Shown here: one piece after another, positions 1 to 64,000 of the stretch | Numbering within the stretch: position 1 is the first letter of the stretch | Layout of the letters: each line of letters opens with the position of its first letter | Origin: Gottfriedia acidiceleris | GTDB lineage: Bacteria > Bacillota > Bacilli > Bacillales > Bacillaceae_G | Reading direction: 5' to 3' | NCBI RefSeq assembly: GCF_023115465.1 | Contig: NZ_CP096034.1 | Location: 1,798,001-1,862,000, forward strand | DNA: 64,000 nt | The notes under the pieces: generated by a model | Told to the model about the DNA's origin: nothing | The model's input: the letters and a program-made list of their open reading frames with translations, nothing else | The model's database searches: none | Translations under genes and position numbers: made by a program

Positions 1-39
1 GCTAGAATACTATTATATTATTAATAAACAATCGAATAC

Positions 40-190
40 TCCAAAGGGGAGTAGCGTCAGGAGAGATCCTGAAACAAAGTCGTCATTACATGAGAAGAAA
101 TTCTCATCGGCTTTGTTGGCATACATATGTGTGCTCAGCAAGACCTTTGCCGTAGAACTACAACTATTGGCAAAGGTCTTTTTATTTTGT
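40..190 (+). promoter_or_regulatory. yybP-ykoY manganese riboswitch
   Basis: The leader carries the conserved yybP-ykoY pattern: AAAGGGGAGTAGCGTC near 43-58, then a second helical arm around the GAGAAGAAATTCTC hairpin (92-105). It ends in an intrinsic terminator and lies directly upstream of a TerC-family gene. This family binds Mn2+ and switches on metal-export genes, and TerC genes are its classic targets. The class was recognised by motif and context; no covariance model was run. Confidence 0.9.
140..184 (+). terminator. Riboswitch expression-platform terminator
   Basis: A 12-bp stem (AAGACCTTTGCC at 140-151 with GGCAAAGGTCTT at 169-180) is followed by a T-run, just after the Mn riboswitch aptamer and before the gene at 247. 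In this family Mn2+ binding normally prevents terminator formation, so this hairpin is the likely OFF state. Confidence 0.85.
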
Positions 191-246
191 AGTCACAAGT
201 ACAGGTTGTTTAATTAAAAATAGTAGTTTCATAAGGGGGAAGAGTC

Positions 247-948
247 ATGGATTTATTAGGTGGTTTAAGTATTGGCGTACTATTGAATGTAATTTTTATC
301 GATTTGTTATTAAGTGGTGACAATGCTATTCTTATCGCATTAGCAGCGAAAAACTTACCAGCAGAACAAAAGAAAAAAGCCGTATTATTTGGTACATTAG
401 GTGCAATTGGATTACGTATAGTATTTGCAGCAGTCATCGTGTATTTATTAAAAATTCCGTTTATTTATGCAGTCGGTGGTTTAATGTTATTATGGATTGC
501 ATTTAAATTATTAGTCGATGATTCAGGACACGGTGAAGTTAAAAGTGGAGCAACATTATGGGGAGCAGTTCGAACAATCATCATTGCTGATGCGTTAATG
601 AGTCTTGATAATGTTTTAGCTTTAGCTGGTGTATCACATGGTAGCTTAGTTGCAATCGTAATTGGTATTTTAATCTCAATTCCAATTATTGTTGGTGGAA
701 GCTCATTATTAATGAAAATTATGAACAAATACCCAATTATTACAACAATTGGTTCAGGTATCTTAGCTTGGACTGCAGCTGGTATGATTACTCATGAAAA
801 AATGATTAACGATGCTTTTGAAAATCCTACAATTGCTTTAGCATTCAAAATTGTCATGACTGCAATTGTAATTGCAGCTGGTACAATAGTTGCCAAAAGA
901 AAAGCACAAAAACATCAAGTTGCAAGTTCAGAAAATCAAACAGCATAG
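247..948 (+). CDS. TerC/YjbE-family membrane metal (Mn2+) exporter
   Basis: This 233-residue integral membrane protein belongs to the TerC family, whose Bacillus members export manganese. Two acidic membrane motifs typical of the family are visible: SGDNA at residues 23-27 and SLDNV at 119-123. The protein is hydrophobic throughout (about seven predicted membrane segments) with a short basic, polar C-terminus. ATG at 247 is preceded by AAGGGGGAAG. It is monocistronic, with a manganese riboswitch upstream and a terminator after the stop, so expression should rise with Mn2+. The length is closest to the YjbE-type subgroup; which B. subtilis paralogue it corresponds to is uncertain. Metal export is inferred from the family and the riboswitch. 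Confidence 0.88.
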   Translation: MDLLGGLSIGVLLNVIFIDLLLSGDNAILIALAAKNLPAEQKKKAVLFGTLGAIGLRIVFAAVIVYLLKIPFIYAVGGLMLLWIAFKLLVDDSGHGEVKSGATLWGAVRTIIIADALMSLDNVLALAGVSHGSLVAIVIGILISIPIIVGGSSLLMKIMNKYPIITTIGSGILAWTAAGMITHEKMINDAFENPTIALAFKIVMTAIVIAAGTIVAKRKAQKHQVASSENQTA

Positions 949-956
949 TACGCTAA

Positions 957-987
957 AAGGCCCAGCTTATAAAGCTTGGGCTTTTTA
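957..987 (+). terminator. Intrinsic terminator of the TerC gene
   Basis: GC-rich hairpin (GCCCAGCTT pairing with AAGCTTGGGC, one bulge) followed by TTTTTATTTTTT. Confidence 0.8.
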
Positions 988-1135
988 TTTTTTCAATACA
1001 GTATGTAAGAGGAATTTTTAGCATATCATTTTTATTAGCGACTAAAAAAGAAAATAATTATGAAATATTTATGTCAAAATAACTTTAATCTGGGGAAATA
1101 TAGTATCAATAGACACAAATTGGAAAATATAATTC

Positions 1136-1164
1136 TTGAAAAGAATTAGGACAATAAGTATACT
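1136..1164 (+). promoter_or_regulatory. SigA-type promoter of the deoB operon
   Basis: TTGAAA (1136-1141), a 17-nt spacer and TATACT (1159-1164) form a near-consensus vegetative promoter 70 bp upstream of deoB. A transcript would start near 1171, inside the inverted repeat annotated next. Confidence 0.65.
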
Positions 1165-1170
1165 TTAGTT

Positions 1171-1184
1171 GTCAGACATCTGAC
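1171..1184. promoter_or_regulatory. Candidate repressor operator before deoB
   Basis: GTCAGACATCTGAC is an inverted repeat of two perfect 6-bp arms (GTCAGA/TCTGAC) around a 2-bp centre. It sits at the expected transcription start just downstream of the -10 box, a position suited to repression. The shape and size resemble GntR/FadR-type operators; the cognate regulator is not in this window. Confidence 0.5.
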
Positions 1185-1232
1185 GCTATCAATTAAGTTT
1201 CGGTTTGTTTCGATGAGTTAGGAGGAAAACAA

Positions 1233-2414
1233 ATGAATAGAAAATTTAATAGAGTGTTCCTCGTTGTTATGGATTCTGTAGGGATCGGTGAAGCTCCTGA
1301 TGCAGAAAAATTTAATGATGTTGGTTCAGATACACTAGGCCATATTGCTGAAGAAATGAATGGTTTACATATGCCGAACATGGCAAAACTAGGTTTAAGT
1401 AATATTAGAGAATTGAAAGGGGTTCCAAAGGCAGATAAGCCACTTGCTTATTACACAAAAATGGAAGAATCATCAGTTGGAAAAGATACAATGACTGGAC
1501 ATTGGGAAATCATGGGTCTTCACATTGATAAGCCATTTAAAGTTTTTGCTGATGGGTTCCCTAAAGAATTAATAAGCGAATTGGAAACTCATTTTGATCG
1601 TAAAATAATTGGAAATAAACCTGCTTCTGGAACTGAGATATTAGTTGAACTTGGTGAAGAGCATATGAAAACAGGCAATTTAATTGTTTATACGTCTGCT
1701 GATTCTGTTTTACAAATTGCAGCTCATGAAGAAGTTGTTCCTTTAGAAGATTTATATCGTTATTGTGAAATTGCACGTAAATTAACATTAGATGATCCAT
1801 ATATGATTGGTCGAGTAATCGCTAGACCATTTGTAGGTGAGCCTGGAAACTTCAAACGTACACCAAATCGCCATGACTATGCATTAAAACCATTTGGACG
1901 TACTGTTATGAATGAGTTAAAAGATGCCAATTTTGATGTAATTTCAATTGGTAAAATTGCTGATATCTTCGATGGTGAAGGAATTACAAAAGCATTACGT
2001 ACTGTTTCAAATATGGACGGTATGGACAAATTAGTTGAAACATTAAAAATGGACTTCACTGGTTTAAGCTTCCTAAATTTAGTTGACTTTGATGCAGTAT
2101 ACGGTCATAGAAGAGATCCACTAGGTTATGGCAAAGCATTAGAAGAATACGATGCAAGACTTCCTGAAGTATTTGATTTATTAAAAGAAGATGATTTATT
2201 AATGATCACTGCCGATCATGGAAATGATCCGACATATACTGGTACAGACCATACAAGAGAATATGTTCCATTACTAGTTTATAGTAAACAGTTTTCAGAA
2301 GGTAAGGAATTAGAAATACCAAAAACTTTTGCTGATATTGGAGCAACCATTGCAGAAAACTTTAAAGTTACAATGCCATCACATGGATCAAGTTTTTTTG
2401 AAAAATTGAGATAA
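1233..2414 (+). CDS. deoB: Phosphopentomutase
   Basis: Interconverts (deoxy)ribose 1-phosphate and 5-phosphate in the cytosol, feeding sugar released by nucleoside phosphorylases into central metabolism. The 393-residue length is normal for the Bacillus enzyme. N-terminal [14 protein letters not shown] carries a metal-binding Asp, DTMTGHW (residues 85-91) carries the phosphorylated Thr, and [17 protein letters not shown] near the C-terminus supplies the remaining Asp/His metal ligands of the alkaline-phosphatase fold. ATG at 1233 follows AGGAGG with good spacing. pupG follows after 13 bp, as in the B. subtilis drm-pupG operon, and pdp comes next, making a salvage cluster. A promoter and inverted-repeat operator lie upstream. 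Confidence 0.97.
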
Positions 2415-2427
2415 GGTGGAATTACAT

Positions 2428-3246
2428 ATGAATAAAGAAAATATCGATAAAGCCGCTGATTTTATTAAAAGTAAAGTAGACAGACAGCCTAAAATTGGAT
2501 TGATTTTAGGATCAGGTTTAGGAGTTCTTGTTGATGAAATAGAAAACCAAGAAAAAATACCGTATCATACAATTCCTGAATACCCAACATCAACAGTAGA
2601 AGGGCATGAAGGACAACTAGTTTTTGGAACGATACACGGTATCGAAGTAGTAGCAATGCAAGGAAGAGTTCACTACTACGAAGGATATAGCATGGAAAAA
2701 GTTACATTCCCTGTAAGGATCATGAAAGAATTAGGTGTAGAAAAATTAATCGTAACAAATGCTGCAGGTGGAGTTAATACTTCATATGAACCTGGTGATT
2801 TAATGTTAATTACCGACCATATTAATTTTACTGGTACTAGTCCACTAATTGGACCAAATAACCCAGAACTTGGCGTTCGTTTTGTAGATATGTCTTATCC
2901 ATATGACCGTGAATTAAGACAAATTGCAAAAAATGCTGCTAGTGAAGTAGATGTAAAACTTCAAGAAGGAGTTTACGCTGCATTGACAGGGCCATCTTAT
3001 GAAACTCCAGCTGAAATTCGTATGTTTAGAACATTAGGTGCTGATGCTGTTGGTATGTCAACTGTATCTGAGGTAATTGTGGCTCGTCATGCTGAATTAA
3101 GAGTACTTGGTATTTCATGTATTTCAAACATGGCAGCGGGCATTTTAGATCAACCGCTTAACCATGAAGAAGTTATTGAAACAACACAAAGAGTAAGAGC
3201 ATCATTTTTATCATTAGTAAAAGAGATTATTCGTAAAATCGGTTAA
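2428..3246 (+). CDS. pupG: Purine-nucleoside phosphorylase (trimeric type)
   Basis: Cleaves inosine/guanosine nucleosides with phosphate to base plus (deoxy)ribose 1-phosphate. The 272-residue protein has the trimeric PNP hallmarks: the phosphate-loop LILGSGLG near the N-terminus, VTNAAGGVN, LTGPSYETPAEIR in the base/ribose pocket, and NMAAGILDQPLNHEEV near the C-terminus. ATG at 2428 is preferred over the in-frame GTG at 2416 because AAGGTGG (2413-2419) is well spaced only from 2428. It sits 13 bp after deoB and is probably cotranscribed. The product ribose 1-phosphate is the substrate of the upstream phosphopentomutase. Confidence 0.96.
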   Translation: MNKENIDKAADFIKSKVDRQPKIGLILGSGLGVLVDEIENQEKIPYHTIPEYPTSTVEGHEGQLVFGTIHGIEVVAMQGRVHYYEGYSMEKVTFPVRIMKELGVEKLIVTNAAGGVNTSYEPGDLMLITDHINFTGTSPLIGPNNPELGVRFVDMSYPYDRELRQIAKNAASEVDVKLQEGVYAALTGPSYETPAEIRMFRTLGADAVGMSTVSEVIVARHAELRVLGISCISNMAAGILDQPLNHEEVIETTQRVRASFLSLVKEIIRKIG

Positions 3247-3342
3247 TACAAAAGTTAACGAATATAAAAGGACTTCTACTTTATGTGGAAGTCACTTTTC
3301 ATTAGAAGTAATATATACAAATTTAGAAAGAGGCGTTTCAAA

Positions 3343-4650
3343 ATGAGAATGGTAGATTTAATCGAAAAAAAACGTGACGGAAAAACATTAACAACGGAAG
3401 AAGTTAATTTTGTAATCAAAGGTTTCACAGATGGAAGTGTACCAGATTATCAAATGAGTGCTTTTGCAATGGCCGTTTTCTTAAAAGGTATGACTGAAAA
3501 AGAATATAGTGATTTAACAATGGCAATGGTACATTCTGGTGATACAATTGACCTTTCTAACATTGAAGGAATTAAAGTTGATAAACATTCAACTGGTGGA
3601 GTAGGTGATACAACTACACTTGTATTAGGTCCATTAGTAGCTTCTTTAGATATTCCAGTTGCCAAAATGAGCGGACGTGGTTTAGGTCACACTGGTGGTA
3701 CAATTGATAAATTAGAAGCTGTAGAAGGCTTCCATGTTGAATTAACAGAAGAAGAATTTATGAAACAAGTAAATGATATTAAATTAGCCGTTATCGGACA
3801 AACAGGAGATTTAACACCTGCTGACAAAAAGTTATATGCACTACGTGATGTAACAGCAACTGTAAACTCAATCCCATTAATTTCAAGTTCAATTATGAGT
3901 AAAAAAATCGCTGCTGGTGCAGACGCAATTGTTTTAGATGTTAAAACTGGTGCAGGTGCATTTATGAAGGATATTGATGATGCACGCGATTTAGCTAAAG
4001 CGATGGTTAAGATTGGTAACAACGTTGGAAGACAAACAGTTGCCGTTATTTCTGATATGAGCCAACCATTAGGTTTTGCGATTGGAAATGCATTAGAAGT
4101 GAAAGAAGCAATTGACACTCTTAAAGGTGAAGGTCCAAAAGATTTAGAAGAACTATGCTTAGTATTAGGTAGCCAAATGGTTGTATTAGCTAAAAAAGCT
4201 GAAACATTAGAAGAAGCAAGAGCTAAACTTCTAGAAAATATGAAAAACGGAAAAGCTTTAGAAGTATTTAAGGCATTTTTAGTAGCTCAAGGTGGAGACG
4301 GTTCAGTAGTAGATGATCCATCAAAACTACCTCAAGCTAAATATGTACAAGAAGTAGTAGCAAAACAAGATGGTTATGTTTCACAAATCGTTGCTGATGC
4401 AGTTGGAACAGCAGCTATGAAATTAGGCGCAGGACGTGCAACAAAAGAATCAGTTATCGACTTAGCTGTTGGATTAATGCTAAACAAAAAAGTAGGCGAA
4501 GCAGTTAAAAAAGGCGAATCTTTAGTTACTGTCTATTCAAGCACAGAAGATATTAGTGAAGTGGAAAAAGACTTACTAGAAAACATTAAAATATCTACTG
4601 AAAAAGTAGAAGAACCTACATTAGTTTATGATTTAATTATGGAAGCTTAA
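3343..4650 (+). CDS. pdp: Pyrimidine-nucleoside phosphorylase
   Basis: Phosphorolyses uridine, thymidine and deoxyuridine. The 435-residue protein matches the family length (433 in B. subtilis). It has the N-terminal helical glycosyltransferase-family-3 domain, the central phosphate-binding domain with signature [17 protein letters not shown], and the C-terminal PYNP domain. ATG at 3343 is chosen over upstream ATG 3283: GAAAGAGGCG precedes 3343, and [13 protein letters not shown] aligns with known N-termini. A weak hairpin (about 3271-3296) lies in the 96-bp gap after pupG and could attenuate transcription, but cotranscription with deoB-pupG is plausible. Confidence 0.96.
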
Positions 4651-4658
4651 AATGTTTA

Positions 4659-4698
4659 AAAAGCTATTCTCTAAAAAGATGAGGATAGCTTTTTTTGT
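4659..4698 (+). terminator. Intrinsic terminator after pdp
   Basis: AAAAGCTATTCT pairs with AGGATAGCTTTT and is followed by a seven-T run. Confidence 0.85.
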
Positions 4699-4851
4699 TC
4701 TTCTTATTAAAGAAAATGGCAGGTAACTTTTCAAGTTAATAATAAATTGTCTTTTTTTATACTTTTCAAAAAGATAACAACATACTTTTATATCAAAGGA
4801 ATAAATAATAAAAAAATGTTCCAAAGTTTTGATTTAAAGGGAGCTAAACGA

Positions 4852-5796
4852 ATGGGAAAGAAAGTGTTATTCTTCGGTGATGTAGGAATTGATGATGCGA
4901 TCGCATTGATTTATGCACGATTAACAGCAGATATTGAGATAATTGGGATTGTGGCGGATTATGGGAATGTATCAAAAAAAGAAACAACAAGGAATGTTCG
5001 GTTTTTACTTAAAAGGTCGGGAAAAGAATATATTAAAGTCTATGGGGGGGCTGAGAAACCAATGACGGGAGAATTCCCGACCTATTACCTTGATATACAT
5101 GGTCCGTTTGGTTTAGGTCCAATCGATCCAGGTTTAAAGTTAGAGAACTTAGAGAACTTTTGTGAAGTGATCAATTTGATTGAGCAGCATAGGGATGAAC
5201 TAATTATAGTGAATACTGGGAGGTTAACCTCGCTAGCGACCCTATTTATTTTATACGAAGATTTGATGAAAAGTGTGAATTCTTACTATATTATGGGTGG
5301 CGCTTTTCTTTATCCTGGAAATGTTACACCAGTAGCTGAAGCGAATTTTCATGGTGATCCGTTAGCAGCTAATATTGTTATGAAGTATGTAAGTGGTGCA
5401 TATATTTTCCCATTAAATGTAACGCAAAATGCAATTGTAACTCCTTCAATGACCAATTATATTCATTCTAAAGGGAAAACTGATCTTGTAAAACCATTAT
5501 TAGATTACTATTATTTCAACTTCTATCAAAAGAAAGTACCTGGCATAAAAGGAAGTCCAGTTCATGATGCGGTAACTCTGATGGCAGTCATACGTAGCGA
5601 TTTATTTAAATTCTATCAATCGGCTGTTGTGATTGATACAACCGATGTGGCCAGGGGGCAAAGTATTGCTGATTTTCGAGTAACTGATACTCCTGAGAAA
5701 TTTGATGGAAGACCGCAACAACATATCGCAGTTGGCCTAGATTATGAAGGGTTTTATAAGGATTTTATGACAGTTATGACTGGGGAAAAATTCTAG
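4852..5796 (+). CDS. Inosine-uridine-type nucleoside hydrolase
   Basis: A 314-residue member of the IU nucleoside hydrolase family, which cleaves N-glycosidic bonds of nucleosides with water. The N-terminal calcium motif, usually DxDPGxDDA, reads FGDVGIDDA here: the Asp equivalents at 10, 14 and 15 are present, but the first Asp (position 8) is Phe. The late HDAVTL motif (His238-Asp239) that completes the metal site is present. ATG at 4852 follows AAAGGGAG with good spacing; longer in-frame starts have no ribosome binding site. Its place after pdp suggests nucleoside salvage. Substrate preference cannot be read from sequence. Confidence 0.85.
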   Translation: MGKKVLFFGDVGIDDAIALIYARLTADIEIIGIVADYGNVSKKETTRNVRFLLKRSGKEYIKVYGGAEKPMTGEFPTYYLDIHGPFGLGPIDPGLKLENLENFCEVINLIEQHRDELIIVNTGRLTSLATLFILYEDLMKSVNSYYIMGGAFLYPGNVTPVAEANFHGDPLAANIVMKYVSGAYIFPLNVTQNAIVTPSMTNYIHSKGKTDLVKPLLDYYYFNFYQKKVPGIKGSPVHDAVTLMAVIRSDLFKFYQSAVVIDTTDVARGQSIADFRVTDTPEKFDGRPQQHIAVGLDYEGFYKDFMTVMTGEKF

Positions 5797-5860
5797 ATTA
5801 GAAATTATGAGAAATTATCAAATTAATGATTTGAACTTTAGCTTTATTGCTACTTTTGTT

Positions 5861-5895
5861 AAACCTTTGCCATATTATGCAAGGGTTTGTTTTTG
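5861..5895 (+). terminator. Intrinsic terminator after the nucleoside hydrolase
   Basis: AAACCTTTGC (5861-5870) pairs with GCAAGGGTTT (5879-5888), followed by a T-rich stretch. Confidence 0.75.
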
Positions 5896-6408
5896 CTTAT
5901 TAGTCTGAAATTGCATATGACCAAGTACAAAATCAGGTGATATGAAAATCCTAAAAAATGAACACGCATATTGTTATTCTTTAAATGAAGAAAATTATAT
6001 CCTTCGAGAATAAAGGTTTTATCTATGTAGTGATTATTACGGTAATGCCTAATGTTTATCGCTTAAAGTACGGGGACTATTAGAGATGCGCGGATTTTTC
6101 CGGGAGGAGTCCTAAGTAGTTGCCTAACATCTTGAGGTCCTAGGCCAGAGTATTTCTTATATGAATCCAGAACTTTTTAAATTCCAATCAATGCTTATCA
6201 AAAAAATTTTCATAAACGAAACACTAAATAACTATTAGTTTTTACAAAGTTGAATAACTGTTAGTATTGTTGTGATTGTGAAGCATTTGTAAACAAGACA
6301 CTAAAGAAAACAATTTTTTTGTTTAATTATTTGATTAAATTTAGTATAATTGAAATCGTGCCTTGTTGCATGGGTGGGAGAGGGAGACACTAAAAGAGAG
6401 GAATTTCT
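5896..6408 (+). other. 513-bp gap with an unassigned structured, leader-like segment
   Basis: No gene is supported here. Positions about 6030-6165 are unusually GC-rich and can fold: a nested hairpin GGACT...AGTCC encloses CGGA-TTTT-TCCG, and a second arm follows with TTGCCTAACATC and the palindrome CCTAGG. It fits none of the purine, T-box, SAM, c-di-AMP or glycine riboswitch consensuses that I know. Downstream, TATAAT at 6345-6350 may be a -10 box for the permease, but its -35 is poor. If transcription starts there, the structured segment is not part of the permease leader. Confidence 0.4.
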
Positions 6409-7707
6409 TTGAAAAATTTATTGAACAAACAGTTTAATCTTGAAGGTAGCGGTACGACCATTAAAACGGAGTTGATTGCAGGTGCAGTTTCATTTCTAAC
6501 ACTTGTCTATATTTTATCCGTTAATAGTACAATTTTGCATGATGCAGGTATACCGTTCCAAGGTGCAATGATTGCCACAATTTTGTCAGCTTTCTTTGGA
6601 AGCGTTATGATGGGATTATGGAGTAATTCACCTTTAGTTTTAGTTCCGGGAATGGGCATCAACGCATTGTTTACTTATACAATGGTTGGAGAAATGGGAA
6701 TGAATTGGAAAGAAGCACTTGCTGTTGTATTTGTAAGTGGAATCTTATTATCAATTTTATCATTCACAAAATTAATTAAGAAATTAACAACTGCGATTCC
6801 ATTATCACTAAAAAGTGCTATTACAGTTGGAATTGGATTTTTCTTAACGTTTATCGGTCTTCAGGCTGGTGGGATTGTTGTAAAAAATGAAAGTACGTTT
6901 GTATCGATTGCAAATTTTACAAACGTGGATGTTTTAGCAACGGTTATTACACTAGGTATTGCGATTTATCTTTTTATTAAAAATGTACCTGCAAACTTTT
7001 TAATTACGGTTATTTTGGGTACAATCATTTCATTCATTTTGCATGGTGGAATTGAAAAAGCACATGATACAACAAAAATTACAATGAAATCTGCTAGTGA
7101 AGTTGTCGGACAACTGACCTTTACTCATGTATTGAGTTTTCCATTTTGGATTGCAGTATTTTCGTTAACGATGGTTGTATTATTCGAATCAATCGGTATT
7201 ATTCATGGTCAATTAAGCATGATGAACCAAGAGCATAAGCAACAAAAGGTTGTTCAAGGAACTGCGTTTGGTATTATTTTATCCGGTTTATTAGGAACTA
7301 GCCCAACAGTTATTGCTGTTGAAGGTAGTGCAGGTATCAGTTCTGGTGGTCGGACAGGTCTAACTTCTGTTGTAACTGGATTTTTATTTTTAGGCTGTTT
7401 ACTCTTTATGCCATTAATCGCATATATTCCAACATCTGCAATTGCACCAATCTTAATCATAATCGGTTCATTAATGGTTAAACACATTACAGATATTCAA
7501 TTGGATGATCCTACTGAGGCAATACCAGCCTTCTTAATTTTAGCATTCATCCCTTTAACATATAGTATTATTGACGGAATTGCATTCGGTTTTATTGCTT
7601 ATCCATTAGTTAAAATGGCAGCAGGTAAGAAAACTGAAATCACACCATATATGGTGGCAATTTCAGCATTATTCTTTGTACGATTTGCATTGAACTTTAT
7701 TGCATAA
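6409..7707 (+). CDS. NCS2/AzgA-family purine (guanine/hypoxanthine) permease
   Basis: A 432-residue polytopic membrane protein of the AzgA branch of NCS2, which takes up hypoxanthine, guanine or adenine by proton symport. Supporting features are the N-terminal ELIAGAVSFLTLVYIL, the substrate-site segment VLVPGMGINALFTYT, and the family motif GLLGTSPTVIAVEGSAGISSGGRTGLTSVV. The start is TTG at 6409 with AGAGAGG at 6395-6401. The related B. subtilis paralogues (PbuG, PbuO) cannot be told apart by eye. B. subtilis pbuG has a purine riboswitch; I looked for one here and found none. A terminator follows immediately. Confidence 0.88.
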   Translation: MKNLLNKQFNLEGSGTTIKTELIAGAVSFLTLVYILSVNSTILHDAGIPFQGAMIATILSAFFGSVMMGLWSNSPLVLVPGMGINALFTYTMVGEMGMNWKEALAVVFVSGILLSILSFTKLIKKLTTAIPLSLKSAITVGIGFFLTFIGLQAGGIVVKNESTFVSIANFTNVDVLATVITLGIAIYLFIKNVPANFLITVILGTIISFILHGGIEKAHDTTKITMKSASEVVGQLTFTHVLSFPFWIAVFSLTMVVLFESIGIIHGQLSMMNQEHKQQKVVQGTAFGIILSGLLGTSPTVIAVEGSAGISSGGRTGLTSVVTGFLFLGCLLFMPLIAYIPTSAIAPILIIIGSLMVKHITDIQLDDPTEAIPAFLILAFIPLTYSIIDGIAFGFIAYPLVKMAAGKKTEITPYMVAISALFFVRFALNFIA

Positions 7708-7748
7708 AAAAAGCGCTGATTCTTCTACTGAGAACCAGCGCTTTTTAA
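7706..7748. terminator. Bidirectional terminator between converging genes
   Basis: AAAAAAGCGCTG pairs with CAGCGCTTTTT across an AT-rich loop, between the permease (+) and the ABC operon (-). T-runs exist on both strands. Confidence 0.85.
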
Positions 7749-7783
7749 TTTGTTGTTTTTTGAAATGTAGATTTTTAAAAAAA

Positions 7784-8785
7784 TTAATTAAAAAATTTAT
7801 TTAAACGTTTATAGAAGAAATAGCCAACAACGGTACCAATTATTAATCCAATCACGTAAATAATCGTGTTATTTCCATTTGCAATTGTAGATGTTAATAA
7901 AGCAATTAATGTCGCTGAAAGATAGACAAATAAGACGTTTACGAATAAACCGAATTTTTTATAAACGAATAATTTGCCATTATTAACATTCGCATATCTG
8001 TTATAACATAATAAACCGATTAGTAGAAATGCAACGATATAAAGGATAATGATCGTTAAATTTCCGTAGTCTATAGTTGGATAATGAACGATTTTTTCAT
8101 TAAAATCCTTTGAAATTGATAGTGGGCCTGTTTGATATGGAATAGACCAACTAGTAATCGTTTTTTCAAAGCTATTGTCAGGTAATTTATAGTTAAAGAT
8201 CCCATTTAAGTTTGAATAAATACTAAAATAGATAATACTAGGTGAAAAAATCGTAAAAATAGTGAAAAGTGTTTGAGAGAAATAATGACCTGTAATTGTA
8301 CCAATCGATAGACCAATTGTAAAAAAAGCTATCGTAAATAGGAATATGACAGAAAAAATGGTTACAAATGATGAAGCATCAATATACTTGTGTATATTCG
8401 TATTGTAATGGATTAATAGAGTTAGAATAATTAATCCAACAGTCGCCATAAAAATATGAGCAATTCCAAACACCCATTTTGATAAATAAAGTTGTCTTGG
8501 TGAGTAAGGAAGGGAAAATTGAAAATCAATTCCTCCTGTATTTCGTCCAATTCCTATTAATAAAATACTTAATATTAATACTATGATCGGTGAAATAAAT
8601 GCAAGCATACTAAAGTCAGATAGATAAAGGTACGGATTACTAGGATTAGTTAGCAATGCTCGATTTAATTCATCAGTGTTATTGTAATAGCTAAATGGAA
8701 GAATAATCAGATAGACAAGATATAATAAGATAAGTGCAAGTCTAGATTGTTTAGAATTTATTAGCCACAATGCTTTACTAAACAT
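7784..8785 (-). CDS. ABC-2-type transporter permease
   Basis: A 333-residue membrane protein with six or more hydrophobic segments, matching the permease partner of GntR-regulated ABC transporters. ATG at 8785 is chosen over upstream codons because GGAGGGG lies about 6 nt before it. The gene overlaps the end of the ATPase gene by 8 bp, so the two are translationally coupled. With the ATPase and the GntR regulator it forms a three-gene operon like the B. subtilis ytr/ygl type. Such systems often respond to cell-wall antibiotics or peptides, but the substrate here is unknown. Confidence 0.8.
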   Translation of the reverse strand: MFSKALWLINSKQSRLALILLYLVYLIILPFSYYNNTDELNRALLTNPSNPYLYLSDFSMLAFISPIIVLILSILLIGIGRNTGGIDFQFSLPYSPRQLYLSKWVFGIAHIFMATVGLIILTLLIHYNTNIHKYIDASSFVTIFSVIFLFTIAFFTIGLSIGTITGHYFSQTLFTIFTIFSPSIIYFSIYSNLNGIFNYKLPDNSFEKTITSWSIPYQTGPLSISKDFNEKIVHYPTIDYGNLTIIILYIVAFLLIGLLCYNRYANVNNGKLFVYKKFGLFVNVLFVYLSATLIALLTSTIANGNNTIIYVIGLIIGTVVGYFFYKRLNKFFN

Positions 8786-9656
8786 ATAAGTCCCCTCCAT
8801 CATTGATGAAAAATAAATCCTCTAATGTTAAGGGAAGTTCTTCTAGAAGAAGTGGATTTTCATTTTCCATTCGTTTTATATATTCGTTCTTATTTCCATT
8901 AATAATGATAATTGCTACTTTGCCAGTTTTTGAGAAAATAGAAATAGAAGGGTCATCTTCAAATATTTTAGGTAAACCATTTTCAAATGCTACTTGTAAT
9001 TTATAAAATTGACTCGTACTTTCTTCCATTGTAGAGATTGAATTAATTCTTCCATCCTTAATAAATAAATATTGATCAATTATTTTTTCTAGCTCAGCGA
9101 GATGGTGTGATGAAATAATCACTCCCACTGAGTTTGTGCTTGCGTATTCAATGATTAATTGCAAAACAGTTCGTTTAACGACTGGATCTAAACCATTAGT
9201 TGGTTCGTCTAAAATGACATATTTTGCATCTGTAGAAAAGGTTAATAATAAATAGATAAGTGTTTTCATCCCTTTTGAGTATTTACGTAGAGATGTATTA
9301 GGTAATTTATATTTATTTAATGCTTCTAAAAATTTGTGTTTATTGAAGTTTGGATATGAATTTTCATAGATCGTAATAAGCTCTTTTACACTATATTGAT
9401 TAATGAAATTTGTAGAATCACTCATATATGCAATTTGTCTTCTAGTAATAGGTGATTGGTTAGTCTCTTCATCGTCAATACTAATTGAGCCTTCGTCTGG
9501 AGATAAAATGCCAACGATTGTCCTTAAAAGAGTCGTTTTACCAGCTCCATTTCTACCGATTAAGCCTGTGATTTTACCTTTTTCTATTTGAAAGTTTAGA
9601 TTCTTTAACACTTCATGTTCATCGAGTTTTTTACTTAAATGATGGATTTTCAACAA
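8778..9656 (-). CDS. ABC transporter ATP-binding protein
   Basis: A 292-residue ATPase that energises the neighbouring permease. Walker A GRNGAGKTT is near residues 36-44. A somewhat degenerate signature region (LRKYSKGMK), Walker B YVILDEPTNGLD and the switch His (ISSHH) are all present, so ATP hydrolysis should be intact. About 80 C-terminal residues beyond the nucleotide-binding domain are typical of the YtrB-like group. Translation probably starts at TTG 9656, 9 nt after AGGAG, one base after the regulator gene ends. Confidence 0.88.
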   Translation of the reverse strand: MLKIHHLSKKLDEHEVLKNLNFQIEKGKITGLIGRNGAGKTTLLRTIVGILSPDEGSISIDDEETNQSPITRRQIAYMSDSTNFINQYSVKELITIYENSYPNFNKHKFLEALNKYKLPNTSLRKYSKGMKTLIYLLLTFSTDAKYVILDEPTNGLDPVVKRTVLQLIIEYASTNSVGVIISSHHLAELEKIIDQYLFIKDGRINSISTMEESTSQFYKLQVAFENGLPKIFEDDPSISIFSKTGKVAIIIINGNKNEYIKRMENENPLLLEELPLTLEDLFFINDGGDLYV

Positions 9657-9657
9657 A

Positions 9658-10041
9658 CTATTCAGCTCCTTTATTAGAATAAAACTCTTTTACCCAATTA
9701 ATTATTTCTTCCTCTTTTACGCCATCTGTTAAACAATCAATTAATAAATTGGAAAGTTTATTTTTATATTTTAAAAGGGTATCTGTTGAAACAGTCTCTT
9801 TTGTTAAACCAATTACAAATGTTCCTTTACCCCTTATCGTTTCGATGACTCCAGTGCGCTCTAGTTCTTGATAGGCTCTACTAACAGTATTTGGATTGAT
9901 CACCAATGTGGTTGCTAATTCACGAACGGAAGGAAGTTTATCGCCATTTACCAAAATCTTTCTTAGCATTTGTTCTTTTGTTTGTAGAACAATTTGCTCC
10001 CAAAGGGGTAAATGGCTTCTTGGGTCTAAAATAATAATCAA
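9658..10041 (-). CDS. GntR-family (YtrA subfamily) transcriptional repressor
   Basis: A 127-residue regulator with an N-terminal winged helix (PLWEQIVLQTKEQM...LPSVRELATTLVINPNTVSRAYQELERTGVIETIRGKGTFV) and only a short C-terminal helical dimerisation arm, as in the YtrA subfamily that controls adjacent ABC transporters. The start is TTG at 10041 with GAGGTGGTG at 10049-10057. It is the first gene of a three-gene minus-strand operon and has a perfect inverted repeat just upstream, so autorepression with release by an envelope signal is likely. Confidence 0.88.
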   Translation of the reverse strand: MIIILDPRSHLPLWEQIVLQTKEQMLRKILVNGDKLPSVRELATTLVINPNTVSRAYQELERTGVIETIRGKGTFVIGLTKETVSTDTLLKYKNKLSNLLIDCLTDGVKEEEIINWVKEFYSNKGAE

Positions 10042-10077
10042 GAGATCACCACCTCAATTGTTTTCTTAAGTGTACGG

Positions 10078-10111
10078 AGTGTATTAAGTGTATGGGTGTA
10101 ATTAATACACT
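10078..10111. promoter_or_regulatory. YtrA-type operator for the GntR-ABC operon
   Basis: Perfect 10-bp inverted repeat AGTGTATTAA (10078-10087) / TTAATACACT (10102-10111) with a 14-bp spacer that contains a further GTGTAT half-site. It lies 37 bp upstream of the regulator start. AGTGTA...TACACT half-sites are characteristic of YtrA-like regulators. Confidence 0.75.
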
Positions 10112-10233
10112 TTACTTATAGCATATGTTCTCGTGTATGTAAATAGTTCCATTCTTTCTAATATTTTCTTCAGAGGTTGATTAAACTACTTATATTTGGA
10201 AAAAATATGTATGAAAAGAATGGAGGGTTATAG

Positions 10234-11397
10234 ATGAAAAGGGTATTACTAACTCTTTTAAGTAGTGTTATGATCTTTTCTTTATCACTACCTAAAGTAA
10301 ATGCAAGAGAGACGCAAAATAATAAAGTAAGTTTGGCAAAAAGTGCATTATCTTCCGTAATTATTGAACAAGATACTGGGAAAATCTTATATGAAAAAGA
10401 CGCTAGAAAAGAGCTTCCACCAGCAAGTATGACTAAGATTATGACAATGCTTATTATTATGGAAGAAATCAATAAAGGAAAACTCAGGTTGGATGATAAA
10501 GTAATGACAAGTGAACATGCTGCTTCAATGGGCGGATCACAAATCTTTCTAGAACCTGGCGAAGAGATGACAGTAAAAGAAATGCTAAAAGGGATTGCAA
10601 TCGCATCAGGAAACGATGCATCAGTCGCAATGGCAGAGAAAATTGCAGGTACTGAAGAGGCTTTTGTCGCTCTAATGAATAAAAAAGTAAAAAAGTTAGG
10701 ATTAAAAAATACACATTTTGAAAATCCAACTGGGCTACCTGCACCTGGTCATTATTCATCTGCGTATGATATGGCAATCATGGGAAGAGAGCTTTTAAAA
10801 TATCCATTAATCACAAAGTTTACAGGTACTTATGAAGATTACTTGAGAAAAGATACTGAAAAACAATTTTGGTTAGTGAATACGAATAAATTAGTTCGTT
10901 TTTATCCAGGAGCGGATGGTTTAAAAACTGGATTTACTGCAGAAGCAAAATATTGTTTAACAGCAACTGCTAAGAAAAACAACATGCGAGTAGTTAGCGT
11001 GATTATGGGTGCACCAACTTCTAAAGAAAGAAATGCACAAATGACAAACTTACTTGATTACGCATTTAATCAATATCAAGTAAAACAATTAATTAAACAA
11101 GGTGAGAATATCGAAAGGCTTAGTATTAGCAAAGGTAAGTCTAAAGGTGTAAATGTTATCACTAAAAGCCCAGTTTCAGTTGTATTGAAAAAGGGTGAAG
11201 CGATGAATAAAATTACGAAAGATATTCAGCTAAATAAAAATATTCAAGCTCCAATTAAAAAAGGGCAAATTGTCGGAGTTTTAGTGTTAAAACAAGGTAG
11301 TAAAGTTTTATCTAAAACAGACTTGGTAGCTAATAAATCAGTAAATAAAGCTAATTGGTACGATTTATTTAAGCGTACTGTTGGAGGATTCAACTGA
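10234..11397 (+). CDS. dacF: D-alanyl-D-alanine carboxypeptidase DacF
   Basis: Low-molecular-weight penicillin-binding protein (387 residues) that trims peptidoglycan stem peptides; the B. subtilis orthologue acts on forespore-side cortex. It has a cleavable signal peptide ending near VNARE, the catalytic tetrad start SMTK (Ser65, Lys68), SGN (125-127) and KTG (231-233), then the C-terminal beta domain of S11 peptidases. ATG at 10234 follows GGAGGG. It sits directly upstream of spoIIAA-spoIIAB-sigF exactly as in B. subtilis, which distinguishes it from the dacB at 28966. Confidence 0.94.
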   Translation: MKRVLLTLLSSVMIFSLSLPKVNARETQNNKVSLAKSALSSVIIEQDTGKILYEKDARKELPPASMTKIMTMLIIMEEINKGKLRLDDKVMTSEHAASMGGSQIFLEPGEEMTVKEMLKGIAIASGNDASVAMAEKIAGTEEAFVALMNKKVKKLGLKNTHFENPTGLPAPGHYSSAYDMAIMGRELLKYPLITKFTGTYEDYLRKDTEKQFWLVNTNKLVRFYPGADGLKTGFTAEAKYCLTATAKKNNMRVVSVIMGAPTSKERNAQMTNLLDYAFNQYQVKQLIKQGENIERLSISKGKSKGVNVITKSPVSVVLKKGEAMNKITKDIQLNKNIQAPIKKGQIVGVLVLKQGSKVLSKTDLVANKSVNKANWYDLFKRTVGGFN

Positions 11398-11463
11398 TTT
11401 TTTCCGACTAATTTCGAGTATTACTAAAAGATTTGGCGTTTTGCCACTAGTTTTGTCATGTGT

Positions 11464-11491
11464 GAAGGAATTCGGTTTAGTTTTAACGAAA
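11464..11491 (+). promoter_or_regulatory. Candidate SigH promoter of spoIIA
   Basis: GAAGGAATT (11464-11472) matches the sigma-H -35 pattern RnAGGAwWW. Twelve bases on, AACGAAA (11485-11491) matches RnnGAAT except for the last base. It lies 36 bp before spoIIAA, where the B. subtilis operon has its sigma-H promoter. Confidence 0.55.
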
Positions 11492-11526
11492 CTCTAGAAT
11501 AACCGTCAAATAAGGAGGTTATTGTA

Positions 11527-11877
11527 GTGAGTCTTAATATTGAACTTGAAGTGAAAAATGCAATCCTTTGTGTAAGACTTGCAGGGGAACTAGATCATCA
11601 CACTGCTGAGGATTTACGTTTACAAGTAAATGAGGTATTAGAGTCACAGACTATCAAACATATTTTATTAAATCTTGAGTATTTAACGTTCATGGATAGT
11701 TCTGGTTTAGGTGTCATTTTAGGTAGATATAAAGTTATTCGAAATAAAGGTGGAGAAATGGTTGTCTGTTCAATTTCTCCATCAATTAAACGGTTGTTCG
11801 ATATGTCTGGTTTATTTAAGATTGTTCATTTAGCTGATGATGAGTCAAATGGACTTAATGTATTGGGGGTGGCATAA
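11527..11877 (+). CDS. spoIIAA: Anti-sigma-F factor antagonist SpoIIAA
   Basis: STAS-domain protein of 116 residues (117 in B. subtilis) that, when dephosphorylated, binds SpoIIAB and frees sigma-F in the forespore. The phosphorylation site is Ser58 in [15 protein letters not shown]. The start is GTG at 11527, 8 nt after AAGGAGG. Its TAA overlaps the ATG of spoIIAB (TAATG), showing translational coupling and matched stoichiometry. Confidence 0.97.
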
Positions 11878-12317
11878 TGCGAAATGAAATGAACCTTCAA
11901 TTTTCCGCATTAAGTCAAAATGAATCATTTGCTCGTGTAACTGTAGCTGCATTTATTACACAGCTAGATCCAACATTAGATGAATTAACTGAAATTAAAA
12001 CTGTAGTATCTGAGGCTGTTACAAATGCGATTATTCATGGTTATGAAAATAACCCTGAAGGTATCGTATTCATTTCAGTTCTTCTAGAAGATCAAACAGT
12101 AACTTTAACAATTCGAGATGAAGGTATTGGTATTGCAGATTTAGATGAAGCAATGCAACCCTTATACACTTCAAAACCAGATTTAGAAAGATCCGGCATG
12201 GGATTTACGATTATGGAGAATTTCATGGATCAATGTGAAGTTGTATCCACTATCAATGTTGGTACAACGATAACGGTTAAAAAGTACTTATCAAATAGCA
12301 ATGTTTTAAGTAATTAA
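11877..12317 (+). CDS. spoIIAB: Anti-sigma-F factor / serine kinase SpoIIAB
   Basis: GHKL-fold kinase (146 residues, the B. subtilis length) that holds sigma-F inactive and phosphorylates SpoIIAA. The ATP-binding boxes are visible: N box [12 protein letters not shown]1 DEGIGI and G2 region GMGFTIM. Its start overlaps the spoIIAA stop, and sigF follows 12 bp after its stop, so the three-gene regulatory switch is intact. Confidence 0.97.
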
Positions 12318-12329
12318 GGAGAATCGCCT

Positions 12330-13085
12330 ATGGACGTAGAAGTCAAGCAAGATCAACCCCGTGCGCAGTTAAAGGATCATGAATTAAAAGAGTTAATTAA
12401 GCGTAGTCAGGCTGGAGATCAATTGGCTAGAGACAGCATCGTCGGGCACAACATGAGACTTGTATGGTCAGTTGTTCAGCGCTTTATTAACCGAGGATAT
12501 GAACCAGATGATTTATTTCAGATTGGTTGTATCGGATTATTGAAATCGGTAGATAAATTTGATCTATCTTATGATGTGCGATTTTCTACATATGCTGTTC
12601 CGATGATTATCGGAGAAATCCAACGATTTATTCGAGACGACGGAACGGTTAAAGTGAGTCGTTCATTAAAGGAAACGAATAATAAAATTCGAAAAGCAAA
12701 AGAAGAATTAAGTAAAACGCTTGGAAGAATGCCTACAATTAACGAGATTGCTACTCATATGGAAATTACACCAGAGGATGTTGTACTTGCACAAGAGGCA
12801 AGTAGAGCTCCTTCATCAATACATGAAACGGTGTATGAAAATGATGGTGATCCTATTACATTGTTAGATCAAATTGCTGATAACCATGAAACAAATTGGT
12901 TTGAAAAATTTGCATTAAAAGAAGCGATAAAACAATTAGATGATCGAGAGCGATTAATTGTCTATTTAAGATATTATAAAGATCAAACTCAATCAGAAGT
13001 TGCTGAACGATTAGGAATTTCTCAAGTACAAGTTTCAAGACTAGAGAAAAAAATTCTCCAACAAATGAAAGACAAAATTAAATAA
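12330..13085 (+). CDS. sigF: RNA polymerase sigma-F factor
   Basis: Forespore-specific sigma factor of 251 residues. Region 2 contains GYEPDDLFQIGCIGLLKSVDKFDL and FSTYAVPMIIGEIQRFIRDDG (core binding and -10 recognition). Region 3 follows, and region 4 ends in the helix-turn-helix QSEVAERLGISQVQVSRLEKKIL (-35 recognition). ATG at 12330 follows AAGGAG. It is the last gene of the spoIIA operon and is followed by a strong terminator. Confidence 0.97.
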   Translation: MDVEVKQDQPRAQLKDHELKELIKRSQAGDQLARDSIVGHNMRLVWSVVQRFINRGYEPDDLFQIGCIGLLKSVDKFDLSYDVRFSTYAVPMIIGEIQRFIRDDGTVKVSRSLKETNNKIRKAKEELSKTLGRMPTINEIATHMEITPEDVVLAQEASRAPSSIHETVYENDGDPITLLDQIADNHETNWFEKFALKEAIKQLDDRERLIVYLRYYKDQTQSEVAERLGISQVQVSRLEKKILQQMKDKIK

Positions 13086-13095
13086 AATTTGAGCT

Positions 13096-13147
13096 AAAAA
13101 AGCTGAAGAATCGTAGGTAATATAATACGATTTTTCAGCTTTTTTAT
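13096..13147 (+). terminator. Intrinsic terminator after sigF
   Basis: Long stem AAAAAAGCTGAAGAATCGTA / TACGATTTTTCAGCTTTTTT (one-base offset in the middle) with a T-tract. It separates the spoIIA and spoVA operons. Confidence 0.88.
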
Positions 13148-13299
13148 TTAGTTTTTATTATTGAGTTTTTACTGTAACTCTAGTTTCAAATAAAGATGAA
13201 CATCTTCAAGTTCCACTATCAGATGCTTTTTTCGATAGGGCTGACGCCTAAATTTTCTTTATTTTACTTACCGAACTACTCAGATCAATCTTACTGGAC

Positions 13300-13328
13300 T
13301 TATATTTTTGGGAAGTTTTCACATACTA
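13300..13328 (+). promoter_or_regulatory. Possible SigG promoter of the spoVA operon
   Basis: CATACTA (13322-13328) fits the sigma-G -10 pattern CATWHTA exactly. TTATA (13300-13304), 17 nt upstream, resembles its -35 GHATR except for the first base. It lies 43 bp before spoVAA, whose operon is sigma-G-dependent in B. subtilis. Confidence 0.4.
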
Positions 13329-13370
13329 GTTGTAATTGAATTCATAAAGCTTTGAAACTGAGGGGAAAGT

Positions 13371-13994
13371 ATGAATAAGGTTTTATATATTAAATTACTT
13401 AATCGAATCGTTGTACAAGTAGGTAAACGTATACATCTAGGAGAGATTGCACGATTACAAGGGGTTAATGTTGATTTAACCAAAATTCAAAACATCATTG
13501 TACATGAATCAAAAAAGGAGGATGGTACACATACAGTTATTGATATTCTAGAGCTTTTACCATTAATTCTTGAAATTGAACCTGATATTTCGTTCGAGCT
13601 CGTAGGGGTGACAATGTGCATAATAGAACTTAAAAATGAAGTTTCAAAGGATCGTTTTTTTCTGTTTTGTTTCGTTTGGATCTTGTTATTTACAGGTTCT
13701 TCATTAGCAATTATTTATTTCCACGAAGATGTTAGCATGCAACAGGTTCAACAACGAATTTACTATATGATTACAGGAGAACATAATCATAAGCCTTTAT
13801 TACTTCAAGTACCATATTCTTTCGGACTAGGAATTGGGATGATTTTATTTTTTAATCAATGGTTTAAGACTAGATTAAACGAAGAACCGAGTCCTCTTGA
13901 AGTAGAAATGTTTCAGTATCAACGCTCAATGGATGAATATGTGTTAGTAAACGAAAATAAAAAGCCAAACAAAAGTGTAAATACCGATGATTAA
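13371..13994 (+). CDS. spoVAA: Stage V sporulation protein AA
   Basis: First gene of the seven-gene spoVA operon, whose products move Ca-dipicolinic acid into the forespore and release it on germination. The 207-residue protein has a soluble N-terminal domain of about 95 residues, then two hydrophobic segments (around RFFLFCFVWILLFTGSSLAIIYF and PYSFGLGIGMILFF). ATG at 13371 follows GAGGGGAAAG. It overlaps spoVAB by 8 bp. Confidence 0.92.
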   Translation: MNKVLYIKLLNRIVVQVGKRIHLGEIARLQGVNVDLTKIQNIIVHESKKEDGTHTVIDILELLPLILEIEPDISFELVGVTMCIIELKNEVSKDRFFLFCFVWILLFTGSSLAIIYFHEDVSMQQVQQRIYYMITGEHNHKPLLLQVPYSFGLGIGMILFFNQWFKTRLNEEPSPLEVEMFQYQRSMDEYVLVNENKKPNKSVNTDD

Positions 13995-14403
13995 AGAATT
14001 GTTTATCGTGTTCGTAGGGTTTTCAGGAGGTATTGCTGTTGGTACGGGCTTTGTAGCATTTTTATCGGTTATTGGAATTATTCCAAGACTAACGCAGTTA
14101 ACAAAAACGATTAAAAAAATTCGAGCGTATGAGTTTGCAGTTATTTTGGGAGCAATTTTTGGTTGCTGGATTAGTTTGCGGAATACCGTTTTTAATTTGC
14201 CGAATATCTTTTCAATTTTTATTGGGCTGTTAGCAGGTATTTTTATTGGAATGTTAGCTGCAGCGTTAACTGAAGTATTAAACGTTTTTCCAATCTTAGC
14301 GAAACGAATTGGCATTCAAAAGAAAATAGTGTACTTATTAATGGCAATTGCACTAGGTAAAGTTTTTGGATCGTTATTTCACTGGATTTATTTTATAGAG
14401 TAA
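13987..14403 (+). CDS. spoVAB: Stage V sporulation protein AB
   Basis: A small (138-residue) four-helix membrane protein encoded between spoVAA and spoVAC, as in B. subtilis. The N-terminus IVFVGFSGGIAVGTGFVAFLSVIGIIPRL and the final membrane helix are typical of SpoVAB. The start overlaps the end of spoVAA. It is part of the inner-membrane dipicolinate apparatus; its exact role in the family is not settled. Confidence 0.92.
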   Translation: MIKELFIVFVGFSGGIAVGTGFVAFLSVIGIIPRLTQLTKTIKKIRAYEFAVILGAIFGCWISLRNTVFNLPNIFSIFIGLLAGIFIGMLAAALTEVLNVFPILAKRIGIQKKIVYLLMAIALGKVFGSLFHWIYFIE

Positions 14404-14415
14404 AGGATGGATGAA

Positions 14416-14868
14416 ATGAGTGGAAAATTAAAAGCTAATTATAAAGAGAATATAAAACCTTACCAACCGAAAAAACCGGTATTAAAAAATTGTATTAAAG
14501 CGTTTTTAGTTGGGGGATTTATCTGCCTTTTAGGTGAGTGTATAACGAAAATCTATATTAACTATTTTAACTTTACTGAAAAAAATGTTGGTGATCCAAC
14601 AGTAGCTACACTTGTATTAATTTCTAGCTTACTTACAGGATTAGGTGTATATGACAAAATTGGACAATTTGCAGGAGCAGGATCTGCTGTTCCTGTAACA
14701 GGCTTTGCCAACTCTATGACGAGTGCTGCTATGGAACATAGAAGTGAAGGTCTTGTTCTAGGGGTTGCAACAAATATGTTTAAACTAGCTGGTTGTGTAA
14801 TTGTTTATGGCGTTGTTTCAGCATACGTCGTTGGAATGATACGATACGCATTTAAAGTATTCCTTTAG
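14416..14868 (+). CDS. spoVAC: Stage V sporulation protein AC (DPA channel component)
   Basis: A 150-residue membrane protein, the length of B. subtilis SpoVAC, which behaves as a mechanosensitive channel for dipicolinic acid. The family core KNCIKAFLVGGFICLLGE and FAGAGSAVPVTGFANSM is present. ATG 14416 is preferred to ATG 14407 because AAAGGATGG (14402-14410) would overlap the earlier codon. It is paralogous to SpoVAEb in the same operon, sharing the GAGA.VP.T.F core. Confidence 0.93.
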   Translation: MSGKLKANYKENIKPYQPKKPVLKNCIKAFLVGGFICLLGECITKIYINYFNFTEKNVGDPTVATLVLISSLLTGLGVYDKIGQFAGAGSAVPVTGFANSMTSAAMEHRSEGLVLGVATNMFKLAGCVIVYGVVSAYVVGMIRYAFKVFL

Positions 14869-14881
14869 GAGGTGAGTACAT

Positions 14882-15889
14882 ATGGCTTTAGTCGGTAAAC
14901 AAACTTGGGAGTTTCAAAATGGTGTTTATGTCCAAGCATCTGGCACGGCTGTAGGACCAAGAGAAAACTTGGGACTGTTAGGTGGCAAATTTGATTATGC
15001 TTATGAAGATCTTCATTGTAATGAAGATAATTGGGAATTGGCAGAAAGGGCATTAATGAGAAATGCAATTTCGGTTGCACTAAAAAAAGCTAATAAAACC
15101 GTAGAAGATATCGATGTATTTTTAGCAGGAGATTTACTAAATCAAAATGTAACTGCAAATTTTATGGCAAGGGAATTACAACTTCCTTTTTTATGTATGT
15201 TTGGTGCATGCTCAACTTCAATGGAAACAACTGCACTCGGTGCACAGTTAATCGATAGTGGCTACGCAAAAATGGCATTGGCAGCAACAAGTAGCCATAA
15301 TGCTACTGCTGAAAGGCAATATAGATATCCTACAGAATACGGTGGACAAAAACCAGATTCAGCAACATTTACAGTAACTGGAGCAGGAAGTGTTCTCCTT
15401 TCAAATAAAAAAAGCAAAATAAAAGTAAAATGCGCCACAATTGGTACAGTTCAGGATTTAGGTTTGACAGATCCATTCGACATGGGTTCTGCGATGGCAC
15501 CAGCAGCAGCCTATACAATCGTACAACACTTTAAAGACACGAATACGACACCTGATGATTATGATTTTATCGTAACTGGAGATCTTTCTGCTGTAGGCGC
15601 ACCAATTTGCGAACAACTTGTTAGAGAAGAAGGATATGACATGGCAGGAAAATACAATGATTGTGGATTGCTAATCTATGATCGAGAAAATCAGGAAGTT
15701 TTTGCTGGGGGAAGTGGATGTGCTTGTTCAGCAGTTGTAACTTATGGTCATTTATTTCAAGAGTTAAATAAAGGTACTTATAAACGAATTTTAGTAGCGG
15801 CAACTGGCGCTCTTTTAAGCCCAACCATGATTCAACAGAAAGAATCAATTCCAACTATTTCACATGCTGTCGTTTTCGAAAGCTGTTAG
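14882..15889 (+). CDS. spoVAD: Stage V sporulation protein AD (DPA-binding)
   Basis: A 335-residue thiolase-fold protein that binds dipicolinic acid on the inner membrane of the forespore. It shows [30 protein letters not shown] and [10 protein letters not shown], with the thiolase scaffold but not used for thiolysis in this family. ATG at 14882 follows TTAGGAGGTGAG. It lies 13 bp after spoVAC and 11 bp before spoVAEb in a tight operon. Confidence 0.95.
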
Positions 15890-15900
15890 GAGGTGTTCAG

Positions 15901-16251
15901 ATGGATTTTGTTAATGCTTTTATAGTAGGAGGTCTAATTTGTGTAGTTGGCCAATTATTTTTTGATTTCACAAAATTAACACCAGGGCATGTGATGTGCA
16001 TATTTGTAGTAATTGGGTCAATTTTAGATGGGTTTGGCATTTACGATAAACTAATAAAATTTGCTGGTGCAGGTGCAACAGTTCCAATTACTAGTTTTGG
16101 CCATTCCTTATTACATGGAGCGATGGCAGAAGCAAGTGATCACGGATTTATTGGTATTGGAATGGGAATCTTTTCCCTAACTTCATCTGGAATTTCAGCA
16201 GCAATTTTATTCTCTTTTATAATTGCCCTTATTTTTAAGCCAAAAGGTTAA
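15901..16251 (+). CDS. spoVAEb: Stage V sporulation protein AEb
   Basis: A 116-residue membrane protein homologous to SpoVAC ([22 protein letters not shown] core). In B. subtilis the SpoVAEb protein is needed for dipicolinate uptake. ATG at 15901 follows TTAGGAGGTG. It lies between spoVAD and spoVAEa with short gaps. Confidence 0.93.
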
Positions 16252-16254
16252 CTT

Positions 16255-16818
16255 ATGAAAAAGAAAAGGATCATTATCGTAACCGACGGAGATGTTTATG
16301 CACATCGGAGTATTGAGTATTTGGCAAAACAATTTGGCGGATGCACAATATCACAATCGCAAGGTAATCCCACTAAGTTCTCAGGAAAGAGAATGGTTGA
16401 AATCATAATGCAAGCACAAAAAGAACCAGTATTTGTATTGTTTGATGACAGTGGCTTTATGGGAGAAGGTCCTGGAGAAAAAGCTTTAAAATATGTAGCG
16501 AGTGATAAACATATTGAAGTTATTGCTGCACTAGCAGTAGCATCAAATACACATCATCAAGAATGGACAAAAGTAGATGTAAGCATTGATAACGAAGGGA
16601 ATTTAACTGAATATGGTGTCGATAAGTATGGTGTACCTGATATTGAAATCGGGAGAATAAATGGAGACACCGTTTATAATTTAGATCAACTAAATATTCC
16701 TTTTATATTAGGAATCGGCGATATTGGAAAAATGGGTGGAAGAGATGATATTGAAATCGGTTCACCCATTACTAGAAAAGCTATTGAATATATCCTCGAG
16801 AGGAGTGAACTCCAATGA
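16255..16818 (+). CDS. spoVAEa: Stage V sporulation protein AEa
   Basis: A 187-residue soluble protein (no membrane segments) with an N-terminal [28 protein letters not shown] and conserved [16 protein letters not shown], characteristic of SpoVAEa. It begins 3 bp after spoVAEb ends and overlaps the spoVAF start by 4 bp. Its function in spores is only partly known and appears accessory in germination. Confidence 0.92.
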
Positions 16819-18275
16819 CTACGAAAAAAGAGCCGACAAAACTTACAAGTAAACTCGTTACTAATGCTCATACAATAAGTGATCGAATAGGTTATGGAGT
16901 AAGTTTTGATGTCGGAAAACGTGTGATTTTTGTAAATAAAGTTGAAGTTAATCTATATTATGTTAACGGATTAACGGATACAAGCTTTATTCAAAGATTT
17001 TTAGATGACTTAATTGGGTTAGAAAAAGTCGAGAAAAATAAATCAATGTTTAAAAATATTGAGGATACAATTGTCCATCAATCAGTAGAGATCGTATTAA
17101 CATTTGAAGATGTTATAAAGAAAGTATTATCTGGTTTAATTGTAGTTTTAGTTGATGGAGAAGATAAAGGACTTGCAGTCGATGTTAGGAGTTATCCTGG
17201 ACGAGGTCCAACAGAACCAGATACCGAACGAGTAGTACGTGGATCACGAGATGGTTTCACTGAAAACATTATTAATAATACTGGTCTAATTAGAAGACGT
17301 ATTCGCGATGAAAATTTAAGAAATGAAATTCTTCAGGTAGGAGAAAGCTCTAAGACAGATGTTTGTTTGTCCTATATAGAAGGATTAGCGCATGCGGAAC
17401 TTGTTAAAGAAGTTAGAGATCGAATTACAGGTATCCACGTTGATGGTCTTACAATGTCAGATAAGAAATTAGAGGAATTTATTTTAAAGCAAGGATATAA
17501 TCCATTTCCTTTAGTTAGATATTCGGAAAGGCCTGACGTTGTTGCAAACCACATTCTCGAAGGACATGTATGTATTATCGTGGATACATCTCCGAGCGTT
17601 ATCATTACACCTGCAACGTATTACCATCATATGCAACATGCTGAAGAATTCAGACAAACACCTACAGTTGGAACATTCCTACGTTGGTGTCGTTATATAG
17701 GAATTTTTATGTCAGTCTTTTTATTACCATTCTGGTTACTATTATGTAATTATCCGGAGGTTTTACCAAAATCACTTAGTTATATTGGTCCAAAAGAAAC
17801 AAGTAATATTCCTATTTATCTACAATTAATTATTGCCGATATGGGGATTGAATTCCTGAGAATGGCAAGTATACATACACCAAATGCAGTTTCCACGTCA
17901 ATGGGGATTATCGCGGCAGTATTGATTGGGCAAGTCGCAATTGATGTAGGCCTTTTCCAACCGGAAGTAGTACTATACACAGCTGTGTCAATGATTGGAT
18001 CATATGCGACGCCTAGTTATGAGCTAGCACTTGCAAATAAATTGGCCAAATTTTTTATCTTAATTTTAACTGCAATATTAGGTATTAAAGGTTTTATGAT
18101 TGGTTCAACATTATTTATACTGTTTTTAGCAAGTCTCAATACTTTAAATACACCATATTTTTGGCCATTTATTCCATTTGATGGCAGAGCCTTCTGGCAT
18201 TTAGTGATCCGGACTAAAGCTAGTGAAAGTCAACATCAAAAAGGTGGAAAAACAATCGGTGATGCTACCATTTAA
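16815..18275 (+). CDS. spoVAF: Stage V sporulation protein AF (GerA-family)
   Basis: A 486-residue homologue of germinant-receptor A subunits. It has a large hydrophilic N-terminal region with [25 protein letters not shown] and [11 protein letters not shown], followed by four to five membrane helices (from about residue 295) and a hydrophilic tail. The start overlaps the end of spoVAEa (ATGA). It is the last gene of the spoVA operon and works with SpoVAEa during dipicolinate release. Confidence 0.94.
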
Positions 18276-18289
18276 TGTCTTTTTAAACT

Positions 18290-18424
18290 AAAAGAGGGGG
18301 GCTGTCCTAAGAGTCAAAGATTCTGACAAATTGACGGCCTCAAAAATGAACTGTTCTGGGAAGGTATCTCTTATAGCGCTTTTCATTTGTAGTGGGATTT
18401 TATTTGCATAACCGGCCCCCTTAT
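18290..18424. mobile_element. Possible insertion-sequence or MITE remnant
   Basis: The 190 bp between spoVAF and the shared terminator is more GC-rich than its surroundings. It begins with GAGGGGGGCTGTCCTAAGAG, resembling the terminal repeats of several Bacillus insertion sequences (GGGGCTGTCC...). About 110 bp on lies GGCCCCCTTAT, an imperfect inverted match. There is no ORF of useful length. It could be a solo end, a MITE or coincidental. Confidence 0.3.
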
Positions 18425-18464
18425 TTGCAGCTCGATGCTATGCGAGGTCCGCCGCTTTTAACAT

Positions 18465-18500
18465 AACAAACCCGGTTATCTAAAGTAACCGGGTTTGGTT
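18465..18500. terminator. Bidirectional terminator between spoVAF and ypuA
   Basis: Perfect stem AAACCCGGTTA (18468-18478) / TAACCGGGTTT (18486-18496) between converging genes. Confidence 0.85.
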
Positions 18501-18505
18501 CATTA

Positions 18506-19375
18506 TTATTTAAAGAATGAAAGAATCGCATCAAATAATGCAGAGAAGAAATCTTTAAGTTTTTCAATAAAAGATTGACCTTCTTTAGAATTTAGGTAAT
18601 CTGAAATTTTATTTTTAGCTTTTGTTAATTGGTTTCCTACTTGATCCCAATTAATATTTAAATCTTTCATTTTTTCAAATAAAGACATCAAACTAGCCTT
18701 TTGATCCGCAGTTAATGTAATACCAAGATCCTTTGCTAATCGATCAATTAATGATTTTAATTCATCGGTTGACATGTTTGGATTTTTAGCAAGCTCTTCT
18801 TTCACTTTAGTGACAAGTTGTACAGCTTTTTCATTACCTACTGAATCACCAAGTTTCGCAGTTTTTACCATTTCTTCATTTGCTACTTTTTTAACATCAT
18901 CAGGTATAACTTCACCTGAACTTAGTTCATAAGCCTTCATAATCCCAGTTAAAGCAGCTGTACCAGAGACTTCAAATGGTGCAGTAATGACTATATTTGC
19001 ATCTTTTAATCCAGCTGTAATTAAAGCATTTGTATACATTGAGTTAGTAACCCATGAAATGTTATTTGATTGAACGACAATGCCTGTATTTTTTTCACCG
19101 ATTGTAATCATAGCAGATGAAAGAGCTCGAGTACCGATTTGAGCACTAGGTACAGTACCATCTAAATATTTATGTTCCTCTTGATTGGAAACAGTCACAA
19201 TTTTAGCATCAGATGGTGCACCCATTTCAGCTAATAATGCTTTCTTTTGCGTTTCAGACAAATTTTGTCCAAGAGTAACAATCGTATCACCCGGAACAGA
19301 ATCAGCAAATACCGATAAAGGCATAGCTATTAATCCTATTGAGATGGTGAACGCTAATAACTTACGTTTTAACAA
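18506..19375 (-). CDS. ypuA: YpuA-like secreted DUF1002 protein
   Basis: A 289-residue secreted protein with an N-terminal signal peptide (basic LLKRK, hydrophobic AFTISIGLIAMPLSVFA, cleavage near ADS), then a DUF1002 domain of unknown function and a helical C-terminus. The start is taken as TTG 19375, 7 nt after AAAGGGAG; an ATG at 19402 lies upstream of that site and is less likely. The neighbouring ppiB and spoVA match the B. subtilis ypuA locus. The function is unknown, probably cell-surface. Confidence 0.85.
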   Translation of the reverse strand: MLKRKLLAFTISIGLIAMPLSVFADSVPGDTIVTLGQNLSETQKKALLAEMGAPSDAKIVTVSNQEEHKYLDGTVPSAQIGTRALSSAMITIGEKNTGIVVQSNNISWVTNSMYTNALITAGLKDANIVITAPFEVSGTAALTGIMKAYELSSGEVIPDDVKKVANEEMVKTAKLGDSVGNEKAVQLVTKVKEELAKNPNMSTDELKSLIDRLAKDLGITLTADQKASLMSLFEKMKDLNINWDQVGNQLTKAKNKISDYLNSKEGQSFIEKLKDFFSALFDAILSFFK

Positions 19376-19561
19376 AGAGACACTCCCTTTACAATAATCC
19401 AAATTTTACATCTTACAACACTATTATAGTACTTTTAGAAAACTTGTCATTACTTTTTGTTTTTTGTATGATTATATCAGCGTTACTAGTTTATTCAGTA
19501 ATGAAAAATATAGGACAATTAAGTCCTATGAAATTGTACATACATAAGGAGGATTTTTATT

Positions 19562-19999
19562 ATGAAAAAAGCAAGTATAACGTTTGAAAATGGTGAACAA
19601 ATCTTAATCGAATTATTCCCAGAGCATGCACCAGGTACAGTTGAAAACTTTGAAAAATTAATCCGTGAAGGTTTCTACAATGGATTAACTTTCCACCGTG
19701 TAATTCCTGGATTTGTATCTCAAGGTGGAGATCCAAACGGTAATGGAACAGGTGGTCCAGGATACAAAATTAAATGTGAAACTGTTGGTAACCCATTAAA
19801 ACATAAAGCTGGAGCTTTATCAATGGCACATGCTGGAAAAGATACTGGTGGTAGCCAATTCTTTATCGTTCACGAGCCACAACCACATTTAGATGGCGTA
19901 CATACAGTTTTCGGTCAAGTAATCGAAGGTATGGATACAGTTTTAAGAATGCGTAATGGCGACGTTATGCAAGAAGTTAAGGTTTGGGACGAAGAATAG
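19562..19999 (+). CDS. ppiB: Peptidyl-prolyl cis-trans isomerase (cyclophilin) PpiB
   Basis: A 145-residue cytosolic cyclophilin that speeds proline isomerisation during folding. The active-site strings [25 protein letters not shown] and [24 protein letters not shown] include the catalytic Arg and substrate-pocket residues. ATG at 19562 follows AAGGAGG. Its terminator has been split by the IS3-family element that starts 68 bp after the stop. Confidence 0.96.
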
Positions 20000-20038
20000 T
20001 CAAACTAATATGAGGTCATTTTAAAAAGACTTTAAATC

Positions 20039-20054
20039 AAAAAAACCACAAGGG
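20039..20054 (+). terminator. Left arm of the ppiB terminator, split by an IS
   Basis: AAAAAACCACAAGG here is the reverse complement of CCTTGTGGTTTTTT at 21520-21533, on the far side of the IS3-family element. Joining the two flanks restores a hairpin ending in T residues. The arms are now about 1.47 kb apart, so the hairpin should no longer terminate ppiB transcripts. Confidence 0.75.
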
Positions 20055-20119
20055 AAAAATTTTTTTTGTAGTGCACCCCAAATGTTAGACAGAGTCTAAC
20101 ATTTGGAGGTGTATTTTTT

Positions 20120-20641
20120 ATGACTAAAGTTACAAATGAAGAGAAATTAATTGCTGTAAAACGCTACCTAGAAGGAAAAGAGGGTCAAAAAAAGATCTCA
20201 GCTTCTATCGGAGTAGACCACTCTGTATTTCAAACATGGTTACAAAAATATCGTTTTCATGGTGAAAAAGCTTTTCAAAAAAGCTATACACCATATAATT
20301 TGCAGTTTAAACTAGATGTACTTAACTATATGAACGAACAAGGAACATCTATCAGAGAAACGGCTGCAATTTTTAACATTCCGGCACACTCTACTCTTCT
20401 TCAGTGGAAAAGACAGTTAGAAACCATTGGTATGGATGCCCTTGAATCAAAGAAAAAGGGGCGTCTATCATTGAATAAAGATAAGTCAAACACAGTTAAT
20501 AATATGGAGGTAGCTGAAGGGGCAATTGAAGCTTTACGTGCCGAGAATGAACGTTTACGCATGGAGAATGCATATTTAAAAAAGTTGAATGCCTTAGTTC
20601 AAAACAAGAAAAAATCACCAAACAAGACAAGGTCCAAGTAG
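20120..20641 (+). CDS. IS3-family transposase OrfA (helix-turn-helix)
   Basis: A 173-residue DNA-binding subunit with two helix-turn-helix repeats (ISASIGVDHSVFQTWLQKY and IRETAAIFNIPAHSTLLQWKR), then a leucine-zipper-like helix (IEALRAENERLRMENAYLKKLNALV) near the C-terminus. ATG at 20120 follows TTGGAGGTG. It overlaps orfB in the -1 frame; an A-rich tract (20608-20614) inside the overlap is a plausible slippage site for making OrfAB. Confidence 0.92.
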   Translation: MTKVTNEEKLIAVKRYLEGKEGQKKISASIGVDHSVFQTWLQKYRFHGEKAFQKSYTPYNLQFKLDVLNYMNEQGTSIRETAAIFNIPAHSTLLQWKRQLETIGMDALESKKKGRLSLNKDKSNTVNNMEVAEGAIEALRAENERLRMENAYLKKLNALVQNKKKSPNKTRSK

Positions 20642-21480
20642 TCTATGAATTAAGGCACGAATTCTCGGTAAAGTCACTTTTACAACTCGCAGACATTCCG
20701 CGTAGTACGTATTATTATTGGGTAAAAAATTTAGATCGTCCAGATCCAGATGCAGAGCTAAAAGTGTTAATAAAAGCCATTTACGTTGAACACGAAGGTC
20801 TTTATGGTTATCGTAAAATACGAGATGAGCTTACTAATCGAGGAAATAAAGTAAATCATAAAAAAGTTCAACGTCTCATGAAAGTACTAGGAATAAAATC
20901 ACTAGTGAAGGTAAAGAAATATCGCTCTTACAAAGGCAAAGTAGGTAAAATAGCTCCAAATATTTTAAATCGAAATTTTCAAGCATCTAAGCCAAATAAG
21001 AAATGGGTTACAGACATAACTGAATTTAAAATATTTGGAGAAAAGCTATATTTTTCACCTATGTTGGACTTATATAATGGTGAAATAATTACTTATACAA
21101 TCGGTTCACGTCCAACCTATTCACTTGTTTCAACTATGTTAGAACAGTCATTTGAACGTTTAACAGCTTCAGATAAATTGCTTATTCATTCAGATCAAGG
21201 GTGGCACTACCAAATGAAACAATATCGTAGTGCTCTTATTAAGCGTGGAATCACACAGAGTATGTCTCGAAAAGGAAACTGTTACGATAACGCAGTAATA
21301 GAAAGTTTCTTTAGTATTATGAAATCTGAGCTACTATATCTAAAAGAGTTTAAGAGTGTCCAACACTTTAAACAAGAATTAGCTAAATATATAGATTACT
21401 ACAATAACAAACGAATTAAGGCAAAATTAAAAGGCATGAGCCCAGTAAAATACCGAGTTCATGCCCAACGAGCTGCCTAA
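20614..21480 (+). CDS. IS3-family transposase OrfB (DDE integrase domain)
   Basis: Catalytic domain read in the -1 frame relative to orfA; the open frame extends upstream of the first ATG (20764), so the stated start is approximate. The frame gives KITKQDKVQVVYELRHEF, SLLQLADIPRSTYYYW, an HTH_21-like region (GYRKIRDEL), then the rve core with DDE residues in WVTDITEF, HSDQGWHYQ and NAVIESFFSIMKSE. No internal stops are seen, so transposase is probably active if frameshifting occurs. Confidence 0.9.
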   Translation: MTKQDKVQVVYELRHEFSVKSLLQLADIPRSTYYYWVKNLDRPDPDAELKVLIKAIYVEHEGLYGYRKIRDELTNRGNKVNHKKVQRLMKVLGIKSLVKVKKYRSYKGKVGKIAPNILNRNFQASKPNKKWVTDITEFKIFGEKLYFSPMLDLYNGEIITYTIGSRPTYSLVSTMLEQSFERLTASDKLLIHSDQGWHYQMKQYRSALIKRGITQSMSRKGNCYDNAVIESFFSIMKSELLYLKEFKSVQHFKQELAKYIDYYNNKRIKAKLKGMSPVKYRVHAQRAA

Positions 21481-21633
21481 TTGAAGTAACCAGTCTAACT
21501 TTATGGGGTCACTACATTTCCTTGTGGTTTTTTAACATATTCATGCTTGGCGAAACGTCACTACTCTAAATTAGAAGATAATTTTTGAAAATTTTTTGAA
21601 ATAGGTTAAGTTTTATTGTTTCACATTCTATTT

Positions 21634-21723
21634 TCATGTTATTTCTTCATTATAATCTAATTCCACATGCTTCATCGTCTTATGAACAGTTTTCATATTT
21701 TTAATTGCACTAACTGTTCTCAT
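21634..21723 (-). CDS. Possible 29-residue small protein
   Basis: Directly downstream of the cupin gene on the minus strand, ATG at 21723 opens a frame reading MRTVSAIKNMKTVHK... to a TGA. GAGGAT lies about 5 nt upstream, overlapping the region just after the cupin stop. It is basic and not hydrophobic. No family is recognised; it could be chance. Confidence 0.28.
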   Translation of the reverse strand: MRTVSAIKNMKTVHKTMKHVELDYNEEIT

Positions 21724-21731
21724 CTTGATCC

Positions 21732-22358
21732 TCAACGCTGTTGATAATAATTCTGATTGTAATAGGAATTTTGAGAATAATTTTGATTCTGCTGATTTGT
21801 ATATTCATACTGGTTTTGAACTTGTCGATTACAGTTTTTTGGTGGTCCTATAAATATAGAAGGTTGTAAATTTGCTGTTGCATTTTTCCATTGGTTTTCA
21901 TCAAGACAGTAAGTATGTGAGACAATATTTGAAGGTGTAAATTTCATTAAATCAGAGAATAAAATTACATCAGGGGAAGGTGCATTAAATATTGCCAATA
22001 AATGAGTGTTGTCAACAGTTGCAATTTCATAATGCCACCATCCTTGTGGTACGTTTGCAACTTGACCAGGAGTAATTGGGAAATTTAATAGTTGCTTTGT
22101 ATAAGGATTCAAAATCGATACAACTGCAGCTCCAGAAATGCAATATACTAATTCTGATGAATTTTGATGATAATGTGGCTCTACAACATTATTTACACTT
22201 AAATAGATATCCAATAAAGACAAATTATCCAAAGTATTCAAATTATTAACACTTAATTGATTGATAAAGTTTTGACTATCCTTCACAAAGGCATGGTTTT
22301 TATTTATATCAGAAGTAAATTGAATACTTGGCGATGTATAATCTAAATCCAACCTCAA
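21732..22358 (-). CDS. Cupin-domain protein with Gln/Asn/Tyr-rich tail
   Basis: A 208-residue protein with a single cupin barrel: EPHYHQNSSELVYCISGAAVVSI carries the HxH...E metal-binding pattern and the second motif is PQGWWHYEIA. The last 30 residues or so are rich in Gln, Asn and Tyr (QNQYEYTNQQNQNYSQN), as seen in spore-coat or surface proteins of bacilli. TTG 22358 is preferred to GTG 22367 because the AAAAGGG site is 8 nt from the TTG and abuts the GTG. Enzymatic role unknown; a coat-associated function is only a guess from the tail. Confidence 0.72.
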   Translation of the reverse strand: MRLDLDYTSPSIQFTSDINKNHAFVKDSQNFINQLSVNNLNTLDNLSLLDIYLSVNNVVEPHYHQNSSELVYCISGAAVVSILNPYTKQLLNFPITPGQVANVPQGWWHYEIATVDNTHLLAIFNAPSPDVILFSDLMKFTPSNIVSHTYCLDENQWKNATANLQPSIFIGPPKNCNRQVQNQYEYTNQQNQNYSQNSYYNQNYYQQR

Positions 22359-22529
22359 AATGATCACCCTTTTATATAAATCTAACTAAAATCTACTGTA
22401 TTCTAATTTTTCTAATTGGTGACAATAGCCTATGAGGTGGGATGGGTAGGAAGAATACTTAACTAGTAAATTCATTTAAATTTCTCCTGTACCATATATC
22501 TTGTTTTTCCTTCTCTCTGATTTTCTGAC

Positions 22530-22558
22530 TTGACAGAAAAATGTGAGAATTATATATT
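22530..22558 (+). promoter_or_regulatory. SigA-type promoter upstream of ribT
   Basis: TTGACA (22530-22535), 17-nt spacer, TATATT (22553-22558). The -35 lies in the loop and right arm of a small hairpin (TTTTCTG/CAGAAAA, 22521-22540). About 115 nt of leader would precede ribT; no FMN aptamer is seen in it. Confidence 0.6.
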
Positions 22559-22682
22559 TGAAATATTGATATATTTGGAACGAATTTTTTTGTTTACCGT
22601 ACTATAGAGGGATAATCAATCATATATTATGTATTGGTTTAGAAGTTAATAAGAGTTTTAATAATTTTTAAGAGGGGTTAAC

Positions 22683-23042
22683 ATGTTAATTAGGTATAAG
22701 AAAACATATGAGAAAATTGCAATGGGCCTGCTTTCGTTTATGCCGAATGAAAAGAATGTGAAGAGCTTAGTAAATACGATTAAAGATTATGAAACTAAAG
22801 ATGATAATCATTTGTTCCTTTGGAAATTAGACGATATTGTTGGGATTATTGGAATACAATTACTACCAGATAAGGTTATTATGATTAAACATTTAAGTGT
22901 AAACCCTTCATTCCGAAATCAAGGTATTGCAACTTCACTTTACGATGCTATTAGATCTCAGTATACAGACTATACAATCGTAACAACGCAAGAAGTAGCT
23001 TCATTTATTGAACATTGTCATGTTAGTTTGAAAGTATTATAG
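22683..23042 (+). CDS. ribT: RibT, GNAT-family N-acetyltransferase
   Basis: A 119-residue GNAT-fold protein whose N-terminus MLIRYKKTYEKIAMGLLSFMPNEK is nearly the same as B. subtilis RibT. The acetyl-CoA loop is FRNQGIAT (residues about 79-86). In B. subtilis ribT is the last gene of the riboflavin operon; here no ribDEAH genes precede it, only an unrelated cupin gene on the other strand. ATG at 22683 follows AGAGGGG. Substrate unknown. Confidence 0.88.
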   Translation: MLIRYKKTYEKIAMGLLSFMPNEKNVKSLVNTIKDYETKDDNHLFLWKLDDIVGIIGIQLLPDKVIMIKHLSVNPSFRNQGIATSLYDAIRSQYTDYTIVTTQEVASFIEHCHVSLKVL

Positions 23043-23046
23043 AAAA

Positions 23047-23075
23047 GGTGCTCAATTTTTTTGAGCATTTTTTTT
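23047..23075 (+). terminator. Intrinsic terminator after ribT
   Basis: TGCTCAA / TTGAGCA stem with a long T-run immediately after the ribT stop. Confidence 0.85.
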
Positions 23076-23287
23076 TTGAAATAAGTGCTTACTTATGATT
23101 AAGTATTTTTCAACTTACATCAATTTTTTCATACTCATACCGGTAACAAGTATGAACGAACCAATAAAAAGCTATTTTGCTTCCTCATGATGCAGTTACA
23201 AGGAAGTACAAAGCAATAAAAAGCTCTTTTACAGACTCAAGAACCAGCCAAAAGTATGTACGGTTCAACTTCCATTTCGAACACACT

Positions 23288-23318
23288 GAAAAAGGTGCCC
23301 ATATTTGAGCACCTTTTC
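23288..23318 (-). terminator. Terminator of ypuF
   Basis: AAAAGGTGC / GCACCTTTT stem with the T-run on the minus strand, just beyond the ypuF stop. The interval 23076-23287 holds no supported gene; it contains the short direct repeat AATAAAAAGCT (two copies, about 57 bp apart). Confidence 0.75.
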
Positions 23319-23326
23319 CTTTAACG

Positions 23327-23830
23327 CTAAATCTTTTTTCGTAATTCTAATTGCTTTAATCTTTCCGAAATGACATCTGTTCGATCTCTTGTAGAATGTT
23401 TATTTATTAAATCTTCCGTGAAAGACGAGTAATTATCTTTTTGATTTTGGAATCTTTCAATCAATTCTTGGTCATTTATTGGGAGATCGAAAGGGTGAAA
23501 TTCCGTTTCGTTTTGAAGGTTCAGCTGTAAATCTAATATGATTTGTTGAAAGCGAAATCGATCAATACCAGCCATTTCCAATAAACTTGTTTCATTTGAA
23601 AAAGTAATGACGTGTCGAAATAATTTTTTAGCACCAGTAAAGTTTCTTCTTCTATAATGATATAACACTACTGATAATCTTATTAAACCTAACCAGACCT
23701 TTTTATATTGATGATTTAATTCAAGTTTCCATTGTTCCTCAAGAATTTCATGACATTCAAAAAAATCTTGATCATAATGGAAATGGCATAAATATTTTAT
23801 GTATCGCTCGTTTTTATTATAATGGACCAA
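23327..23830 (-). CDS. ypuF: YpuF-like DUF309 protein
   Basis: A 167-residue soluble helical protein of the DUF309 family, recognised by HYDQDFFECHEILEEQWKLE and the following helix WLGLIRLSVVLYHYRRRNFTGAKKLF. The conserved His/Glu residues suggest metal or hydrolase-like chemistry, but no function is established. TTG 23830, 6 nt after GAGGTG, is preferred to GTG 23839, which overlaps that site. It lies between ribT and scpA, as in B. subtilis. Confidence 0.82.
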   Translation of the reverse strand: MVHYNKNERYIKYLCHFHYDQDFFECHEILEEQWKLELNHQYKKVWLGLIRLSVVLYHYRRRNFTGAKKLFRHVITFSNETSLLEMAGIDRFRFQQIILDLQLNLQNETEFHPFDLPINDQELIERFQNQKDNYSSFTEDLINKHSTRDRTDVISERLKQLELRKKI

Positions 23831-23879
23831 GTTTTTCACCTCTTTATTACTAAAATTTTATCAGAAATGGAATTATTTA

Positions 23880-23914
23880 AAAAGAAGAAAGCCTAGAGCA
23901 ATGTCTAGACTTTC
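23880..23914 (-). terminator. Terminator of the yjcZ-like gene
   Basis: GAAAGCCTAGA (23887-23897) pairs with TCTAGACTTTC (23904-23914), one mismatch. It is followed on the minus strand by a T-rich tract. Confidence 0.65.
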
Positions 23915-23940
23915 ACGTTTTGTTTATTCACGGGGTTAAT

Positions 23941-24057
23941 TTAACAGACGAAAGCACATCCAACGATGATTAATAAAATAAATAATACTACGATTAAAGC
24001 AAAGCCTCTGCCGTGGCCGAAACCGCCGAACTCTGGAGAAACAGCACCTTTACTCAT
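23941..24057 (-). CDS. YjcZ-family small sporulation protein
   Basis: A 38-residue peptide beginning MSKGAVSPEFGGFGHGRG followed by one hydrophobic helix (FALIVVLFILLIIVGCAF) and a terminal Cys. This Gly/His-rich head plus single C-terminal membrane segment is the signature of YjcZ-type proteins, abundant small spore-associated peptides in bacilli. ATG at 24057 has GGAGGTTATTTC upstream, and a terminator follows. Precise role unknown. Confidence 0.88.
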   Translation of the reverse strand: MSKGAVSPEFGGFGHGRGFALIVVLFILLIIVGCAFVC

Positions 24058-24266
24058 GAAATAACCTCCTTACCAAAAAAAATAATTCTTCTTGCACTGA
24101 TATCTTATGAAAATTTTAAGAAAATGGTATAGGCGCACAACTAAAAATTTAGGAACAAAATAACTTCATCGATGAAAAAACCTTTTCTGTTATATAGTTT
24201 TATGAAATAATACTTTATACTGTTATAGAGTATATTTTTATTTTAAAGTAAGTTGGTGAGTAGTTT

Positions 24267-25037
24267 GTGAAGCAATATGAAGTTAAAATTGATGCATTTG
24301 AAGGGCCATTAGATTTATTACTTCATTTAATTCAACGATTTGAAATTGATATTTATGATATACCTGTATCTGAAATAACAGATCAATATGTTTCATATAT
24401 TCATACAATGAAAGAATTAGAATTGGATATTGCAAGTGAATATTTAGTGATGGCAGCTGAATTACTTGCGATGAAAAGTAAAAGTATATTACCAAATCAT
24501 GAAGAACAAGCTGATTGGGATGCTGTACTTGAAGAAGACCCTAGAGAAGAATTAATGAATCGATTAATTATATATAAGCAATTTAAAGAAGCGGCGATCG
24601 TATTTCAGGAAAAAGAATCTGAACGTGCGATGATTTTTACCCGAAATCCAGTTGATTTGTCCGAATATGGACCTAGACCAGAAGATATTGTCATGCCTAC
24701 TGATGTTACGATTTACGATATGTTTGGTGCACTTCAAAAGCTTTTTAAACGTAAAAAGCTACAAGAACCGCTTCAAACTAAAATTGTACGTGAAGAAATA
24801 TCGATTGAAAAAAGAATGGATGAAATTATTACCTACTTAAAAAGTATAAAAAAGAGAACAAATTTTATCAGTTTATTTCCATATAACGATAAAGAAAGTA
24901 TTGTAGTTACTTTTTTAGCGATTTTGGAGTTAATGAAAACAAAGGACATTGTAGTAGAACAGGAACAAAACTTTTCAGAAATTTTTCTAACATCACGGGA
25001 GGTTTTTGAAGATAAGCAAGCTGAGGTGTACTTGTAA
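24267..25037 (+). CDS. scpA: Segregation and condensation protein A
   Basis: Kleisin subunit (256 residues) that bridges the SMC ATPase heads in chromosome condensation and segregation. It shows the N-terminal YEVKIDAFEGPLDLLLHLI helix-turn-helix motif and ELAMKSK-type helix (AAELLAMKSKSILP), an acidic linker, and the C-terminal winged helix (SIVVTFLAILELMK). The start is GTG 24267 with TTGGTGAG upstream. Its stop overlaps the scpB start. Confidence 0.95.
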   Translation: MKQYEVKIDAFEGPLDLLLHLIQRFEIDIYDIPVSEITDQYVSYIHTMKELELDIASEYLVMAAELLAMKSKSILPNHEEQADWDAVLEEDPREELMNRLIIYKQFKEAAIVFQEKESERAMIFTRNPVDLSEYGPRPEDIVMPTDVTIYDMFGALQKLFKRKKLQEPLQTKIVREEISIEKRMDEIITYLKSIKKRTNFISLFPYNDKESIVVTFLAILELMKTKDIVVEQEQNFSEIFLTSREVFEDKQAEVYL

Positions 25038-25618
25038 TGGAACAGGGAAAAAATTTAGTAGGAGTTCTTGAAGGACTTTTATTTGTAGCTGGCGATGAAG
25101 GAATATCAATTGTCGAGCTATCCGAGACTTTAGAATTAAGTCAGACAGATGTTTTAGAATTAATTGAGAGTCTAAAAAAAGAATATGAAAATCCTAACAG
25201 AGGATTACAAATTAGAATTTTAGCGAACAGATATAAACTTACTTCAAAGAGGGAACATGGTGAGTTTTTCAAAAAATTAGTTGAAAGTCCATCGAACTCT
25301 TCGTTGTCACAAGCAGCATTAGAAACATTAGCGATTGTTGCATATCAACAGCCAATAACGAGGACAGAAATAGAAGATATTCGAGGAGTTAAGACTGAAA
25401 AACCAATTCAAACTCTTGTCTCGAAATATTTAATTAAAGAAGTTGGACGTGCTGAAGGTACTGGACGTGCAATTTTATATGGAACTACTTCTGAGTTTTT
25501 AGATTATTTTGGTCTAAAAAACATTAAAGAATTACCTCCACTACCTCAAGATTTAAAAATGGAAGAGGTTGAAGAAGAAGCAGATTTGTTTTTTAGCAAA
25601 TTTGAAAAAAAAGATTAG
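25037..25618 (+). CDS. scpB: Segregation and condensation protein B
   Basis: A 193-residue partner of ScpA with two winged-helix domains: GLLFVAGDEGISIVELSETLELS in the first, and LSQAALETLAIVAYQQPITRTEIEDIRGV in the second, the strongest family signature. It is coupled to scpA by TAATG overlap. Together with Smc (encoded elsewhere) it forms the bacterial condensin. Confidence 0.95.
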   Translation: MEQGKNLVGVLEGLLFVAGDEGISIVELSETLELSQTDVLELIESLKKEYENPNRGLQIRILANRYKLTSKREHGEFFKKLVESPSNSSLSQAALETLAIVAYQQPITRTEIEDIRGVKTEKPIQTLVSKYLIKEVGRAEGTGRAILYGTTSEFLDYFGLKNIKELPPLPQDLKMEEVEEEADLFFSKFEKKD

Positions 25619-25690
25619 TTAAAAAATTCTGCAAATCTTTATGTATCCTATGTTAAACTAAGACTATGGAAATCTTGGAGGGTGAAGGAA

Positions 25691-26086
25691 TTGTTAATTT
25701 ATAATTGTTATGGGTATGAATTAGTAAAGGCTCAACCAAATACTTCGGAAGATTTTTTTAATCGTTCAGAAGTTGAATATGAATATAATGGTCAAAAAAT
25801 TGTAACTTCTGTCTTATATGTTCGTTTTTTTGAAGAACAACTTTCAGAAGTAATTGATTTAAAAACAACTAGATTATATGAAAATGGCGATCAATCAGTA
25901 GATTTCCGTGATATAGTGGCACTTGCGCTAATTATTAAAAATCCTGATTATCGTGGAAGAAAGCGAATATATATTAATGAATTAGATCAATTTGTAAAAG
26001 AGCTACAAGGTGTTGATTTTGATAAATTAGTAGGATATGTAAGAAGTATTAAACAAAATTCAAATAAAATTGAAATTTCGATCTAA
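25691..26086 (+). CDS. Conserved-looking protein of unknown function
   Basis: A soluble protein of 131 residues, mixed alpha/beta by inspection, with no signal peptide or membrane segment. TTG 25691 is 6 nt after GGAGGGTG; GTG 25682 lies inside that site. The sequence (LIYNCYGYELVKAQPNTSEDFF...) matches no family I recognise. It sits between scpB and ypuI, 18 bp before ypuI, and may be cotranscribed with it. Confidence 0.6.
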   Translation: MLIYNCYGYELVKAQPNTSEDFFNRSEVEYEYNGQKIVTSVLYVRFFEEQLSEVIDLKTTRLYENGDQSVDFRDIVALALIIKNPDYRGRKRIYINELDQFVKELQGVDFDKLVGYVRSIKQNSNKIEISI

Positions 26087-26104
26087 TTTAACGGAGGGAA
26101 AAAA

Positions 26105-26599
26105 ATGTCGAATAAGATGGTAGAGCATCAATTAAAAATTGTTGGTAATCAATTAGGGATTGTTGGTCTAGAGTGTAATTTGTTTTTAAATAAGAATTCT
26201 TTACCGTCATTTCAACATGAAAACCAAGCAGTGGACCTTAACTACTTAGAAAAAATACTTTCTTCATTACGCAGAATTACAGTATATTGTGAGGATGCTA
26301 AAGAAGTTTGTGAAAAAATTTTAAGTGGACAGTTCCATAAAGCAACAGCTGAAGATACTTTACATAAAATCTATCACAGATGTATCGCTGAATTCTTCTC
26401 TCCTAAAAACGATGCATGGTATGAAAATAGTCGTGCAGCATACACTGGTAATCAAGCAATTACATTCTATAAAGCTGTGCCAGGTACAGTTCAAGACATA
26501 TTCTCGTCATTAGAGAAAGTTTTTCAACACATGCGAGAAGAACTTGAGTATTATGAAACAGATTATTCAACAAAACTTATGCAACAATACAAACAGTAA
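26105..26599 (+). CDS. ypuI: YpuI-like DUF3907 protein
   Basis: A 164-residue cytosolic protein assigned to the YpuI/DUF3907 family from its N-terminus (MSNKMVEHQLK), the SLRRITVYCEDAKEVCEKIL segment and its position between scpB and dacB. It is helical with scattered conserved Tyr and Phe. No biochemical role is known. ATG at 26105 follows GGAGGG, and a strong terminator follows. Confidence 0.78.
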   Translation: MSNKMVEHQLKIVGNQLGIVGLECNLFLNKNSLPSFQHENQAVDLNYLEKILSSLRRITVYCEDAKEVCEKILSGQFHKATAEDTLHKIYHRCIAEFFSPKNDAWYENSRAAYTGNQAITFYKAVPGTVQDIFSSLEKVFQHMREELEYYETDYSTKLMQQYKQ

Positions 26600-26637
26600 A
26601 TAGAAAATAGTTAAATGTAAATAGTAATGTTGAGAGA

Positions 26638-26665
26638 AAAAGACTAGAAAATTTTCTAGTCTTTT
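26638..26665 (+). terminator. Intrinsic terminator after ypuI
   Basis: A 28-bp perfect palindrome centred at 26651/26652 (arms AGACTAGAAAA/TTTTCTAGTCT flanked by A and T runs). Confidence 0.85.
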
Positions 26666-26768
26666 CATTTTGTACAAAACTCAGGAAATATTGGATATTT
26701 CTAGTAATTTTTATGTAAGATGCGTTACAATACTATAGAAATTTCTTTGTTAGAGAAGAGGACTAAAA

Positions 26769-27755
26769 ATGAAACAAATGTATTCAATTGGACAAAGGAC
26801 AATCAAAACAGCAATCGGAAGTGGTATATCGCTATTAATTGCAGAAGCTTTACATTTACAAAATTACAGTACTGCAGCTGTCGTTACATTATTAAGTATT
26901 CAAAATACAAAACGCAGATCATTTATTGTTGCAATACAAAGATTTGTTGCTTCAGTTATTGCCATGTTAATTGGATGGATGATGTTTGAATTTTTAAGCT
27001 ATACGCCATTAACTGTTGTCATTTATTTTCTATTAACAATACCCTTATTAGTCACATTGAAGTTACAAGAGGGAATTATTCCAAGCTCCGTAATCGTTTT
27101 GCAAATCTATGTGAGCAACAATAAATCAATATCTTTCTTAGTTAATCAAGTTGAAATTTTAGCGGTTGGGATTTTAATTGCTTTAATAATGAATACGTAT
27201 ATGCCGAGTATTGAGAAGAAGATGATTGAATCTCAAAAGAAAATCGAGCAAAATTTTAAAATGTTACTGCTAGGTATTGCTTTAAAAATGAAGGGTAAGG
27301 ATGAAGATTCACAAAATGATTTAATTGATGAAACAAAAGTACTTTTACATACGGCGAAAACATTAGCTTATAGGCAGGTTGAAAATAGTTTTATAAAATC
27401 GAACTTATATTATATTAATTATTTTGAAATGAGAGAACGTCAATTTGAAATCATATCGAATCAAATCATTCCTTTATTAAAAAAGGTTGCGTTGAATTAC
27501 CCGCATTCAAAAATTGTCGCTGAATTTTTTGAGGATACAGGCGTTTACTTAAAAGAAAAATCTTCGGGGATTGAATTATTAGGGGAATTCAGTCATATGA
27601 TGAATGACTTTAGGAAGATGCCATTACCTGAATCAAGAGATGAGTTTGAAACAAGAGCTAGTTTAATGATGATTGTTTATGAATTGGAAAAAGTGATTTC
27701 TTTAAAAATGGAGTTTTACTCAGTAAATCAGACTGTTTTAGAGAAACTAAACTAA
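26769..27755 (+). CDS. Aromatic acid exporter family (YqjA/YgaE-like) membrane protein
   Basis: A 328-residue protein whose first 150 residues hold about four to five membrane helices of the ArAE_1/FUSC type (RTIKTAIGSGISLLIAEALHLQNYSTAAVVTLLSIQNTKRRSF). A hydrophilic helical C-terminal domain follows (YqjA_C-like, ending near RASLMMIVYELEKVISLKMEFY). Such proteins are predicted exporters of aromatic carboxylates, but bacillary members have no proven substrate. ATG at 26769 follows AGAGAAGAGG. Monocistronic. Confidence 0.82.
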   Translation: MKQMYSIGQRTIKTAIGSGISLLIAEALHLQNYSTAAVVTLLSIQNTKRRSFIVAIQRFVASVIAMLIGWMMFEFLSYTPLTVVIYFLLTIPLLVTLKLQEGIIPSSVIVLQIYVSNNKSISFLVNQVEILAVGILIALIMNTYMPSIEKKMIESQKKIEQNFKMLLLGIALKMKGKDEDSQNDLIDETKVLLHTAKTLAYRQVENSFIKSNLYYINYFEMRERQFEIISNQIIPLLKKVALNYPHSKIVAEFFEDTGVYLKEKSSGIELLGEFSHMMNDFRKMPLPESRDEFETRASLMMIVYELEKVISLKMEFYSVNQTVLEKLN

Positions 27756-27906
27756 TCATTTTTTATAAGAACATGTGGAATTAAGATCTTAATTATACGA
27801 ATTCCATTTATCGCGTGAAACACGTGAATACCGGTAATAGCTATAAATTTAATATCATACAATGGAAAGTAGAAGAGAAATTTATTTTCTCTGATGGAGG
27901 TGTATG

Positions 27907-28830
27907 ATGTTAAATCAATCCGAACTCGTCACTTACTTTCAGGAGGTAGAAATCTGGTGTGCGAATGTATTACAGTTGCTGTCTGAAAGATTTGACCATA
28001 TTCAAGAAAAAGAACTATTAGAATATAAAGTAAAACTCTTGTTAAACAGAATGGGGACAAAAGGTCATTATGTAGATCAAAATTCCTTTTTAGATGAAAT
28101 TAGTATGGATGTGGACGATATTCAAGAACGATTAATTTCAATTTTAAATGAAGAGGAATATGATGATAGCTATGCTTATCGGGTAATAGAAGTCGAAGAG
28201 AGAGTAGGAATTGGTAAACATGAGCTTCCACCTTTACCATATCCATATAATGCACTCGAGCCATATATATCAAAAGAAATTATGATGCTGCATCATGATA
28301 AGCACCATAAAAGTTATGTAGATGGTTTAAATAAAGCTGAGATTGAATTAGAAAAGGCAAGAAAAAATAAGGAATACGATTTATTAAAGCATTGGGAAAG
28401 AGAACTTGCATTTCATGGGTCGGGTCATTATTTGCATACTGTATTTTGGAATAATTTAAGTAAATCAGGTGGAGGGCAACCTCATGGAGCTCTTTTAAAA
28501 CAAATTGAAGATGATTTCGGAAGTTATGAGGACTTTAAAGAGCATTTTACACAAGCTGCTAAAAAAGTGGAAGGTGTCGGTTGGGCGATTTTAGTTTGGG
28601 TTCCGAGAGCGAATCGGTTGGAAATCCTTCAAACAGAAAAACATCAATTCTTCACTCAATGGGATACAATTCCATTACTAGTTTTGGATGTTTGGGAGCA
28701 CGCTTATTATTTACAGTATAAATTTGATAAAGACGCATACATTACAAATTTTTGGAACATAGTTAATTGGCCGGATGTAAATTATCGATATGATTATGCT
28801 AGTCAATTAAAATGGCAACCCTTTTATTAA
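27907..28830 (+). CDS. sodF: Fe/Mn superoxide dismutase, SodF type with N-terminal extension
   Basis: A 307-residue protein. Residues from about 108 on form a complete Fe/Mn SOD (PYPYNALEPYISKEIMMLHHDKHHKSYV; HGSGHYLHTVFWNNL; LDVWEHAYYLQYK) with all three His ligands and the Asp ligand visible. The first 100 or so residues are a helical acidic extension absent from SodA, as in SodF of bacilli. ATG 27907 is chosen over ATG 27904 because GGAGGTG ends only 1 nt before the latter. Removal of superoxide is inferred from intact ligands; Fe or Mn preference cannot be told. Confidence 0.88.
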   Translation: MLNQSELVTYFQEVEIWCANVLQLLSERFDHIQEKELLEYKVKLLLNRMGTKGHYVDQNSFLDEISMDVDDIQERLISILNEEEYDDSYAYRVIEVEERVGIGKHELPPLPYPYNALEPYISKEIMMLHHDKHHKSYVDGLNKAEIELEKARKNKEYDLLKHWERELAFHGSGHYLHTVFWNNLSKSGGGQPHGALLKQIEDDFGSYEDFKEHFTQAAKKVEGVGWAILVWVPRANRLEILQTEKHQFFTQWDTIPLLVLDVWEHAYYLQYKFDKDAYITNFWNIVNWPDVNYRYDYASQLKWQPFY

Positions 28831-28845
28831 TTGGATAAAAATAGT

Positions 28846-28898
28846 AGGTGCTGGCATTGCTCAGGTGATAAATCTGAACAAGTTCAGCACTTTTTTTC
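28846..28898 (+). terminator. Intrinsic terminator after sodF
   Basis: Outer stem GTGCTG/CAGCAC enclosing an imperfect inner hairpin, then a seven-T run. Confidence 0.7.
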
Positions 28899-28965
28899 TT
28901 AAAAAAGTCATTTTTTTATCATGTAATTCGTAAACTTGTACTAATTAGGACTAACTGTGGAGTTG

Positions 28966-30120
28966 ATGCGAAAGATGAAAAAATGGCTAGTATTAGGAAT
29001 CATTGGCTTATTTTTAATCGGGATTATGATTCCGACGAATAATGTTAAAGCATTTGGAGGAGTTAGTGCTAGAAATGCTGTTTTGATGGATCAAAAAACT
29101 GGACGAATCTTATACGGTAAAGCAATGCATGACCCTGAAAGAATCGCCAGCATTACAAAGATAATGACTGCAATACTTGCTGTAGAGTCTGGTAAAATGC
29201 AAAACACGATAACAATTAGTTCAAGAGCAGTTCAAACAGAAGGATCATCCATTTATTTAAAACCTGGACAAAAAATTAAGCTAGAAGATTTAGTTTATGG
29301 TTTAATGCTTAGATCTGGGAATGACGCGGCTAATGCAATTGCCGAGGCTGTAGGAGGTAGCATCGAAGGATTTGTTTATATGATGAACGAGAAAGCAAAA
29401 GAAATCGGAATGAGTAATACATATTTTAGCAATCCATCAGGACTAGATCAACAAGGAAAAGAGCATTACTCATCTGCTTATGATATGGCGTTATTAACGA
29501 GATACGCTATGGAAAATCCTAAATATGCAAAAATTGCAGGTACAAAAGTACACCGTGCCCCAAATACGGCAGAATCTTGGGATTATGTTTGGAAGAATAA
29601 AAACAAATTACTTACTTTTATGTACAAGTATAGTACTGGAGGAAAAACTGGATTTACTAAAAAAGCAAAAAGAACACTTGTTTCAACTGCTTCAAAAAAT
29701 GGAATGGATTTAATTGTTGTAACCCTGAATGATGGGCAAGATTGGCAAGATCATATGTCACTATTTGAATATGGTTTCAGTAACTATCCTTTAACGAAAG
29801 TATTAAGTAAAGGTGGAATTAAAGAGGTCACAAATAAAAAATATAAAGGGCATGTTTATATGAAAAATGACTTCTCTTATCCATTAGATAAAAAAGAGCG
29901 AGATCAAGTAAGAATCACATTTGAAATGCAAAAGCCGACTAAGCAAAAAATCGCTAATGATGCAATTGTTGGTAAAGCGATTATCGAATTAGAAGGTGAA
30001 CAAATTGGATTTAGAAATATTTTTTATAGTGAAAGTAAGGTCAAAGTTTTTACGAAAGAAATAATCCAAAATGGAAAACAAGTTTTATTAAACTTAATGG
30101 GAGAGCACTCTGATGGTTAA
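28966..30120 (+). CDS. dacB: D-alanyl-D-alanine carboxypeptidase DacB
   Basis: Penicillin-binding protein 5* (about 384 residues) that trims spore cortex peptidoglycan. It has an N-terminal signal peptide (KKWLVLGIIGLFLIGIMI), the catalytic SITK motif (Ser62, Lys65), SGN in LMLRSGNDAAN and KTG in TGGKTGFT, then a C-terminal beta domain. ATG 28966 is preferred, with ATG 28975 and GTG 28957 possible. Its end overlaps spmA by 8 bp; the dacB-spmA-spmB trio is the B. subtilis mother-cell sporulation operon. Confidence 0.93.
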   Translation: MRKMKKWLVLGIIGLFLIGIMIPTNNVKAFGGVSARNAVLMDQKTGRILYGKAMHDPERIASITKIMTAILAVESGKMQNTITISSRAVQTEGSSIYLKPGQKIKLEDLVYGLMLRSGNDAANAIAEAVGGSIEGFVYMMNEKAKEIGMSNTYFSNPSGLDQQGKEHYSSAYDMALLTRYAMENPKYAKIAGTKVHRAPNTAESWDYVWKNKNKLLTFMYKYSTGGKTGFTKKAKRTLVSTASKNGMDLIVVTLNDGQDWQDHMSLFEYGFSNYPLTKVLSKGGIKEVTNKKYKGHVYMKNDFSYPLDKKERDQVRITFEMQKPTKQKIANDAIVGKAIIELEGEQIGFRNIFYSESKVKVFTKEIIQNGKQVLLNLMGEHSDG

Positions 30121-30706
30121 TATTATTTGGGTTGCTCTTACAATAATTGGATTTATTTTTGCGATGATTAATGGCACTATGGACGAAGTAAATAAAGCAG
30201 TATTTGACGGAGGAAAGCAAGCAATTACCATTATTATTGGACTTGTTAGTGTTCTTGTTTTTTGGTTAGGATTAATGCGAATAGCAGAAGAATCAGGATT
30301 ATTAAAAATTCTTTCGAAAGTATTTCAACCATTTCTTGCGTTCTTATTTCCGAGAATCCCTAAAGACCATCCAGCACTTGGTTATATTATGTCAAATATG
30401 GTGGCCAATTTATTTGGTTTAGGAAATGCTGCAACTCCACTAGGTATAAAGGCGATGGAGCAACTAAAAGTATTAAATAGAAATAGTAATGAAGCAAGTG
30501 ATGACATGATTACATTTTTAACGTTAAATACAAGTGCAATCACGTTAATTCCTACAACTGTTATAGGAGTTAGAATGTCTTATCATTCTTCAAATCCTAC
30601 TGAAATAGTAGGTGTTACAATACTTGCACAGGTCGTTTCATTTATTGGGGGTCTCGCAGTAAATAGTTTTTTTGCAAGTAGGCGAAATCGAAAGGGGAGA
30701 AAATAA
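30113..30706 (+). CDS. spmA: Spore maturation protein A
   Basis: A 197-residue membrane protein with two nucleoside-recognition (Gate) type helical repeats (NKAVFDGGKQAITIIIGLVSVLVFWLGLMRI and NLFGLGNAATPLGIKAMEQL). SpmA and SpmB act in spore core dehydration and heat resistance. It starts inside dacB and abuts spmB. Confidence 0.94.
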   Translation: MVNIIWVALTIIGFIFAMINGTMDEVNKAVFDGGKQAITIIIGLVSVLVFWLGLMRIAEESGLLKILSKVFQPFLAFLFPRIPKDHPALGYIMSNMVANLFGLGNAATPLGIKAMEQLKVLNRNSNEASDDMITFLTLNTSAITLIPTTVIGVRMSYHSSNPTEIVGVTILAQVVSFIGGLAVNSFFASRRNRKGRK

Positions 30707-31237
30707 ATGGGATATATGAATACGATCTCACTTTATATCATTCCATTTATTATCGCTGTCATTTTAATACATGGAACTTGGAAAAAGGTGCCGACGTATG
30801 AATCTTTTGTAGAAGGTGGAAAAGAAGGTGTAACAATCGCTGTGCAATTAATTCCATTTTTAGTTGGGATGCTAGTATCCATCTCGATCTTTAGAGCTTC
30901 AGGTGCTCTAGAGTTTTGTGTAGAACTTATGCGCCCGTTATTAAGTTCACTAGGTATTCCTGCAGAAGTTTTTCCACTGGCAATTATTAGGCCTATCTCT
31001 GGTTCAGCTGCTTTAGGTATTACGTCGGATTTAATTAAAACATATGGACCGGATTCATTTATCGGAAGACTAGCTTCAACTATGCAAGGAAGTACAGATA
31101 CAACACTATATGTTCTAACGGTGTATTTTGGAGCGGTAGGAATTCGTAAAATGGGTGATGCATTAAAAGTAGGATTAATTGCAGATGCAATCAGTATTAT
31201 TTTTTCAATCATTTTTGTGACGATGTTCTTTTCTTAA
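30707..31237 (+). CDS. spmB: Spore maturation protein B
   Basis: A 176-residue membrane protein paralogous to SpmA (FVEGGKEGVTIAVQLIPFLVGMLVSI; IRPISGSAALGITSDLI). ATG at 30707 directly follows the spmA TAA, with AGGGGAG upstream. It is the final gene of the dacB-spmAB operon, followed by a perfect-stem terminator. Confidence 0.94.
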   Translation: MGYMNTISLYIIPFIIAVILIHGTWKKVPTYESFVEGGKEGVTIAVQLIPFLVGMLVSISIFRASGALEFCVELMRPLLSSLGIPAEVFPLAIIRPISGSAALGITSDLIKTYGPDSFIGRLASTMQGSTDTTLYVLTVYFGAVGIRKMGDALKVGLIADAISIIFSIIFVTMFFS

Positions 31238-31253
31238 CTCAACCTATACGAAT

Positions 31254-31291
31254 AAAAAAGTACTTTTATTTTAGGATAAAAGTACTTTTTT
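31254..31291 (+). terminator. Intrinsic terminator after spmB
   Basis: AAAAAAGTACTTTTAT / ATAAAAGTACTTTTTT, a 16-bp perfect stem with a 6-nt loop. Confidence 0.85.
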
Positions 31292-31317
31292 ATTGCGCAT
31301 TTAAAATTAATATCTTA

Positions 31318-31344
31318 TAATACCAATAAGAATAGTTGGTATTA
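31318..31344. promoter_or_regulatory. Candidate operator upstream of mccA
   Basis: Perfect 9-bp inverted repeat TAATACCAA (31318-31326) / TTGGTATTA (31336-31344) with a 9-nt spacer, about 30 bp upstream of a TATAAT box (31374-31379) whose -35 is weak. mcc genes of bacilli are CymR-controlled, but I cannot match this to the CymR motif with confidence. Confidence 0.45.
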
Positions 31345-31426
31345 AGACAACATTCAATTTTACCCATGTTGCATATAATGGATTGGAAGAAACTAACCTT
31401 TTTGTGACATAAAGGAGCTTGAAATT

Positions 31427-32347
31427 ATGAAAGTTGTAAAATCAGTACACGAGCTGATCGGATCAACACCATTGCTTGAAATTACAACATTCCCTTTACC
31501 AAAAGGAACAAGACTATTTGCAAAGCTAGAATTCTATAACCCAGGTGGAAGTGTAAAAGATCGACTTGGAATGGAATTATTAGAAAGTGCACTTAATGAA
31601 GGTAAATTAGAAAAAGGTGGTACAGTAATTGAACCAACCGCTGGAAATACCGGAATTGGTTTAGCACTAGCAGCTATAAAATATGGCGTAAATGTTATAT
31701 TCGTCGTTCCTGAAAAATTCAGTATTGAAAAACAAACATTGATGAAAGCACTTGGAGCAAAAATTGTGAATACACCTACAGAAGATGGAATGACAGGTGC
31801 AATAAAAAAAGCAAATGAACTTTCAAAAGAAATAGCGAATTCATTTGTACCTTCACAATTTAGTAATGAAGCAAATCCAAGAACATATTACAAAACATTA
31901 GGTCCAGAGTTAGTTGACCAACTCGATGGAAAAATAGATGTATTTGTTGCTGGAGCTGGTAGTGGAGGAACATTTACTGGAACAGCTCAGTATTTAAAAG
32001 ATAAATTACAAAATGTAAAAACAGTTATTGTTGAACCAGAAGGATCAATCTTAAATGGTGGAAAGCCAGGTTCACATGATACAGAAGGAATTGGAATGGA
32101 ATTTATTCCTGCTTTTGTAGATACAAACTTATTTGATGATATTCATACAGTACTTGATTCAGACGCATTTCGTTTAGTAAAAGAACTAGCAACGAAAGAA
32201 GGACTATTAGTTGGCAGTTCGTCAGGAGCTGCGTTATATGCAAGTTTATTGGAAGCAAAAAAAGCAAAACCAGGGAGTACAATCGTAACGATTTTCCCAG
32301 ATAGTAGTGAAAGATACTTAAGTAAAAACATATATAGTGAGGGATAA
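31427..32347 (+). CDS. mccA: O-acetylserine-dependent cystathionine beta-synthase
   Basis: A 306-residue PLP enzyme of the cysteine synthase fold. The PLP lysine is in GGSVKDRLGMEL, the loops PTAGNTGIGLA and GAGSGGTFTG bind the cofactor phosphate and substrate, and SSSGAALYA is present near the C-terminus. Context decides between CysK and MccA: the next gene is cystathionine gamma-lyase with a 3-bp gap, so the product is expected to be cystathionine made from O-acetylserine and homocysteine. ATG at 31427 follows AAAGGAG. Confidence 0.9.
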   Translation: MKVVKSVHELIGSTPLLEITTFPLPKGTRLFAKLEFYNPGGSVKDRLGMELLESALNEGKLEKGGTVIEPTAGNTGIGLALAAIKYGVNVIFVVPEKFSIEKQTLMKALGAKIVNTPTEDGMTGAIKKANELSKEIANSFVPSQFSNEANPRTYYKTLGPELVDQLDGKIDVFVAGAGSGGTFTGTAQYLKDKLQNVKTVIVEPEGSILNGGKPGSHDTEGIGMEFIPAFVDTNLFDDIHTVLDSDAFRLVKELATKEGLLVGSSSGAALYASLLEAKKAKPGSTIVTIFPDSSERYLSKNIYSEG

Positions 32348-33505
<1,158 letters not shown>

Positions 33506-34147
33506 ATGGGTAGAGAGTTTTTAGATGTTTTTACTGGTTGGGCAGAAAGTTACGATTCTTTTGTTCAAGGCCACGACCCAGAATATAAAGAAGCATTTCG
33601 ACGTTATGATGAAATACTGAATGAAATTGTTAATAGAAGTGGAAACAGCGTCCTTGAATTTGGTATTGGTACAGGGAATTTAACAAAGTTACTTCTTGAT
33701 AAAGGAAAAAATGTATTTCCAATCGAACCATCTCCTGAGATGAGAATTATTGCCTCAAAGAAATTAGGCGAGAATATTACGATTCACGACGGAGATTTAA
33801 TTGATTTTCCTAAACCACAGGCCGGAATCGATACAATTGTAAGTTCATACGTTTTTCATCATTTAACTGATCAAGAAAAATATGAAGCTATTAAAATATA
33901 TAGCTCATTATTGAACTCAAATGGAAAAATCGTATTTGCGGATACAATGTTTCTAACTGAAAACGATTATAAGAATGAAATTATAAAAGCAGAAAATGCA
34001 AATTATATCAATCTAAGAGATGATTTAATTAGAGAATATTATCCATTAATTCCAGTTGTTCGTTCACATTTTGAAAAAAATGGATTTGAAGTGAAATTCG
34101 AACAATATAATGATTTTGTATGGATCGTTGAAGCTACAAAAAAATAG
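33506..34147 (+). CDS. yrrT: YrrT-like SAM-dependent methyltransferase
   Basis: A 213-residue class I methyltransferase: glycine-rich motif I VLEFGIGTGNLTKLLL, the acidic ribose-binding residue in VFPIEPSPEM and HHL motif VFHHLTDQEK. The N-terminus MGREFLDVFTGWAESYDSFVQG resembles B. subtilis YrrT, encoded in the same methionine-to-cysteine operon (yrrT-mtnN-mccA-mccB). Gene order differs here. Substrate unknown; it would produce S-adenosylhomocysteine, the pathway's entry compound. Confidence 0.85.
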   Translation: MGREFLDVFTGWAESYDSFVQGHDPEYKEAFRRYDEILNEIVNRSGNSVLEFGIGTGNLTKLLLDKGKNVFPIEPSPEMRIIASKKLGENITIHDGDLIDFPKPQAGIDTIVSSYVFHHLTDQEKYEAIKIYSSLLNSNGKIVFADTMFLTENDYKNEIIKAENANYINLRDDLIREYYPLIPVVRSHFEKNGFEVKFEQYNDFVWIVEATKK

Positions 34148-34175
34148 AGAGATGTAATTTAGGAGGAAATAAAAT

Positions 34176-34649
34176 ATGCCATCAGTTGAAAGTTTTGAAT
34201 TAGATCACACAAAAGTTGTTGCTCCTTACGTTAGACACTGTGGTACTCATGCAGTTGGTACAGACGGAGTCGTTACAAAATATGATATTCGTTTTTGCCA
34301 ACCAAATAAGCAAGCAATGAAGCCAGATACAATTCACACTTTAGAACATTTATTAGCTTTGAACGTTCGTGAAGCAGTACCTGCAGGTGACCCTTTTAAA
34401 ATTATTGATTTATCACCAATGGGATGCCAAACAGGATTTTATTTAATCATTGCTGGTACACCTTCAATTTCAGAAGTAATCACTTTATTACGTAAAACAG
34501 CTGAACTTGGATTACAAGTTGAAGAAGTACCGGCTGCAAATGAACTTCAATGCGGCCAAGCAAAACTACATGACCTTGAAGGCGCAAAAAAATGGTTAAA
34601 ATATTGGAGCGAACAAACAGACGAAACGTTGGAAAGCGTATTTGCTTAA
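34176..34649 (+). CDS. luxS: S-ribosylhomocysteine lyase LuxS
   Basis: A 157-residue (B. subtilis length) metalloenzyme that splits S-ribosylhomocysteine to homocysteine and the autoinducer-2 precursor. The HTLEHLLA motif provides two His ligands and the general-base Glu, [10 protein letters not shown] carries the catalytic Cys84, and the metal Cys is in ELQCGQ. It is placed after mccA-mccB-yrrT, 28 bp away with AGGAGG, so its homocysteine can feed MccA directly. Confidence 0.97.
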
Positions 34650-34653
34650 TAGT

Positions 34654-34685
34654 GAAAAACGTCATCTTAATGGATGACGTTTTTT
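34654..34685 (+). terminator. luxS terminator, first of two identical copies
   Basis: GAAAAACGTCATC / GATGACGTTTTTT hairpin with T-run. The same 32 bases recur at 35201-35232, flanking the 515-bp repeat element; they are probably a target-site duplication. Confidence 0.9.
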
Positions 34686-35200
34686 CATGCTGTTGAAAAA
34701 CTACCTTGTCAATTAATTATCAAATTTTCGTAAAAAGAGTAGAGTGATGTTGATTTCCACTACAGGGTGCTCGCTTTCCATGGGGCGAGATTCTTTTGCC
34801 TCCTCGGCAAGCCTGTGGGGTCTCAGCCTTCCCGCTAATCCCATAGGAGTCGATCACCCCTCCGCTCCAATCAACTTATTCAAACAAAAAAAGTTTACAA
34901 TAAATGCTAGTCAAATAGCCTTTACTTAGAGTAACCTAACTTTTGTAATCAGCTTGTACATCAATTAATATCGAACAATTATTAAACTAAACAATCGAAT
35001 TTGTTTTCCTAAAAATAGCCCATAATAGTTTTAACTTCTAAAAAAAATCATTACTAGTGTTATTGGAATAATGAAATTGCTCAAACACATTTACATTTAA
35101 AACCATTAAAAGATCATTCAAAAAATGCTAATTTTATCATTATTAAATGTTCATTTAAAGTCCGTTTTCCCTATTGACGTCTTTATATTTCAACACTCTG
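34686..35200 (-). repeat. Copy A of a 515-bp terminator-flanked repeat element
   Basis: Over its whole length this matches, in inverted orientation and with few differences, the element at 60533-62748 once the IS1182-type insertion is removed. The ends are a short imperfect inverted repeat (TGTTGAAA near 34691-34698 and TTTCAACA near 35188-35195). It codes for no credible protein. It contains a GC-rich core (34749-34875) and AT-rich flanks. It is bracketed by the duplicated luxS terminator, which suggests insertion by a mobile mechanism. Confidence 0.8.
34749..34875. repeat. Structured GC-rich core of the repeat element
   Basis: 127 bp bounded by GTTGATT and AATCAAC, so the two ends can pair. 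Internal strings such as CTTTCCATGGGGCGAG, CTCCTCGGCAAGCC and GGGGTCTCAGCCTTCCCGC are far more GC-rich than the surroundings. From memory, similar intergenic sequences with this layout are common in Bacillaceae genomes. No function is known to me. An apparent 61-codon frame across it is not a gene. Confidence 0.65.
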
Positions 35201-35233
35201 GAAAAACGTCATCTTAATGGATGACGTTTTTTT
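35201..35233 (+). terminator. luxS terminator, second copy beyond repeat A
   Basis: Exact repeat of 34654-34685, again followed by T residues. It has no gene of its own, consistent with duplication on insertion of the element between the two. Confidence 0.85.
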
Positions 35234-35280
35234 ATATAGTTGGAATAAAGAAAATTGTAGAGTGAAAATAAAAAAGGTGA

Positions 35281-35363
35281 AACTGCAATTAAAAATGGCC
35301 GAACAGCAAATAAAAAAGTCAAAACTCCAATTAAAATGACGTGAACTAAAAAATTAGATCACG
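35281..35363. repeat. Four degenerate tandem 21-bp units
   Basis: Units begin AACTGCAATTAAAAATGG (35281), AACAGCAAATAAAAAAGT (35302), AACTCCAATTAAAATGAC (35323) and AACTAAAAAATTAGATCA (35344). The period is 21, apart from the last unit (20 bp). There is no coding potential. The rest of the 35234-35540 gap shows nothing recognisable. Confidence 0.5.
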
Positions 35364-35540
35364 AATCATTAATAAATTAGAGTGAATCCAACAAGAATCT
35401 CGAGGATTTATACTAAAAATTAAGAAAAGAATAAATCAAAATAATATCAATTAAAAAAGATAAAAAATACATAAATCTCGCCTAAAGGAAAGTTGGAATC
35501 CAGTAGTAATAAAACAAAAATCGTTTTTCAAAAAAATGAA

Positions 35541-35571
35541 AAAAACGTCATCCTAATTTCGATGGCGTTTT
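35541..35571 (-). terminator. Terminator of the minus-strand small gene pair
   Basis: AACGTCATC / GATGGCGTT stem (with G-T pairing); on the minus strand it is followed by T residues. Its stem is related in sequence to the luxS terminator (AACGTCATC). Confidence 0.7.
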
Positions 35572-35596
35572 TGATTAAGTAATTTACGTTTTTATA

Positions 35597-35869
35597 TTAA
35601 TTGATCACAAGAAGTAATTTCTCTTTTGGAACGGTGAATTTAATTTCTCCAATATTCTCTTCAATATCTTCGATTGTTGGAATATCATCAAAGCTTTGAA
35701 TTGAGATAGCATCATCTAAGCATAATAAAATATAAGGGAAGTTAGTTTCTGTAGAGTCATAGATTAATTTGTATGCTTTTGAAGGTTTATCGGAAGTGAA
35801 AAATACATCGCCTAATTTAAACGAACCAACTGAATTATATTTTACTGCTGGATTAAAAGAATAATTCAT
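35597..35869 (-). CDS. Small protein of unknown function, paralogue 1
   Basis: A 90-residue acidic, beta-rich protein. It shares with the next gene the pattern D/ITxGxVxx(T), an aromatic/Leu-Val-Tyr strand, FPY(I/V)L(L/V)xLxDA, a DxxPTxxDIExxIGE segment and a final hydrophobic strand. ATG at 35869 has AAAGGAGC upstream. No family is recognised. The two genes are clear tandem duplicates. Confidence 0.65.
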   Translation of the reverse strand: MNYSFNPAVKYNSVGSFKLGDVFFTSDKPSKAYKLIYDSTETNFPYILLCLDDAISIQSFDDIPTIEDIEENIGEIKFTVPKEKLLLVIN

Positions 35870-35936
35870 ATAGTAAGCTCCTTTTTCATTTTACTTATTA
35901 TATTATTGACGGGTTTCTAATAGATTAAACAGCAAA

Positions 35937-36215
35937 CTAGTAATTTGCTTGAATTGTAATAGATAGTTTGTTTTTTTGAGTTACCATTGTGACTTCACCA
36001 ATCCAATCTTCAATATCTCCTAGGGTTGGCATAATGTCATAATTTTGGACTAGTCTAGCATCGGTTAATGAGACAAGTACATATGGAAAATCGTCTTCAT
36101 TTTCTTCATAAACAAGCATATAGATTGTTTCATTCTTTTTAGTAATAAGGACACTACCTGGCGTAATAATTTTAGAACGGTCAAAAGCTGAGGAGTGTTT
36201 TAAAGTTAAATTCAT
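35937..36215 (-). CDS. Small protein of unknown function, paralogue 2
   Basis: A 92-residue relative of the downstream gene at 35597, sharing FPYVLVSLTDARLVQ and MPTLGDIEDWIGEV with its FPYILLCLDDAISIQ and IPTIEDIEENIGEI. ATG at 36215 follows TGAGGTAA. The two genes lie 67 bp apart on the same strand and are probably cotranscribed. Function unknown; soluble, no signal peptide. Confidence 0.65.
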   Translation of the reverse strand: MNLTLKHSSAFDRSKIITPGSVLITKKNETIYMLVYEENEDDFPYVLVSLTDARLVQNYDIMPTLGDIEDWIGEVTMVTQKNKLSITIQANY

Positions 36216-36319
36216 ATCTATTACCTCATTTCTGCAAATCTAGTAAATTATATGATAGATTTTTGAAAATATGATATTGAGAGAAGGAAAGGAACTAGGT
36301 ATTAAGGGGATGAATTACG

Positions 36320-36397
36320 ATGGGGGCACGACTTGAAAAATGGAATTATGGTTTAGATTTGGCGTTTAACACACTTTATTCACAAAAAACCTTCTAG
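36320..36397 (+). CDS. Possible 25-residue peptide upstream of rluB
   Basis: ATG at 36320, 9-10 nt after AAGGGGATG, opens MGARLEKWNYGLDLAFNTLY and stops at 36395-36397. It lies 59 bp before rluB in the same direction. No family is recognised and no hydrophobic helix is evident; a leader peptide or chance frame are both possible. Confidence 0.28.
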   Translation: MGARLEKWNYGLDLAFNTLYSQKTF

Positions 36398-36456
36398 CTG
36401 CCACTTGTTTTCAATTGTATAAATCTGTATGATGGTTGAAGAGGTGAAATGATCGA

Positions 36457-37185
36457 ATGGAAAGATTACAGAAAGTTATTGCTAGAGCGGGAATTGCTTC
36501 TCGTCGTAAAGCAGAAGAGTTAATTAAAGAAGGAAAAGTGAAAGTAAATGGTCAGGTTGTTACTGAGTTAGGTGTAAAAGTAAGTGGTAACGATCGTGTT
36601 GAAGTGGAAGAGATTCCGATTGATAAAGAAGAACCAGTTTACTTCCTTTTATATAAACCATCAGGTGTAATTTCAAGTGTTTCAGATGATAAAGGTAGAA
36701 AAGTTGTAACAGACTTTTTTCCAATGATTAAACAACGTATCTATCCAATTGGTCGATTGGACTTTGATACATCAGGTATCATTCTATTAACAAATGATGG
36801 AGAATTTTCAAATCTACTTCAACATCCAAAATATGAAATAGATAAAGAATATATCGCAAAAGTAAAAGGGATTCCAACTAAAGAGCAGTTACGTAAATTA
36901 GAAAGAGGAATTGTACTTGAAGATGGGAAAACTGCTCCAGCTCAAGTTAAAATGATTTCACTTGATAAAAGTAAAAATACTGCAATTGTAAGACTGATCA
37001 TTCATGAAGGAAGAAACCGTCAAGTCAAGAGAATGCTTGAGGCGATTGGTACACCTGTAATGAAGTTAAAACGTGAACGATATGCGTTTTTAGATTTGAC
37101 TGGATTAACTCCTGGTGATGCAAGAGAACTATCACCTCATGAAGTGAAAAAGCTAAGAGCAATGGCTACAGCAAAGCCACGCTAA
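36457..37185 (+). CDS. rluB: Ribosomal large subunit pseudouridine synthase RluB
   Basis: A 242-residue RsuA-family enzyme that isomerises a uridine in 23S rRNA. It has an N-terminal S4 RNA-binding domain (LQKVIARAGIASRRKAEELIKEGKVKVNGQVV) and a catalytic domain with the Asp in GRLDFDTSGIILLTNDGE; INEGRNRQVRRM appears here as IHEGRNRQVKRMLEA. ATG at 36457 follows AGAGGTG. The next genes are resABC, as in B. subtilis (ypuL-res). Confidence 0.94.
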   Translation: MERLQKVIARAGIASRRKAEELIKEGKVKVNGQVVTELGVKVSGNDRVEVEEIPIDKEEPVYFLLYKPSGVISSVSDDKGRKVVTDFFPMIKQRIYPIGRLDFDTSGIILLTNDGEFSNLLQHPKYEIDKEYIAKVKGIPTKEQLRKLERGIVLEDGKTAPAQVKMISLDKSKNTAIVRLIIHEGRNRQVKRMLEAIGTPVMKLKRERYAFLDLTGLTPGDARELSPHEVKKLRAMATAKPR

Positions 37186-37317
37186 TGATAAGTCAGACTA
37201 TTGATCACTGCTTTCTTATTTGGTTACCTTACCTATTTATCGTACTTATTTATAATCCGGTTAATACTTTTAGAAACTGTGTTTTAATTCAGTCTGATAC
37301 CCTATTTTTTCACTACG

Positions 37318-37340
37318 ACTCGGTAAATACCGAGTTTTTT
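37318..37340 (+). terminator. Intrinsic terminator between rluB and resA
   Basis: ACTCGGTAAATACCGAGTTTTTT hairpin: CTCGGTA/TACCGAG with a six-T run. The interval 37186-37465 holds no supported gene. Confidence 0.75.
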
Positions 37341-37465
37341 CTATGTTTCAAACATTTAATATTCCAGGTTAAAAGATTGAAAATTTAGTCTTTTTTGAAA
37401 CGTATCAAATTTCTATTCAAGAATAGGAAATAATGATATTCTATCATATGGGAGGAACTGTATAT

Positions 37466-37993
37466 ATGAAGAAAAATAGAACGTTAATTCGAACAATTAT
37501 CTTATTAGTTTTGGTTTGTGCAATTGGTTATACTTTTTACATAAATTTCTTTAAGAAAGATGAAGTTATTACTAAAGGAAGTACAGCACCAAACTTTGCT
37601 ATGACGGAGCTGAGTACTGGTAAGAGCTATACTCTTTCAGGTGAAAAAGGAAAAGGCGTAATTGTTAATTTTTGGGGTACTTGGTGTGAGCCATGTAAGC
37701 GAGAAATGCCTTTTATGAATGAAATCTATTCGAAATATAAGGGAAAAGGGATCGAGTTACTTGCAATGAATGCAGATGAATCAAAATTTTCAGTACAAAG
37801 ATTTGTAAGCGATTATAAACTTAATTTTCCAGTCGGAATAGATAAAGATCAAGAGGTTTTAAATATATATGGTGTTAACCCTTTACCAACTACGTTTTTT
37901 GTAAGTCCGGATGGGACAATAAAGAGAATCGTAACTGGTCAAATGACACCGAATTCTTTTGAAAGTTATATTAAAGAAATATTACCAAAATGA
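37466..37993 (+). CDS. resA: Thiol-disulfide oxidoreductase ResA
   Basis: A membrane-anchored thioredoxin-fold protein (175 residues) facing outside, which reduces the haem-binding cysteines of apocytochrome c. The N-terminal anchor is TLIRTIILLVLVCAIGYTFYINFF and the active site is WCEPC with Cys74 and Cys77. ATG 37466 is chosen (GGGAGG upstream) over an earlier in-frame ATG without a site. resB and resC follow, making a System II cytochrome c maturation operon. Confidence 0.95.
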   Translation: MKKNRTLIRTIILLVLVCAIGYTFYINFFKKDEVITKGSTAPNFAMTELSTGKSYTLSGEKGKGVIVNFWGTWCEPCKREMPFMNEIYSKYKGKGIELLAMNADESKFSVQRFVSDYKLNFPVGIDKDQEVLNIYGVNPLPTTFFVSPDGTIKRIVTGQMTPNSFESYIKEILPK

Positions 37994-38021
37994 TGAGTGT
38001 ACATTAGTAAGGGGAAATAAA

Positions 38022-39638
38022 ATGGAGACTTTTAAATGTGAATGTGGTCATCTTAATCATGTAGGTACTATAATATGTGAGTCATGTGGTAAACCTCAAG
38101 ATGAAAAAGCAACCGAATTACTTGATATGCGCTATGAAGGGACTGCTAGAAGATCAATCGTTAATAATCAAACTTATATAGATAAAATATGGACGTTTTT
38201 CTCATCTGTAAAAGTAGCTGTTATCATTATTCTAATTACGCTAGTAGCAGCAGCTTTAGGTACTATTTTTCCGCAAAGAGATTTACTACCACCTACTGCG
38301 AATCCTGCAACGTATTATCAAGATGAATATGGAATCTTTGGTAAAATATACGATGCAATTGGTTTGGATAATACGTTTAACTCTTGGTGGTTCATGTTAC
38401 TTGTTGCATCGATTGGGATATCACTAGTAATTTGTAGTTTAGATCGAATTTTACCACTCTATAAAGCTCTAAACAAACAAACTGTTACTAGACATCCAAA
38501 CTTTTTAAAAAGACAAAAAATGTTTGGAATTAGTAGAGTTGAACAGATTCCAGACGAAATAGAAAAAGCTAAAGTTAACTTGCGTAAAAGAGGTTATAAG
38601 ATTCGTGAAGAAAACGGCAATATTCTAGCAGAAAAAGGTCGTTTCTCTCGCTGGGGTCCATATGTAAACCATATAGGGTTAATTATTTTCCTTATTGGGG
38701 TAATGATGAGATATGTACCAGGAATGTATATGGATAAGGCCCTTTGGGTTCAAGAAGGTGAATTAAAACCTGTCGTTGGTACAAACCAAAACTATTATAT
38801 TAAATTAAATGATTTCCATATGGAAACGTATGATAAAGATAAAGAGGGTAAAGTTTATAAAAAAGCGATTGAGCGCTTCGGCAATGATAAAATTCCAAAA
38901 AACTATCAAGCCGATGTGACGTTGTATAAACGCGAAGGAAATTTAATACCAGGAGAAGATCCAAAACTTAAAAAAGTAAAAGATTATAGTATTAAAGTTA
39001 ATGAACCTCTAAAGTTCCAAAACTTCGCTCTATATCAAGTAGATTATCGAATTGGTGAATTTAGTGCATTTTTATTTACATTACAAAATAAACAAACAGG
39101 TGAAAAATTAGGGCCAATAACAGTAGATTTACAAAATCCTAAAGAAGTATATGACCTGAAAAATGGCTATAAAGTAGAACTTAAAAATTATTTTCCAGAT
39201 TTCTATTTTAACTCTGATGGTCAACCTGATACAAAAACAAGAAAACCGAACAATCCAGCGTTTGTATTTAAAATGACTACTCCAAAAACACCAAAAGGTG
39301 AAGTAGCATTTGTTGCGATCAAACAAAATATTGAACCAAATGGTGAAAACAAATATAAAATGTCATTTGCAGGTATTGAAACAAAAGATTCAACTGGTTT
39401 AACAGTACGTAAAGATTTAACTCTTTGGTTACTAGGACTTGGAGGAGCAATCTTTATGATTGGTGTAATTCAAGGTATGTATTGGTATCACCGACGCGTT
39501 TGGATCCAAAATCAAGATGGGGAAGTTTGGGTTGCGGCATTTACAAATAAAAACTATTATGGTTTAAAGATGGAATTAAAGAAAGTGTTTAAAGACACAA
39601 AAATTGAATTGCCGATTGATCAACAAGCTAATGAATAG
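38022..39638 (+). CDS. resB: Cytochrome c biogenesis protein ResB
   Basis: A 538-residue membrane protein that with ResC transports and ligates haem to cytochrome c. It has an N-terminal zinc-ribbon-like segment (Cys6, Cys8, Cys19, Cys22), three transmembrane helices in the first 230 residues (VAVIIILITLVAAALGTIF and others), a large extracytoplasmic domain and a C-terminal helix (LGGAIFMIGVIQGMYWY). ATG 38022 has AAGGGGAAA upstream; an in-frame ATG inside resA is discounted. Confidence 0.95.
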   Translation: METFKCECGHLNHVGTIICESCGKPQDEKATELLDMRYEGTARRSIVNNQTYIDKIWTFFSSVKVAVIIILITLVAAALGTIFPQRDLLPPTANPATYYQDEYGIFGKIYDAIGLDNTFNSWWFMLLVASIGISLVICSLDRILPLYKALNKQTVTRHPNFLKRQKMFGISRVEQIPDEIEKAKVNLRKRGYKIREENGNILAEKGRFSRWGPYVNHIGLIIFLIGVMMRYVPGMYMDKALWVQEGELKPVVGTNQNYYIKLNDFHMETYDKDKEGKVYKKAIERFGNDKIPKNYQADVTLYKREGNLIPGEDPKLKKVKDYSIKVNEPLKFQNFALYQVDYRIGEFSAFLFTLQNKQTGEKLGPITVDLQNPKEVYDLKNGYKVELKNYFPDFYFNSDGQPDTKTRKPNNPAFVFKMTTPKTPKGEVAFVAIKQNIEPNGENKYKMSFAGIETKDSTGLTVRKDLTLWLLGLGGAIFMIGVIQGMYWYHRRVWIQNQDGEVWVAAFTNKNYYGLKMELKKVFKDTKIELPIDQQANE

Positions 39639-39658
39639 AGTTTAAATAGGGGGAAAAT

Positions 39659-40825
39659 ATGTACGAGCTAAGTAGTAATTTTTTATTTATCGCGTTTATT
39701 TGTTATATTGTAGCTACTTTCTTTTTTGGCGGCTCGATGAAAACAAATGATAATGGTCCTAATAGATGGGGTACTATTGGTATTACGATTACATTAATTG
39801 GATTCTTATCGCAAATTACTTATTTTATTTTAAGATGGATTGCTGCTGGACATGCACCTGTAAGTAATCTATTTGAATTTATTACATTCTTTGGAATGAT
39901 GTTAATTTTTGCGTTTATCATGATTTATTTTATGTATCGCTTAAATATAATTGGATTATTCGCATTACCGTTGTCAATTATCATCATTGCTTATGCATCA
40001 GTATTTCCACATGAAATCAAACCATTAGTTCCATCTTTAAAAAGCTATTGGTTACATATCCATGTAACGACAGCAGCCTTAGGGGAAGCTATTTTAGCGA
40101 TTAGCTTTATAACTGGACTAATTTATTTAATTAAAAATATCGATCAAAAAGGATCAACAAAGAAAACATTCTGGCTAGAAGCAGTTTTATATTTCTTAGT
40201 AACTGTAGTTGGTTTCGTCGTTATTTCAACAGCATTTACTGCATCTGGATACGAAGCAAAATATAATTGGATTAATAAAGATAAAGTACAAGAAGAAATG
40301 GTCTATAATCTTCCGTCACTTGTTGGCCCACATAAAGGTGAATTGACTACAAAAGATCGATTTGAAGCTCTTGCAGAAATGCCAGCAATGGTTAATGCTA
40401 AGAAATTAAACACTGTAATTTGGTCAATTTTTGCTGGTGCAGCATTATATGCAATCATCCGTTTAATTTTAAGAAAACGAATTGGTGCATTTTTACAGCC
40501 TTTTGTACAAAAAGTCGATAGTGAATTATTAGATGAAATCGGATACCGTGCTGTAGCAATTGGTTTTCCGGTATTTACACTTGGTGGATTAATCTTTGCT
40601 ATGATTTGGGCTCAAATTGCTTGGACAAAGTTCTGGAGTTGGGACCCAAAAGAAGATTGGGCATTAATCACATGGTTATTCTATGCAGTGTTCTTACATC
40701 TTCGTTTCAAAAGAAATTGGCAAGGTGAAAAGTCTGCTTGGTTAGCCGTATTAGGATTTGCAATTATTATGTTTAACTTAATTGCTGTTAACTTAATCAT
40801 TGCAGGCTTACACTCTTATGCGTAA
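39659..40825 (+). CDS. resC: Cytochrome c biogenesis protein ResC
   Basis: A 388-residue polytopic haem-handling protein of the CcmC/CcsA family (386 in B. subtilis). The hallmark WWD-type domain reads [20 protein letters not shown], and conserved His residues flank it (YWLHIHVT upstream, AVFLHLRF downstream). ATG at 39659 follows TAGGGGGAAA. It ends the resABC operon at a strong terminator, with resDE under separate control. Confidence 0.95.
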
Positions 40826-40827
40826 TT

Positions 40828-40873
40828 AAAAAAAGCTCTGTAAAGGATAAACCTTCCTTTACAGGGCTTTTTT
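40828..40873 (+). terminator. Intrinsic terminator after resC
   Basis: AAAAAGCTCTGTAAAGG pairs with CCTTTACAGGGCTTTTT, followed by a T-run. Confidence 0.88.
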
Positions 40874-41049
40874 CTATTTTTGATCCGCGTTTATTTAAAT
40901 GCTTCCTTATAAATGGTACACTTACTTCCTAGTTTTTTTTCACTATTTTATGGAAATAATAAATTCTAAGAATTATGTAAAAATGTTCACAAATTATACT
41001 AGAATATACAATTTTTATTATGTAAAATTATGAAGAGGGGGTCGAAATT

Positions 41050-41769
41050 ATGGATCAAAATATAAAAATATTAATAGCAGATGATGAAGATCGTATTAGA
41101 CGATTATTAAAAATGTATTTGGAACGTGATGGTTATAGTATTGATGAAGCTGATAACGGCGAGGATGCATTAAATTTAGCATTAAAGAATGAATATTCCT
41201 TAATCGTACTAGATTTGATGATGCCTAAAATTGATGGAATTGAAGTTTGTAGGGAATTACGAAAAACAAAAACAACTCCTGTCATCATGTTAACGGCAAA
41301 AGGTGAAGAAACAAACCGAGTTCAAGGTTTTGAAGTAGGGACGGATGATTATATCGTTAAACCATTTAGTCCGCGTGAAGTCGTTCTTCGAGTTAAAGCT
41401 CTATTGAGACGTTCTTCCACTGTACCAGTATTTACTTCAGACAATTCTTCTGCGAAGGATATCGTTGTGTTTTCGCATCTAACGATTGATAATGATGCTC
41501 ATAAAGTAATTGTTGAAGGAGAAGAGATCAGTTTAACGCCAAAAGAATACGAACTACTGTTGTTTTTAGCAAAGGCACCTGACAAAGTATTTGATCGTGA
41601 AACATTATTAAAATCAGTTTGGCAATATGATTTTTTCGGAGATTTACGTACAGTAGACACACATGTAAAACGACTGCGAGAAAAATTAAGTAAAAGCTCT
41701 GAGGATGCTGCGAAAATGATCGTCACTGTTTGGGGTGTCGGTTATAAATTTGAAGTAGGTCAGGAGTAA
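41050..41769 (+). CDS. resD: Response regulator ResD
   Basis: An OmpR-type regulator (239 residues) of aerobic/anaerobic respiration. The receiver domain has the acidic pocket ADDEDR, phospho-acceptor Asp55 in LIVLDLMMPKIDG and the conserved Lys in YIVKPFSPRE. The C-terminal winged helix ends ...VDTHVKRLREKL...VWGVGYKF. ATG at 41050 follows GAGGGGGT. Its stop overlaps the resE start. Position after resABC supports the ResD call. Confidence 0.95.
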   Translation: MDQNIKILIADDEDRIRRLLKMYLERDGYSIDEADNGEDALNLALKNEYSLIVLDLMMPKIDGIEVCRELRKTKTTPVIMLTAKGEETNRVQGFEVGTDDYIVKPFSPREVVLRVKALLRRSSTVPVFTSDNSSAKDIVVFSHLTIDNDAHKVIVEGEEISLTPKEYELLLFLAKAPDKVFDRETLLKSVWQYDFFGDLRTVDTHVKRLREKLSKSSEDAAKMIVTVWGVGYKFEVGQE

Positions 41770-43553
41770 TGATCGTAAGGAGTTTAGTCGGCAAGCTTTG
41801 GCTGACAATTATCTTACTAGTCTCTCTTGTATTATCATTCTTGACCTTTGTCTTAATAGGATTTTTTGAAAAATTTTATATTGACCTTCAAGTACAAAAT
41901 ATGAAAGATGATGCCACAAAAATTGCACAATTAATCGAAAATGGTCAACCACTCTCAGATATTGAGTATTTATCAAATAATATTGTTAGTAGATATTCAA
42001 GAGTAATCATTTCTATTGACGGTCAAGAGCCATGGTATTCAAATAATACATATGGAATACAGGAGCTACCTTTTAAAGAAATAAAAAATGATGAAATCCT
42101 AAAAAAAACGTTAACTGATAATAAAGAGGTCAGTAAAAGACTTGTTTATGGTGAAAATAGTGAGAGAGAAAAATTAGTAGTGGGCGTTCCATTACATACA
42201 AACTCAAATAATGGAGCTGTATTTATATACCAAACATTACAACCTGTAAAAGTAATGATTCACCAAACGACTAATTTTGTCTTGCTCGCGGCATCGATTG
42301 GGATTGTTTTAACAACATTTTTCTCATTCTTTCTTTCATCTAAAATTACAGCACCGCTTAGAAAGATGAAAGAAGTTGTAAGTAGTATGACTTCAGGGAA
42401 TTTTAATGTGAAAGTACCAATTCATTCAAGTGATGAAATTGGAGAGCTTGCGTATTCATTTAACAAGATGAGTAAACAATTAAATTTTAATATGAATGCA
42501 TTAAAACAAGAGAAGGAGAAAGTTTCTAATATTATTACAAGTATGGTAGATGGTGTAATTTCGATTGATAAAGAAGGTCAAATCGTGACATCAAATCCAC
42601 CAGCTGAACGCTTTTTGAAAATGCTAAATGATGATCAATTTGAAGAACCTTCTTCACTTGTTTTAACGAAAGAACTATTAGATTTATTTGTATTAGTAGT
42701 CGAAAGTGAGAAAAAGCAATTTATTGAATTAAATTTCGATCAAGGCAATTGGCAAGTATTAATGTCGCCTCTTTATAATCAAACAACTATAAGAGGCGTT
42801 GTAGCGGTGATTCGTGATGTTACAGAGCAAAGACGTTTAGAAAAAATGAGAAAAGATTTTATAGCACATGTTTCTCATGAACTACGTACGCCTATTTCCT
42901 TATTACAAGGCTATAGCGAAGCGATTGTTGATGGTGTAGCAGAATCCAAGGAAGAGATGCAAGAATTGTCACAAATCATTTATGATGAGTCACTTAGAAT
43001 GGGTCGATTAGTAAATGATTTGTTAGATTTAGCAAGAATGGAGAACGGTTTTACTGAATTAAATAGAGAGTTCGTTCCTCTAGTTCAATTTGTAGATCGA
43101 ATTTTACGCAAGTTTAAAGGTTTAGCAAAGGAAAAGAATATTAAGCTATTTGGAGAAATTGACAACATTCCACATTCAAATATCTACATAGATGAGGATC
43201 GAATGGAACAGGTTTTTACAAATTTAATTGATAATGCAATAAGACATACAAATGAAAATGGAAGAATAATTGTTTCAGTAAATCAAAATGAACGATCAAC
43301 TACATTTAATTTTATTGATTCAGGTGCAGGGATTTCAAAAGAAGATTTACCATTTGTATTTGAACGTTTTTATAAAGCGGATAAAGCTCGGACAAGAGGT
43401 AGAAGTGGAACGGGTTTAGGTTTATCAATCGTTAAAAATATTGTAACAGCACATGGTGGATCAATCCAGGTCTATAGTGAAGTAGGACAGGGAACGACAT
43501 TTAAGGTTAAAATACCGCATAATTTACGAATGAACGAAAAAGATGTAGAGTAA
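41769..43553 (+). CDS. resE: Sensor histidine kinase ResE
   Basis: A 594-residue membrane kinase. It has two transmembrane helices bracketing an extracytoplasmic domain (residues about 35-165), HAMP (SSKITAPLRKMKEVV...), a PAS domain (VSNIITSMVDGVISIDKEGQIV), HisKA with phospho-His370 in FIAHVSHELRTP, and an HATPase domain with N box QVFTNLIDNAIRHT and G boxes DSGAGIS and GRSGTGLGLSI. It is coupled to resD by TAATG and senses redox or oxygen limitation in B. subtilis. Confidence 0.95.
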   Translation: MIVRSLVGKLWLTIILLVSLVLSFLTFVLIGFFEKFYIDLQVQNMKDDATKIAQLIENGQPLSDIEYLSNNIVSRYSRVIISIDGQEPWYSNNTYGIQELPFKEIKNDEILKKTLTDNKEVSKRLVYGENSEREKLVVGVPLHTNSNNGAVFIYQTLQPVKVMIHQTTNFVLLAASIGIVLTTFFSFFLSSKITAPLRKMKEVVSSMTSGNFNVKVPIHSSDEIGELAYSFNKMSKQLNFNMNALKQEKEKVSNIITSMVDGVISIDKEGQIVTSNPPAERFLKMLNDDQFEEPSSLVLTKELLDLFVLVVESEKKQFIELNFDQGNWQVLMSPLYNQTTIRGVVAVIRDVTEQRRLEKMRKDFIAHVSHELRTPISLLQGYSEAIVDGVAESKEEMQELSQIIYDESLRMGRLVNDLLDLARMENGFTELNREFVPLVQFVDRILRKFKGLAKEKNIKLFGEIDNIPHSNIYIDEDRMEQVFTNLIDNAIRHTNENGRIIVSVNQNERSTTFNFIDSGAGISKEDLPFVFERFYKADKARTRGRSGTGLGLSIVKNIVTAHGGSIQVYSEVGQGTTFKVKIPHNLRMNEKDVE

Positions 43554-43714
43554 TCTTGTTTCATATAAAACATATTTCATCATGTTTAGAGACGAAATTT
43601 CTGCAAAACACATAAAAAACAAATAAAAGGTTAGTAAAATAATAAACAAATAAATAAAATAATTGAATTCTTACCCAATTTATCTTACGATTGAATTAAT
43701 GAAATATTGATGAG

Positions 43715-43910
43715 TTTAGTGCAAATATTGCTTAAAAGGGAATCTGGTATAATCCAGAACTGTCCCCGCAACTGTAATGTGGACGAAACGAATAGCCACT
43801 GTTCTTTAAGAATGGGAAGGTCGGAGTAGGTTGAAACAAAGTCAGTAGACCTGCTAAATTCATCCTTGTTCAATTCTTCGGGGAGTAAGAATTTGAAGCA
43901 GCAATTGCAA
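43715..43910 (+). promoter_or_regulatory. Cobalamin (adenosylcobalamin) riboswitch
   Basis: Signature segments occur in order: AAAAGGGAAT, CTGTCCCCGCAACTGTAA (43770-43787), AGCCACTG, TGGGAAGG and the B12 box AGTCAGTAGACCTGCT (43840-43855), which deviates from the usual AGYCAGGAGACCTGCC at two positions. A terminator follows before btuF. B12 binding should repress the downstream uptake operon. The 5' and 3' limits are approximate. Confidence 0.92.
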
Positions 43911-43937
43911 GACTTCTTGTATTTATATGTTGTTTCA

Positions 43938-43967
43938 GCCCCCGTTCAAAATGAATGGGGTTTTTTT
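43938..43967 (+). terminator. B12 riboswitch terminator
   Basis: CCCCGTTC (43940-43947) pairs with GAATGGGG (43953-43960), followed by seven T. It lies 31 bp before btuF. Confidence 0.82.
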
Positions 43968-43997
43968 ATGCTTTCCAAATATATTAGGAGGATTTAA

Positions 43998-44957
43998 ATG
44001 AAGAAGTTTTTATCAGGTTTGATCATTATGTTATTGTGTTTAGGATTATTTGGTTGTAATAATGATTCGACACAAAAAAAATCGAATGTAAGTAAGAGTG
44101 AACAAGCAACTTTTCCAATGACTGTAAAAGATGCAACGAACAAAGAAATTAGCTTTAAAAAAGCACCTAAAAGAATAGTATCACTTATTCCAAGTAATAC
44201 TGAAATCTTGTTTTCTATTGGTGATGGCAAGGATGTAGTAGGGGTAACGGATTTTGACAATTATCCAAAAGAAGTAAAATCAATTGATAAAGTTGGCGGA
44301 AATAATGCCGATATGACATATAATGTTGAAAAAATTATTTCATTAAAACCTGATTTGGTTTTGGCGCATGAATCAAGTTTAGGAATTTCTGCTGATGGTT
44401 TAGAACAGATAAAACAAGCGGGGATTAATGTTTTTGTCGTAAAAAATGCAGCAACTATTAATGATGTGTATGATACAATTCAACAAGTTGGAGAGATAAC
44501 GGGGAAAACTGAGCAATCGAAAAAAGTAGTAACTGGTATGAAAACAAAATTAGATGAAATTAGCAAAAAAACAGCCAAAGTAACTACAAATCCAAAGGTT
44601 TGGCTTGAAATATCAGGACCACCAGAAATATATACAGCAGGTAAAGGTACGTTCCTAGACGAAATGCTTTCGATTGTTCATGCTAAAAACGTAGCAAAAA
44701 GTGAAAAAGGTTGGGTAAAGTATAGTGAGGAATCAGCGATTAAAGCGAATCCCGATGTGATTTTAACAACTTATGGATATTATGTTCCAAATCTAGAAAA
44801 AACTGTAATGGCTAGAAAAAACTGGCAAACAGTAAACGCAATTAAAAATCACCGTGTATATGATGTTAATTCAGATACAACATCTAGACCAGGTCCAAGA
44901 CTTGCAGAGGGAGTCGAAGCAATTGCAAAGGCGGTTTACCCAGAGCTTTATAAATAA
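43998..44957 (+). CDS. btuF: Cobalamin ABC transporter substrate-binding lipoprotein
   Basis: A 319-residue periplasmic-binding-protein-fold lipoprotein. The lipobox is LFGC with Cys20. The mature part carries RIVSLIPSNTEILFSIGDGKDVVGVTDF, typical of BtuF-like and iron-siderophore binders. B12 specificity is inferred from the upstream cobalamin riboswitch and the adenosyltransferase at the end of the operon. ATG at 43998 follows TAGGAGGA. The btuC gene overlaps its 3' end. Confidence 0.88.
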   Translation: MKKFLSGLIIMLLCLGLFGCNNDSTQKKSNVSKSEQATFPMTVKDATNKEISFKKAPKRIVSLIPSNTEILFSIGDGKDVVGVTDFDNYPKEVKSIDKVGGNNADMTYNVEKIISLKPDLVLAHESSLGISADGLEQIKQAGINVFVVKNAATINDVYDTIQQVGEITGKTEQSKKVVTGMKTKLDEISKKTAKVTTNPKVWLEISGPPEIYTAGKGTFLDEMLSIVHAKNVAKSEKGWVKYSEESAIKANPDVILTTYGYYVPNLEKTVMARKNWQTVNAIKNHRVYDVNSDTTSRPGPRLAEGVEAIAKAVYPELYK

Positions 44958-45975
44958 TACATATTCAATCTTTTTAATTCCAATTATCTTATTAATTTTT
45001 TTATTTATTTTAGGGGTTTCGATCGGGTCTACATCGATTCCCTTTTCTTCTATTATTTCTAGCTTTTCAGATGCTCTATTTAAAACAGAGTATGTTCCAG
45101 CTGATATTCAAACAATTGTCATGAATATACGAGTGCCAAGGGTTATGTTAGCTGCATTAGTCGGTGCGAGCCTTTCGTTGGCAGGTGTTGCATTTCAAGG
45201 AATACTTAAAAATCCATTAGCTGATCCTTTTACTTTAGGTGTTTCTTCAGGTGCCTCTGTAGGAGCGGTGGTTGTTTTATTTTTTCAAATAAGCTTACCA
45301 TTTGTAACTTATTTTACTTTACCTGTTGTTAGTATATTATTTGGATTTGGAACACTCATCTTATTATTACTATTTGTTAGAAAACTAGATCGATCTCTAA
45401 ATGTAGAGACAATCATACTAGGTGGCATTATAATAAGTTCATTTTGTTCTGCATTAATATCATTATTTATAACTTTTTCAAATAATGAATTACGTGCAGT
45501 AATTGGATGGTTAATGGGTAATATTGGTGGGAGGGGCATTCAGTATTCTTTTAGTTTATTACCGTTTTTAATCATTTCTTTCTTAATTTTATTAAGTCAA
45601 AATAGGCAGCTAGATGCGATGACATTTGGTAGCACGAATGCAAAACATATCGGAATTGATGTGAAAAAGTCCACTTATTTAATTTTGTTAACTGGAAGTA
45701 TTTTATCTGGTGCAGCAGTAGCTGTTTCTGGAACAATAGGATTTGTAGGATTAGTTGTTCCTCATTTTACTAGAACTATGGTAGGACCATTACATAAAAA
45801 ATTACTTCCATTATCGATGATCAATGGCGCAATATTTTTAATTGGATCTGACATTTTATCTAGGATTGTTTTAGCTCCTAGAGAATTACCAATTGGGGTA
45901 ATTACATCTTTAATTGGTGCGCCAATATTTGCTTTTATATTACTATCTTTGAAAAGAAATAGGGGAAAAGTATGA
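44923..45975 (+). CDS. btuC: Cobalamin ABC transporter permease
   Basis: A FecCD/BtuC-family permease of about 350 residues with roughly ten membrane helices. Family motifs are ALVGASLSLAGVAFQGILKNPLADPFTLGVSSGAS and GTIGFVGLVVPHFTR. There is no ATG in a usual place: the frame has no ATG, GTG or TTG between btuF's stop and the first helix. The best start is TTG 44923, 9 nt after AGAGGGAG, which overlaps btuF by 35 bp. GTG/ATG codons at 44854-44863 are alternatives without a site. Confidence 0.85.
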   Translation: MQRRFTQSFINNTYSIFLIPIILLIFLFILGVSIGSTSIPFSSIISSFSDALFKTEYVPADIQTIVMNIRVPRVMLAALVGASLSLAGVAFQGILKNPLADPFTLGVSSGASVGAVVVLFFQISLPFVTYFTLPVVSILFGFGTLILLLLFVRKLDRSLNVETIILGGIIISSFCSALISLFITFSNNELRAVIGWLMGNIGGRGIQYSFSLLPFLIISFLILLSQNRQLDAMTFGSTNAKHIGIDVKKSTYLILLTGSILSGAAVAVSGTIGFVGLVVPHFTRTMVGPLHKKLLPLSMINGAIFLIGSDILSRIVLAPRELPIGVITSLIGAPIFAFILLSLKRNRGKV

Positions 45976-46757
45976 TCAAATGTCAAGATATCTCATATTC
46001 ATATGATGGAATTCATACTGATTTGGATGAACTGTCTTATTCTATTAATCAAGGAGAATGGCTAGGAATTATTGGTCCAAATGGGAGTGGAAAGTCAACG
46101 TTTTTAAATATTCTTTGTGGACTTTTTAAGCCGTCTAAAGGAAATGTAATGTTGGATGGAGAATTTGTTACTAGTATGTCTAATAAACAAATAGCAAAAA
46201 AGATTGCTGTTTTATCACAACAAAATTCCTATACATATTCTTATGAGGTAAAAGAAACAGTTAAACTTGGCCGTCTTGCTCATTCGTCTTCCTTTTTTCC
46301 TAGCTGGTCCACAATCGATGAAACTGCAGTAAATAATGCAATGATGATGACTGGTACAAACAAGATGGAAAAAAGCTTCATAAATGAAATTAGTGGTGGT
46401 GAGCGTCAAAGAGTATTTCTTGCACAATGCTTCGCTCAAGAAACACCATATATTTTTTTAGACGAACCAAGTAACCATCTAGATTTAATGCATACAATTA
46501 AAATTTTAGACGTTTTAAAGGAATTACAAAAACAAGAGAATAAAACGATTGTAACTGTTTTTCATGACTTAAATTTAGCAAGTCTATACTGTGATCGATT
46601 ACTTGGATTAAAGGACGGAAAAATTTATATTGAAGGAAGAACAGACTCAGTATTAAGTGAAAATTTATTAAAAGGTTTATACGACACATCTTTTCAAATT
46701 TTAGATAATCCCGAAACAAATAAAAAGGTCATTATTTATAAAAGTAATGTTTTGTAA
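45972..46757 (+). CDS. btuD: Cobalamin ABC transporter ATPase
   Basis: A 261-residue ATPase of the FepC/BtuD group: Walker A GPNGSGKST, Q-loop VLSQQNSYTY, signature EISGGERQRVFLAQ, Walker B YIFLDEPSNHLD and switch His in VFHDLNLA. The start overlaps btuC by 4 bp (ATGA). It powers uptake of corrinoids by BtuCF; substrate assignment rests on the riboswitch. Confidence 0.9.
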   Translation: MIKCQDISYSYDGIHTDLDELSYSINQGEWLGIIGPNGSGKSTFLNILCGLFKPSKGNVMLDGEFVTSMSNKQIAKKIAVLSQQNSYTYSYEVKETVKLGRLAHSSSFFPSWSTIDETAVNNAMMMTGTNKMEKSFINEISGGERQRVFLAQCFAQETPYIFLDEPSNHLDLMHTIKILDVLKELQKQENKTIVTVFHDLNLASLYCDRLLGLKDGKIYIEGRTDSVLSENLLKGLYDTSFQILDNPETNKKVIIYKSNVL

Positions 46758-46786
46758 TTTAAAATTGAAAAAAGGAGAGGTTTTTC

Positions 46787-47356
46787 ATGAAAATTTATAC
46801 AAAAACTGGGGATAAAGGTCAGACTAGCTTAGTAGGTAAACGAGTAGATAAAGATGACTTAAGGGTAGAGTCTTACGGGACAATTGACGAAGTAAATACA
46901 ATCGTTGGGTACGCAATGACCTATTTAGATCATGAAGATACGAGGGATATTTACAATTCACTTCAAAAGATCCAACATGAACTATTTGACTGTGGTGGTG
47001 ATTTGGCAGTAGTAAAGGATAGCATCCCTTTTAAAACGACAGAGAAAATGGTTGAAGAGCTTGAAACATTAATCGATGAATATATGGAAGCAACTCCCCC
47101 GTTACAACGTTTTATTTTACCAGGTGGGTCAAAACCTGCTGCAATCATTCATCAAGCAAGAGCGGTAACGAGACGTGCCGAAAGAACAGTCGTAACATTA
47201 ATGAAACAAGAAAATATTCATCTTCCAGTATTTTTATATTTGAATCGATTATCTGATTATTTCTTTGCACTTGCAAGATTAATCAACACACGTCTAAATA
47301 TTAAAGATGTTGAATACGAACGAGGAGCAATCGTATTTCGAACCGATAAAAAATAA
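46787..47356 (+). CDS. PduO-type cob(I)alamin adenosyltransferase
   Basis: A 189-residue helical enzyme that converts imported cobalamin to adenosylcobalamin with ATP. The N-terminal ATP-binding motif is YTKTGDKGQTSLVG, and the conserved helix ARAVTRRAERTVV and LNRLSDYFFALAR are present. It belongs to the MMAB/PduO class, not CobA or EutT. ATG at 46787 follows AAAGGAGAGG. As the last gene of the B12 operon, it makes the ligand that the riboswitch senses, closing a feedback loop. Confidence 0.92.
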   Translation: MKIYTKTGDKGQTSLVGKRVDKDDLRVESYGTIDEVNTIVGYAMTYLDHEDTRDIYNSLQKIQHELFDCGGDLAVVKDSIPFKTTEKMVEELETLIDEYMEATPPLQRFILPGGSKPAAIIHQARAVTRRAERTVVTLMKQENIHLPVFLYLNRLSDYFFALARLINTRLNIKDVEYERGAIVFRTDKK

Positions 47357-47361
47357 ATAAA

Positions 47362-47410
47362 GAAAAGCGATTGAATAGTTAAATTTTTCTAATCAATCGC
47401 TATTTTTTTT
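47362..47410 (+). terminator. Intrinsic terminator of the B12 operon
   Basis: AGCGATTG / CAATCGCT stem with an A/T-rich loop and eight T. Confidence 0.8.
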
Positions 47411-47648
47411 GTATAAATAAGTTTTTTCAATCATAGAATGTTTGAGTGTATGTTTTAGTTAAAGTACCTCTTGGCGTTTATATTTTTTGATTTACTCAAT
47501 ACATCTTAAGAAATATACATAAAGAGTTAAAGGTTTGAAAATGATTTAAAGGGCTTAGTTCAATTTTTTTTGAATCACCAGTTGTCAGTCCACGAGTTAT
47601 TGTCCAGATTAAACACTTTTCACATTTCTTTAGGTAGGGGGGCAAACA

Positions 47649-47795
47649 ATGTTTGATTTTCTTAGGAGATGTTTGTTGATTGTTGTGTTTGTTTTAACGA
47701 TTGGCCTTTTATTTATCGGAGGAAATCGAGAGAAATTAAAGGATATTATATCAGATAAAAATTTTCATGAATTAAAAATAGTTTCAAATCCTTGA
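47649..47795 (+). CDS. Possible 48-residue membrane peptide
   Basis: ATG at 47649 follows AGGTAGGGGGG with about 6-nt spacing. The peptide begins MFDFLRRCLLIVVFVLTIGL, one strong hydrophobic helix (about residues 8-24), then a charged tail rich in Lys, Asp and Glu. No family is recognised. The good site and membrane-anchor layout argue for a real small gene. The stretch 47411-47630 before it shows nothing supportable. Confidence 0.5.
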   Translation: MFDFLRRCLLIVVFVLTIGLLFIGGNREKLKDIISDKNFHELKIVSNP

Positions 47796-47912
47796 TAATT
47801 CGTGTTGAAAAGAGCGATTTTTTTTAGAACTTCCATTATAAATGTAATTTACTCATAAATTCGGTAAAGTACATTTATATGTGAAGTTCTATTTTTGATT
47901 TAAGGAGAAAAA

Positions 47913-48014
47913 ATGGCGAATCCAGCAATTGTAATGGAAGAGGAATTAGCGAAAGAAATAGTGAAGATACAATTTCCATTGCCAAGAAAACCTAAGGAAT
48001 GCTTAAATGATTAG
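47913..48014 (+). CDS. Possible 33-residue small protein
   Basis: ATG at 47913 is preceded by TAAGGAG at ideal spacing. The product begins MANPAIVMEEELAKEIVKIQ and ends in a Pro/Lys-rich tail with one Cys. It is amphipathic and not membrane-spanning. No known family. It lies 67 bp upstream of the FMN riboswitch and is not part of it. Confidence 0.45.
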   Translation: MANPAIVMEEELAKEIVKIQFPLPRKPKECLND

Positions 48015-48081
48015 TTGGAGATTTTTATTTACAAACTGTATTTAATTTAGTAACATTAAACTGTAATTTAATAAACGATCT

Positions 48082-48210
48082 ATCTTCGGGGCGGGGCGAA
48101 ATTCCCCACCGGCGGTAATTAAGCATTGCTTATAAGCCCGCGAGCCTGATTTTTTGGGCAGGATCTAGTGCGATTCTAGAGCCGACAGTATAGTCTGGAT
48201 GGGAGAAGAT
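48082..48210 (+). promoter_or_regulatory. FMN riboswitch (RFN element)
   Basis: The P1 stem ATCTTC (48082-48087) / GAAGAT (48205-48210) encloses the conserved GGGGCGGGGCGAAATTCCCC, ACCGGCGGTAAT, AGCCCGCGAGCC, GGCAGGATCTAGTG and AGCCGACAGTATAGTCTGGATGG (split here by short spans). It precedes ribU with an intervening terminator, so FMN should shut off riboflavin uptake. Confidence 0.96.
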
Positions 48211-48222
48211 GGAGGTTCGCGA

Positions 48223-48302
48223 GTTCAAAAATTTTTTCTTTTTGAACGCTTATTTGGCGTACTGAAAATTCTCCCCTATTTCAAAAAAATAGGGGATTTT
48301 AT
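48223..48302 (+). terminator. FMN riboswitch expression platform and terminator
   Basis: A first hairpin GTTCAAAAA / TTTTTGAAC (48223-48246) is followed by the terminator TCCCCTATT (48272-48280) / AATAGGGGA (48289-48297) and T-rich sequence. The TCCCC strand could alternatively pair upstream, as usual for these switches. Confidence 0.8.
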
Positions 48303-48432
48303 TTTATTTGCATAGTTTTATACTATTTTTCATTTTTTAATTCGGACTTATTATAATATGTGCAAAAAATAACGCAACTTAAGCGAACCTTTCATTTTTC
48401 TTGATATGATCGGGAAAAAGGAGAGAGGTATA

Positions 48433-49002
48433 ATGCAACAACGCAACAAAGTAAATAAAATGGTGATAGTGGCAATGCTTAGCAGTATTTCTTATGTACT
48501 CATGATGCTATACTTTCCACTTCCTGCATTTCCAGTTTGGCTTACAATTGATTTTAGTGACGTACCAGCACTAATAGGCGCAATTGTTTTTGGTCCTGTA
48601 GCAGGAATAGGAATAGAGTTAATAAAAAACATCCTACATTATGTTATTAATGGAAGTATGACTGGTGTACCAATTGGAGAATTTGCTAATTTTAGTGCGG
48701 GAGTATTATATATTTTACCTGCGTCGTATTTCTTTAGAAAATATCGTTCTGTAAAAGGGCTAACTCTTGGATTAATCGTTGGTACAGTAGTGATGACTGG
48801 AATCCTTAGTCTTTTAAATTATTTTGTGTTATTACCTGCATATGCACATTTCATGAATTTTAAACTGCCAAATGAAGTAATAGTTGCATCAATTATGCCA
48901 TTTAATGCAATTAAAGGTTTATTAATCATGATCTTATTCTTAGTTATCTACCCTAAATTAAAGGTTTGGTTAACTCAAAGAATGAATGTTCATAACGTAT
49001 AA
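48433..49002 (+). CDS. ribU: Riboflavin ECF transporter S component
   Basis: A 189-residue membrane protein (190 in B. subtilis) with about five to six helices, binding riboflavin and partnering with the shared ECF energising module encoded elsewhere. Family features: LSSISYVLMMLYFPLPAFPVWLTIDFSDVPALIG near the N-terminus and NAIKGLLIMILFLVIYPKL at the C-terminus. ATG 48433, just after AAGGAGAGAGG, is chosen over ATG 48406. The FMN riboswitch upstream fixes the substrate assignment. Confidence 0.95.
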   Translation: MQQRNKVNKMVIVAMLSSISYVLMMLYFPLPAFPVWLTIDFSDVPALIGAIVFGPVAGIGIELIKNILHYVINGSMTGVPIGEFANFSAGVLYILPASYFFRKYRSVKGLTLGLIVGTVVMTGILSLLNYFVLLPAYAHFMNFKLPNEVIVASIMPFNAIKGLLIMILFLVIYPKLKVWLTQRMNVHNV

Positions 49003-49008
49003 ATAAAT

Positions 49009-49045
49009 GAAAGTGTCTACTAAATTTTTTGGTAGACACTTTTTT
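49009..49045 (+). terminator. Intrinsic terminator after ribU
   Basis: AAGTGTCTAC / GTAGACACTT stem followed by six T. Confidence 0.85.
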
Positions 49046-49118
49046 GTTTTATGTACCTCTATTCGAGTGATTAGCTGCGAATTTTGTACTTCATATTTAT
49101 TTTATTGATAGGAAAAAA

Positions 49119-49149
49119 GAGAACCATCTATCAAATGATAGATGGTTTA
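49119..49149 (-). terminator. Terminator of the YpiB-like gene
   Basis: AACCATCTATC / GATAGATGGTT stem with loop AAAT, just beyond the minus-strand gene at 49154. Confidence 0.65.
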
Positions 49150-49153
49150 TTTG

Positions 49154-49687
49154 TTAATATTTTAGCTGAGAAGTTAAGAAAAGAAACAGTTGTTCATTGC
49201 GTTCATCAAGTGCTTTGTCGATTTGACAAAGCAGAAGTTTTTGCGATGTTTGTACTACAAGCGATGAAAGAAACGCATCGATTTCTGCTTGCACTTCATC
49301 GTTTGATTCAATGGTAGTTGTGGAAAACGGATTAGTATCTAAGATTAAAGCGTACTCGATCGGCATCACATCAAATAACAACTCAAGATAAAACGGTGTT
49401 TCCTTCCCATGCAATCGAAGTTTATGGTAAATCGATTCCGACGTCAGATCAATTTTCAAACTATTTTCGTAATATGAAACCTGAGGTTGTGAATAGTTAT
49501 CCTTTCGAAAATTAATGACAATGCCATTTGGTGTACTCTTTGCATCATCTACAAACGAGATGTTTGTTAGTACTTCATCAACAGCAAGGAGAAAGTGTAA
49601 TATCAATTCGATGTCTTTTTTTACCTGTTTTTTCTCTAAGAACTTGTTTAAAAAAATCTTTTTCTCGGTAACTGTCATCTGTTCCAT
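49154..49687 (-). CDS. YpiB-like UPF0302/IDEAL-domain protein
   Basis: A 177-residue cytosolic protein. The N-terminal part matches the YpiB/UPF0302 layout: TEKKIFLNKFLEKKQVKKDIELILHFLL, a FVDDAKSTPNGIVI segment, then LRLHGKETPFYLELLF and YALILDTNPF. The C-terminus QIDKALDERNEQLFLFLTSQL fits the IDEAL domain. ATG 49687 is preferred over ATG 49696, which abuts the GAGAGG site. In B. subtilis ypiB is elsewhere, so this may be a second paralogue. Function unknown. Confidence 0.72.
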   Translation of the reverse strand: MEQMTVTEKKIFLNKFLEKKQVKKDIELILHFLLAVDEVLTNISFVDDAKSTPNGIVINFRKDNYSQPQVSYYENSLKIDLTSESIYHKLRLHGKETPFYLELLFDVMPIEYALILDTNPFSTTTIESNDEVQAEIDAFLSSLVVQTSQKLLLCQIDKALDERNEQLFLFLTSQLKY

Positions 49688-49931
49688 GCTGATCATCCTC
49701 TCATGATGTTTTATTTATTATAACAAGTTATTAGATAATTCTGAATATGTAAAATAAGGAAATAATTAGTTTTCTCATAATACCTTGGCAAACTGTTCAA
49801 TGTATGTTTTGACTTAATTCAAAAATATTGGGATTAAATAAGAAGATAAAACTGGATGTTTCTATGTCTTAATGAACTAATTCAAAGTGTTAAATGAGTG
49901 ATAAACGCATAGCTCTTGTTTTTTATTTAAT

Positions 49932-49967
49932 AAAAAAAGCGACGAAATAACTTCGCCGCAGTTTTTA
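49932..49967 (-). terminator. Terminator of fer
   Basis: GCGACGAA / TTCGCCGC imperfect stem, with a seven-T run on the minus strand just past the fer stop. Confidence 0.75.
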
Positions 49968-50249
<282 letters not shown>

Positions 50250-50533
50250 TTACAGATACTATTTTTGTAATGTACCTGTAAACATTTTAAAACGGTTTCC
50301 AAAACTTTTCAATATAATTGTACAAGGTTTTGAAAAAAACGAGAAATGATGAAATCCCAAATAAAATAAATAATGATTTTTCTATCTTTAAAATGGTTTG
50401 GTAATTGATACATATGATAAGCTAGAAGAAATAAAAACTATTTAGAAAAAATGCACAAATATTTTTGTACTACTAATTATTATTCGAAAAAATATTTAAA
50501 TATATTAATGGAATAATTTTATTTGAGAGGTTT

Positions 50534-51610
50534 ATGATGTTTAAGCTATCTATATTGGAAGAAATCATCCTTTTTTTACTTCATCGATATAATGGTGAAC
50601 GAACGATCCAAGGTATAATGTATTTATTAAAAGGTAAACAAAGTGCTCAAATTATTCAAGATTCTCATTTTTATCAAGTCACATCATTTTTCGGACTTTT
50701 TCATTTCCTTACTCATCAGAATATGCAAGAAATTATCAATGGGTTAGAGGATAAGGGGTATATAGGTCAGTCTGAAAATAAGAATATCTATTTGTTAAAT
50801 AAAAATGGTCATGCTTATCTGGCAAATCAAAAACTACAGTTTATGGAATTTACATATATAAACGGACTAAGGTTTTCTAGTATTCAAAAGGTATTTTGGA
50901 AAAGATTTTCATTGTTTTTTCAAACGGTTTCCAATCTGAATATGAATTCAAAATATTTTAGGGCAGTTATTCAAGACCACGATATACAAAATTGGGTAAA
51001 AAATGAGATTCTTAATTTTACTGGGAATAAAAACGAATTAGTTAAACAATTTTACAATGAATTGCATACAATTTTAGAAAATATAAGTGACGAAGACGCA
51101 TTACAATTTGTAAGACGATTGTCTGGAGCAAATGCTTATGGCATGACTCTTGAACAAATTGCATCAGAACACAAAGTGAGTGTTGAAAAAATTTATCTTA
51201 ATTCGATTAATACATTACATCATATGATCACTATTTTGGTTGAACCAAACAATCATTATCCTTTGTTAAGTAAATTTGTTAATGGAGATAAAAGTTCTAA
51301 TATTACGAATACCTCTATTGAAACGAAGCGATTATTTACTGATGGTAAAACAATTCAAGAAATAGCTCAGATTCGTAATTTAAAGATAAGTACAATAGAG
51401 GATCATATAGTTGAGTGTGTATTAGGTGATAAATTATTTCCAATTAATCATTTTATAACAACAAAGCAATTTACTATGATAAAAAATAAAATTATCGAAC
51501 TAAATACAAGGAAATTAAAAATTATTAAAGAAGCTTTATTAAATGAGGTAACATATTTTCAAATTCGTATTACTCTTGCAAGAATGGGTGATTTACATGG
51601 ACCTAAATAA
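50534..51610 (+). CDS. ypbB: YpbB, helix-turn-helix protein
   Basis: A 358-residue soluble protein with helix-turn-helix-like segments near residues 190-215 ([23 protein letters not shown]) and 260-290 ([30 protein letters not shown]). The latter resembles the HTH_40 domain associated with RecQ helicases. It precedes and overlaps recS by 14 bp, the same pairing as in B. subtilis. A role alongside the helicase is inferred only from context. Confidence 0.85.
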
Positions 51611-53114
51611 ACTTCTATACGAAAAATTTGGTTATTCAAGTTTTCGAAATAACCAAAAAGAAATTATTACTGACTTGTTAAACTCGAAGGATGTTTTAGC
51701 AATGCTCCCTACAGGTGGGGGTAAATCATTATTATATCAATTAACAGGGCTACTTTTGCCAGGCGTTGTAGTTATCGTTTCTCCATTACTTTCCCTTATG
51801 GAGGATCAAGTAGAGCAGATTAAAGCATTTGGAGATAAACGAGTAATTGCACTAAATAGCTTCAGAAGTTTTGAGCAAAAAAAATATTTATTTAATAATA
51901 TTAGCAGCTTTAAGTTTATTTTTGTTTCGCCTGAAATGTTACAAAATCAATTTTTAATTCAAAAGCTTTCTACTTCTAGAATTTCGTTATTTGTTGTTGA
52001 TGAAGCACATTGTATATCTCAGTGGGGGCATGATTTTAGACCAGAATATAAAACTCTAGGGGAAATAAAGTGTAAATTAAATAATCCGACGGTTTTAGCT
52101 TTAACCGCTACAGCTAGCAAAAATGTGCGAGAAGAAATAATTGAAACTTTACAGTTAAAACATGTTCAAAAATATATCAATTCAGTTAATAGAGAGAACA
52201 TAGCCATTCAAGTTGAAAAAGTAGATACGGAAATAGAAAAAATCAAGTCTTTAACTAACCATCTTTCTAAATTAACAGGTCCAGGCATCGTCTATTGTGG
52301 TACAAGAGCTGCTTGCGAGAAAATTTCAAATACCATAAGAGAAAAGTTAAATTGCAAAGTCGCCTATTATCATGGTGGAATGGAACATGAACAAAGAATT
52401 TTAATTCAACAACAATTTATACAAAATCAAATAGATATCATAGTTTGTACAAGTGCTTTTGGTATGGGGATAAATAAGCCAAATGTAAGGTTTGTAATTC
52501 ATTATCAGTATCCTTCAAACATCGAAAATTATCTTCAAGAAATTGGACGAGCTGGCCGAGATGGTGAGCCAAGTATAGCAATACTAATTGTATGTGAAGA
52601 AGATCATGAGTTACCACTAAGGTTAATTGATGACGAAATCCTTTCTGTAAATCAAGTTGAGTCTTTTCTAACGTATTTAAAAAGATTAGAAGAAAACCCA
52701 ATCAAATTGACTGAAACGCTCGTGAATAATTGGAAAGCAGTTTTTCAATTTAGTGAAATACAGTGGACAACGCTACATTCTGAAATGGTTAAATTTAATG
52801 TAATCGTAGATGAAAACTTGCATTTAGAAAAAATAAATAATGACTTAATAGAATCGATTAAAGAGTTAATTTCGGAGCGGAAAAAAGTAAAATATTTAAA
52901 ACTAAAAGCGATGATCGACTTTCTATCTTCAACCACTTGTTATCGCGAAAAATATCTTTTACTTTTTGATGAAATTTTAGTACAGAGACCAATAAATTGC
53001 TGTAACATTTGTGGTATATCGATTGAAGAGTATTGTTCAAATGATCAAGAGAAATATGGAAATACTAACGTACTTTCATGGGAACAAGAATTAAGAAATA
53101 AATTGGGGCTGTGA
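51597..53114 (+). CDS. recS: RecQ-family ATP-dependent DNA helicase (RecS)
   Basis: A 505-residue superfamily 2 helicase: motif [16 protein letters not shown], motif [21 protein letters not shown], motif III ALTATAS, and motif [14 protein letters not shown]. The C-terminal part has a RecQ zinc-binding-like set of cysteines ([15 protein letters not shown] and NCCNICG) but no HRDC domain, fitting the short RecS type (496 residues in B. subtilis). ATG 51597 inside the ypbB end is chosen, with GGGTGATT upstream. Confidence 0.93.
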
Positions 53115-53123
53115 GGAATCTAT

Positions 53124-53708
53124 ATGGAAAGCGAATTAAACCGTCAAGAAATTCCAGTTAACTATTTGAAGAAAAGTGTATATGGTACGCAGTTAATCAT
53201 TTTAGTAATCGCTATTTTATGTATTGCTTTTTTTATTGGTACAGAAAAATTTCTAGATGATTTATATTTATTTAAAAGTTATAAAACATATTTATATGGA
53301 TTCGGAGCTGGATTTTCACTCGTCCTATTTAATATTTTATTAAATTATACGATTCCGGAGCGTTTGTTGGATGATGGTGGATTTAATAAAAGATTCTTTA
53401 CGTCACTTTCAGTTCCTGAAATGACTATACTTTGTATTTTAATCGCTTTATCAGAAGAATTATTTTTTAGAGGATTTATTCAAGCTAAATTTGGACTAAT
53501 TATTGCATCAGTTGTATTCGCTTTAGTTCATTTTCGATATGTGAAAAAACCGATTTTACTTACTATTGTATTAATTGAAAGTTTTTTCTTAGGTTACTTA
53601 TATTTGAAAACAAATAATATTGTTATAGTATTTATCGCACATTTTATCTTAGATTATGTTTTAGGAATGTATATGAAATTAAGTTTGGAAAGTGAAGACA
53701 AAGAATGA
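53124..53708 (+). CDS. ypbD: CPBP-family intramembrane metalloprotease YpbD
   Basis: A 194-residue membrane protein with the CPBP (CaaX protease / Abi) signature SEELFFRGFI (EExxxR) and the downstream His motifs ALVHFRY and IAHFILDY, which together form the putative metal site. About five membrane helices. ATG 53124 follows GTGAGGA. It lies 9 bp after recS, and its stop overlaps ypbE. Confidence 0.88.
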   Translation: MESELNRQEIPVNYLKKSVYGTQLIILVIAILCIAFFIGTEKFLDDLYLFKSYKTYLYGFGAGFSLVLFNILLNYTIPERLLDDGGFNKRFFTSLSVPEMTILCILIALSEELFFRGFIQAKFGLIIASVVFALVHFRYVKKPILLTIVLIESFFLGYLYLKTNNIVIVFIAHFILDYVLGMYMKLSLESEDKE

Positions 53709-54322
53709 AAAATGAGCTTCAGACTAATAGTATAGCTGACTTAAGTCGAAAGAAAAAAAATAAGAAATATAAAAATAAGAAAATAAGTGATCAAAATAAA
53801 GTTGTTGATTTGTTAAATCTACCACCAAGAAGTGAAACAATGAAAATAAAAGAGGATCAACGAAGACCTTGGTGGAAAATAAAATATCCTTTAATCACTG
53901 CTTTAGTCATAATCTTTATCATGCTACCATTTGGAGTTGTGAAGTTTGTACATAGTAAATACGATAAAATTTTTACTGAAAAAGGAAGTTTAATCATTCC
54001 TTCAAATAAATTTGAAAAAGTTGAATTAGCTGCTACAGAGCATTTAAAAAAACAAAAAAAGAATGAATCTCAGAAAAAAGCTCCAATCAAAAATGAGATA
54101 AAAAATGTAGTAAAACCCCAAACAGATTCAAGTGAAACTGTAGGAGTGGAAGAGATTAATCACGAAGTTCAAAGAGGAGAAACATTATTTACTATTTCAA
54201 TGAAATATTATGGTAATCGTGATGGTGAAGAAATTATTCAAGATGCAAATCATTTAAATGGGATCGAAGTGACGCCCGGCCAGATATTAAAAATCCCATT
54301 AAATGTTGATGTGGATAAATAA
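53705..54322 (+). CDS. ypbE: LysM-domain membrane protein YpbE
   Basis: A 205-residue protein with a basic cytosolic N-terminus (RKKKNKKYKNKKIS), one membrane helix (about residues 60-80, PLITALVIIFIMLPFGVVKFV), a Lys-rich linker and a C-terminal LysM domain (HEVQRGETLFTISMKYYGN...). It is likely a type II anchored peptidoglycan-binding protein. It starts in a 4-bp overlap with ypbD. Confidence 0.9.
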   Translation: MKNELQTNSIADLSRKKKNKKYKNKKISDQNKVVDLLNLPPRSETMKIKEDQRRPWWKIKYPLITALVIIFIMLPFGVVKFVHSKYDKIFTEKGSLIIPSNKFEKVELAATEHLKKQKKNESQKKAPIKNEIKNVVKPQTDSSETVGVEEINHEVQRGETLFTISMKYYGNRDGEEIIQDANHLNGIEVTPGQILKIPLNVDVDK

Positions 54323-54420
54323 GGTTAAGTAGTGAATTGAAATTCAAAATCTAGACAAATTCACTTTGATCGAATGCTTCCTATCTATGTTATAAATAGA
54401 GGGAAGGGGAGTGTTAAAGT

Positions 54421-55077
54421 ATGTTAGCAAAACATCGAATGCTTCAAAACCATCAAGTAATTACGATCCAATCTAATGAAACTGTAGAATGTGCACTTAA
54501 TCTTTTGTTAGAAAAGCAAATTGATAGTGTTCCTGTATTATCTGGAAATAAATATGTTGGAATGATTTCACAAGCAGAGATTTTTAGAAGATGCTTTTTT
54601 AGTAATTTACAAAAAGAAGATTATGTTAAGAACCTTAAAATAGGTGAAATCGCTACACATCAAACAATCTGTGTTAAAACGGATGAGCCATTTGAAGATA
54701 CAATGAATTCATTAAAAAAATATCCTTCCATTGCGGTAGTTGATGATGAGAGAAATTTTATAGGACTAGTCATTAGATATGACGTAATTGAGATTTTTCA
54801 AGAAGTACTTGGAAAGGACTGTCGAGGAATAAGGATATCAATGACAAGTATGGAGAAGGAAGGGCAATTAGCAAGATTACTTGATTATCTTCACCATTTT
54901 AGGGTTAATATCATATCGCTAGTAACTTTTGATTCAAAAGATCATTTATTAAGAAGAATTGTCTTAAAAATAGATGAAAATAAAAATATCGATAAAATTT
55001 TACGTAAATTTGAAGAGCTTGGTCTAAGAATAGTATCTGTTACGAATGAAATAGAAAATTCTACAGTTAATCACTAA
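54421..55077 (+). CDS. CBS-CBS-ACT domain protein
   Basis: A 218-residue cytosolic protein with two CBS domains (residues about 8-65, ITIQSNETVECALNLLLEKQIDSVPVL, and 75-135, ICVKTDEPFEDTMNSLKKYPSIAVVDDERNFIGLVIRYDV). These are followed by an ACT-like segment (about 137-210, ISMTSMEKEGQLARLLDYLHHFRVNIISL). The architecture resembles AcuB-type ligand sensors that bind adenine nucleotides. The target is unknown. ATG 54421 follows GGGAAGGGGAG. It occupies the place of ypbF in B. subtilis but is unrelated to it as far as I can see. Confidence 0.8.
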   Translation: MLAKHRMLQNHQVITIQSNETVECALNLLLEKQIDSVPVLSGNKYVGMISQAEIFRRCFFSNLQKEDYVKNLKIGEIATHQTICVKTDEPFEDTMNSLKKYPSIAVVDDERNFIGLVIRYDVIEIFQEVLGKDCRGIRISMTSMEKEGQLARLLDYLHHFRVNIISLVTFDSKDHLLRRIVLKIDENKNIDKILRKFEELGLRIVSVTNEIENSTVNH

Positions 55078-55190
55078 TATTGTTAAATTCGTTTGCGCTA
55101 TTTCTTGTTATTAAATACTAATAAAGGATATTATTTTGCGTATACAAAAATAGACTTTTGGAAACGATGAAACCATATTTCACTCAAATT

Positions 55191-55233
55191 AAAAACTTAT
55201 GCCCATTTTGTATGAATGGATATAAGTTTTTTT
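55191..55233 (+). terminator. Intrinsic terminator after the CBS-ACT gene
   Basis: AAACTTAT...CCATT pairs with AATGG...ATAAGTTT, followed by seven T. Confidence 0.75.
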
Positions 55234-55293
55234 GTTGTTTAAAATTTTTCAATTACTACTAGTTTTTGTATAATAAAAAAAGAAATAGATAAA

Positions 55294-56079
55294 TTGATTT
55301 TTAAGAATGAAGTAAAATCAGAGAATCAAGCTGACATATACTTTGTGGATGGGTTTTGTAACAAGGGGGAAATTAAAATAAAATTAATATCATTGATCGG
55401 AATCGTAATAATTTTAGCAATTATTTTATTGTTTAATCGAAAAAGTAAGCTAGAGATTATACATAAAAAAATTAAAATAAAGCATTTAGATGATTCGTTA
55501 CAGTCAATTCAGCTTATATGGATTCCAAATATAGGCGATATTCCTTTTAAATTGAGTGAGATTGAAAAAATCTGCAATCATAATACATTAATTCTTTTAA
55601 GTGGTTACTCAAAAAAGAAGTCAAAAAAATATAGACATGAAAACATCCACTATTTATCTTCTATTGCTCCTGTCTATTTTTTGTGGAATGATTTTGACTA
55701 TAGTGGCAACTATAGGGATCTAAATGCATTATTACTAGATTATAAAGTTACAATTTTAGAAAATAAAAGTGCATCGTTTGAAACTGAAAATGGTACTAAG
55801 TTTTCGGTTGTTGGTTTAGATGATGTGAAAACAAAGAGAGATCATTTAGACTTTGCACTTGAAGAACGGTATGAAGATGATCTTAGTATATTAACTAGCT
55901 ATACAGAAGTCATGAATAGTAATAGTCGTAATTTTGAAAGTATTCAAGTTTATCTGTTTGAAAGAAGTCAATTAAATGTAAATCGAAATCAAAAAACGGT
56001 ATATTTGGAGCTACATAACAAAAAAGGAATTCGCAAACAAAACACAATAACAGTTTTAAATTTTGAAGTTATGAAATAA
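55294..56079 (+). CDS. YpbG-like metallophosphoesterase homologue, catalytically degenerate
   Basis: A frame of up to 261 residues with one N-terminal membrane helix (LISLIGIVIILAIILLF) and a domain whose layout follows YpbG-type calcineurin-like phosphoesterases. The metal motifs are lost: the usual SDLH site reads WIPN, GD reads SGYS, and GNHD reads NDFD. The start is unclear: TTG 55294 has no ribosome binding site, while a strong AAGGGGGA (55363-55370) precedes no ATG/GTG/TTG at proper spacing (ATA at 55378 is 7 nt on). Either a non-enzymatic protein or a decaying gene. Confidence 0.55.
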   Translation: MIFKNEVKSENQADIYFVDGFCNKGEIKIKLISLIGIVIILAIILLFNRKSKLEIIHKKIKIKHLDDSLQSIQLIWIPNIGDIPFKLSEIEKICNHNTLILLSGYSKKKSKKYRHENIHYLSSIAPVYFLWNDFDYSGNYRDLNALLLDYKVTILENKSASFETENGTKFSVVGLDDVKTKRDHLDFALEERYEDDLSILTSYTEVMNSNSRNFESIQVYLFERSQLNVNRNQKTVYLELHNKKGIRKQNTITVLNFEVMK

Positions 56080-56113
56080 GTGTTTGTTGTTTACATGCAG
56101 GAGGAAAAGAAAA

Positions 56114-57022
56114 TTGGCCCAAATAGGAAAGTACAATATTAAAGCAATTTCTAACATTGTTGGGATTTTACCAGGCACATTGAGAGCTTGGGAAAGAAGA
56201 TATAATATTATAAGTCCTGTACGAAATGATGCTGGCCATCGACTGTATACAGAGGAACATGTTTATATTTTAAAATGGCTCGTTCAAAAAGTTAATGAAG
56301 GGTTTACAATTGGACAAGCAATTAACTTATACGAAGCAAAAGAGCATAAATCGTCTAATGACAGCTCTCTTACTGAAAATCTTCAATCAGATGCGCTTGT
56401 AAATCGAATTGTTTCTTCATTATTATCTTTTGAAGAAAGTGAAGCCCATAATTATGTGAATGACGCATTTAGTCTTTTTTCTGTAGATAAAGTATTATTT
56501 AAAATTATTTCAAAGGTTTTTATATTAATAGGTGATAAATGTCGTAATGGTGAAATTACAAGTGCCCATGAACATTTTGCAACATCTTTTTTGAGAACGA
56601 GATTAGGGATGATTTATCAAAATTTACCTAACAATAAACATTTGCCAAAGTTAATCGCAGTTTGTGGACCAGAAGAAAAACATGAATTAGGATTATTAAT
56701 TTTTACGATTTATTTAAGAAGAATTGGTTTTCAAGTTATTTATTTGGGAGCATCAATTGACTCAAATGATGTTGAACAAGTAATAAATGAAGTGAATCCA
56801 GCTGGATTTATCATGACTTGTACTTTAAGAGAAAATTTAAAGAAAACAATTGATCTAGCCATTTTAATCAAAAAAATAAAACCAGATATCATTATTGGAA
56901 TTGGTGGACACGCAGTTTCAACTTGTGAGAGCCCAATTATGGATTCTATACAGGAATTTTATATAGGTAGTCAGCAATCCAACTGGGATGAATGGTTAAA
57001 GCAGAATTTTAATTATAAATGA
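56114..57022 (+). CDS. MerR-type regulator with B12-binding domain (CarH-like)
   Basis: A 302-residue protein with an N-terminal MerR winged helix (YNIKAISNIVGILPGTLRAWERRYNIISPVRNDAGHRLYTEEHV). A helical cap follows, then a Rossmann B12-binding domain with the cobalt-ligand His190 in GPEEKHELG and GIGGHAV later. CarH light sensors have W-x9-EH in the cap; here Glu153-His154 are kept but the Trp position is Cys143. The start is TTG 56114 after GCAGGAGG. It may respond to adenosyl- or other cobalamins; target genes unknown. No obvious carotenoid genes are nearby. Confidence 0.82.
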   Translation: MAQIGKYNIKAISNIVGILPGTLRAWERRYNIISPVRNDAGHRLYTEEHVYILKWLVQKVNEGFTIGQAINLYEAKEHKSSNDSSLTENLQSDALVNRIVSSLLSFEESEAHNYVNDAFSLFSVDKVLFKIISKVFILIGDKCRNGEITSAHEHFATSFLRTRLGMIYQNLPNNKHLPKLIAVCGPEEKHELGLLIFTIYLRRIGFQVIYLGASIDSNDVEQVINEVNPAGFIMTCTLRENLKKTIDLAILIKKIKPDIIIGIGGHAVSTCESPIMDSIQEFYIGSQQSNWDEWLKQNFNYK

Positions 57023-57098
57023 ATTTTGACTTTAGAATCACCAAAATTGTATAAAAACATAAACTGTACTATGGTAAATGCAGCAAGGAGGCTAGTTC

Positions 57099-57707
57099 AT
57101 GAGGTTGGAACGGTTGAACTACAATAAAATAAAAGTTTTTCTTACATCTGATGATTTATCTGAACGTGGTCTGACAAAAGAAGACTTATGGTATAATGCG
57201 CCAAAAGTTCAACAGCTTTTTCAAGATATGATGCATGAAGCTAGCGTAGAACTAGGTTTCGAAGTAGATGGAAAAGTATCCGTTGAAGTTTTCTCTCTTC
57301 AAGCTCAAGGAATGGTTGTAATCGTAACAAAATCCGATGAAATTGAAGAAGAGGAAGATGAATTCCAAGACGATTTTATCTCGATGGAAGTAATCCTAGA
57401 TGAAAGTGAACATATATTGTACGAGTTTTCTACTTTAGATGATCTAATCCTACTTTCTGAAAAATTGGTTTCATGTGATGCTTTAGGTGGAAGATTATTC
57501 TCTTTTGAAAATACGTTTTACTTAAAGTTCGAGGAGAGTGATATAGGAAGACTAGATCGTGAAACATTTTATGCGATTTTAGCTGAATATGGGAATCCTT
57601 CCACAAGAACAATTTACCGTATTATTGAATATGGTAAAGAACTTATCTCAGAAAATGCTATTGAAAAACTGCATTTTTATTTCGTCAAAAATAAAGCCTC
57701 TCAGTAA
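57099..57707 (+). CDS. mecB: MecA-family adaptor protein MecB (YpbH)
   Basis: A 202-residue adaptor that hands substrates to ClpC/ClpP. The N-terminal MRLERLNYNKIKVFLTSDDLSERGLTKEDLW and a C-terminal ClpC-binding domain (EFSTLDDLILLSEKL...) flank an acidic linker (EIEEEEDEFQDD). It is assigned to MecB (YpbH) and not MecA from its place before gudB and the length (194 in B. subtilis). ATG 57099 follows AAGGAGG. Confidence 0.88.
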   Translation: MRLERLNYNKIKVFLTSDDLSERGLTKEDLWYNAPKVQQLFQDMMHEASVELGFEVDGKVSVEVFSLQAQGMVVIVTKSDEIEEEEDEFQDDFISMEVILDESEHILYEFSTLDDLILLSEKLVSCDALGGRLFSFENTFYLKFEESDIGRLDRETFYAILAEYGNPSTRTIYRIIEYGKELISENAIEKLHFYFVKNKASQ

Positions 57708-57726
57708 TTTATTACGAGAGGTTTTA
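57693..57726 (+). terminator. Intrinsic terminator of mecB
   Basis: CCTCTC / GAGAGG stem with a T-rich tail; the mecB stop codon lies in the loop. Confidence 0.75.
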
Positions 57727-57797
57727 CTTTTGTAAATTTTTTATTAATATATTGTATTTCTTCATATTCTTTCCTTTTCAAATATTGGAAATAGGAG

Positions 57798-57823
57798 TAT
57801 AATGACCTTAGAAAACGCTTACA
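57798..57823 (+). promoter_or_regulatory. gudB -10 box and overlapping cre (CcpA) site
   Basis: TATAAT (57798-57803) is the likely -10; its -35 is weak. AGAAAACGCTTACA (57810-57823) matches the cre consensus TGWAANCGNTNWCA at 13 of 14 positions and covers the expected transcription start. This predicts glucose (CcpA) repression of the glutamate dehydrogenase gene. Confidence 0.65.
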
Positions 57824-57944
57824 TTAAACGAATATTATATTTTGTTTTCTATGTGTTTATAACTTTCAAAAAGGGATGGAAAGTTGTATACTAATTTCAG
57901 AATGAATGAATCTTTTCATCGTTCAAATTTCTAGGGGGTTTACA

Positions 57945-59225
57945 ATGGTTGCCGAGAAATCTACAGAGAAAAATAGCAACACTGAAGAACATTTAGACGT
58001 ACTAGCGCCTACACAAGTAGTTATTAAAGAAGCGTTAGAAAAATTAGGATATTCAAATGAAATGTATGAACTTTTAAAAGAACCAGTTCGTATGATGACT
58101 GTAAAAATTCCAGTTCGCATGGATGATGGACAAGTGAAAATTTTCACTGGTTACAGAGCTCAACATAATGATGCGGTAGGACCAACAAAAGGTGGTATCC
58201 GTTTCCATCCAAATGTAACAGAAAATGAAGTTAAAGCCCTTTCAATCTGGATGAGCTTAAAATGTGGAATTGTAGATTTACCATATGGTGGAGGTAAAGG
58301 TGGAATCGTTTGTGATCCACGTGATATGTCATTCCGTGAGTTAGAAAGACTTAGTCGCGGTTATGTACGTGCAATAAGCCAAATCGTAGGACCAACTAAA
58401 GATATTCCAGCTCCAGACGTATTTACAAACTCACAAATTATGGCTTGGATGATGGATGAATATTCTAGAATAGATGAATTTAACTCACCTGGTTTTATTA
58501 CTGGTAAACCATTAGTATTAGGTGGATCTCACGGTCGTGAAACAGCTACTGCTAAAGGTGTAACGATTGTAATTCGTGAAGCAGCAAAGCGTAGAGGTAT
58601 TAACTTAGAAGGTGCACGAGTTGTTATCCAAGGATTTGGTAATGCAGGTAGCTTTTTAGCGAAATTTATGCATGATGCTGGTGCAAAAGTTATTGGTATT
58701 TCTGATGCTTATGGTGCACTTCATGATCCAAATGGCTTAGACATTGATTATTTATTAGATCGTAGAGATAGCTTTGGTACAATTACTAAACTATTTAATA
58801 ATACAATTTCAAATAAAGAATTATTAGAATTAGATTGTGATATATTAGTTCCTGCAGCGATTGAAAATCAAATTACAAAAGATAATGCTCATAATATTAA
58901 AGCAAATATTGTAGTTGAAGCTGCTAACGGACCAACAACACTTGAAGCTACTAAGATTTTAACAGAGCGCGGTATTTTATTAGTACCAGACGTATTAGCT
59001 AGTGCAGGTGGCGTTACAGTTTCTTACTTTGAATGGGTACAGAATAACCAAGGTTACTACTGGACTGAAGAAGAAGTAGAAGAGCGATTAGAAAAAGTTA
59101 TGGTACGTTCATTTAATAATATTTATGAAACAAGTGTAAATAGAAAAGTAAATATGCGATTAGCTGCTTATATGGTTGGCGCGCGTAAAATGGCTGAAGC
59201 TAGCCGATTCAGAGGCTGGGTATAA
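57945..59225 (+). CDS. gudB: NAD-dependent glutamate dehydrogenase
   Basis: A 426-residue catabolic enzyme converting glutamate to 2-oxoglutarate and ammonia. The active-site loop is LPYGGGKGGIVCDP with the catalytic Lys nearby (SLKCG), followed by the dinucleotide fold VVIQGFGNAGSFLA. The cryptic B. subtilis 168 allele has a 9-bp duplication (VKA twice); here NEVKALSIWMSLKCG has a single VKA, so the enzyme should be active. ATG 57945 follows TAGGGGGTT. Context next to ypdA fits GudB. RocG is the alternative. Confidence 0.93.
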   Translation: MVAEKSTEKNSNTEEHLDVLAPTQVVIKEALEKLGYSNEMYELLKEPVRMMTVKIPVRMDDGQVKIFTGYRAQHNDAVGPTKGGIRFHPNVTENEVKALSIWMSLKCGIVDLPYGGGKGGIVCDPRDMSFRELERLSRGYVRAISQIVGPTKDIPAPDVFTNSQIMAWMMDEYSRIDEFNSPGFITGKPLVLGGSHGRETATAKGVTIVIREAAKRRGINLEGARVVIQGFGNAGSFLAKFMHDAGAKVIGISDAYGALHDPNGLDIDYLLDRRDSFGTITKLFNNTISNKELLELDCDILVPAAIENQITKDNAHNIKANIVVEAANGPTTLEATKILTERGILLVPDVLASAGGVTVSYFEWVQNNQGYYWTEEEVEERLEKVMVRSFNNIYETSVNRKVNMRLAAYMVGARKMAEASRFRGWV

Positions 59226-59243
59226 GATTATATTTGCTGATAA

Positions 59244-59278
59244 AAACAAGGTGGAGTATATCCATCTTGTTTTTTTTG
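59244..59278 (+). terminator. Intrinsic terminator after gudB
   Basis: AACAAGGTGGA / TCCATCTTGTT stem (with G-T pairing) and an eight-T run. Confidence 0.82.
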
Positions 59279-59366
59279 ATTAGCTATTATTAGACAAATT
59301 GAATATTTTACGTAAAATAGTAATAGTAAATATAACTAAGACTCTAGTTTATTGGAGATGTTTCAA

Positions 59367-60341
59367 ATGGAAAAAGTAGAAGTTCTGATCATTGGTGGAG
59401 GACCTTGTGGTATTGCAGCTTATCTAGCATTAAAAAATAAGGGGATTTCTGCATTAATAATTGAAAAAGGAAATATAGTTCATACCCTCAGTCGTTTTCC
59501 AACGCATCAAACATTTTTTAGTACAAGTGAAAAATTAGAAGTGGGAAATATTCCATTTATTATTGAAGGTAGAAAACCAAAAAAACACCAAGCTCTAGCC
59601 TATTACCGTGACGTTGTTAAGCGAAATAGCATAAAAATTAATGCTTTTGAAGAGGTAAAAACGGTTAGTAAGAAAACTGATTTTATCATCGAATCAGTTA
59701 CAATAAACGGGGAAGAAAAACGTTATGAAGCAAAAGCAGTTATTGTAGCAACTGGATATTATGACCAACCAAACTACTTATCAATACCTGGTGAACAGCT
59801 TAATAAAGTTTCCCATTACTTTTTTGAAGGTCATAAACATTTTAAACAGAAGGTTGTCGTCATCGGTGGGAAAAACTCAAGTGTTGACGCAGCACTAGAA
59901 CTAGAAAAGTGTGGAGCGGATGTAACTGTACTTTATAGAGGCAGTTCATATTCACCAAGTATTAAACCATGGGTACTACCAGAATTCGAGGCACTTGTCC
60001 GTTCTGACACAATTAAAATGGAATTTAACGCAAATCTACTTGAAATAAAAGAATCATCAGTAGTATACGAAAAAGAAGGACAAATAGTTGAGATTGACAA
60101 TGACTTTGTCTATGCCATGACAGGTTACCATCCTGATCATACTTTAATTAAAAGCATGGGCGTCAAAGTAGATGATAAAACAGGAAGACCATTATTCAAT
60201 CCGGAAACAATGGAAACAAATATTGAAGGCATTTATATTGCAGGAGTAATTGCTGCAGGAAACAATGCAAACGAAATATTTATAGAAAATGGTCGTTTTC
60301 ACGGTGACTTAATCGTTTCTCACTTAGTTAGTAATAAATAA
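59367..60341 (+). CDS. ypdA: Bacillithiol disulfide reductase YpdA
   Basis: A 324-residue FAD/NADPH enzyme that reduces oxidised bacillithiol. The FAD-binding motif is LIIGGGPCGIAAYLA at the N-terminus; a second Rossmann motif VVVIGGKNSSVDAALELEKCGA binds NADPH. TNIEGIYIAGVIAAG near the C-terminus binds FAD. No CxxC redox pair is visible, in line with YpdA. ATG 59367 is chosen (GGAGAT upstream, rather long spacing). The following 0.7 kb is a cluster of duplicated terminator hairpins and repeat elements. Confidence 0.9.
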   Translation: MEKVEVLIIGGGPCGIAAYLALKNKGISALIIEKGNIVHTLSRFPTHQTFFSTSEKLEVGNIPFIIEGRKPKKHQALAYYRDVVKRNSIKINAFEEVKTVSKKTDFIIESVTINGEEKRYEAKAVIVATGYYDQPNYLSIPGEQLNKVSHYFFEGHKHFKQKVVVIGGKNSSVDAALELEKCGADVTVLYRGSSYSPSIKPWVLPEFEALVRSDTIKMEFNANLLEIKESSVVYEKEGQIVEIDNDFVYAMTGYHPDHTLIKSMGVKVDDKTGRPLFNPETMETNIEGIYIAGVIAAGNNANEIFIENGRFHGDLIVSHLVSNK

Positions 60342-60352
60342 TTTTAAAGAAA

Positions 60353-60375
60353 TGAAACGTATCTATGCTACGTTT
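60353..60375 (+). terminator. ypdA terminator hairpin, copy 1 (variant)
   Basis: AAACGTA / TACGTTT hairpin 12 bp after the ypdA stop; slightly diverged from copies 2 (60512-60532) and 3 (62749-62769). It has only a short T stretch before the repeat element begins. Confidence 0.6.
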
Positions 60376-60511
60376 CAGAGTGTTGAAATATAAAATGGCA
60401 ATAGGAAAACGGACATTAAATTGAATATTTATTTAATGATGAAATTATCATTTTTTTGATGATCTATTAATGCTTTTAATTATTTTTATGTTTGAGCAAT
60501 TTTCAACAGCT
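60376..60511 (+). repeat. 136-bp internally deleted version of the repeat element
   Basis: It starts CAGAGTGTTGAAATATAAA as copy C does, follows its left 130 bp with moderate divergence (AATAGGAAAACGGAC, TTTGAGCAATTT), then jumps to the right-end sequence TCAACAG. It lacks the GC-rich core. Terminator hairpins flank it on both sides. It is a MITE-like derivative of the 515-bp element. Confidence 0.7.
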
Positions 60512-60532
60512 TGAACGTAGCTATGCTACGTT
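60512..60532 (+). terminator. ypdA terminator hairpin, copy 2
   Basis: AACGTAGC-TAT-GCTACGTT perfect hairpin between the short and long repeat copies. It is identical over 21 bp to copy 3 at 62749-62769; no T-run follows here. Confidence 0.7.
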
Positions 60533-60962
60533 CAGAGTGTTGAAATATAAAGTCGTCAATAGGGAAAACGGACTTTAAATGAATATTTAATAATGATAAA
60601 ATTAGCATTTTTAGAATGATTTTTTAATGTTTTAAATGTAAAAGTGTTTGAGCAATTTCATTATTCCAATAATACTAGTAATGATTTTTTTTAGAATTTT
60701 TTTAGAAGTTAAAAATATTATGGGTCATTTTTAGGAAACAAAGATTTTGTTGTTTAGGTTCGATATTAATTGATCCTACAAGCTGATTAATATACAACAG
60801 TTAGATTACTCTAAGTAAAGGCTATTTGACTAGTATTTATTACAGACTTTTTTTTGATTGAAAAAGTTGATTGGAACGGAGGGGTGATCGACTCCTATGG
60901 GATTAGCGGGAAGGCTGAGACCCCGCAGGCTTGCCGAGGCCACTGAAAAAGTCCTTGTGATT

Positions 60963-61012
60963 AAAAAAAGTGAAGGCTTTCTCGATTTCATCGAGGAAGC
61001 CTTCACTTTTTT
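60963..61012. terminator. Terminator hairpin at the left end of the IS1182-type element
   Basis: A stem of more than 20 bp (GTGAAGGCTT...CTCGAT / ATCGAG...AAGCCTTCAC) with A and T tails on either side, just inside the IS end. It would block read-through into the transposase. Confidence 0.8.
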
Positions 61013-61051
61013 CTTGTATAATTGTTGTATCAAGTAACGGTGGTGTATCGA

Positions 61052-62512
61052 ATGATCTCAAATCAAGAATCTTTTACTCTCAGTCCTTTCATGGCTTTAT
61101 ACGATTTAATTGTTCCGAAAGATAATATACTTCGTCAAATAAATGAATTAGTAGATTTTACGTTTGTTTTAGAAGAATTAAAAAATAAATATTGCCTTGA
61201 TAACGGCCGGAATGCAGTGCCGCCTATTCGTATGTTCAAATATTTGTTACTAAAATCGATCTTTGATTTATCAGATGTTGATGTTGTTGAACGATCAAAG
61301 TATGATATGTCTTTTAAATATTTTCTTGATATGGCTCCGGAAGAATCAGTGATCAATTCAAGTTCTTTAACGAAATTTCGTAAGCTTCGTTTAAAAGATG
61401 TTGAATTATTAGACATGTTGATCAATAAAACAGTCGAAATCGCACTTGAAAAAGAACTAATTAAAAGTACTTCCATTATAGTTGATGCAACTCATACAAG
61501 ATCGCGATATAATCAAAAATCACCAAAAGAATTTTTAATGGAAAAGTCAAAGCTTCTTCGAAAAGCTGTTTATCAAATCAATGAGGGAATGAGAGGAAAA
61601 TTCCCACAAAAGCCAACAACGAATGATTTAATCGATGAAATTAAATATAGTCAAAAAGTCATCCAATCTGTGGAAAAAGAAGAATCAATCCGTGAATATC
61701 CAAAAGTCAAAGAAAAACTAAACTATCTAAAAGAAATTGTAGAAGATTACGAGGGCAACCTAGAATTTTCACATGATCCTGACGCAAAAACTGGTCACAA
61801 ATCAGCTGATACCTCATTCTTTGGTTATAAAACACATATTGCGATGAACGAAGAGCGTCTTATTACAGCTGCATTGGTTACTACTGGTGAAAAAAATGAT
61901 GGAAAGTACCTACAAACATTGATTGAAAAAAGTTGTGAAACAGGAATGGAAATTGATACAGTCATTGGTGATACAGCTTATTCAGAGATTGATAATCTTC
62001 AATACGTAAATGAAAATGAATTAAAATTAGTTTCGAAATTAAACCCAACGATTACACATGGAGCACGTAAAAAAGAAGATGAATTTCAATATAATAAGGA
62101 TGCGGGTATGTACGTTTGCAAGGCAGGTCATATGGCAATCCGAAAAAGAAGACAAGAAAGAAAAAATCAGAAAAAAAATCCGCGAGATATGTATTACTTT
62201 GATATTGAAAAATGTAAAAAATGTCCCTTTAAAGATGGATGTTACAAAGAAGGTGCCAAAAGTAAATCATATAGTGTAACAATTAAATCAACTGAACACA
62301 AAGAGCATGCACAATTTCAAGAAAGCGAATATTTCAAAGAGAAATCAAAAGAACGCTATAAAATTGAAGCAAAAAATAGTGAATTAAAACACAGACACGG
62401 GTACAATGTAGCAAATTCCACGGGTCTATTAGGCATGGAAATGCAAGGGGCAATGGCCATATTCGCAGTTAATTTAAAACGAATACTGACCTTAATGAAG
62501 GAAGAAAAATAA
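61052..62512 (+). CDS. IS1182-family transposase
   Basis: A 486-residue DDE transposase. The N-terminal domain starts SFTLSPFMALYDLIVPKDNILRQI and has the DUF772-type NAVPPIRMFKYLLLKSIFDLSD...SSLTKFRKL. The catalytic part has Asp residues in IIVDATHTRSRYNQ and VIGDTAYS, a zinc-like cluster (CKKCPFKDGCYKE), and a C-terminal RYKIEAKNSELKHRHG supplying the Glu. No frameshift or stop is seen. ATG 61052 is preferred over the earlier ATG 61022. Confidence 0.93.
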   Translation: MISNQESFTLSPFMALYDLIVPKDNILRQINELVDFTFVLEELKNKYCLDNGRNAVPPIRMFKYLLLKSIFDLSDVDVVERSKYDMSFKYFLDMAPEESVINSSSLTKFRKLRLKDVELLDMLINKTVEIALEKELIKSTSIIVDATHTRSRYNQKSPKEFLMEKSKLLRKAVYQINEGMRGKFPQKPTTNDLIDEIKYSQKVIQSVEKEESIREYPKVKEKLNYLKEIVEDYEGNLEFSHDPDAKTGHKSADTSFFGYKTHIAMNEERLITAALVTTGEKNDGKYLQTLIEKSCETGMEIDTVIGDTAYSEIDNLQYVNENELKLVSKLNPTITHGARKKEDEFQYNKDAGMYVCKAGHMAIRKRRQERKNQKKNPRDMYYFDIEKCKKCPFKDGCYKEGAKSKSYSVTIKSTEHKEHAQFQESEYFKEKSKERYKIEAKNSELKHRHGYNVANSTGLLGMEMQGAMAIFAVNLKRILTLMKEEK

Positions 62513-62524
62513 AAATGTATAAAG

Positions 62525-62571
62525 GAAAAGGCGATTTTCCGTTCAATTCTGAACGAAAAATCGCCTTTTTT
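62525..62571. terminator. Terminator after the IS1182-family transposase
   Basis: AAAAGGCGATTTTCCGTTC pairs with GAACGAAAAATCGCCTTTT (small internal mismatch), then T residues. Confidence 0.82.
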
Positions 62572-62748
62572 AGATCATATATAGATTACAGTAAATAAAA
62601 TTGACTGTTTTTCAGTGGCCTCGGCTTGCCGAGGAGGCTAAAGAATCTCGCCCCATGGAAAGCGGGCACCATGTAGTGGAAATCAACATCACTCTCCTCC
62701 TTTTACGAAAATTTGATAATTAATTGACAAGGTAGTTTTTCAACAGAG

Positions 62749-62776
62749 TGAACGTAGCTATGCTACGTTTTTTTTA
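62749..62776 (+). terminator. ypdA terminator hairpin, copy 3 with T-run
   Basis: TGAACGTAGCTATGCTACGTT repeated from 60512 in two adjoining parts (AACGTAGC/GCTACGTT stem), here followed by an eight-T run. This looks like the original 3' end of the ypdA terminator. Confidence 0.75.
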
Positions 62777-62854
62777 TTAAAGATTTTCGAGCCGTTTTCT
62801 GTTTACTTAAAGAATTTTAAAATGTTATAATTTCTTGTGAAATGAGGTGCTAAA

Positions 62855-63823
62855 ATGAAAAAAGTAGTATTAATAACAACAGGTGGAACAATTGCTAGTA
62901 AACCAAATGCAGAATCAGGTAAATTAGATTCTGGGGCATTGTCAGGTCAGGAAATTGCAGAAATGCTCAATTTACCAAAAGATATAAATGTTATTGTCGA
63001 TTCTTTTTTCCAAGTTCCAAGTATGCACATAGGCTTCGAACATTGGATGTTGTTAAAGAATAAAATTGAAGAATACTATCAAGATGAAACAATCGATGGG
63101 GTTGTCGTTACCCATGGAACTGATACGTTAGAAGAAACGGCTTATTTTTTAGATTTAACAATTGACGATGATCGTCCAGTTGTTATTACTGGCTCTCAAA
63201 GATCACCAGGGGAATTAGGTACTGATGCTTTTATCAATTTAAGACATGCAATTTACACTGCATCTGACGAATCTACTCGAAACGTTGGTACAGTTGTTGT
63301 CTTTAATGAACGTATTTTTACTGCAAAATATGTTAAAAAAGAACATGCATCTAATATTCAAGGGTTTAACGTATTTGGATTCGGATACCTAGGTATTATC
63401 GATAACGATAAAGTACATATCTATCAAAAACCGGTATTAAAGGATAAATACAAAATTACAAGTGAGTTACCTCAAGTAGATATAATTAAATGTTATATTG
63501 AAGCAAAAGGATATTTAATTAAAGCAGCTGTTGAAAATGGTGCTAAAGGAATTGTCCTTGAAGGTGTTGGAAGAGGACAAGTTTCTCCACATATGACTGA
63601 AGAAATTGAAAAAGCTGTTAAAGATGGCATTAAAGTAGTCATTACAACAAGTTCTGAAGAAGGCGAAGTATATCCGACTTATGATTATTACGGAAGTGCC
63701 TATGATTTAGTTAATAAAGGTGTAATTTTAGGTAAAGATTATGATAGTAAAAAGGCAAGAATTAAATTAACTGTCATGTTAGCATCCGAAATGAATGATA
63801 TTATGGAAGGCTTCTCTAAATAA
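62855..63823 (+). CDS. ansA: L-asparaginase (type I)
   Basis: A 322-residue cytosolic enzyme hydrolysing asparagine to aspartate and ammonia. The first catalytic Thr is in ITTGGTIASK, and the second Thr-Asp pair is in VVTHGTDTLEETAYFL. KGIVLEGVGRGQVSPHM closes the active site. There is no signal peptide. ATG 62855 follows TGAGGTG. In B. subtilis ansA is in an operon with ansB elsewhere; here it stands alone after the repeat cluster. Confidence 0.93.
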   Translation: MKKVVLITTGGTIASKPNAESGKLDSGALSGQEIAEMLNLPKDINVIVDSFFQVPSMHIGFEHWMLLKNKIEEYYQDETIDGVVVTHGTDTLEETAYFLDLTIDDDRPVVITGSQRSPGELGTDAFINLRHAIYTASDESTRNVGTVVVFNERIFTAKYVKKEHASNIQGFNVFGFGYLGIIDNDKVHIYQKPVLKDKYKITSELPQVDIIKCYIEAKGYLIKAAVENGAKGIVLEGVGRGQVSPHMTEEIEKAVKDGIKVVITTSSEEGEVYPTYDYYGSAYDLVNKGVILGKDYDSKKARIKLTVMLASEMNDIMEGFSK

Positions 63824-63836
63824 TTTTTACTTTGAC

Positions 63837-63860
63837 AAAAACGTGCTTAGCACGTTTTTT
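63837..63860 (+). terminator. Intrinsic terminator after ansA
   Basis: AAAACGTGC / GCACGTTTT stem with a short TTA loop and T-run. Confidence 0.85.
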
Positions 63861-63971
63861 TGCTAGGTTAAATACAGTTAAAAGTTAGATGAATTAAAAA
63901 TTAAATTCAAAATTGTGTATAAAATTAATTGAATCTAATCATACTGGTAATAAAAAAAGGTATGATCTTAA

Positions 63972-64000
63972 ATGAAAAGAATCGAACGAATACTTTTTAA
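63972..64000 (+). CDS. Start of a gene cut by the window end
   Basis: ATG at 63972, about 10 nt after AAAAAAGG, opens MKRIERILF and runs off the edge. Too short to identify. The N-terminus is reminiscent of small YpfB/DUF5359-type membrane proteins, but this is a guess. Confidence 0.4.

What the first reader, a model, noticed from the sequence alone, without database searches (positions are those of the whole stretch)
34654..35233. 515-bp non-coding element inserted at the luxS terminator with the whole terminator duplicated
Seen: 32 bases comprising the luxS terminator (34654-34685) recur exactly at 35201-35232, and between them lies a 515-bp sequence with TGTTGAAA/TTTCAACA ends. A second copy, inverted, sits behind ypdA at 60533-62748, also bracketed by exact copies of a different terminator hairpin. 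Because the duplicated hairpins differ between loci, they belong to the targets and not to the element. Known DNA transposons usually duplicate 2-14 bp. Duplicating a complete 21-32 bp hairpin suggests an uncommon insertion mechanism aimed at intrinsic terminators (for example RNA- or hairpin-guided), and it would leave the upstream gene with a working terminator. The mechanism is inference.
Basis: partly seen in the sequence, partly recalled or inferred. Interest (0 to 1): 0.85.

Follow-up and report, generated by a model that had tools for sequence, protein, structure and literature searches.

The report
Mobile element that duplicates transcription terminators
A short gene-less DNA parasite, a cut-down relative of IS1182-type jumping genes, has landed in dozens of hairpin-shaped sites, mostly stop signals at gene ends, and usually left the whole hairpin duplicated on both sides, which suggests that its enzyme reads DNA shape rather than sequence.

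Summary
It is one of at least 45 two-ended copies in this genome (probably Gottfriedia). In 38 of 45, direct repeats of 15-37 bp (median 30), nearly all hairpins, abut both ends; 5 more have a damaged or displaced second copy and 2 a hairpin on one side only. Many relatives have the single hairpin without the element (luxS 8 of 13 loci). The element is a non-autonomous derivative (MITE) of the IS1182 family: an intact 1536-bp IS1182-family element in a congener has the same asymmetric ends and also sits between whole-terminator repeats. Hairpin repeats were also seen at 15 of 21 other IS1182-family loci that I selected. Repeat boundaries are symmetric about the hairpin to the base, as expected if strand transfer occurs at both feet of an extruded cruciform. 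RNA guidance is not supported. Stem-loop targeting by IS1272 of this family is published, but as replacement of the stem-loop; whole duplication was there a hypothetical branch, for which this family is good evidence.

The parts
34654..34685 (.). luxS terminator hairpin, left copy of the 32-bp target duplication
34686..35200 (+). 515-bp non-autonomous IS1182-type element (MITE), ends CATGCTGTTGAAAAA...TTTCAACACTCTG
34750..34874 (+). internal conserved segment (TTGATT...AATCAA, 125 bp) that can fold into a long imperfect hairpin; role not known
35201..35232 (.). luxS terminator hairpin, right copy of the target duplication
35539..35572 (.). older, diverged copy of the same hairpin downstream; relic of an earlier insertion shared with relatives (inferred)
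60356..60375 (.). ypdA-side hairpin, first copy (diverged)
60376..60513 (-). internally deleted short copy of the element (138 bp)
60514..60532 (.). second copy of the hairpin, between the two neighbouring element copies
60533..62750 (-). second copy of the element, interrupted by a nested IS
60934..62624 (+). nested IS1182-family element of another subgroup (ends CCGAGGCCACTGAAAAA), flanked by a 4-bp repeat CTTG
61022..62512 (+). IS1182 family transposase ORF of the nested IS (496 aa)
62751..62769 (.). third copy of the ypdA-side hairpin

Best explanation
The 515-bp sequence is a MITE: a gene-less element that has the terminal repeats of an IS1182-family subgroup and was moved in trans by a transposase of that subgroup. 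The transposase inserts the element into palindromes that can form a stem-loop, in practice mostly intrinsic terminators. [quoted passage not shown] gap repair then copies the whole hairpin, so each insertion leaves one full hairpin on each side. Shown: the match of the ends to an IS1182-family element, the targeting, the whole-hairpin duplication, and the symmetry of the cut sites. Inferred: the cruciform substrate, the mobilisation in trans, and that the upstream gene still terminates.
For: Copies and repeats: 45 two-ended copies, 38 with abutting repeats of 15-37 bp; 11 of 11 single ends looked at (of 13) abut a hairpin, judged by eye. Boundaries: the outer 6 pairs of the repeat are complementary (G-T allowed) in 92% of cases, against 59-60% when the frame is slid by 1 base and 45% background; 27 of 38 repeats have all 5 outer pairs complementary, against a mean of 1.0 and a maximum of 4 in 200 draws of control windows. 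Autonomous relative: L105, 1536 bp, IS1182 transposase (NF033551, 290.8 bits, cut-off 270), ends CACGCTGTTGAAAAA / TTTTTCAACACTCTG, flanked by 33-bp terminator repeats; the left/right asymmetry (CAYGC versus CAGAG) and an inner GTCAA are shared with the MITE. Element-free loci: luxS 8 of 13, asparaginase 4 of 12, COX4 7 of 13. Breadth: 15 of 21 further IS1182-family loci, selected by me, show abutting hairpin repeats. Gene context: 41 of 45 insertions lie in convergent or co-directional gaps, 2 divergent, 2 undetermined, by a crude ORF call.
Against: No intact transposase with these ends was found in this genome: of 10 NF033551 matches, 6 are the intact nested subgroup and 4 are pieces of a decayed copy and a fragment, so the mobiliser is inferred from a congener. 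Two of 45 copies have a hairpin on one side only; of 11 relatives' copies read by eye, 7 have hairpins on both sides and 4 a clear one on one side only; one congener IS (L151) has different hairpins on its two sides and an IS1182 of G017 (L154) has no hairpin repeat. The nested IS1182 subgroup leaves only a 4-bp repeat, so hairpin duplication is not universal in the family. Complementarity is not wholly absent outside the repeat (50% at the first, 68% at the third position outside). No biochemical evidence for a cruciform.
Confidence: 0.85

Rival explanations
1. The transposase is drawn to terminating RNA polymerase or to the RNA hairpin at terminators, not to the DNA palindrome itself.
For: Most targets lie at gene ends (19 convergent and 22 co-directional of 45).
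Against: Some targets are A+T-only palindromes with little terminator character (AAATAAACTTTAGTTTATTT at 981512; AATAAAT...ATTTATT at 3387734, in a divergent gap). The cut positions are symmetric about the palindrome to the base, which transcription direction would not predict.
Confidence: 0.15
2. The insertion is RNA-guided, as with IS110 bridge RNAs.
For: The element has a conserved, foldable internal segment. The match of an element to its own target is slightly above the shuffled mean.
Against: That excess is small and not significant (7.55 versus 7.35 bases; 135 of 2000 shuffles reach it; 31 copies). Targets share no sequence (longest shared word median 5, maximum 9). The autonomous relative L105 has DDE domains.
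Confidence: 0.03
3. The hairpin is carried by the element, or tandem terminators existed first and the element entered by recombination between them.
For: Six of the 8 element-free luxS loci with the hairpin have a second, diverged hairpin 115-414 bp downstream by pattern, and a seventh (L131) has one by eye.
Against: The hairpin differs from copy to copy. The element-free loci have one hairpin at the insertion point, and the window has the diverged downstream hairpin as a third copy. G008 and G011 carry other element copies in the same terminator, the one in G008 in the opposite orientation.
Confidence: 0.04
4. Stem-loop replacement as published for IS1272, with the second hairpin copy gained otherwise.
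For: Same transposase family; two of 45 copies have a hairpin on one side only.
Against: Two abutting copies are the rule (38 of 45), and diverged pairs still align over the whole hairpin.
Confidence: 0.03

Closest known systems
IS1272 / TnSha1 (IS1182 family, staphylococci; PMC5678879, PMC4923244)
   Same: IS1182-family transposase; target is a stem-loop of unrelated sequence, five of them confirmed as terminators by RNA-seq in PMC4923244; both orientations and repeated hits at one terminator.
   Different: There the stem-loop is replaced or partly deleted, with no target duplication. Here the whole stem-loop is duplicated. The model in PMC5678879 (Fig 13, pathway b, read in the legend and discussion passage) draws this outcome as a possibility.
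MITEPye1 of Paracoccus yeei (PMC11578231)
   Same: Non-autonomous element with IS1182-type terminal repeats.
   Different: 4-bp direct repeats and 1-3 copies in the chromosomes, against hairpin-long repeats and at least 45 copies here.
ISBspe1-family and other IS1182-family elements on plasmids of Bacillales (L217-L221) and one Sphingobium plasmid (L222)
   Same: IS with CAG-type ends, flanked by palindromic direct repeats of 18-30 bp.
   Different: They encode their own transposase; one copy of each was looked at.
IS110-family bridge-RNA elements (recalled)
   Same: Conserved structured non-coding segment in the element.
   Different: No significant guide match to targets, and the autonomous relative has a DDE transposase.

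Membership tests
IS1182 family (as non-autonomous derivative) | Terminal inverted repeats match those of an element with an IS1182-family transposase | tested here: met
   MITE ends versus L105 ends; L105 transposase over the NF033551 cut-off
IS1182 family (as non-autonomous derivative) | Own transposase gene | tested here: not met
   The only ORF of at least 60 aa listed inside 34686-35200 has 61 aa; hence MITE, not IS
IS1182 family (as non-autonomous derivative) | Demonstrated mobilisation by an IS1182 transposase | not testable with these tools
   Needs a transposition assay
Stem-loop-replacing transposition (IS1272 type) | Target is a stem-loop | tested here: met
Stem-loop-replacing transposition (IS1272 type) | Target stem-loop is lost, no target duplication | tested here: not met
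   38 of 45 copies have a repeat of at least 15 bp abutting both ends
MITE | Short, no transposase gene, terminal inverted repeats, target duplications, multiple copies | tested here: met
IS110 / bridge-RNA elements | Element RNA pairs with its target | tested here: not met
   by exact word matching only (135 of 2000 shuffles reach the observed mean)

The most novel reading that the evidence does not exclude
The IS1182 transposase group measures its target by DNA shape: it cuts at the two feet of any extruded hairpin, so the length of the target duplication is set by the target's stem-loop and not by the enzyme. This would be a structure-determined target duplication spread over much of the family, and terminators would be duplicated and re-used as landing sites again and again.
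Probability: 0.6. Interest if true: 0.75.

Novelty: new variant of a known kind. Interest (0 to 1): 0.6.

Why it matters
DDE transposons as a rule leave a short target duplication of about fixed length (general knowledge, no call). Here it varies from about 19 to 37 bp and follows the hairpin, which points to recognition of DNA secondary structure and gives a large natural data set to test it. The duplication would explain how such elements multiply at gene ends without removing the terminator, and how tandem terminators and neighbouring elements build up at one site. It also gives a simple annotation rule: palindromic direct repeats of about 17-37 bp next to CANNNTGTTGAAA-type ends.

Tried and rejected
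RNA guide: an element matches its own target hardly better than others' (7.55 versus 7.35 bases, 135 of 2000 shuffles). Rfam: 5 weak matches in 34600-35300, none at its gathering score. Autonomous partner in this genome: none intact with these ends seen in the IS1182-family searches or behind the 11 single ends looked at; other transposase families were not searched. The nested IS1182 as mobiliser: its ends differ (CCGAGGCCACTGAAAAA, 4-bp repeat), so set aside. EamA gene inside one copy (L063) as carried cargo: seven relatives' homologues (77-79% identical) are not directly flanked by the element ends, and COX4 terminators of relatives are empty or hold an element in the opposite orientation, so cargo is possible but not shown. 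Covariation in the internal segment: 1 of 40 pairs with a two-sided change in 18 copies that I chose (15 own, 3 relatives'), too little to decide. A regex scan of 27 relatives' copies found repeats in 3; reading the flanks of 11 of the 27 by eye showed clear hairpins on both sides in 7 and on one side in 4; these are not in the counts of 45. Papers: two IS reviews asked for were not held.

Full report
Observation. The coordinates in the finding are right. 34654-34685 and 35201-35232 are identical 32-mers that contain the whole luxS hairpin with its A and T tracts, and this 32-mer occurs twice on the + strand of the window. The 515 bp between them start CATGCTGTTGAAAAA and end TTTCAACACTCTG, so the terminal repeat is CANNNTGTTGAAA. 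The inverted copy is 60533-62750, between exact 19-bp hairpin repeats; a short derivative of 138 bp (60376-60513) with one more hairpin copy lies directly upstream.

Copies in the genome. The window is 1798001-1862000 of a 4.69-Mb single contig. The genus is probably Gottfriedia: the transposase of congener G010 is identical to one in Bacillus sp. AFS055030, and a 97% fragment lies in Gottfriedia acidiceleris DSM 18954; this is inference. A search with the 515 bp gave 47 matching pieces, with 40 of 185 first-look candidates scored, so counts are lower bounds. Pairing left and right ends over the fetched loci gave 47 pairs and 13 single ends. I dropped 2 pairs as false (1858376-1860750 and 3724638-3727011 join ends of different copies), leaving 45. 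In 38 of 45 a direct repeat of at least 15 bp, mismatches allowed, lies within 0-1 bases of the element on the low-coordinate side and 0-3 on the other; lengths 15-37, median 30. One of the 38 (1138447) keeps only 15 bp, half a hairpin, on one side. Of the other 7, four align with an indel or a partial second copy (2797522, 4086220, 4253845, 4266362), one has the second hairpin displaced by 28 bp (3261265), and two have a hairpin on one side only (409731, 4109572). Of the 13 single ends I looked at 11, and by eye all 11 abut a hairpin.

The repeat is the hairpin. With G-T pairs allowed, the outermost pair of the repeat is complementary in 34 of 38 and the outer 6 positions in 92%; sliding the frame by one base lowers this to 59-60%, and the between-site background is 45%. 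Outside the repeat, pairing is 50% at the first position and between 29% and 68% over the next nine, highest at the third, so some stems run a little beyond the repeat. All 5 outer pairs are complementary in 27 of 38, against a mean of 1.00 and a maximum of 4 in 200 draws of control windows from the flanks. So the two strands are cut at positions symmetric about the palindrome, near or at the foot of the stem. Targets do not share sequence: the longest common word of two repeats has median 5 and maximum 9, and an element's interior matches its own target hardly better than others' (7.55 versus 7.35 bases, 135 of 2000 shuffles reach it; 31 of the 38 copies, those under 530 bp). Context fits terminators: 19 convergent, 22 co-directional, 2 divergent and 2 undetermined of 45, from ORFs called crudely in the script. 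The two divergent cases are 687961 (its left ORF has only 71 codons) and 3387734 (an A+T-rich palindrome).

Element-free loci. luxS was found in 13 of 13 genomes of the genus. Eight have the hairpin at the luxS-proximal position and no element there (L124, L125, L126, L127, L128, L130, L131, L134); L125 has the same hairpin as the window. L129 (G008) has the element in the opposite orientation directly after the hairpin, and the stretch ends inside it; L132 (G011) has a small element of about 105 bp between two hairpin copies, the second diverged. L133 and L135 did not match the hairpin pattern. Six of the eight element-free loci (L124-L128, L130), and the window itself, have a second diverged hairpin 115-414 bp farther downstream in the relatives, preceded in L125, L126 and L128 by an element-like end (TTTCAACAGAATG); L131 has one by eye. 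I read this as a fossil of an older insertion. At the asparaginase locus 4 of 12 orthologues have one hairpin and no element (L140, L142, L146, L147); the others, read by eye, hold intact, decayed or unlike insertions. At the COX4 locus 7 of 13 have the single hairpin and no element in the 330 bases read (L195, L198, L200-L204), 3 have an element in the opposite orientation (L194, L197, L199), L193 is the window genome, L205 has another hairpin, and L196 could not be judged from my printout.

What moves it. The only ORF of at least 60 aa listed inside the 515 bp has 61 aa. In congener G010, L105 holds a 1536-bp element (1373-2908) with an IS1182-family transposase (NF033551 290.8 bits, cut-off 270; DDE domains in Pfam), the same asymmetric ends (left CACGCTGTTGAAAAA, right TTTTTCAACACTCTG) and 33-bp repeats that contain a complete terminator-like hairpin. 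A 91% copy with a broken reading frame in G012 (L151) has the same ends but a different hairpin on each side, which I attribute to recombination. In the window genome the IS1182-family searches found no intact transposase of this type; its 6 intact IS1182 copies belong to another subgroup. Five of these 6 were read at both junctions and sit at one site of this MITE (window, L032, L035, L037, L069); the sixth lies beside MITE positions 117-515 (L038). The nested IS leaves a 4-bp repeat, CAAG or CGAG.

Breadth. These loci were selected by me, not at random. In G016 (same family, other genus) four of six equally scoring IS1182 copies were fetched and all four have hairpin repeats, for example AAAAGAAGAGGCATAGCCTCTTCTTTT. 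Of 1599 plasmid records with a match, 40 were listed and I read 8: six (Bacillus pumilus, Alkalihalophilus pseudofirmus with an ISBspe1-family transposase, B. subtilis, Sutcliffiella horikoshii, Brevibacillus borstelensis, Sphingobium sp.) have palindromic repeats of 18-30 bp abutting CAG-type ends; a Geobacillus copy with its transposase annotated in two pieces has none; a Lysinibacillus locus looks like a tandem that the script could not resolve. Five of five G140 loci have repeats of 17-23 bp with a hairpin; four loci from G075, G202 and G230 were cut short or unresolved. Together 15 of 21. Outside that count: L105 has hairpin repeats; L154 (G017) shows no hairpin repeat; L098 (G012) has a hairpin beside its right end, and its left end was not identified; a decayed copy in the window genome (L068) lies between diverged hairpin copies, by eye. 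Further weak or partial matches were not read.

Relation to published work. PMC5678879 (abstract and 12 passages read) reports that IS1272, an IS1182-family member, targets inverted repeats and replaces them without target duplication; [quoted passage not shown] PMC4923244 (10 passages) reports TnSha1/IS1272 insertion into hairpins, five of them confirmed terminators, with partial deletion, and cites a review saying that some IS1182 members target palindromes. PMC11578231 (6 passages) describes an IS1182-type MITE with 4-bp repeats; PMC3281130 (8 passages) lists an IS1182 element with a 4-bp repeat. PMC10969869 (7 passages) and PMC4438569 (7 passages) had nothing on this point. I recall, without a call, that the IS reference table gives IS1182 target repeats of very variable length, so curators may well know the long repeats. 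In the listings of searches I saw no paper on whole-terminator duplication or on this MITE; only six papers were opened, and the subscription reviews were not held.

Verdict. The finding is real and well founded. It is a MITE family that I found no record of, and strong comparative evidence for a whole-hairpin-duplicating variant of IS1182 stem-loop-directed insertion. The cruciform step is inference.

Noticed in passing
window 60934-62624; also L032, L035, L037, L069 and the 145-190-bp insertions in L033, L034, L036: Another IS1182 subgroup, and a short element with similar ends, insert at one fixed site of the MITE (CCTCGGCAAG, next to a sequence that matches their own end) with a 4-bp repeat: a transposon that uses another transposon as its home.
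   Followed up: partly
L063:995-2511 (genome 3349794-3351310): One element copy carries an intact EamA-type transporter gene between its halves, and the whole 1517 bp is flanked by a duplicated terminator; possible gene mobilisation by the MITE.
   Followed up: partly
window 34750-34874 and the 18 copies aligned: A highly conserved segment bounded by TTGATT/AATCAA that can fold into a long hairpin; partial matches on Bacillus badius and Niallia taxi plasmids. Not noticed in L105; role unclear.
   Followed up: partly
window 60356-62769; L006 and L040 (genome 3362269-3363258); L139; L216: Tandem hairpin-element-hairpin-element arrays: duplicated hairpins seem to be hit again.
   Followed up: partly
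window 35539-35572 and L124-L128, L130: Diverged second copy of the luxS hairpin shared by relatives, with an element-like end before it in L125, L126 and L128: a fossil insertion at the same terminator.
   Followed up: partly
L068 (genome 3586953-3588166): Decayed IS1182 of a third subgroup (ends near CAGATTGTCGACAAA) between diverged hairpin copies.
   Followed up: no
L133 (G005), luxS terminator: The luxS-side hairpin seems to have a second long palindrome in its loop region.
   Followed up: no
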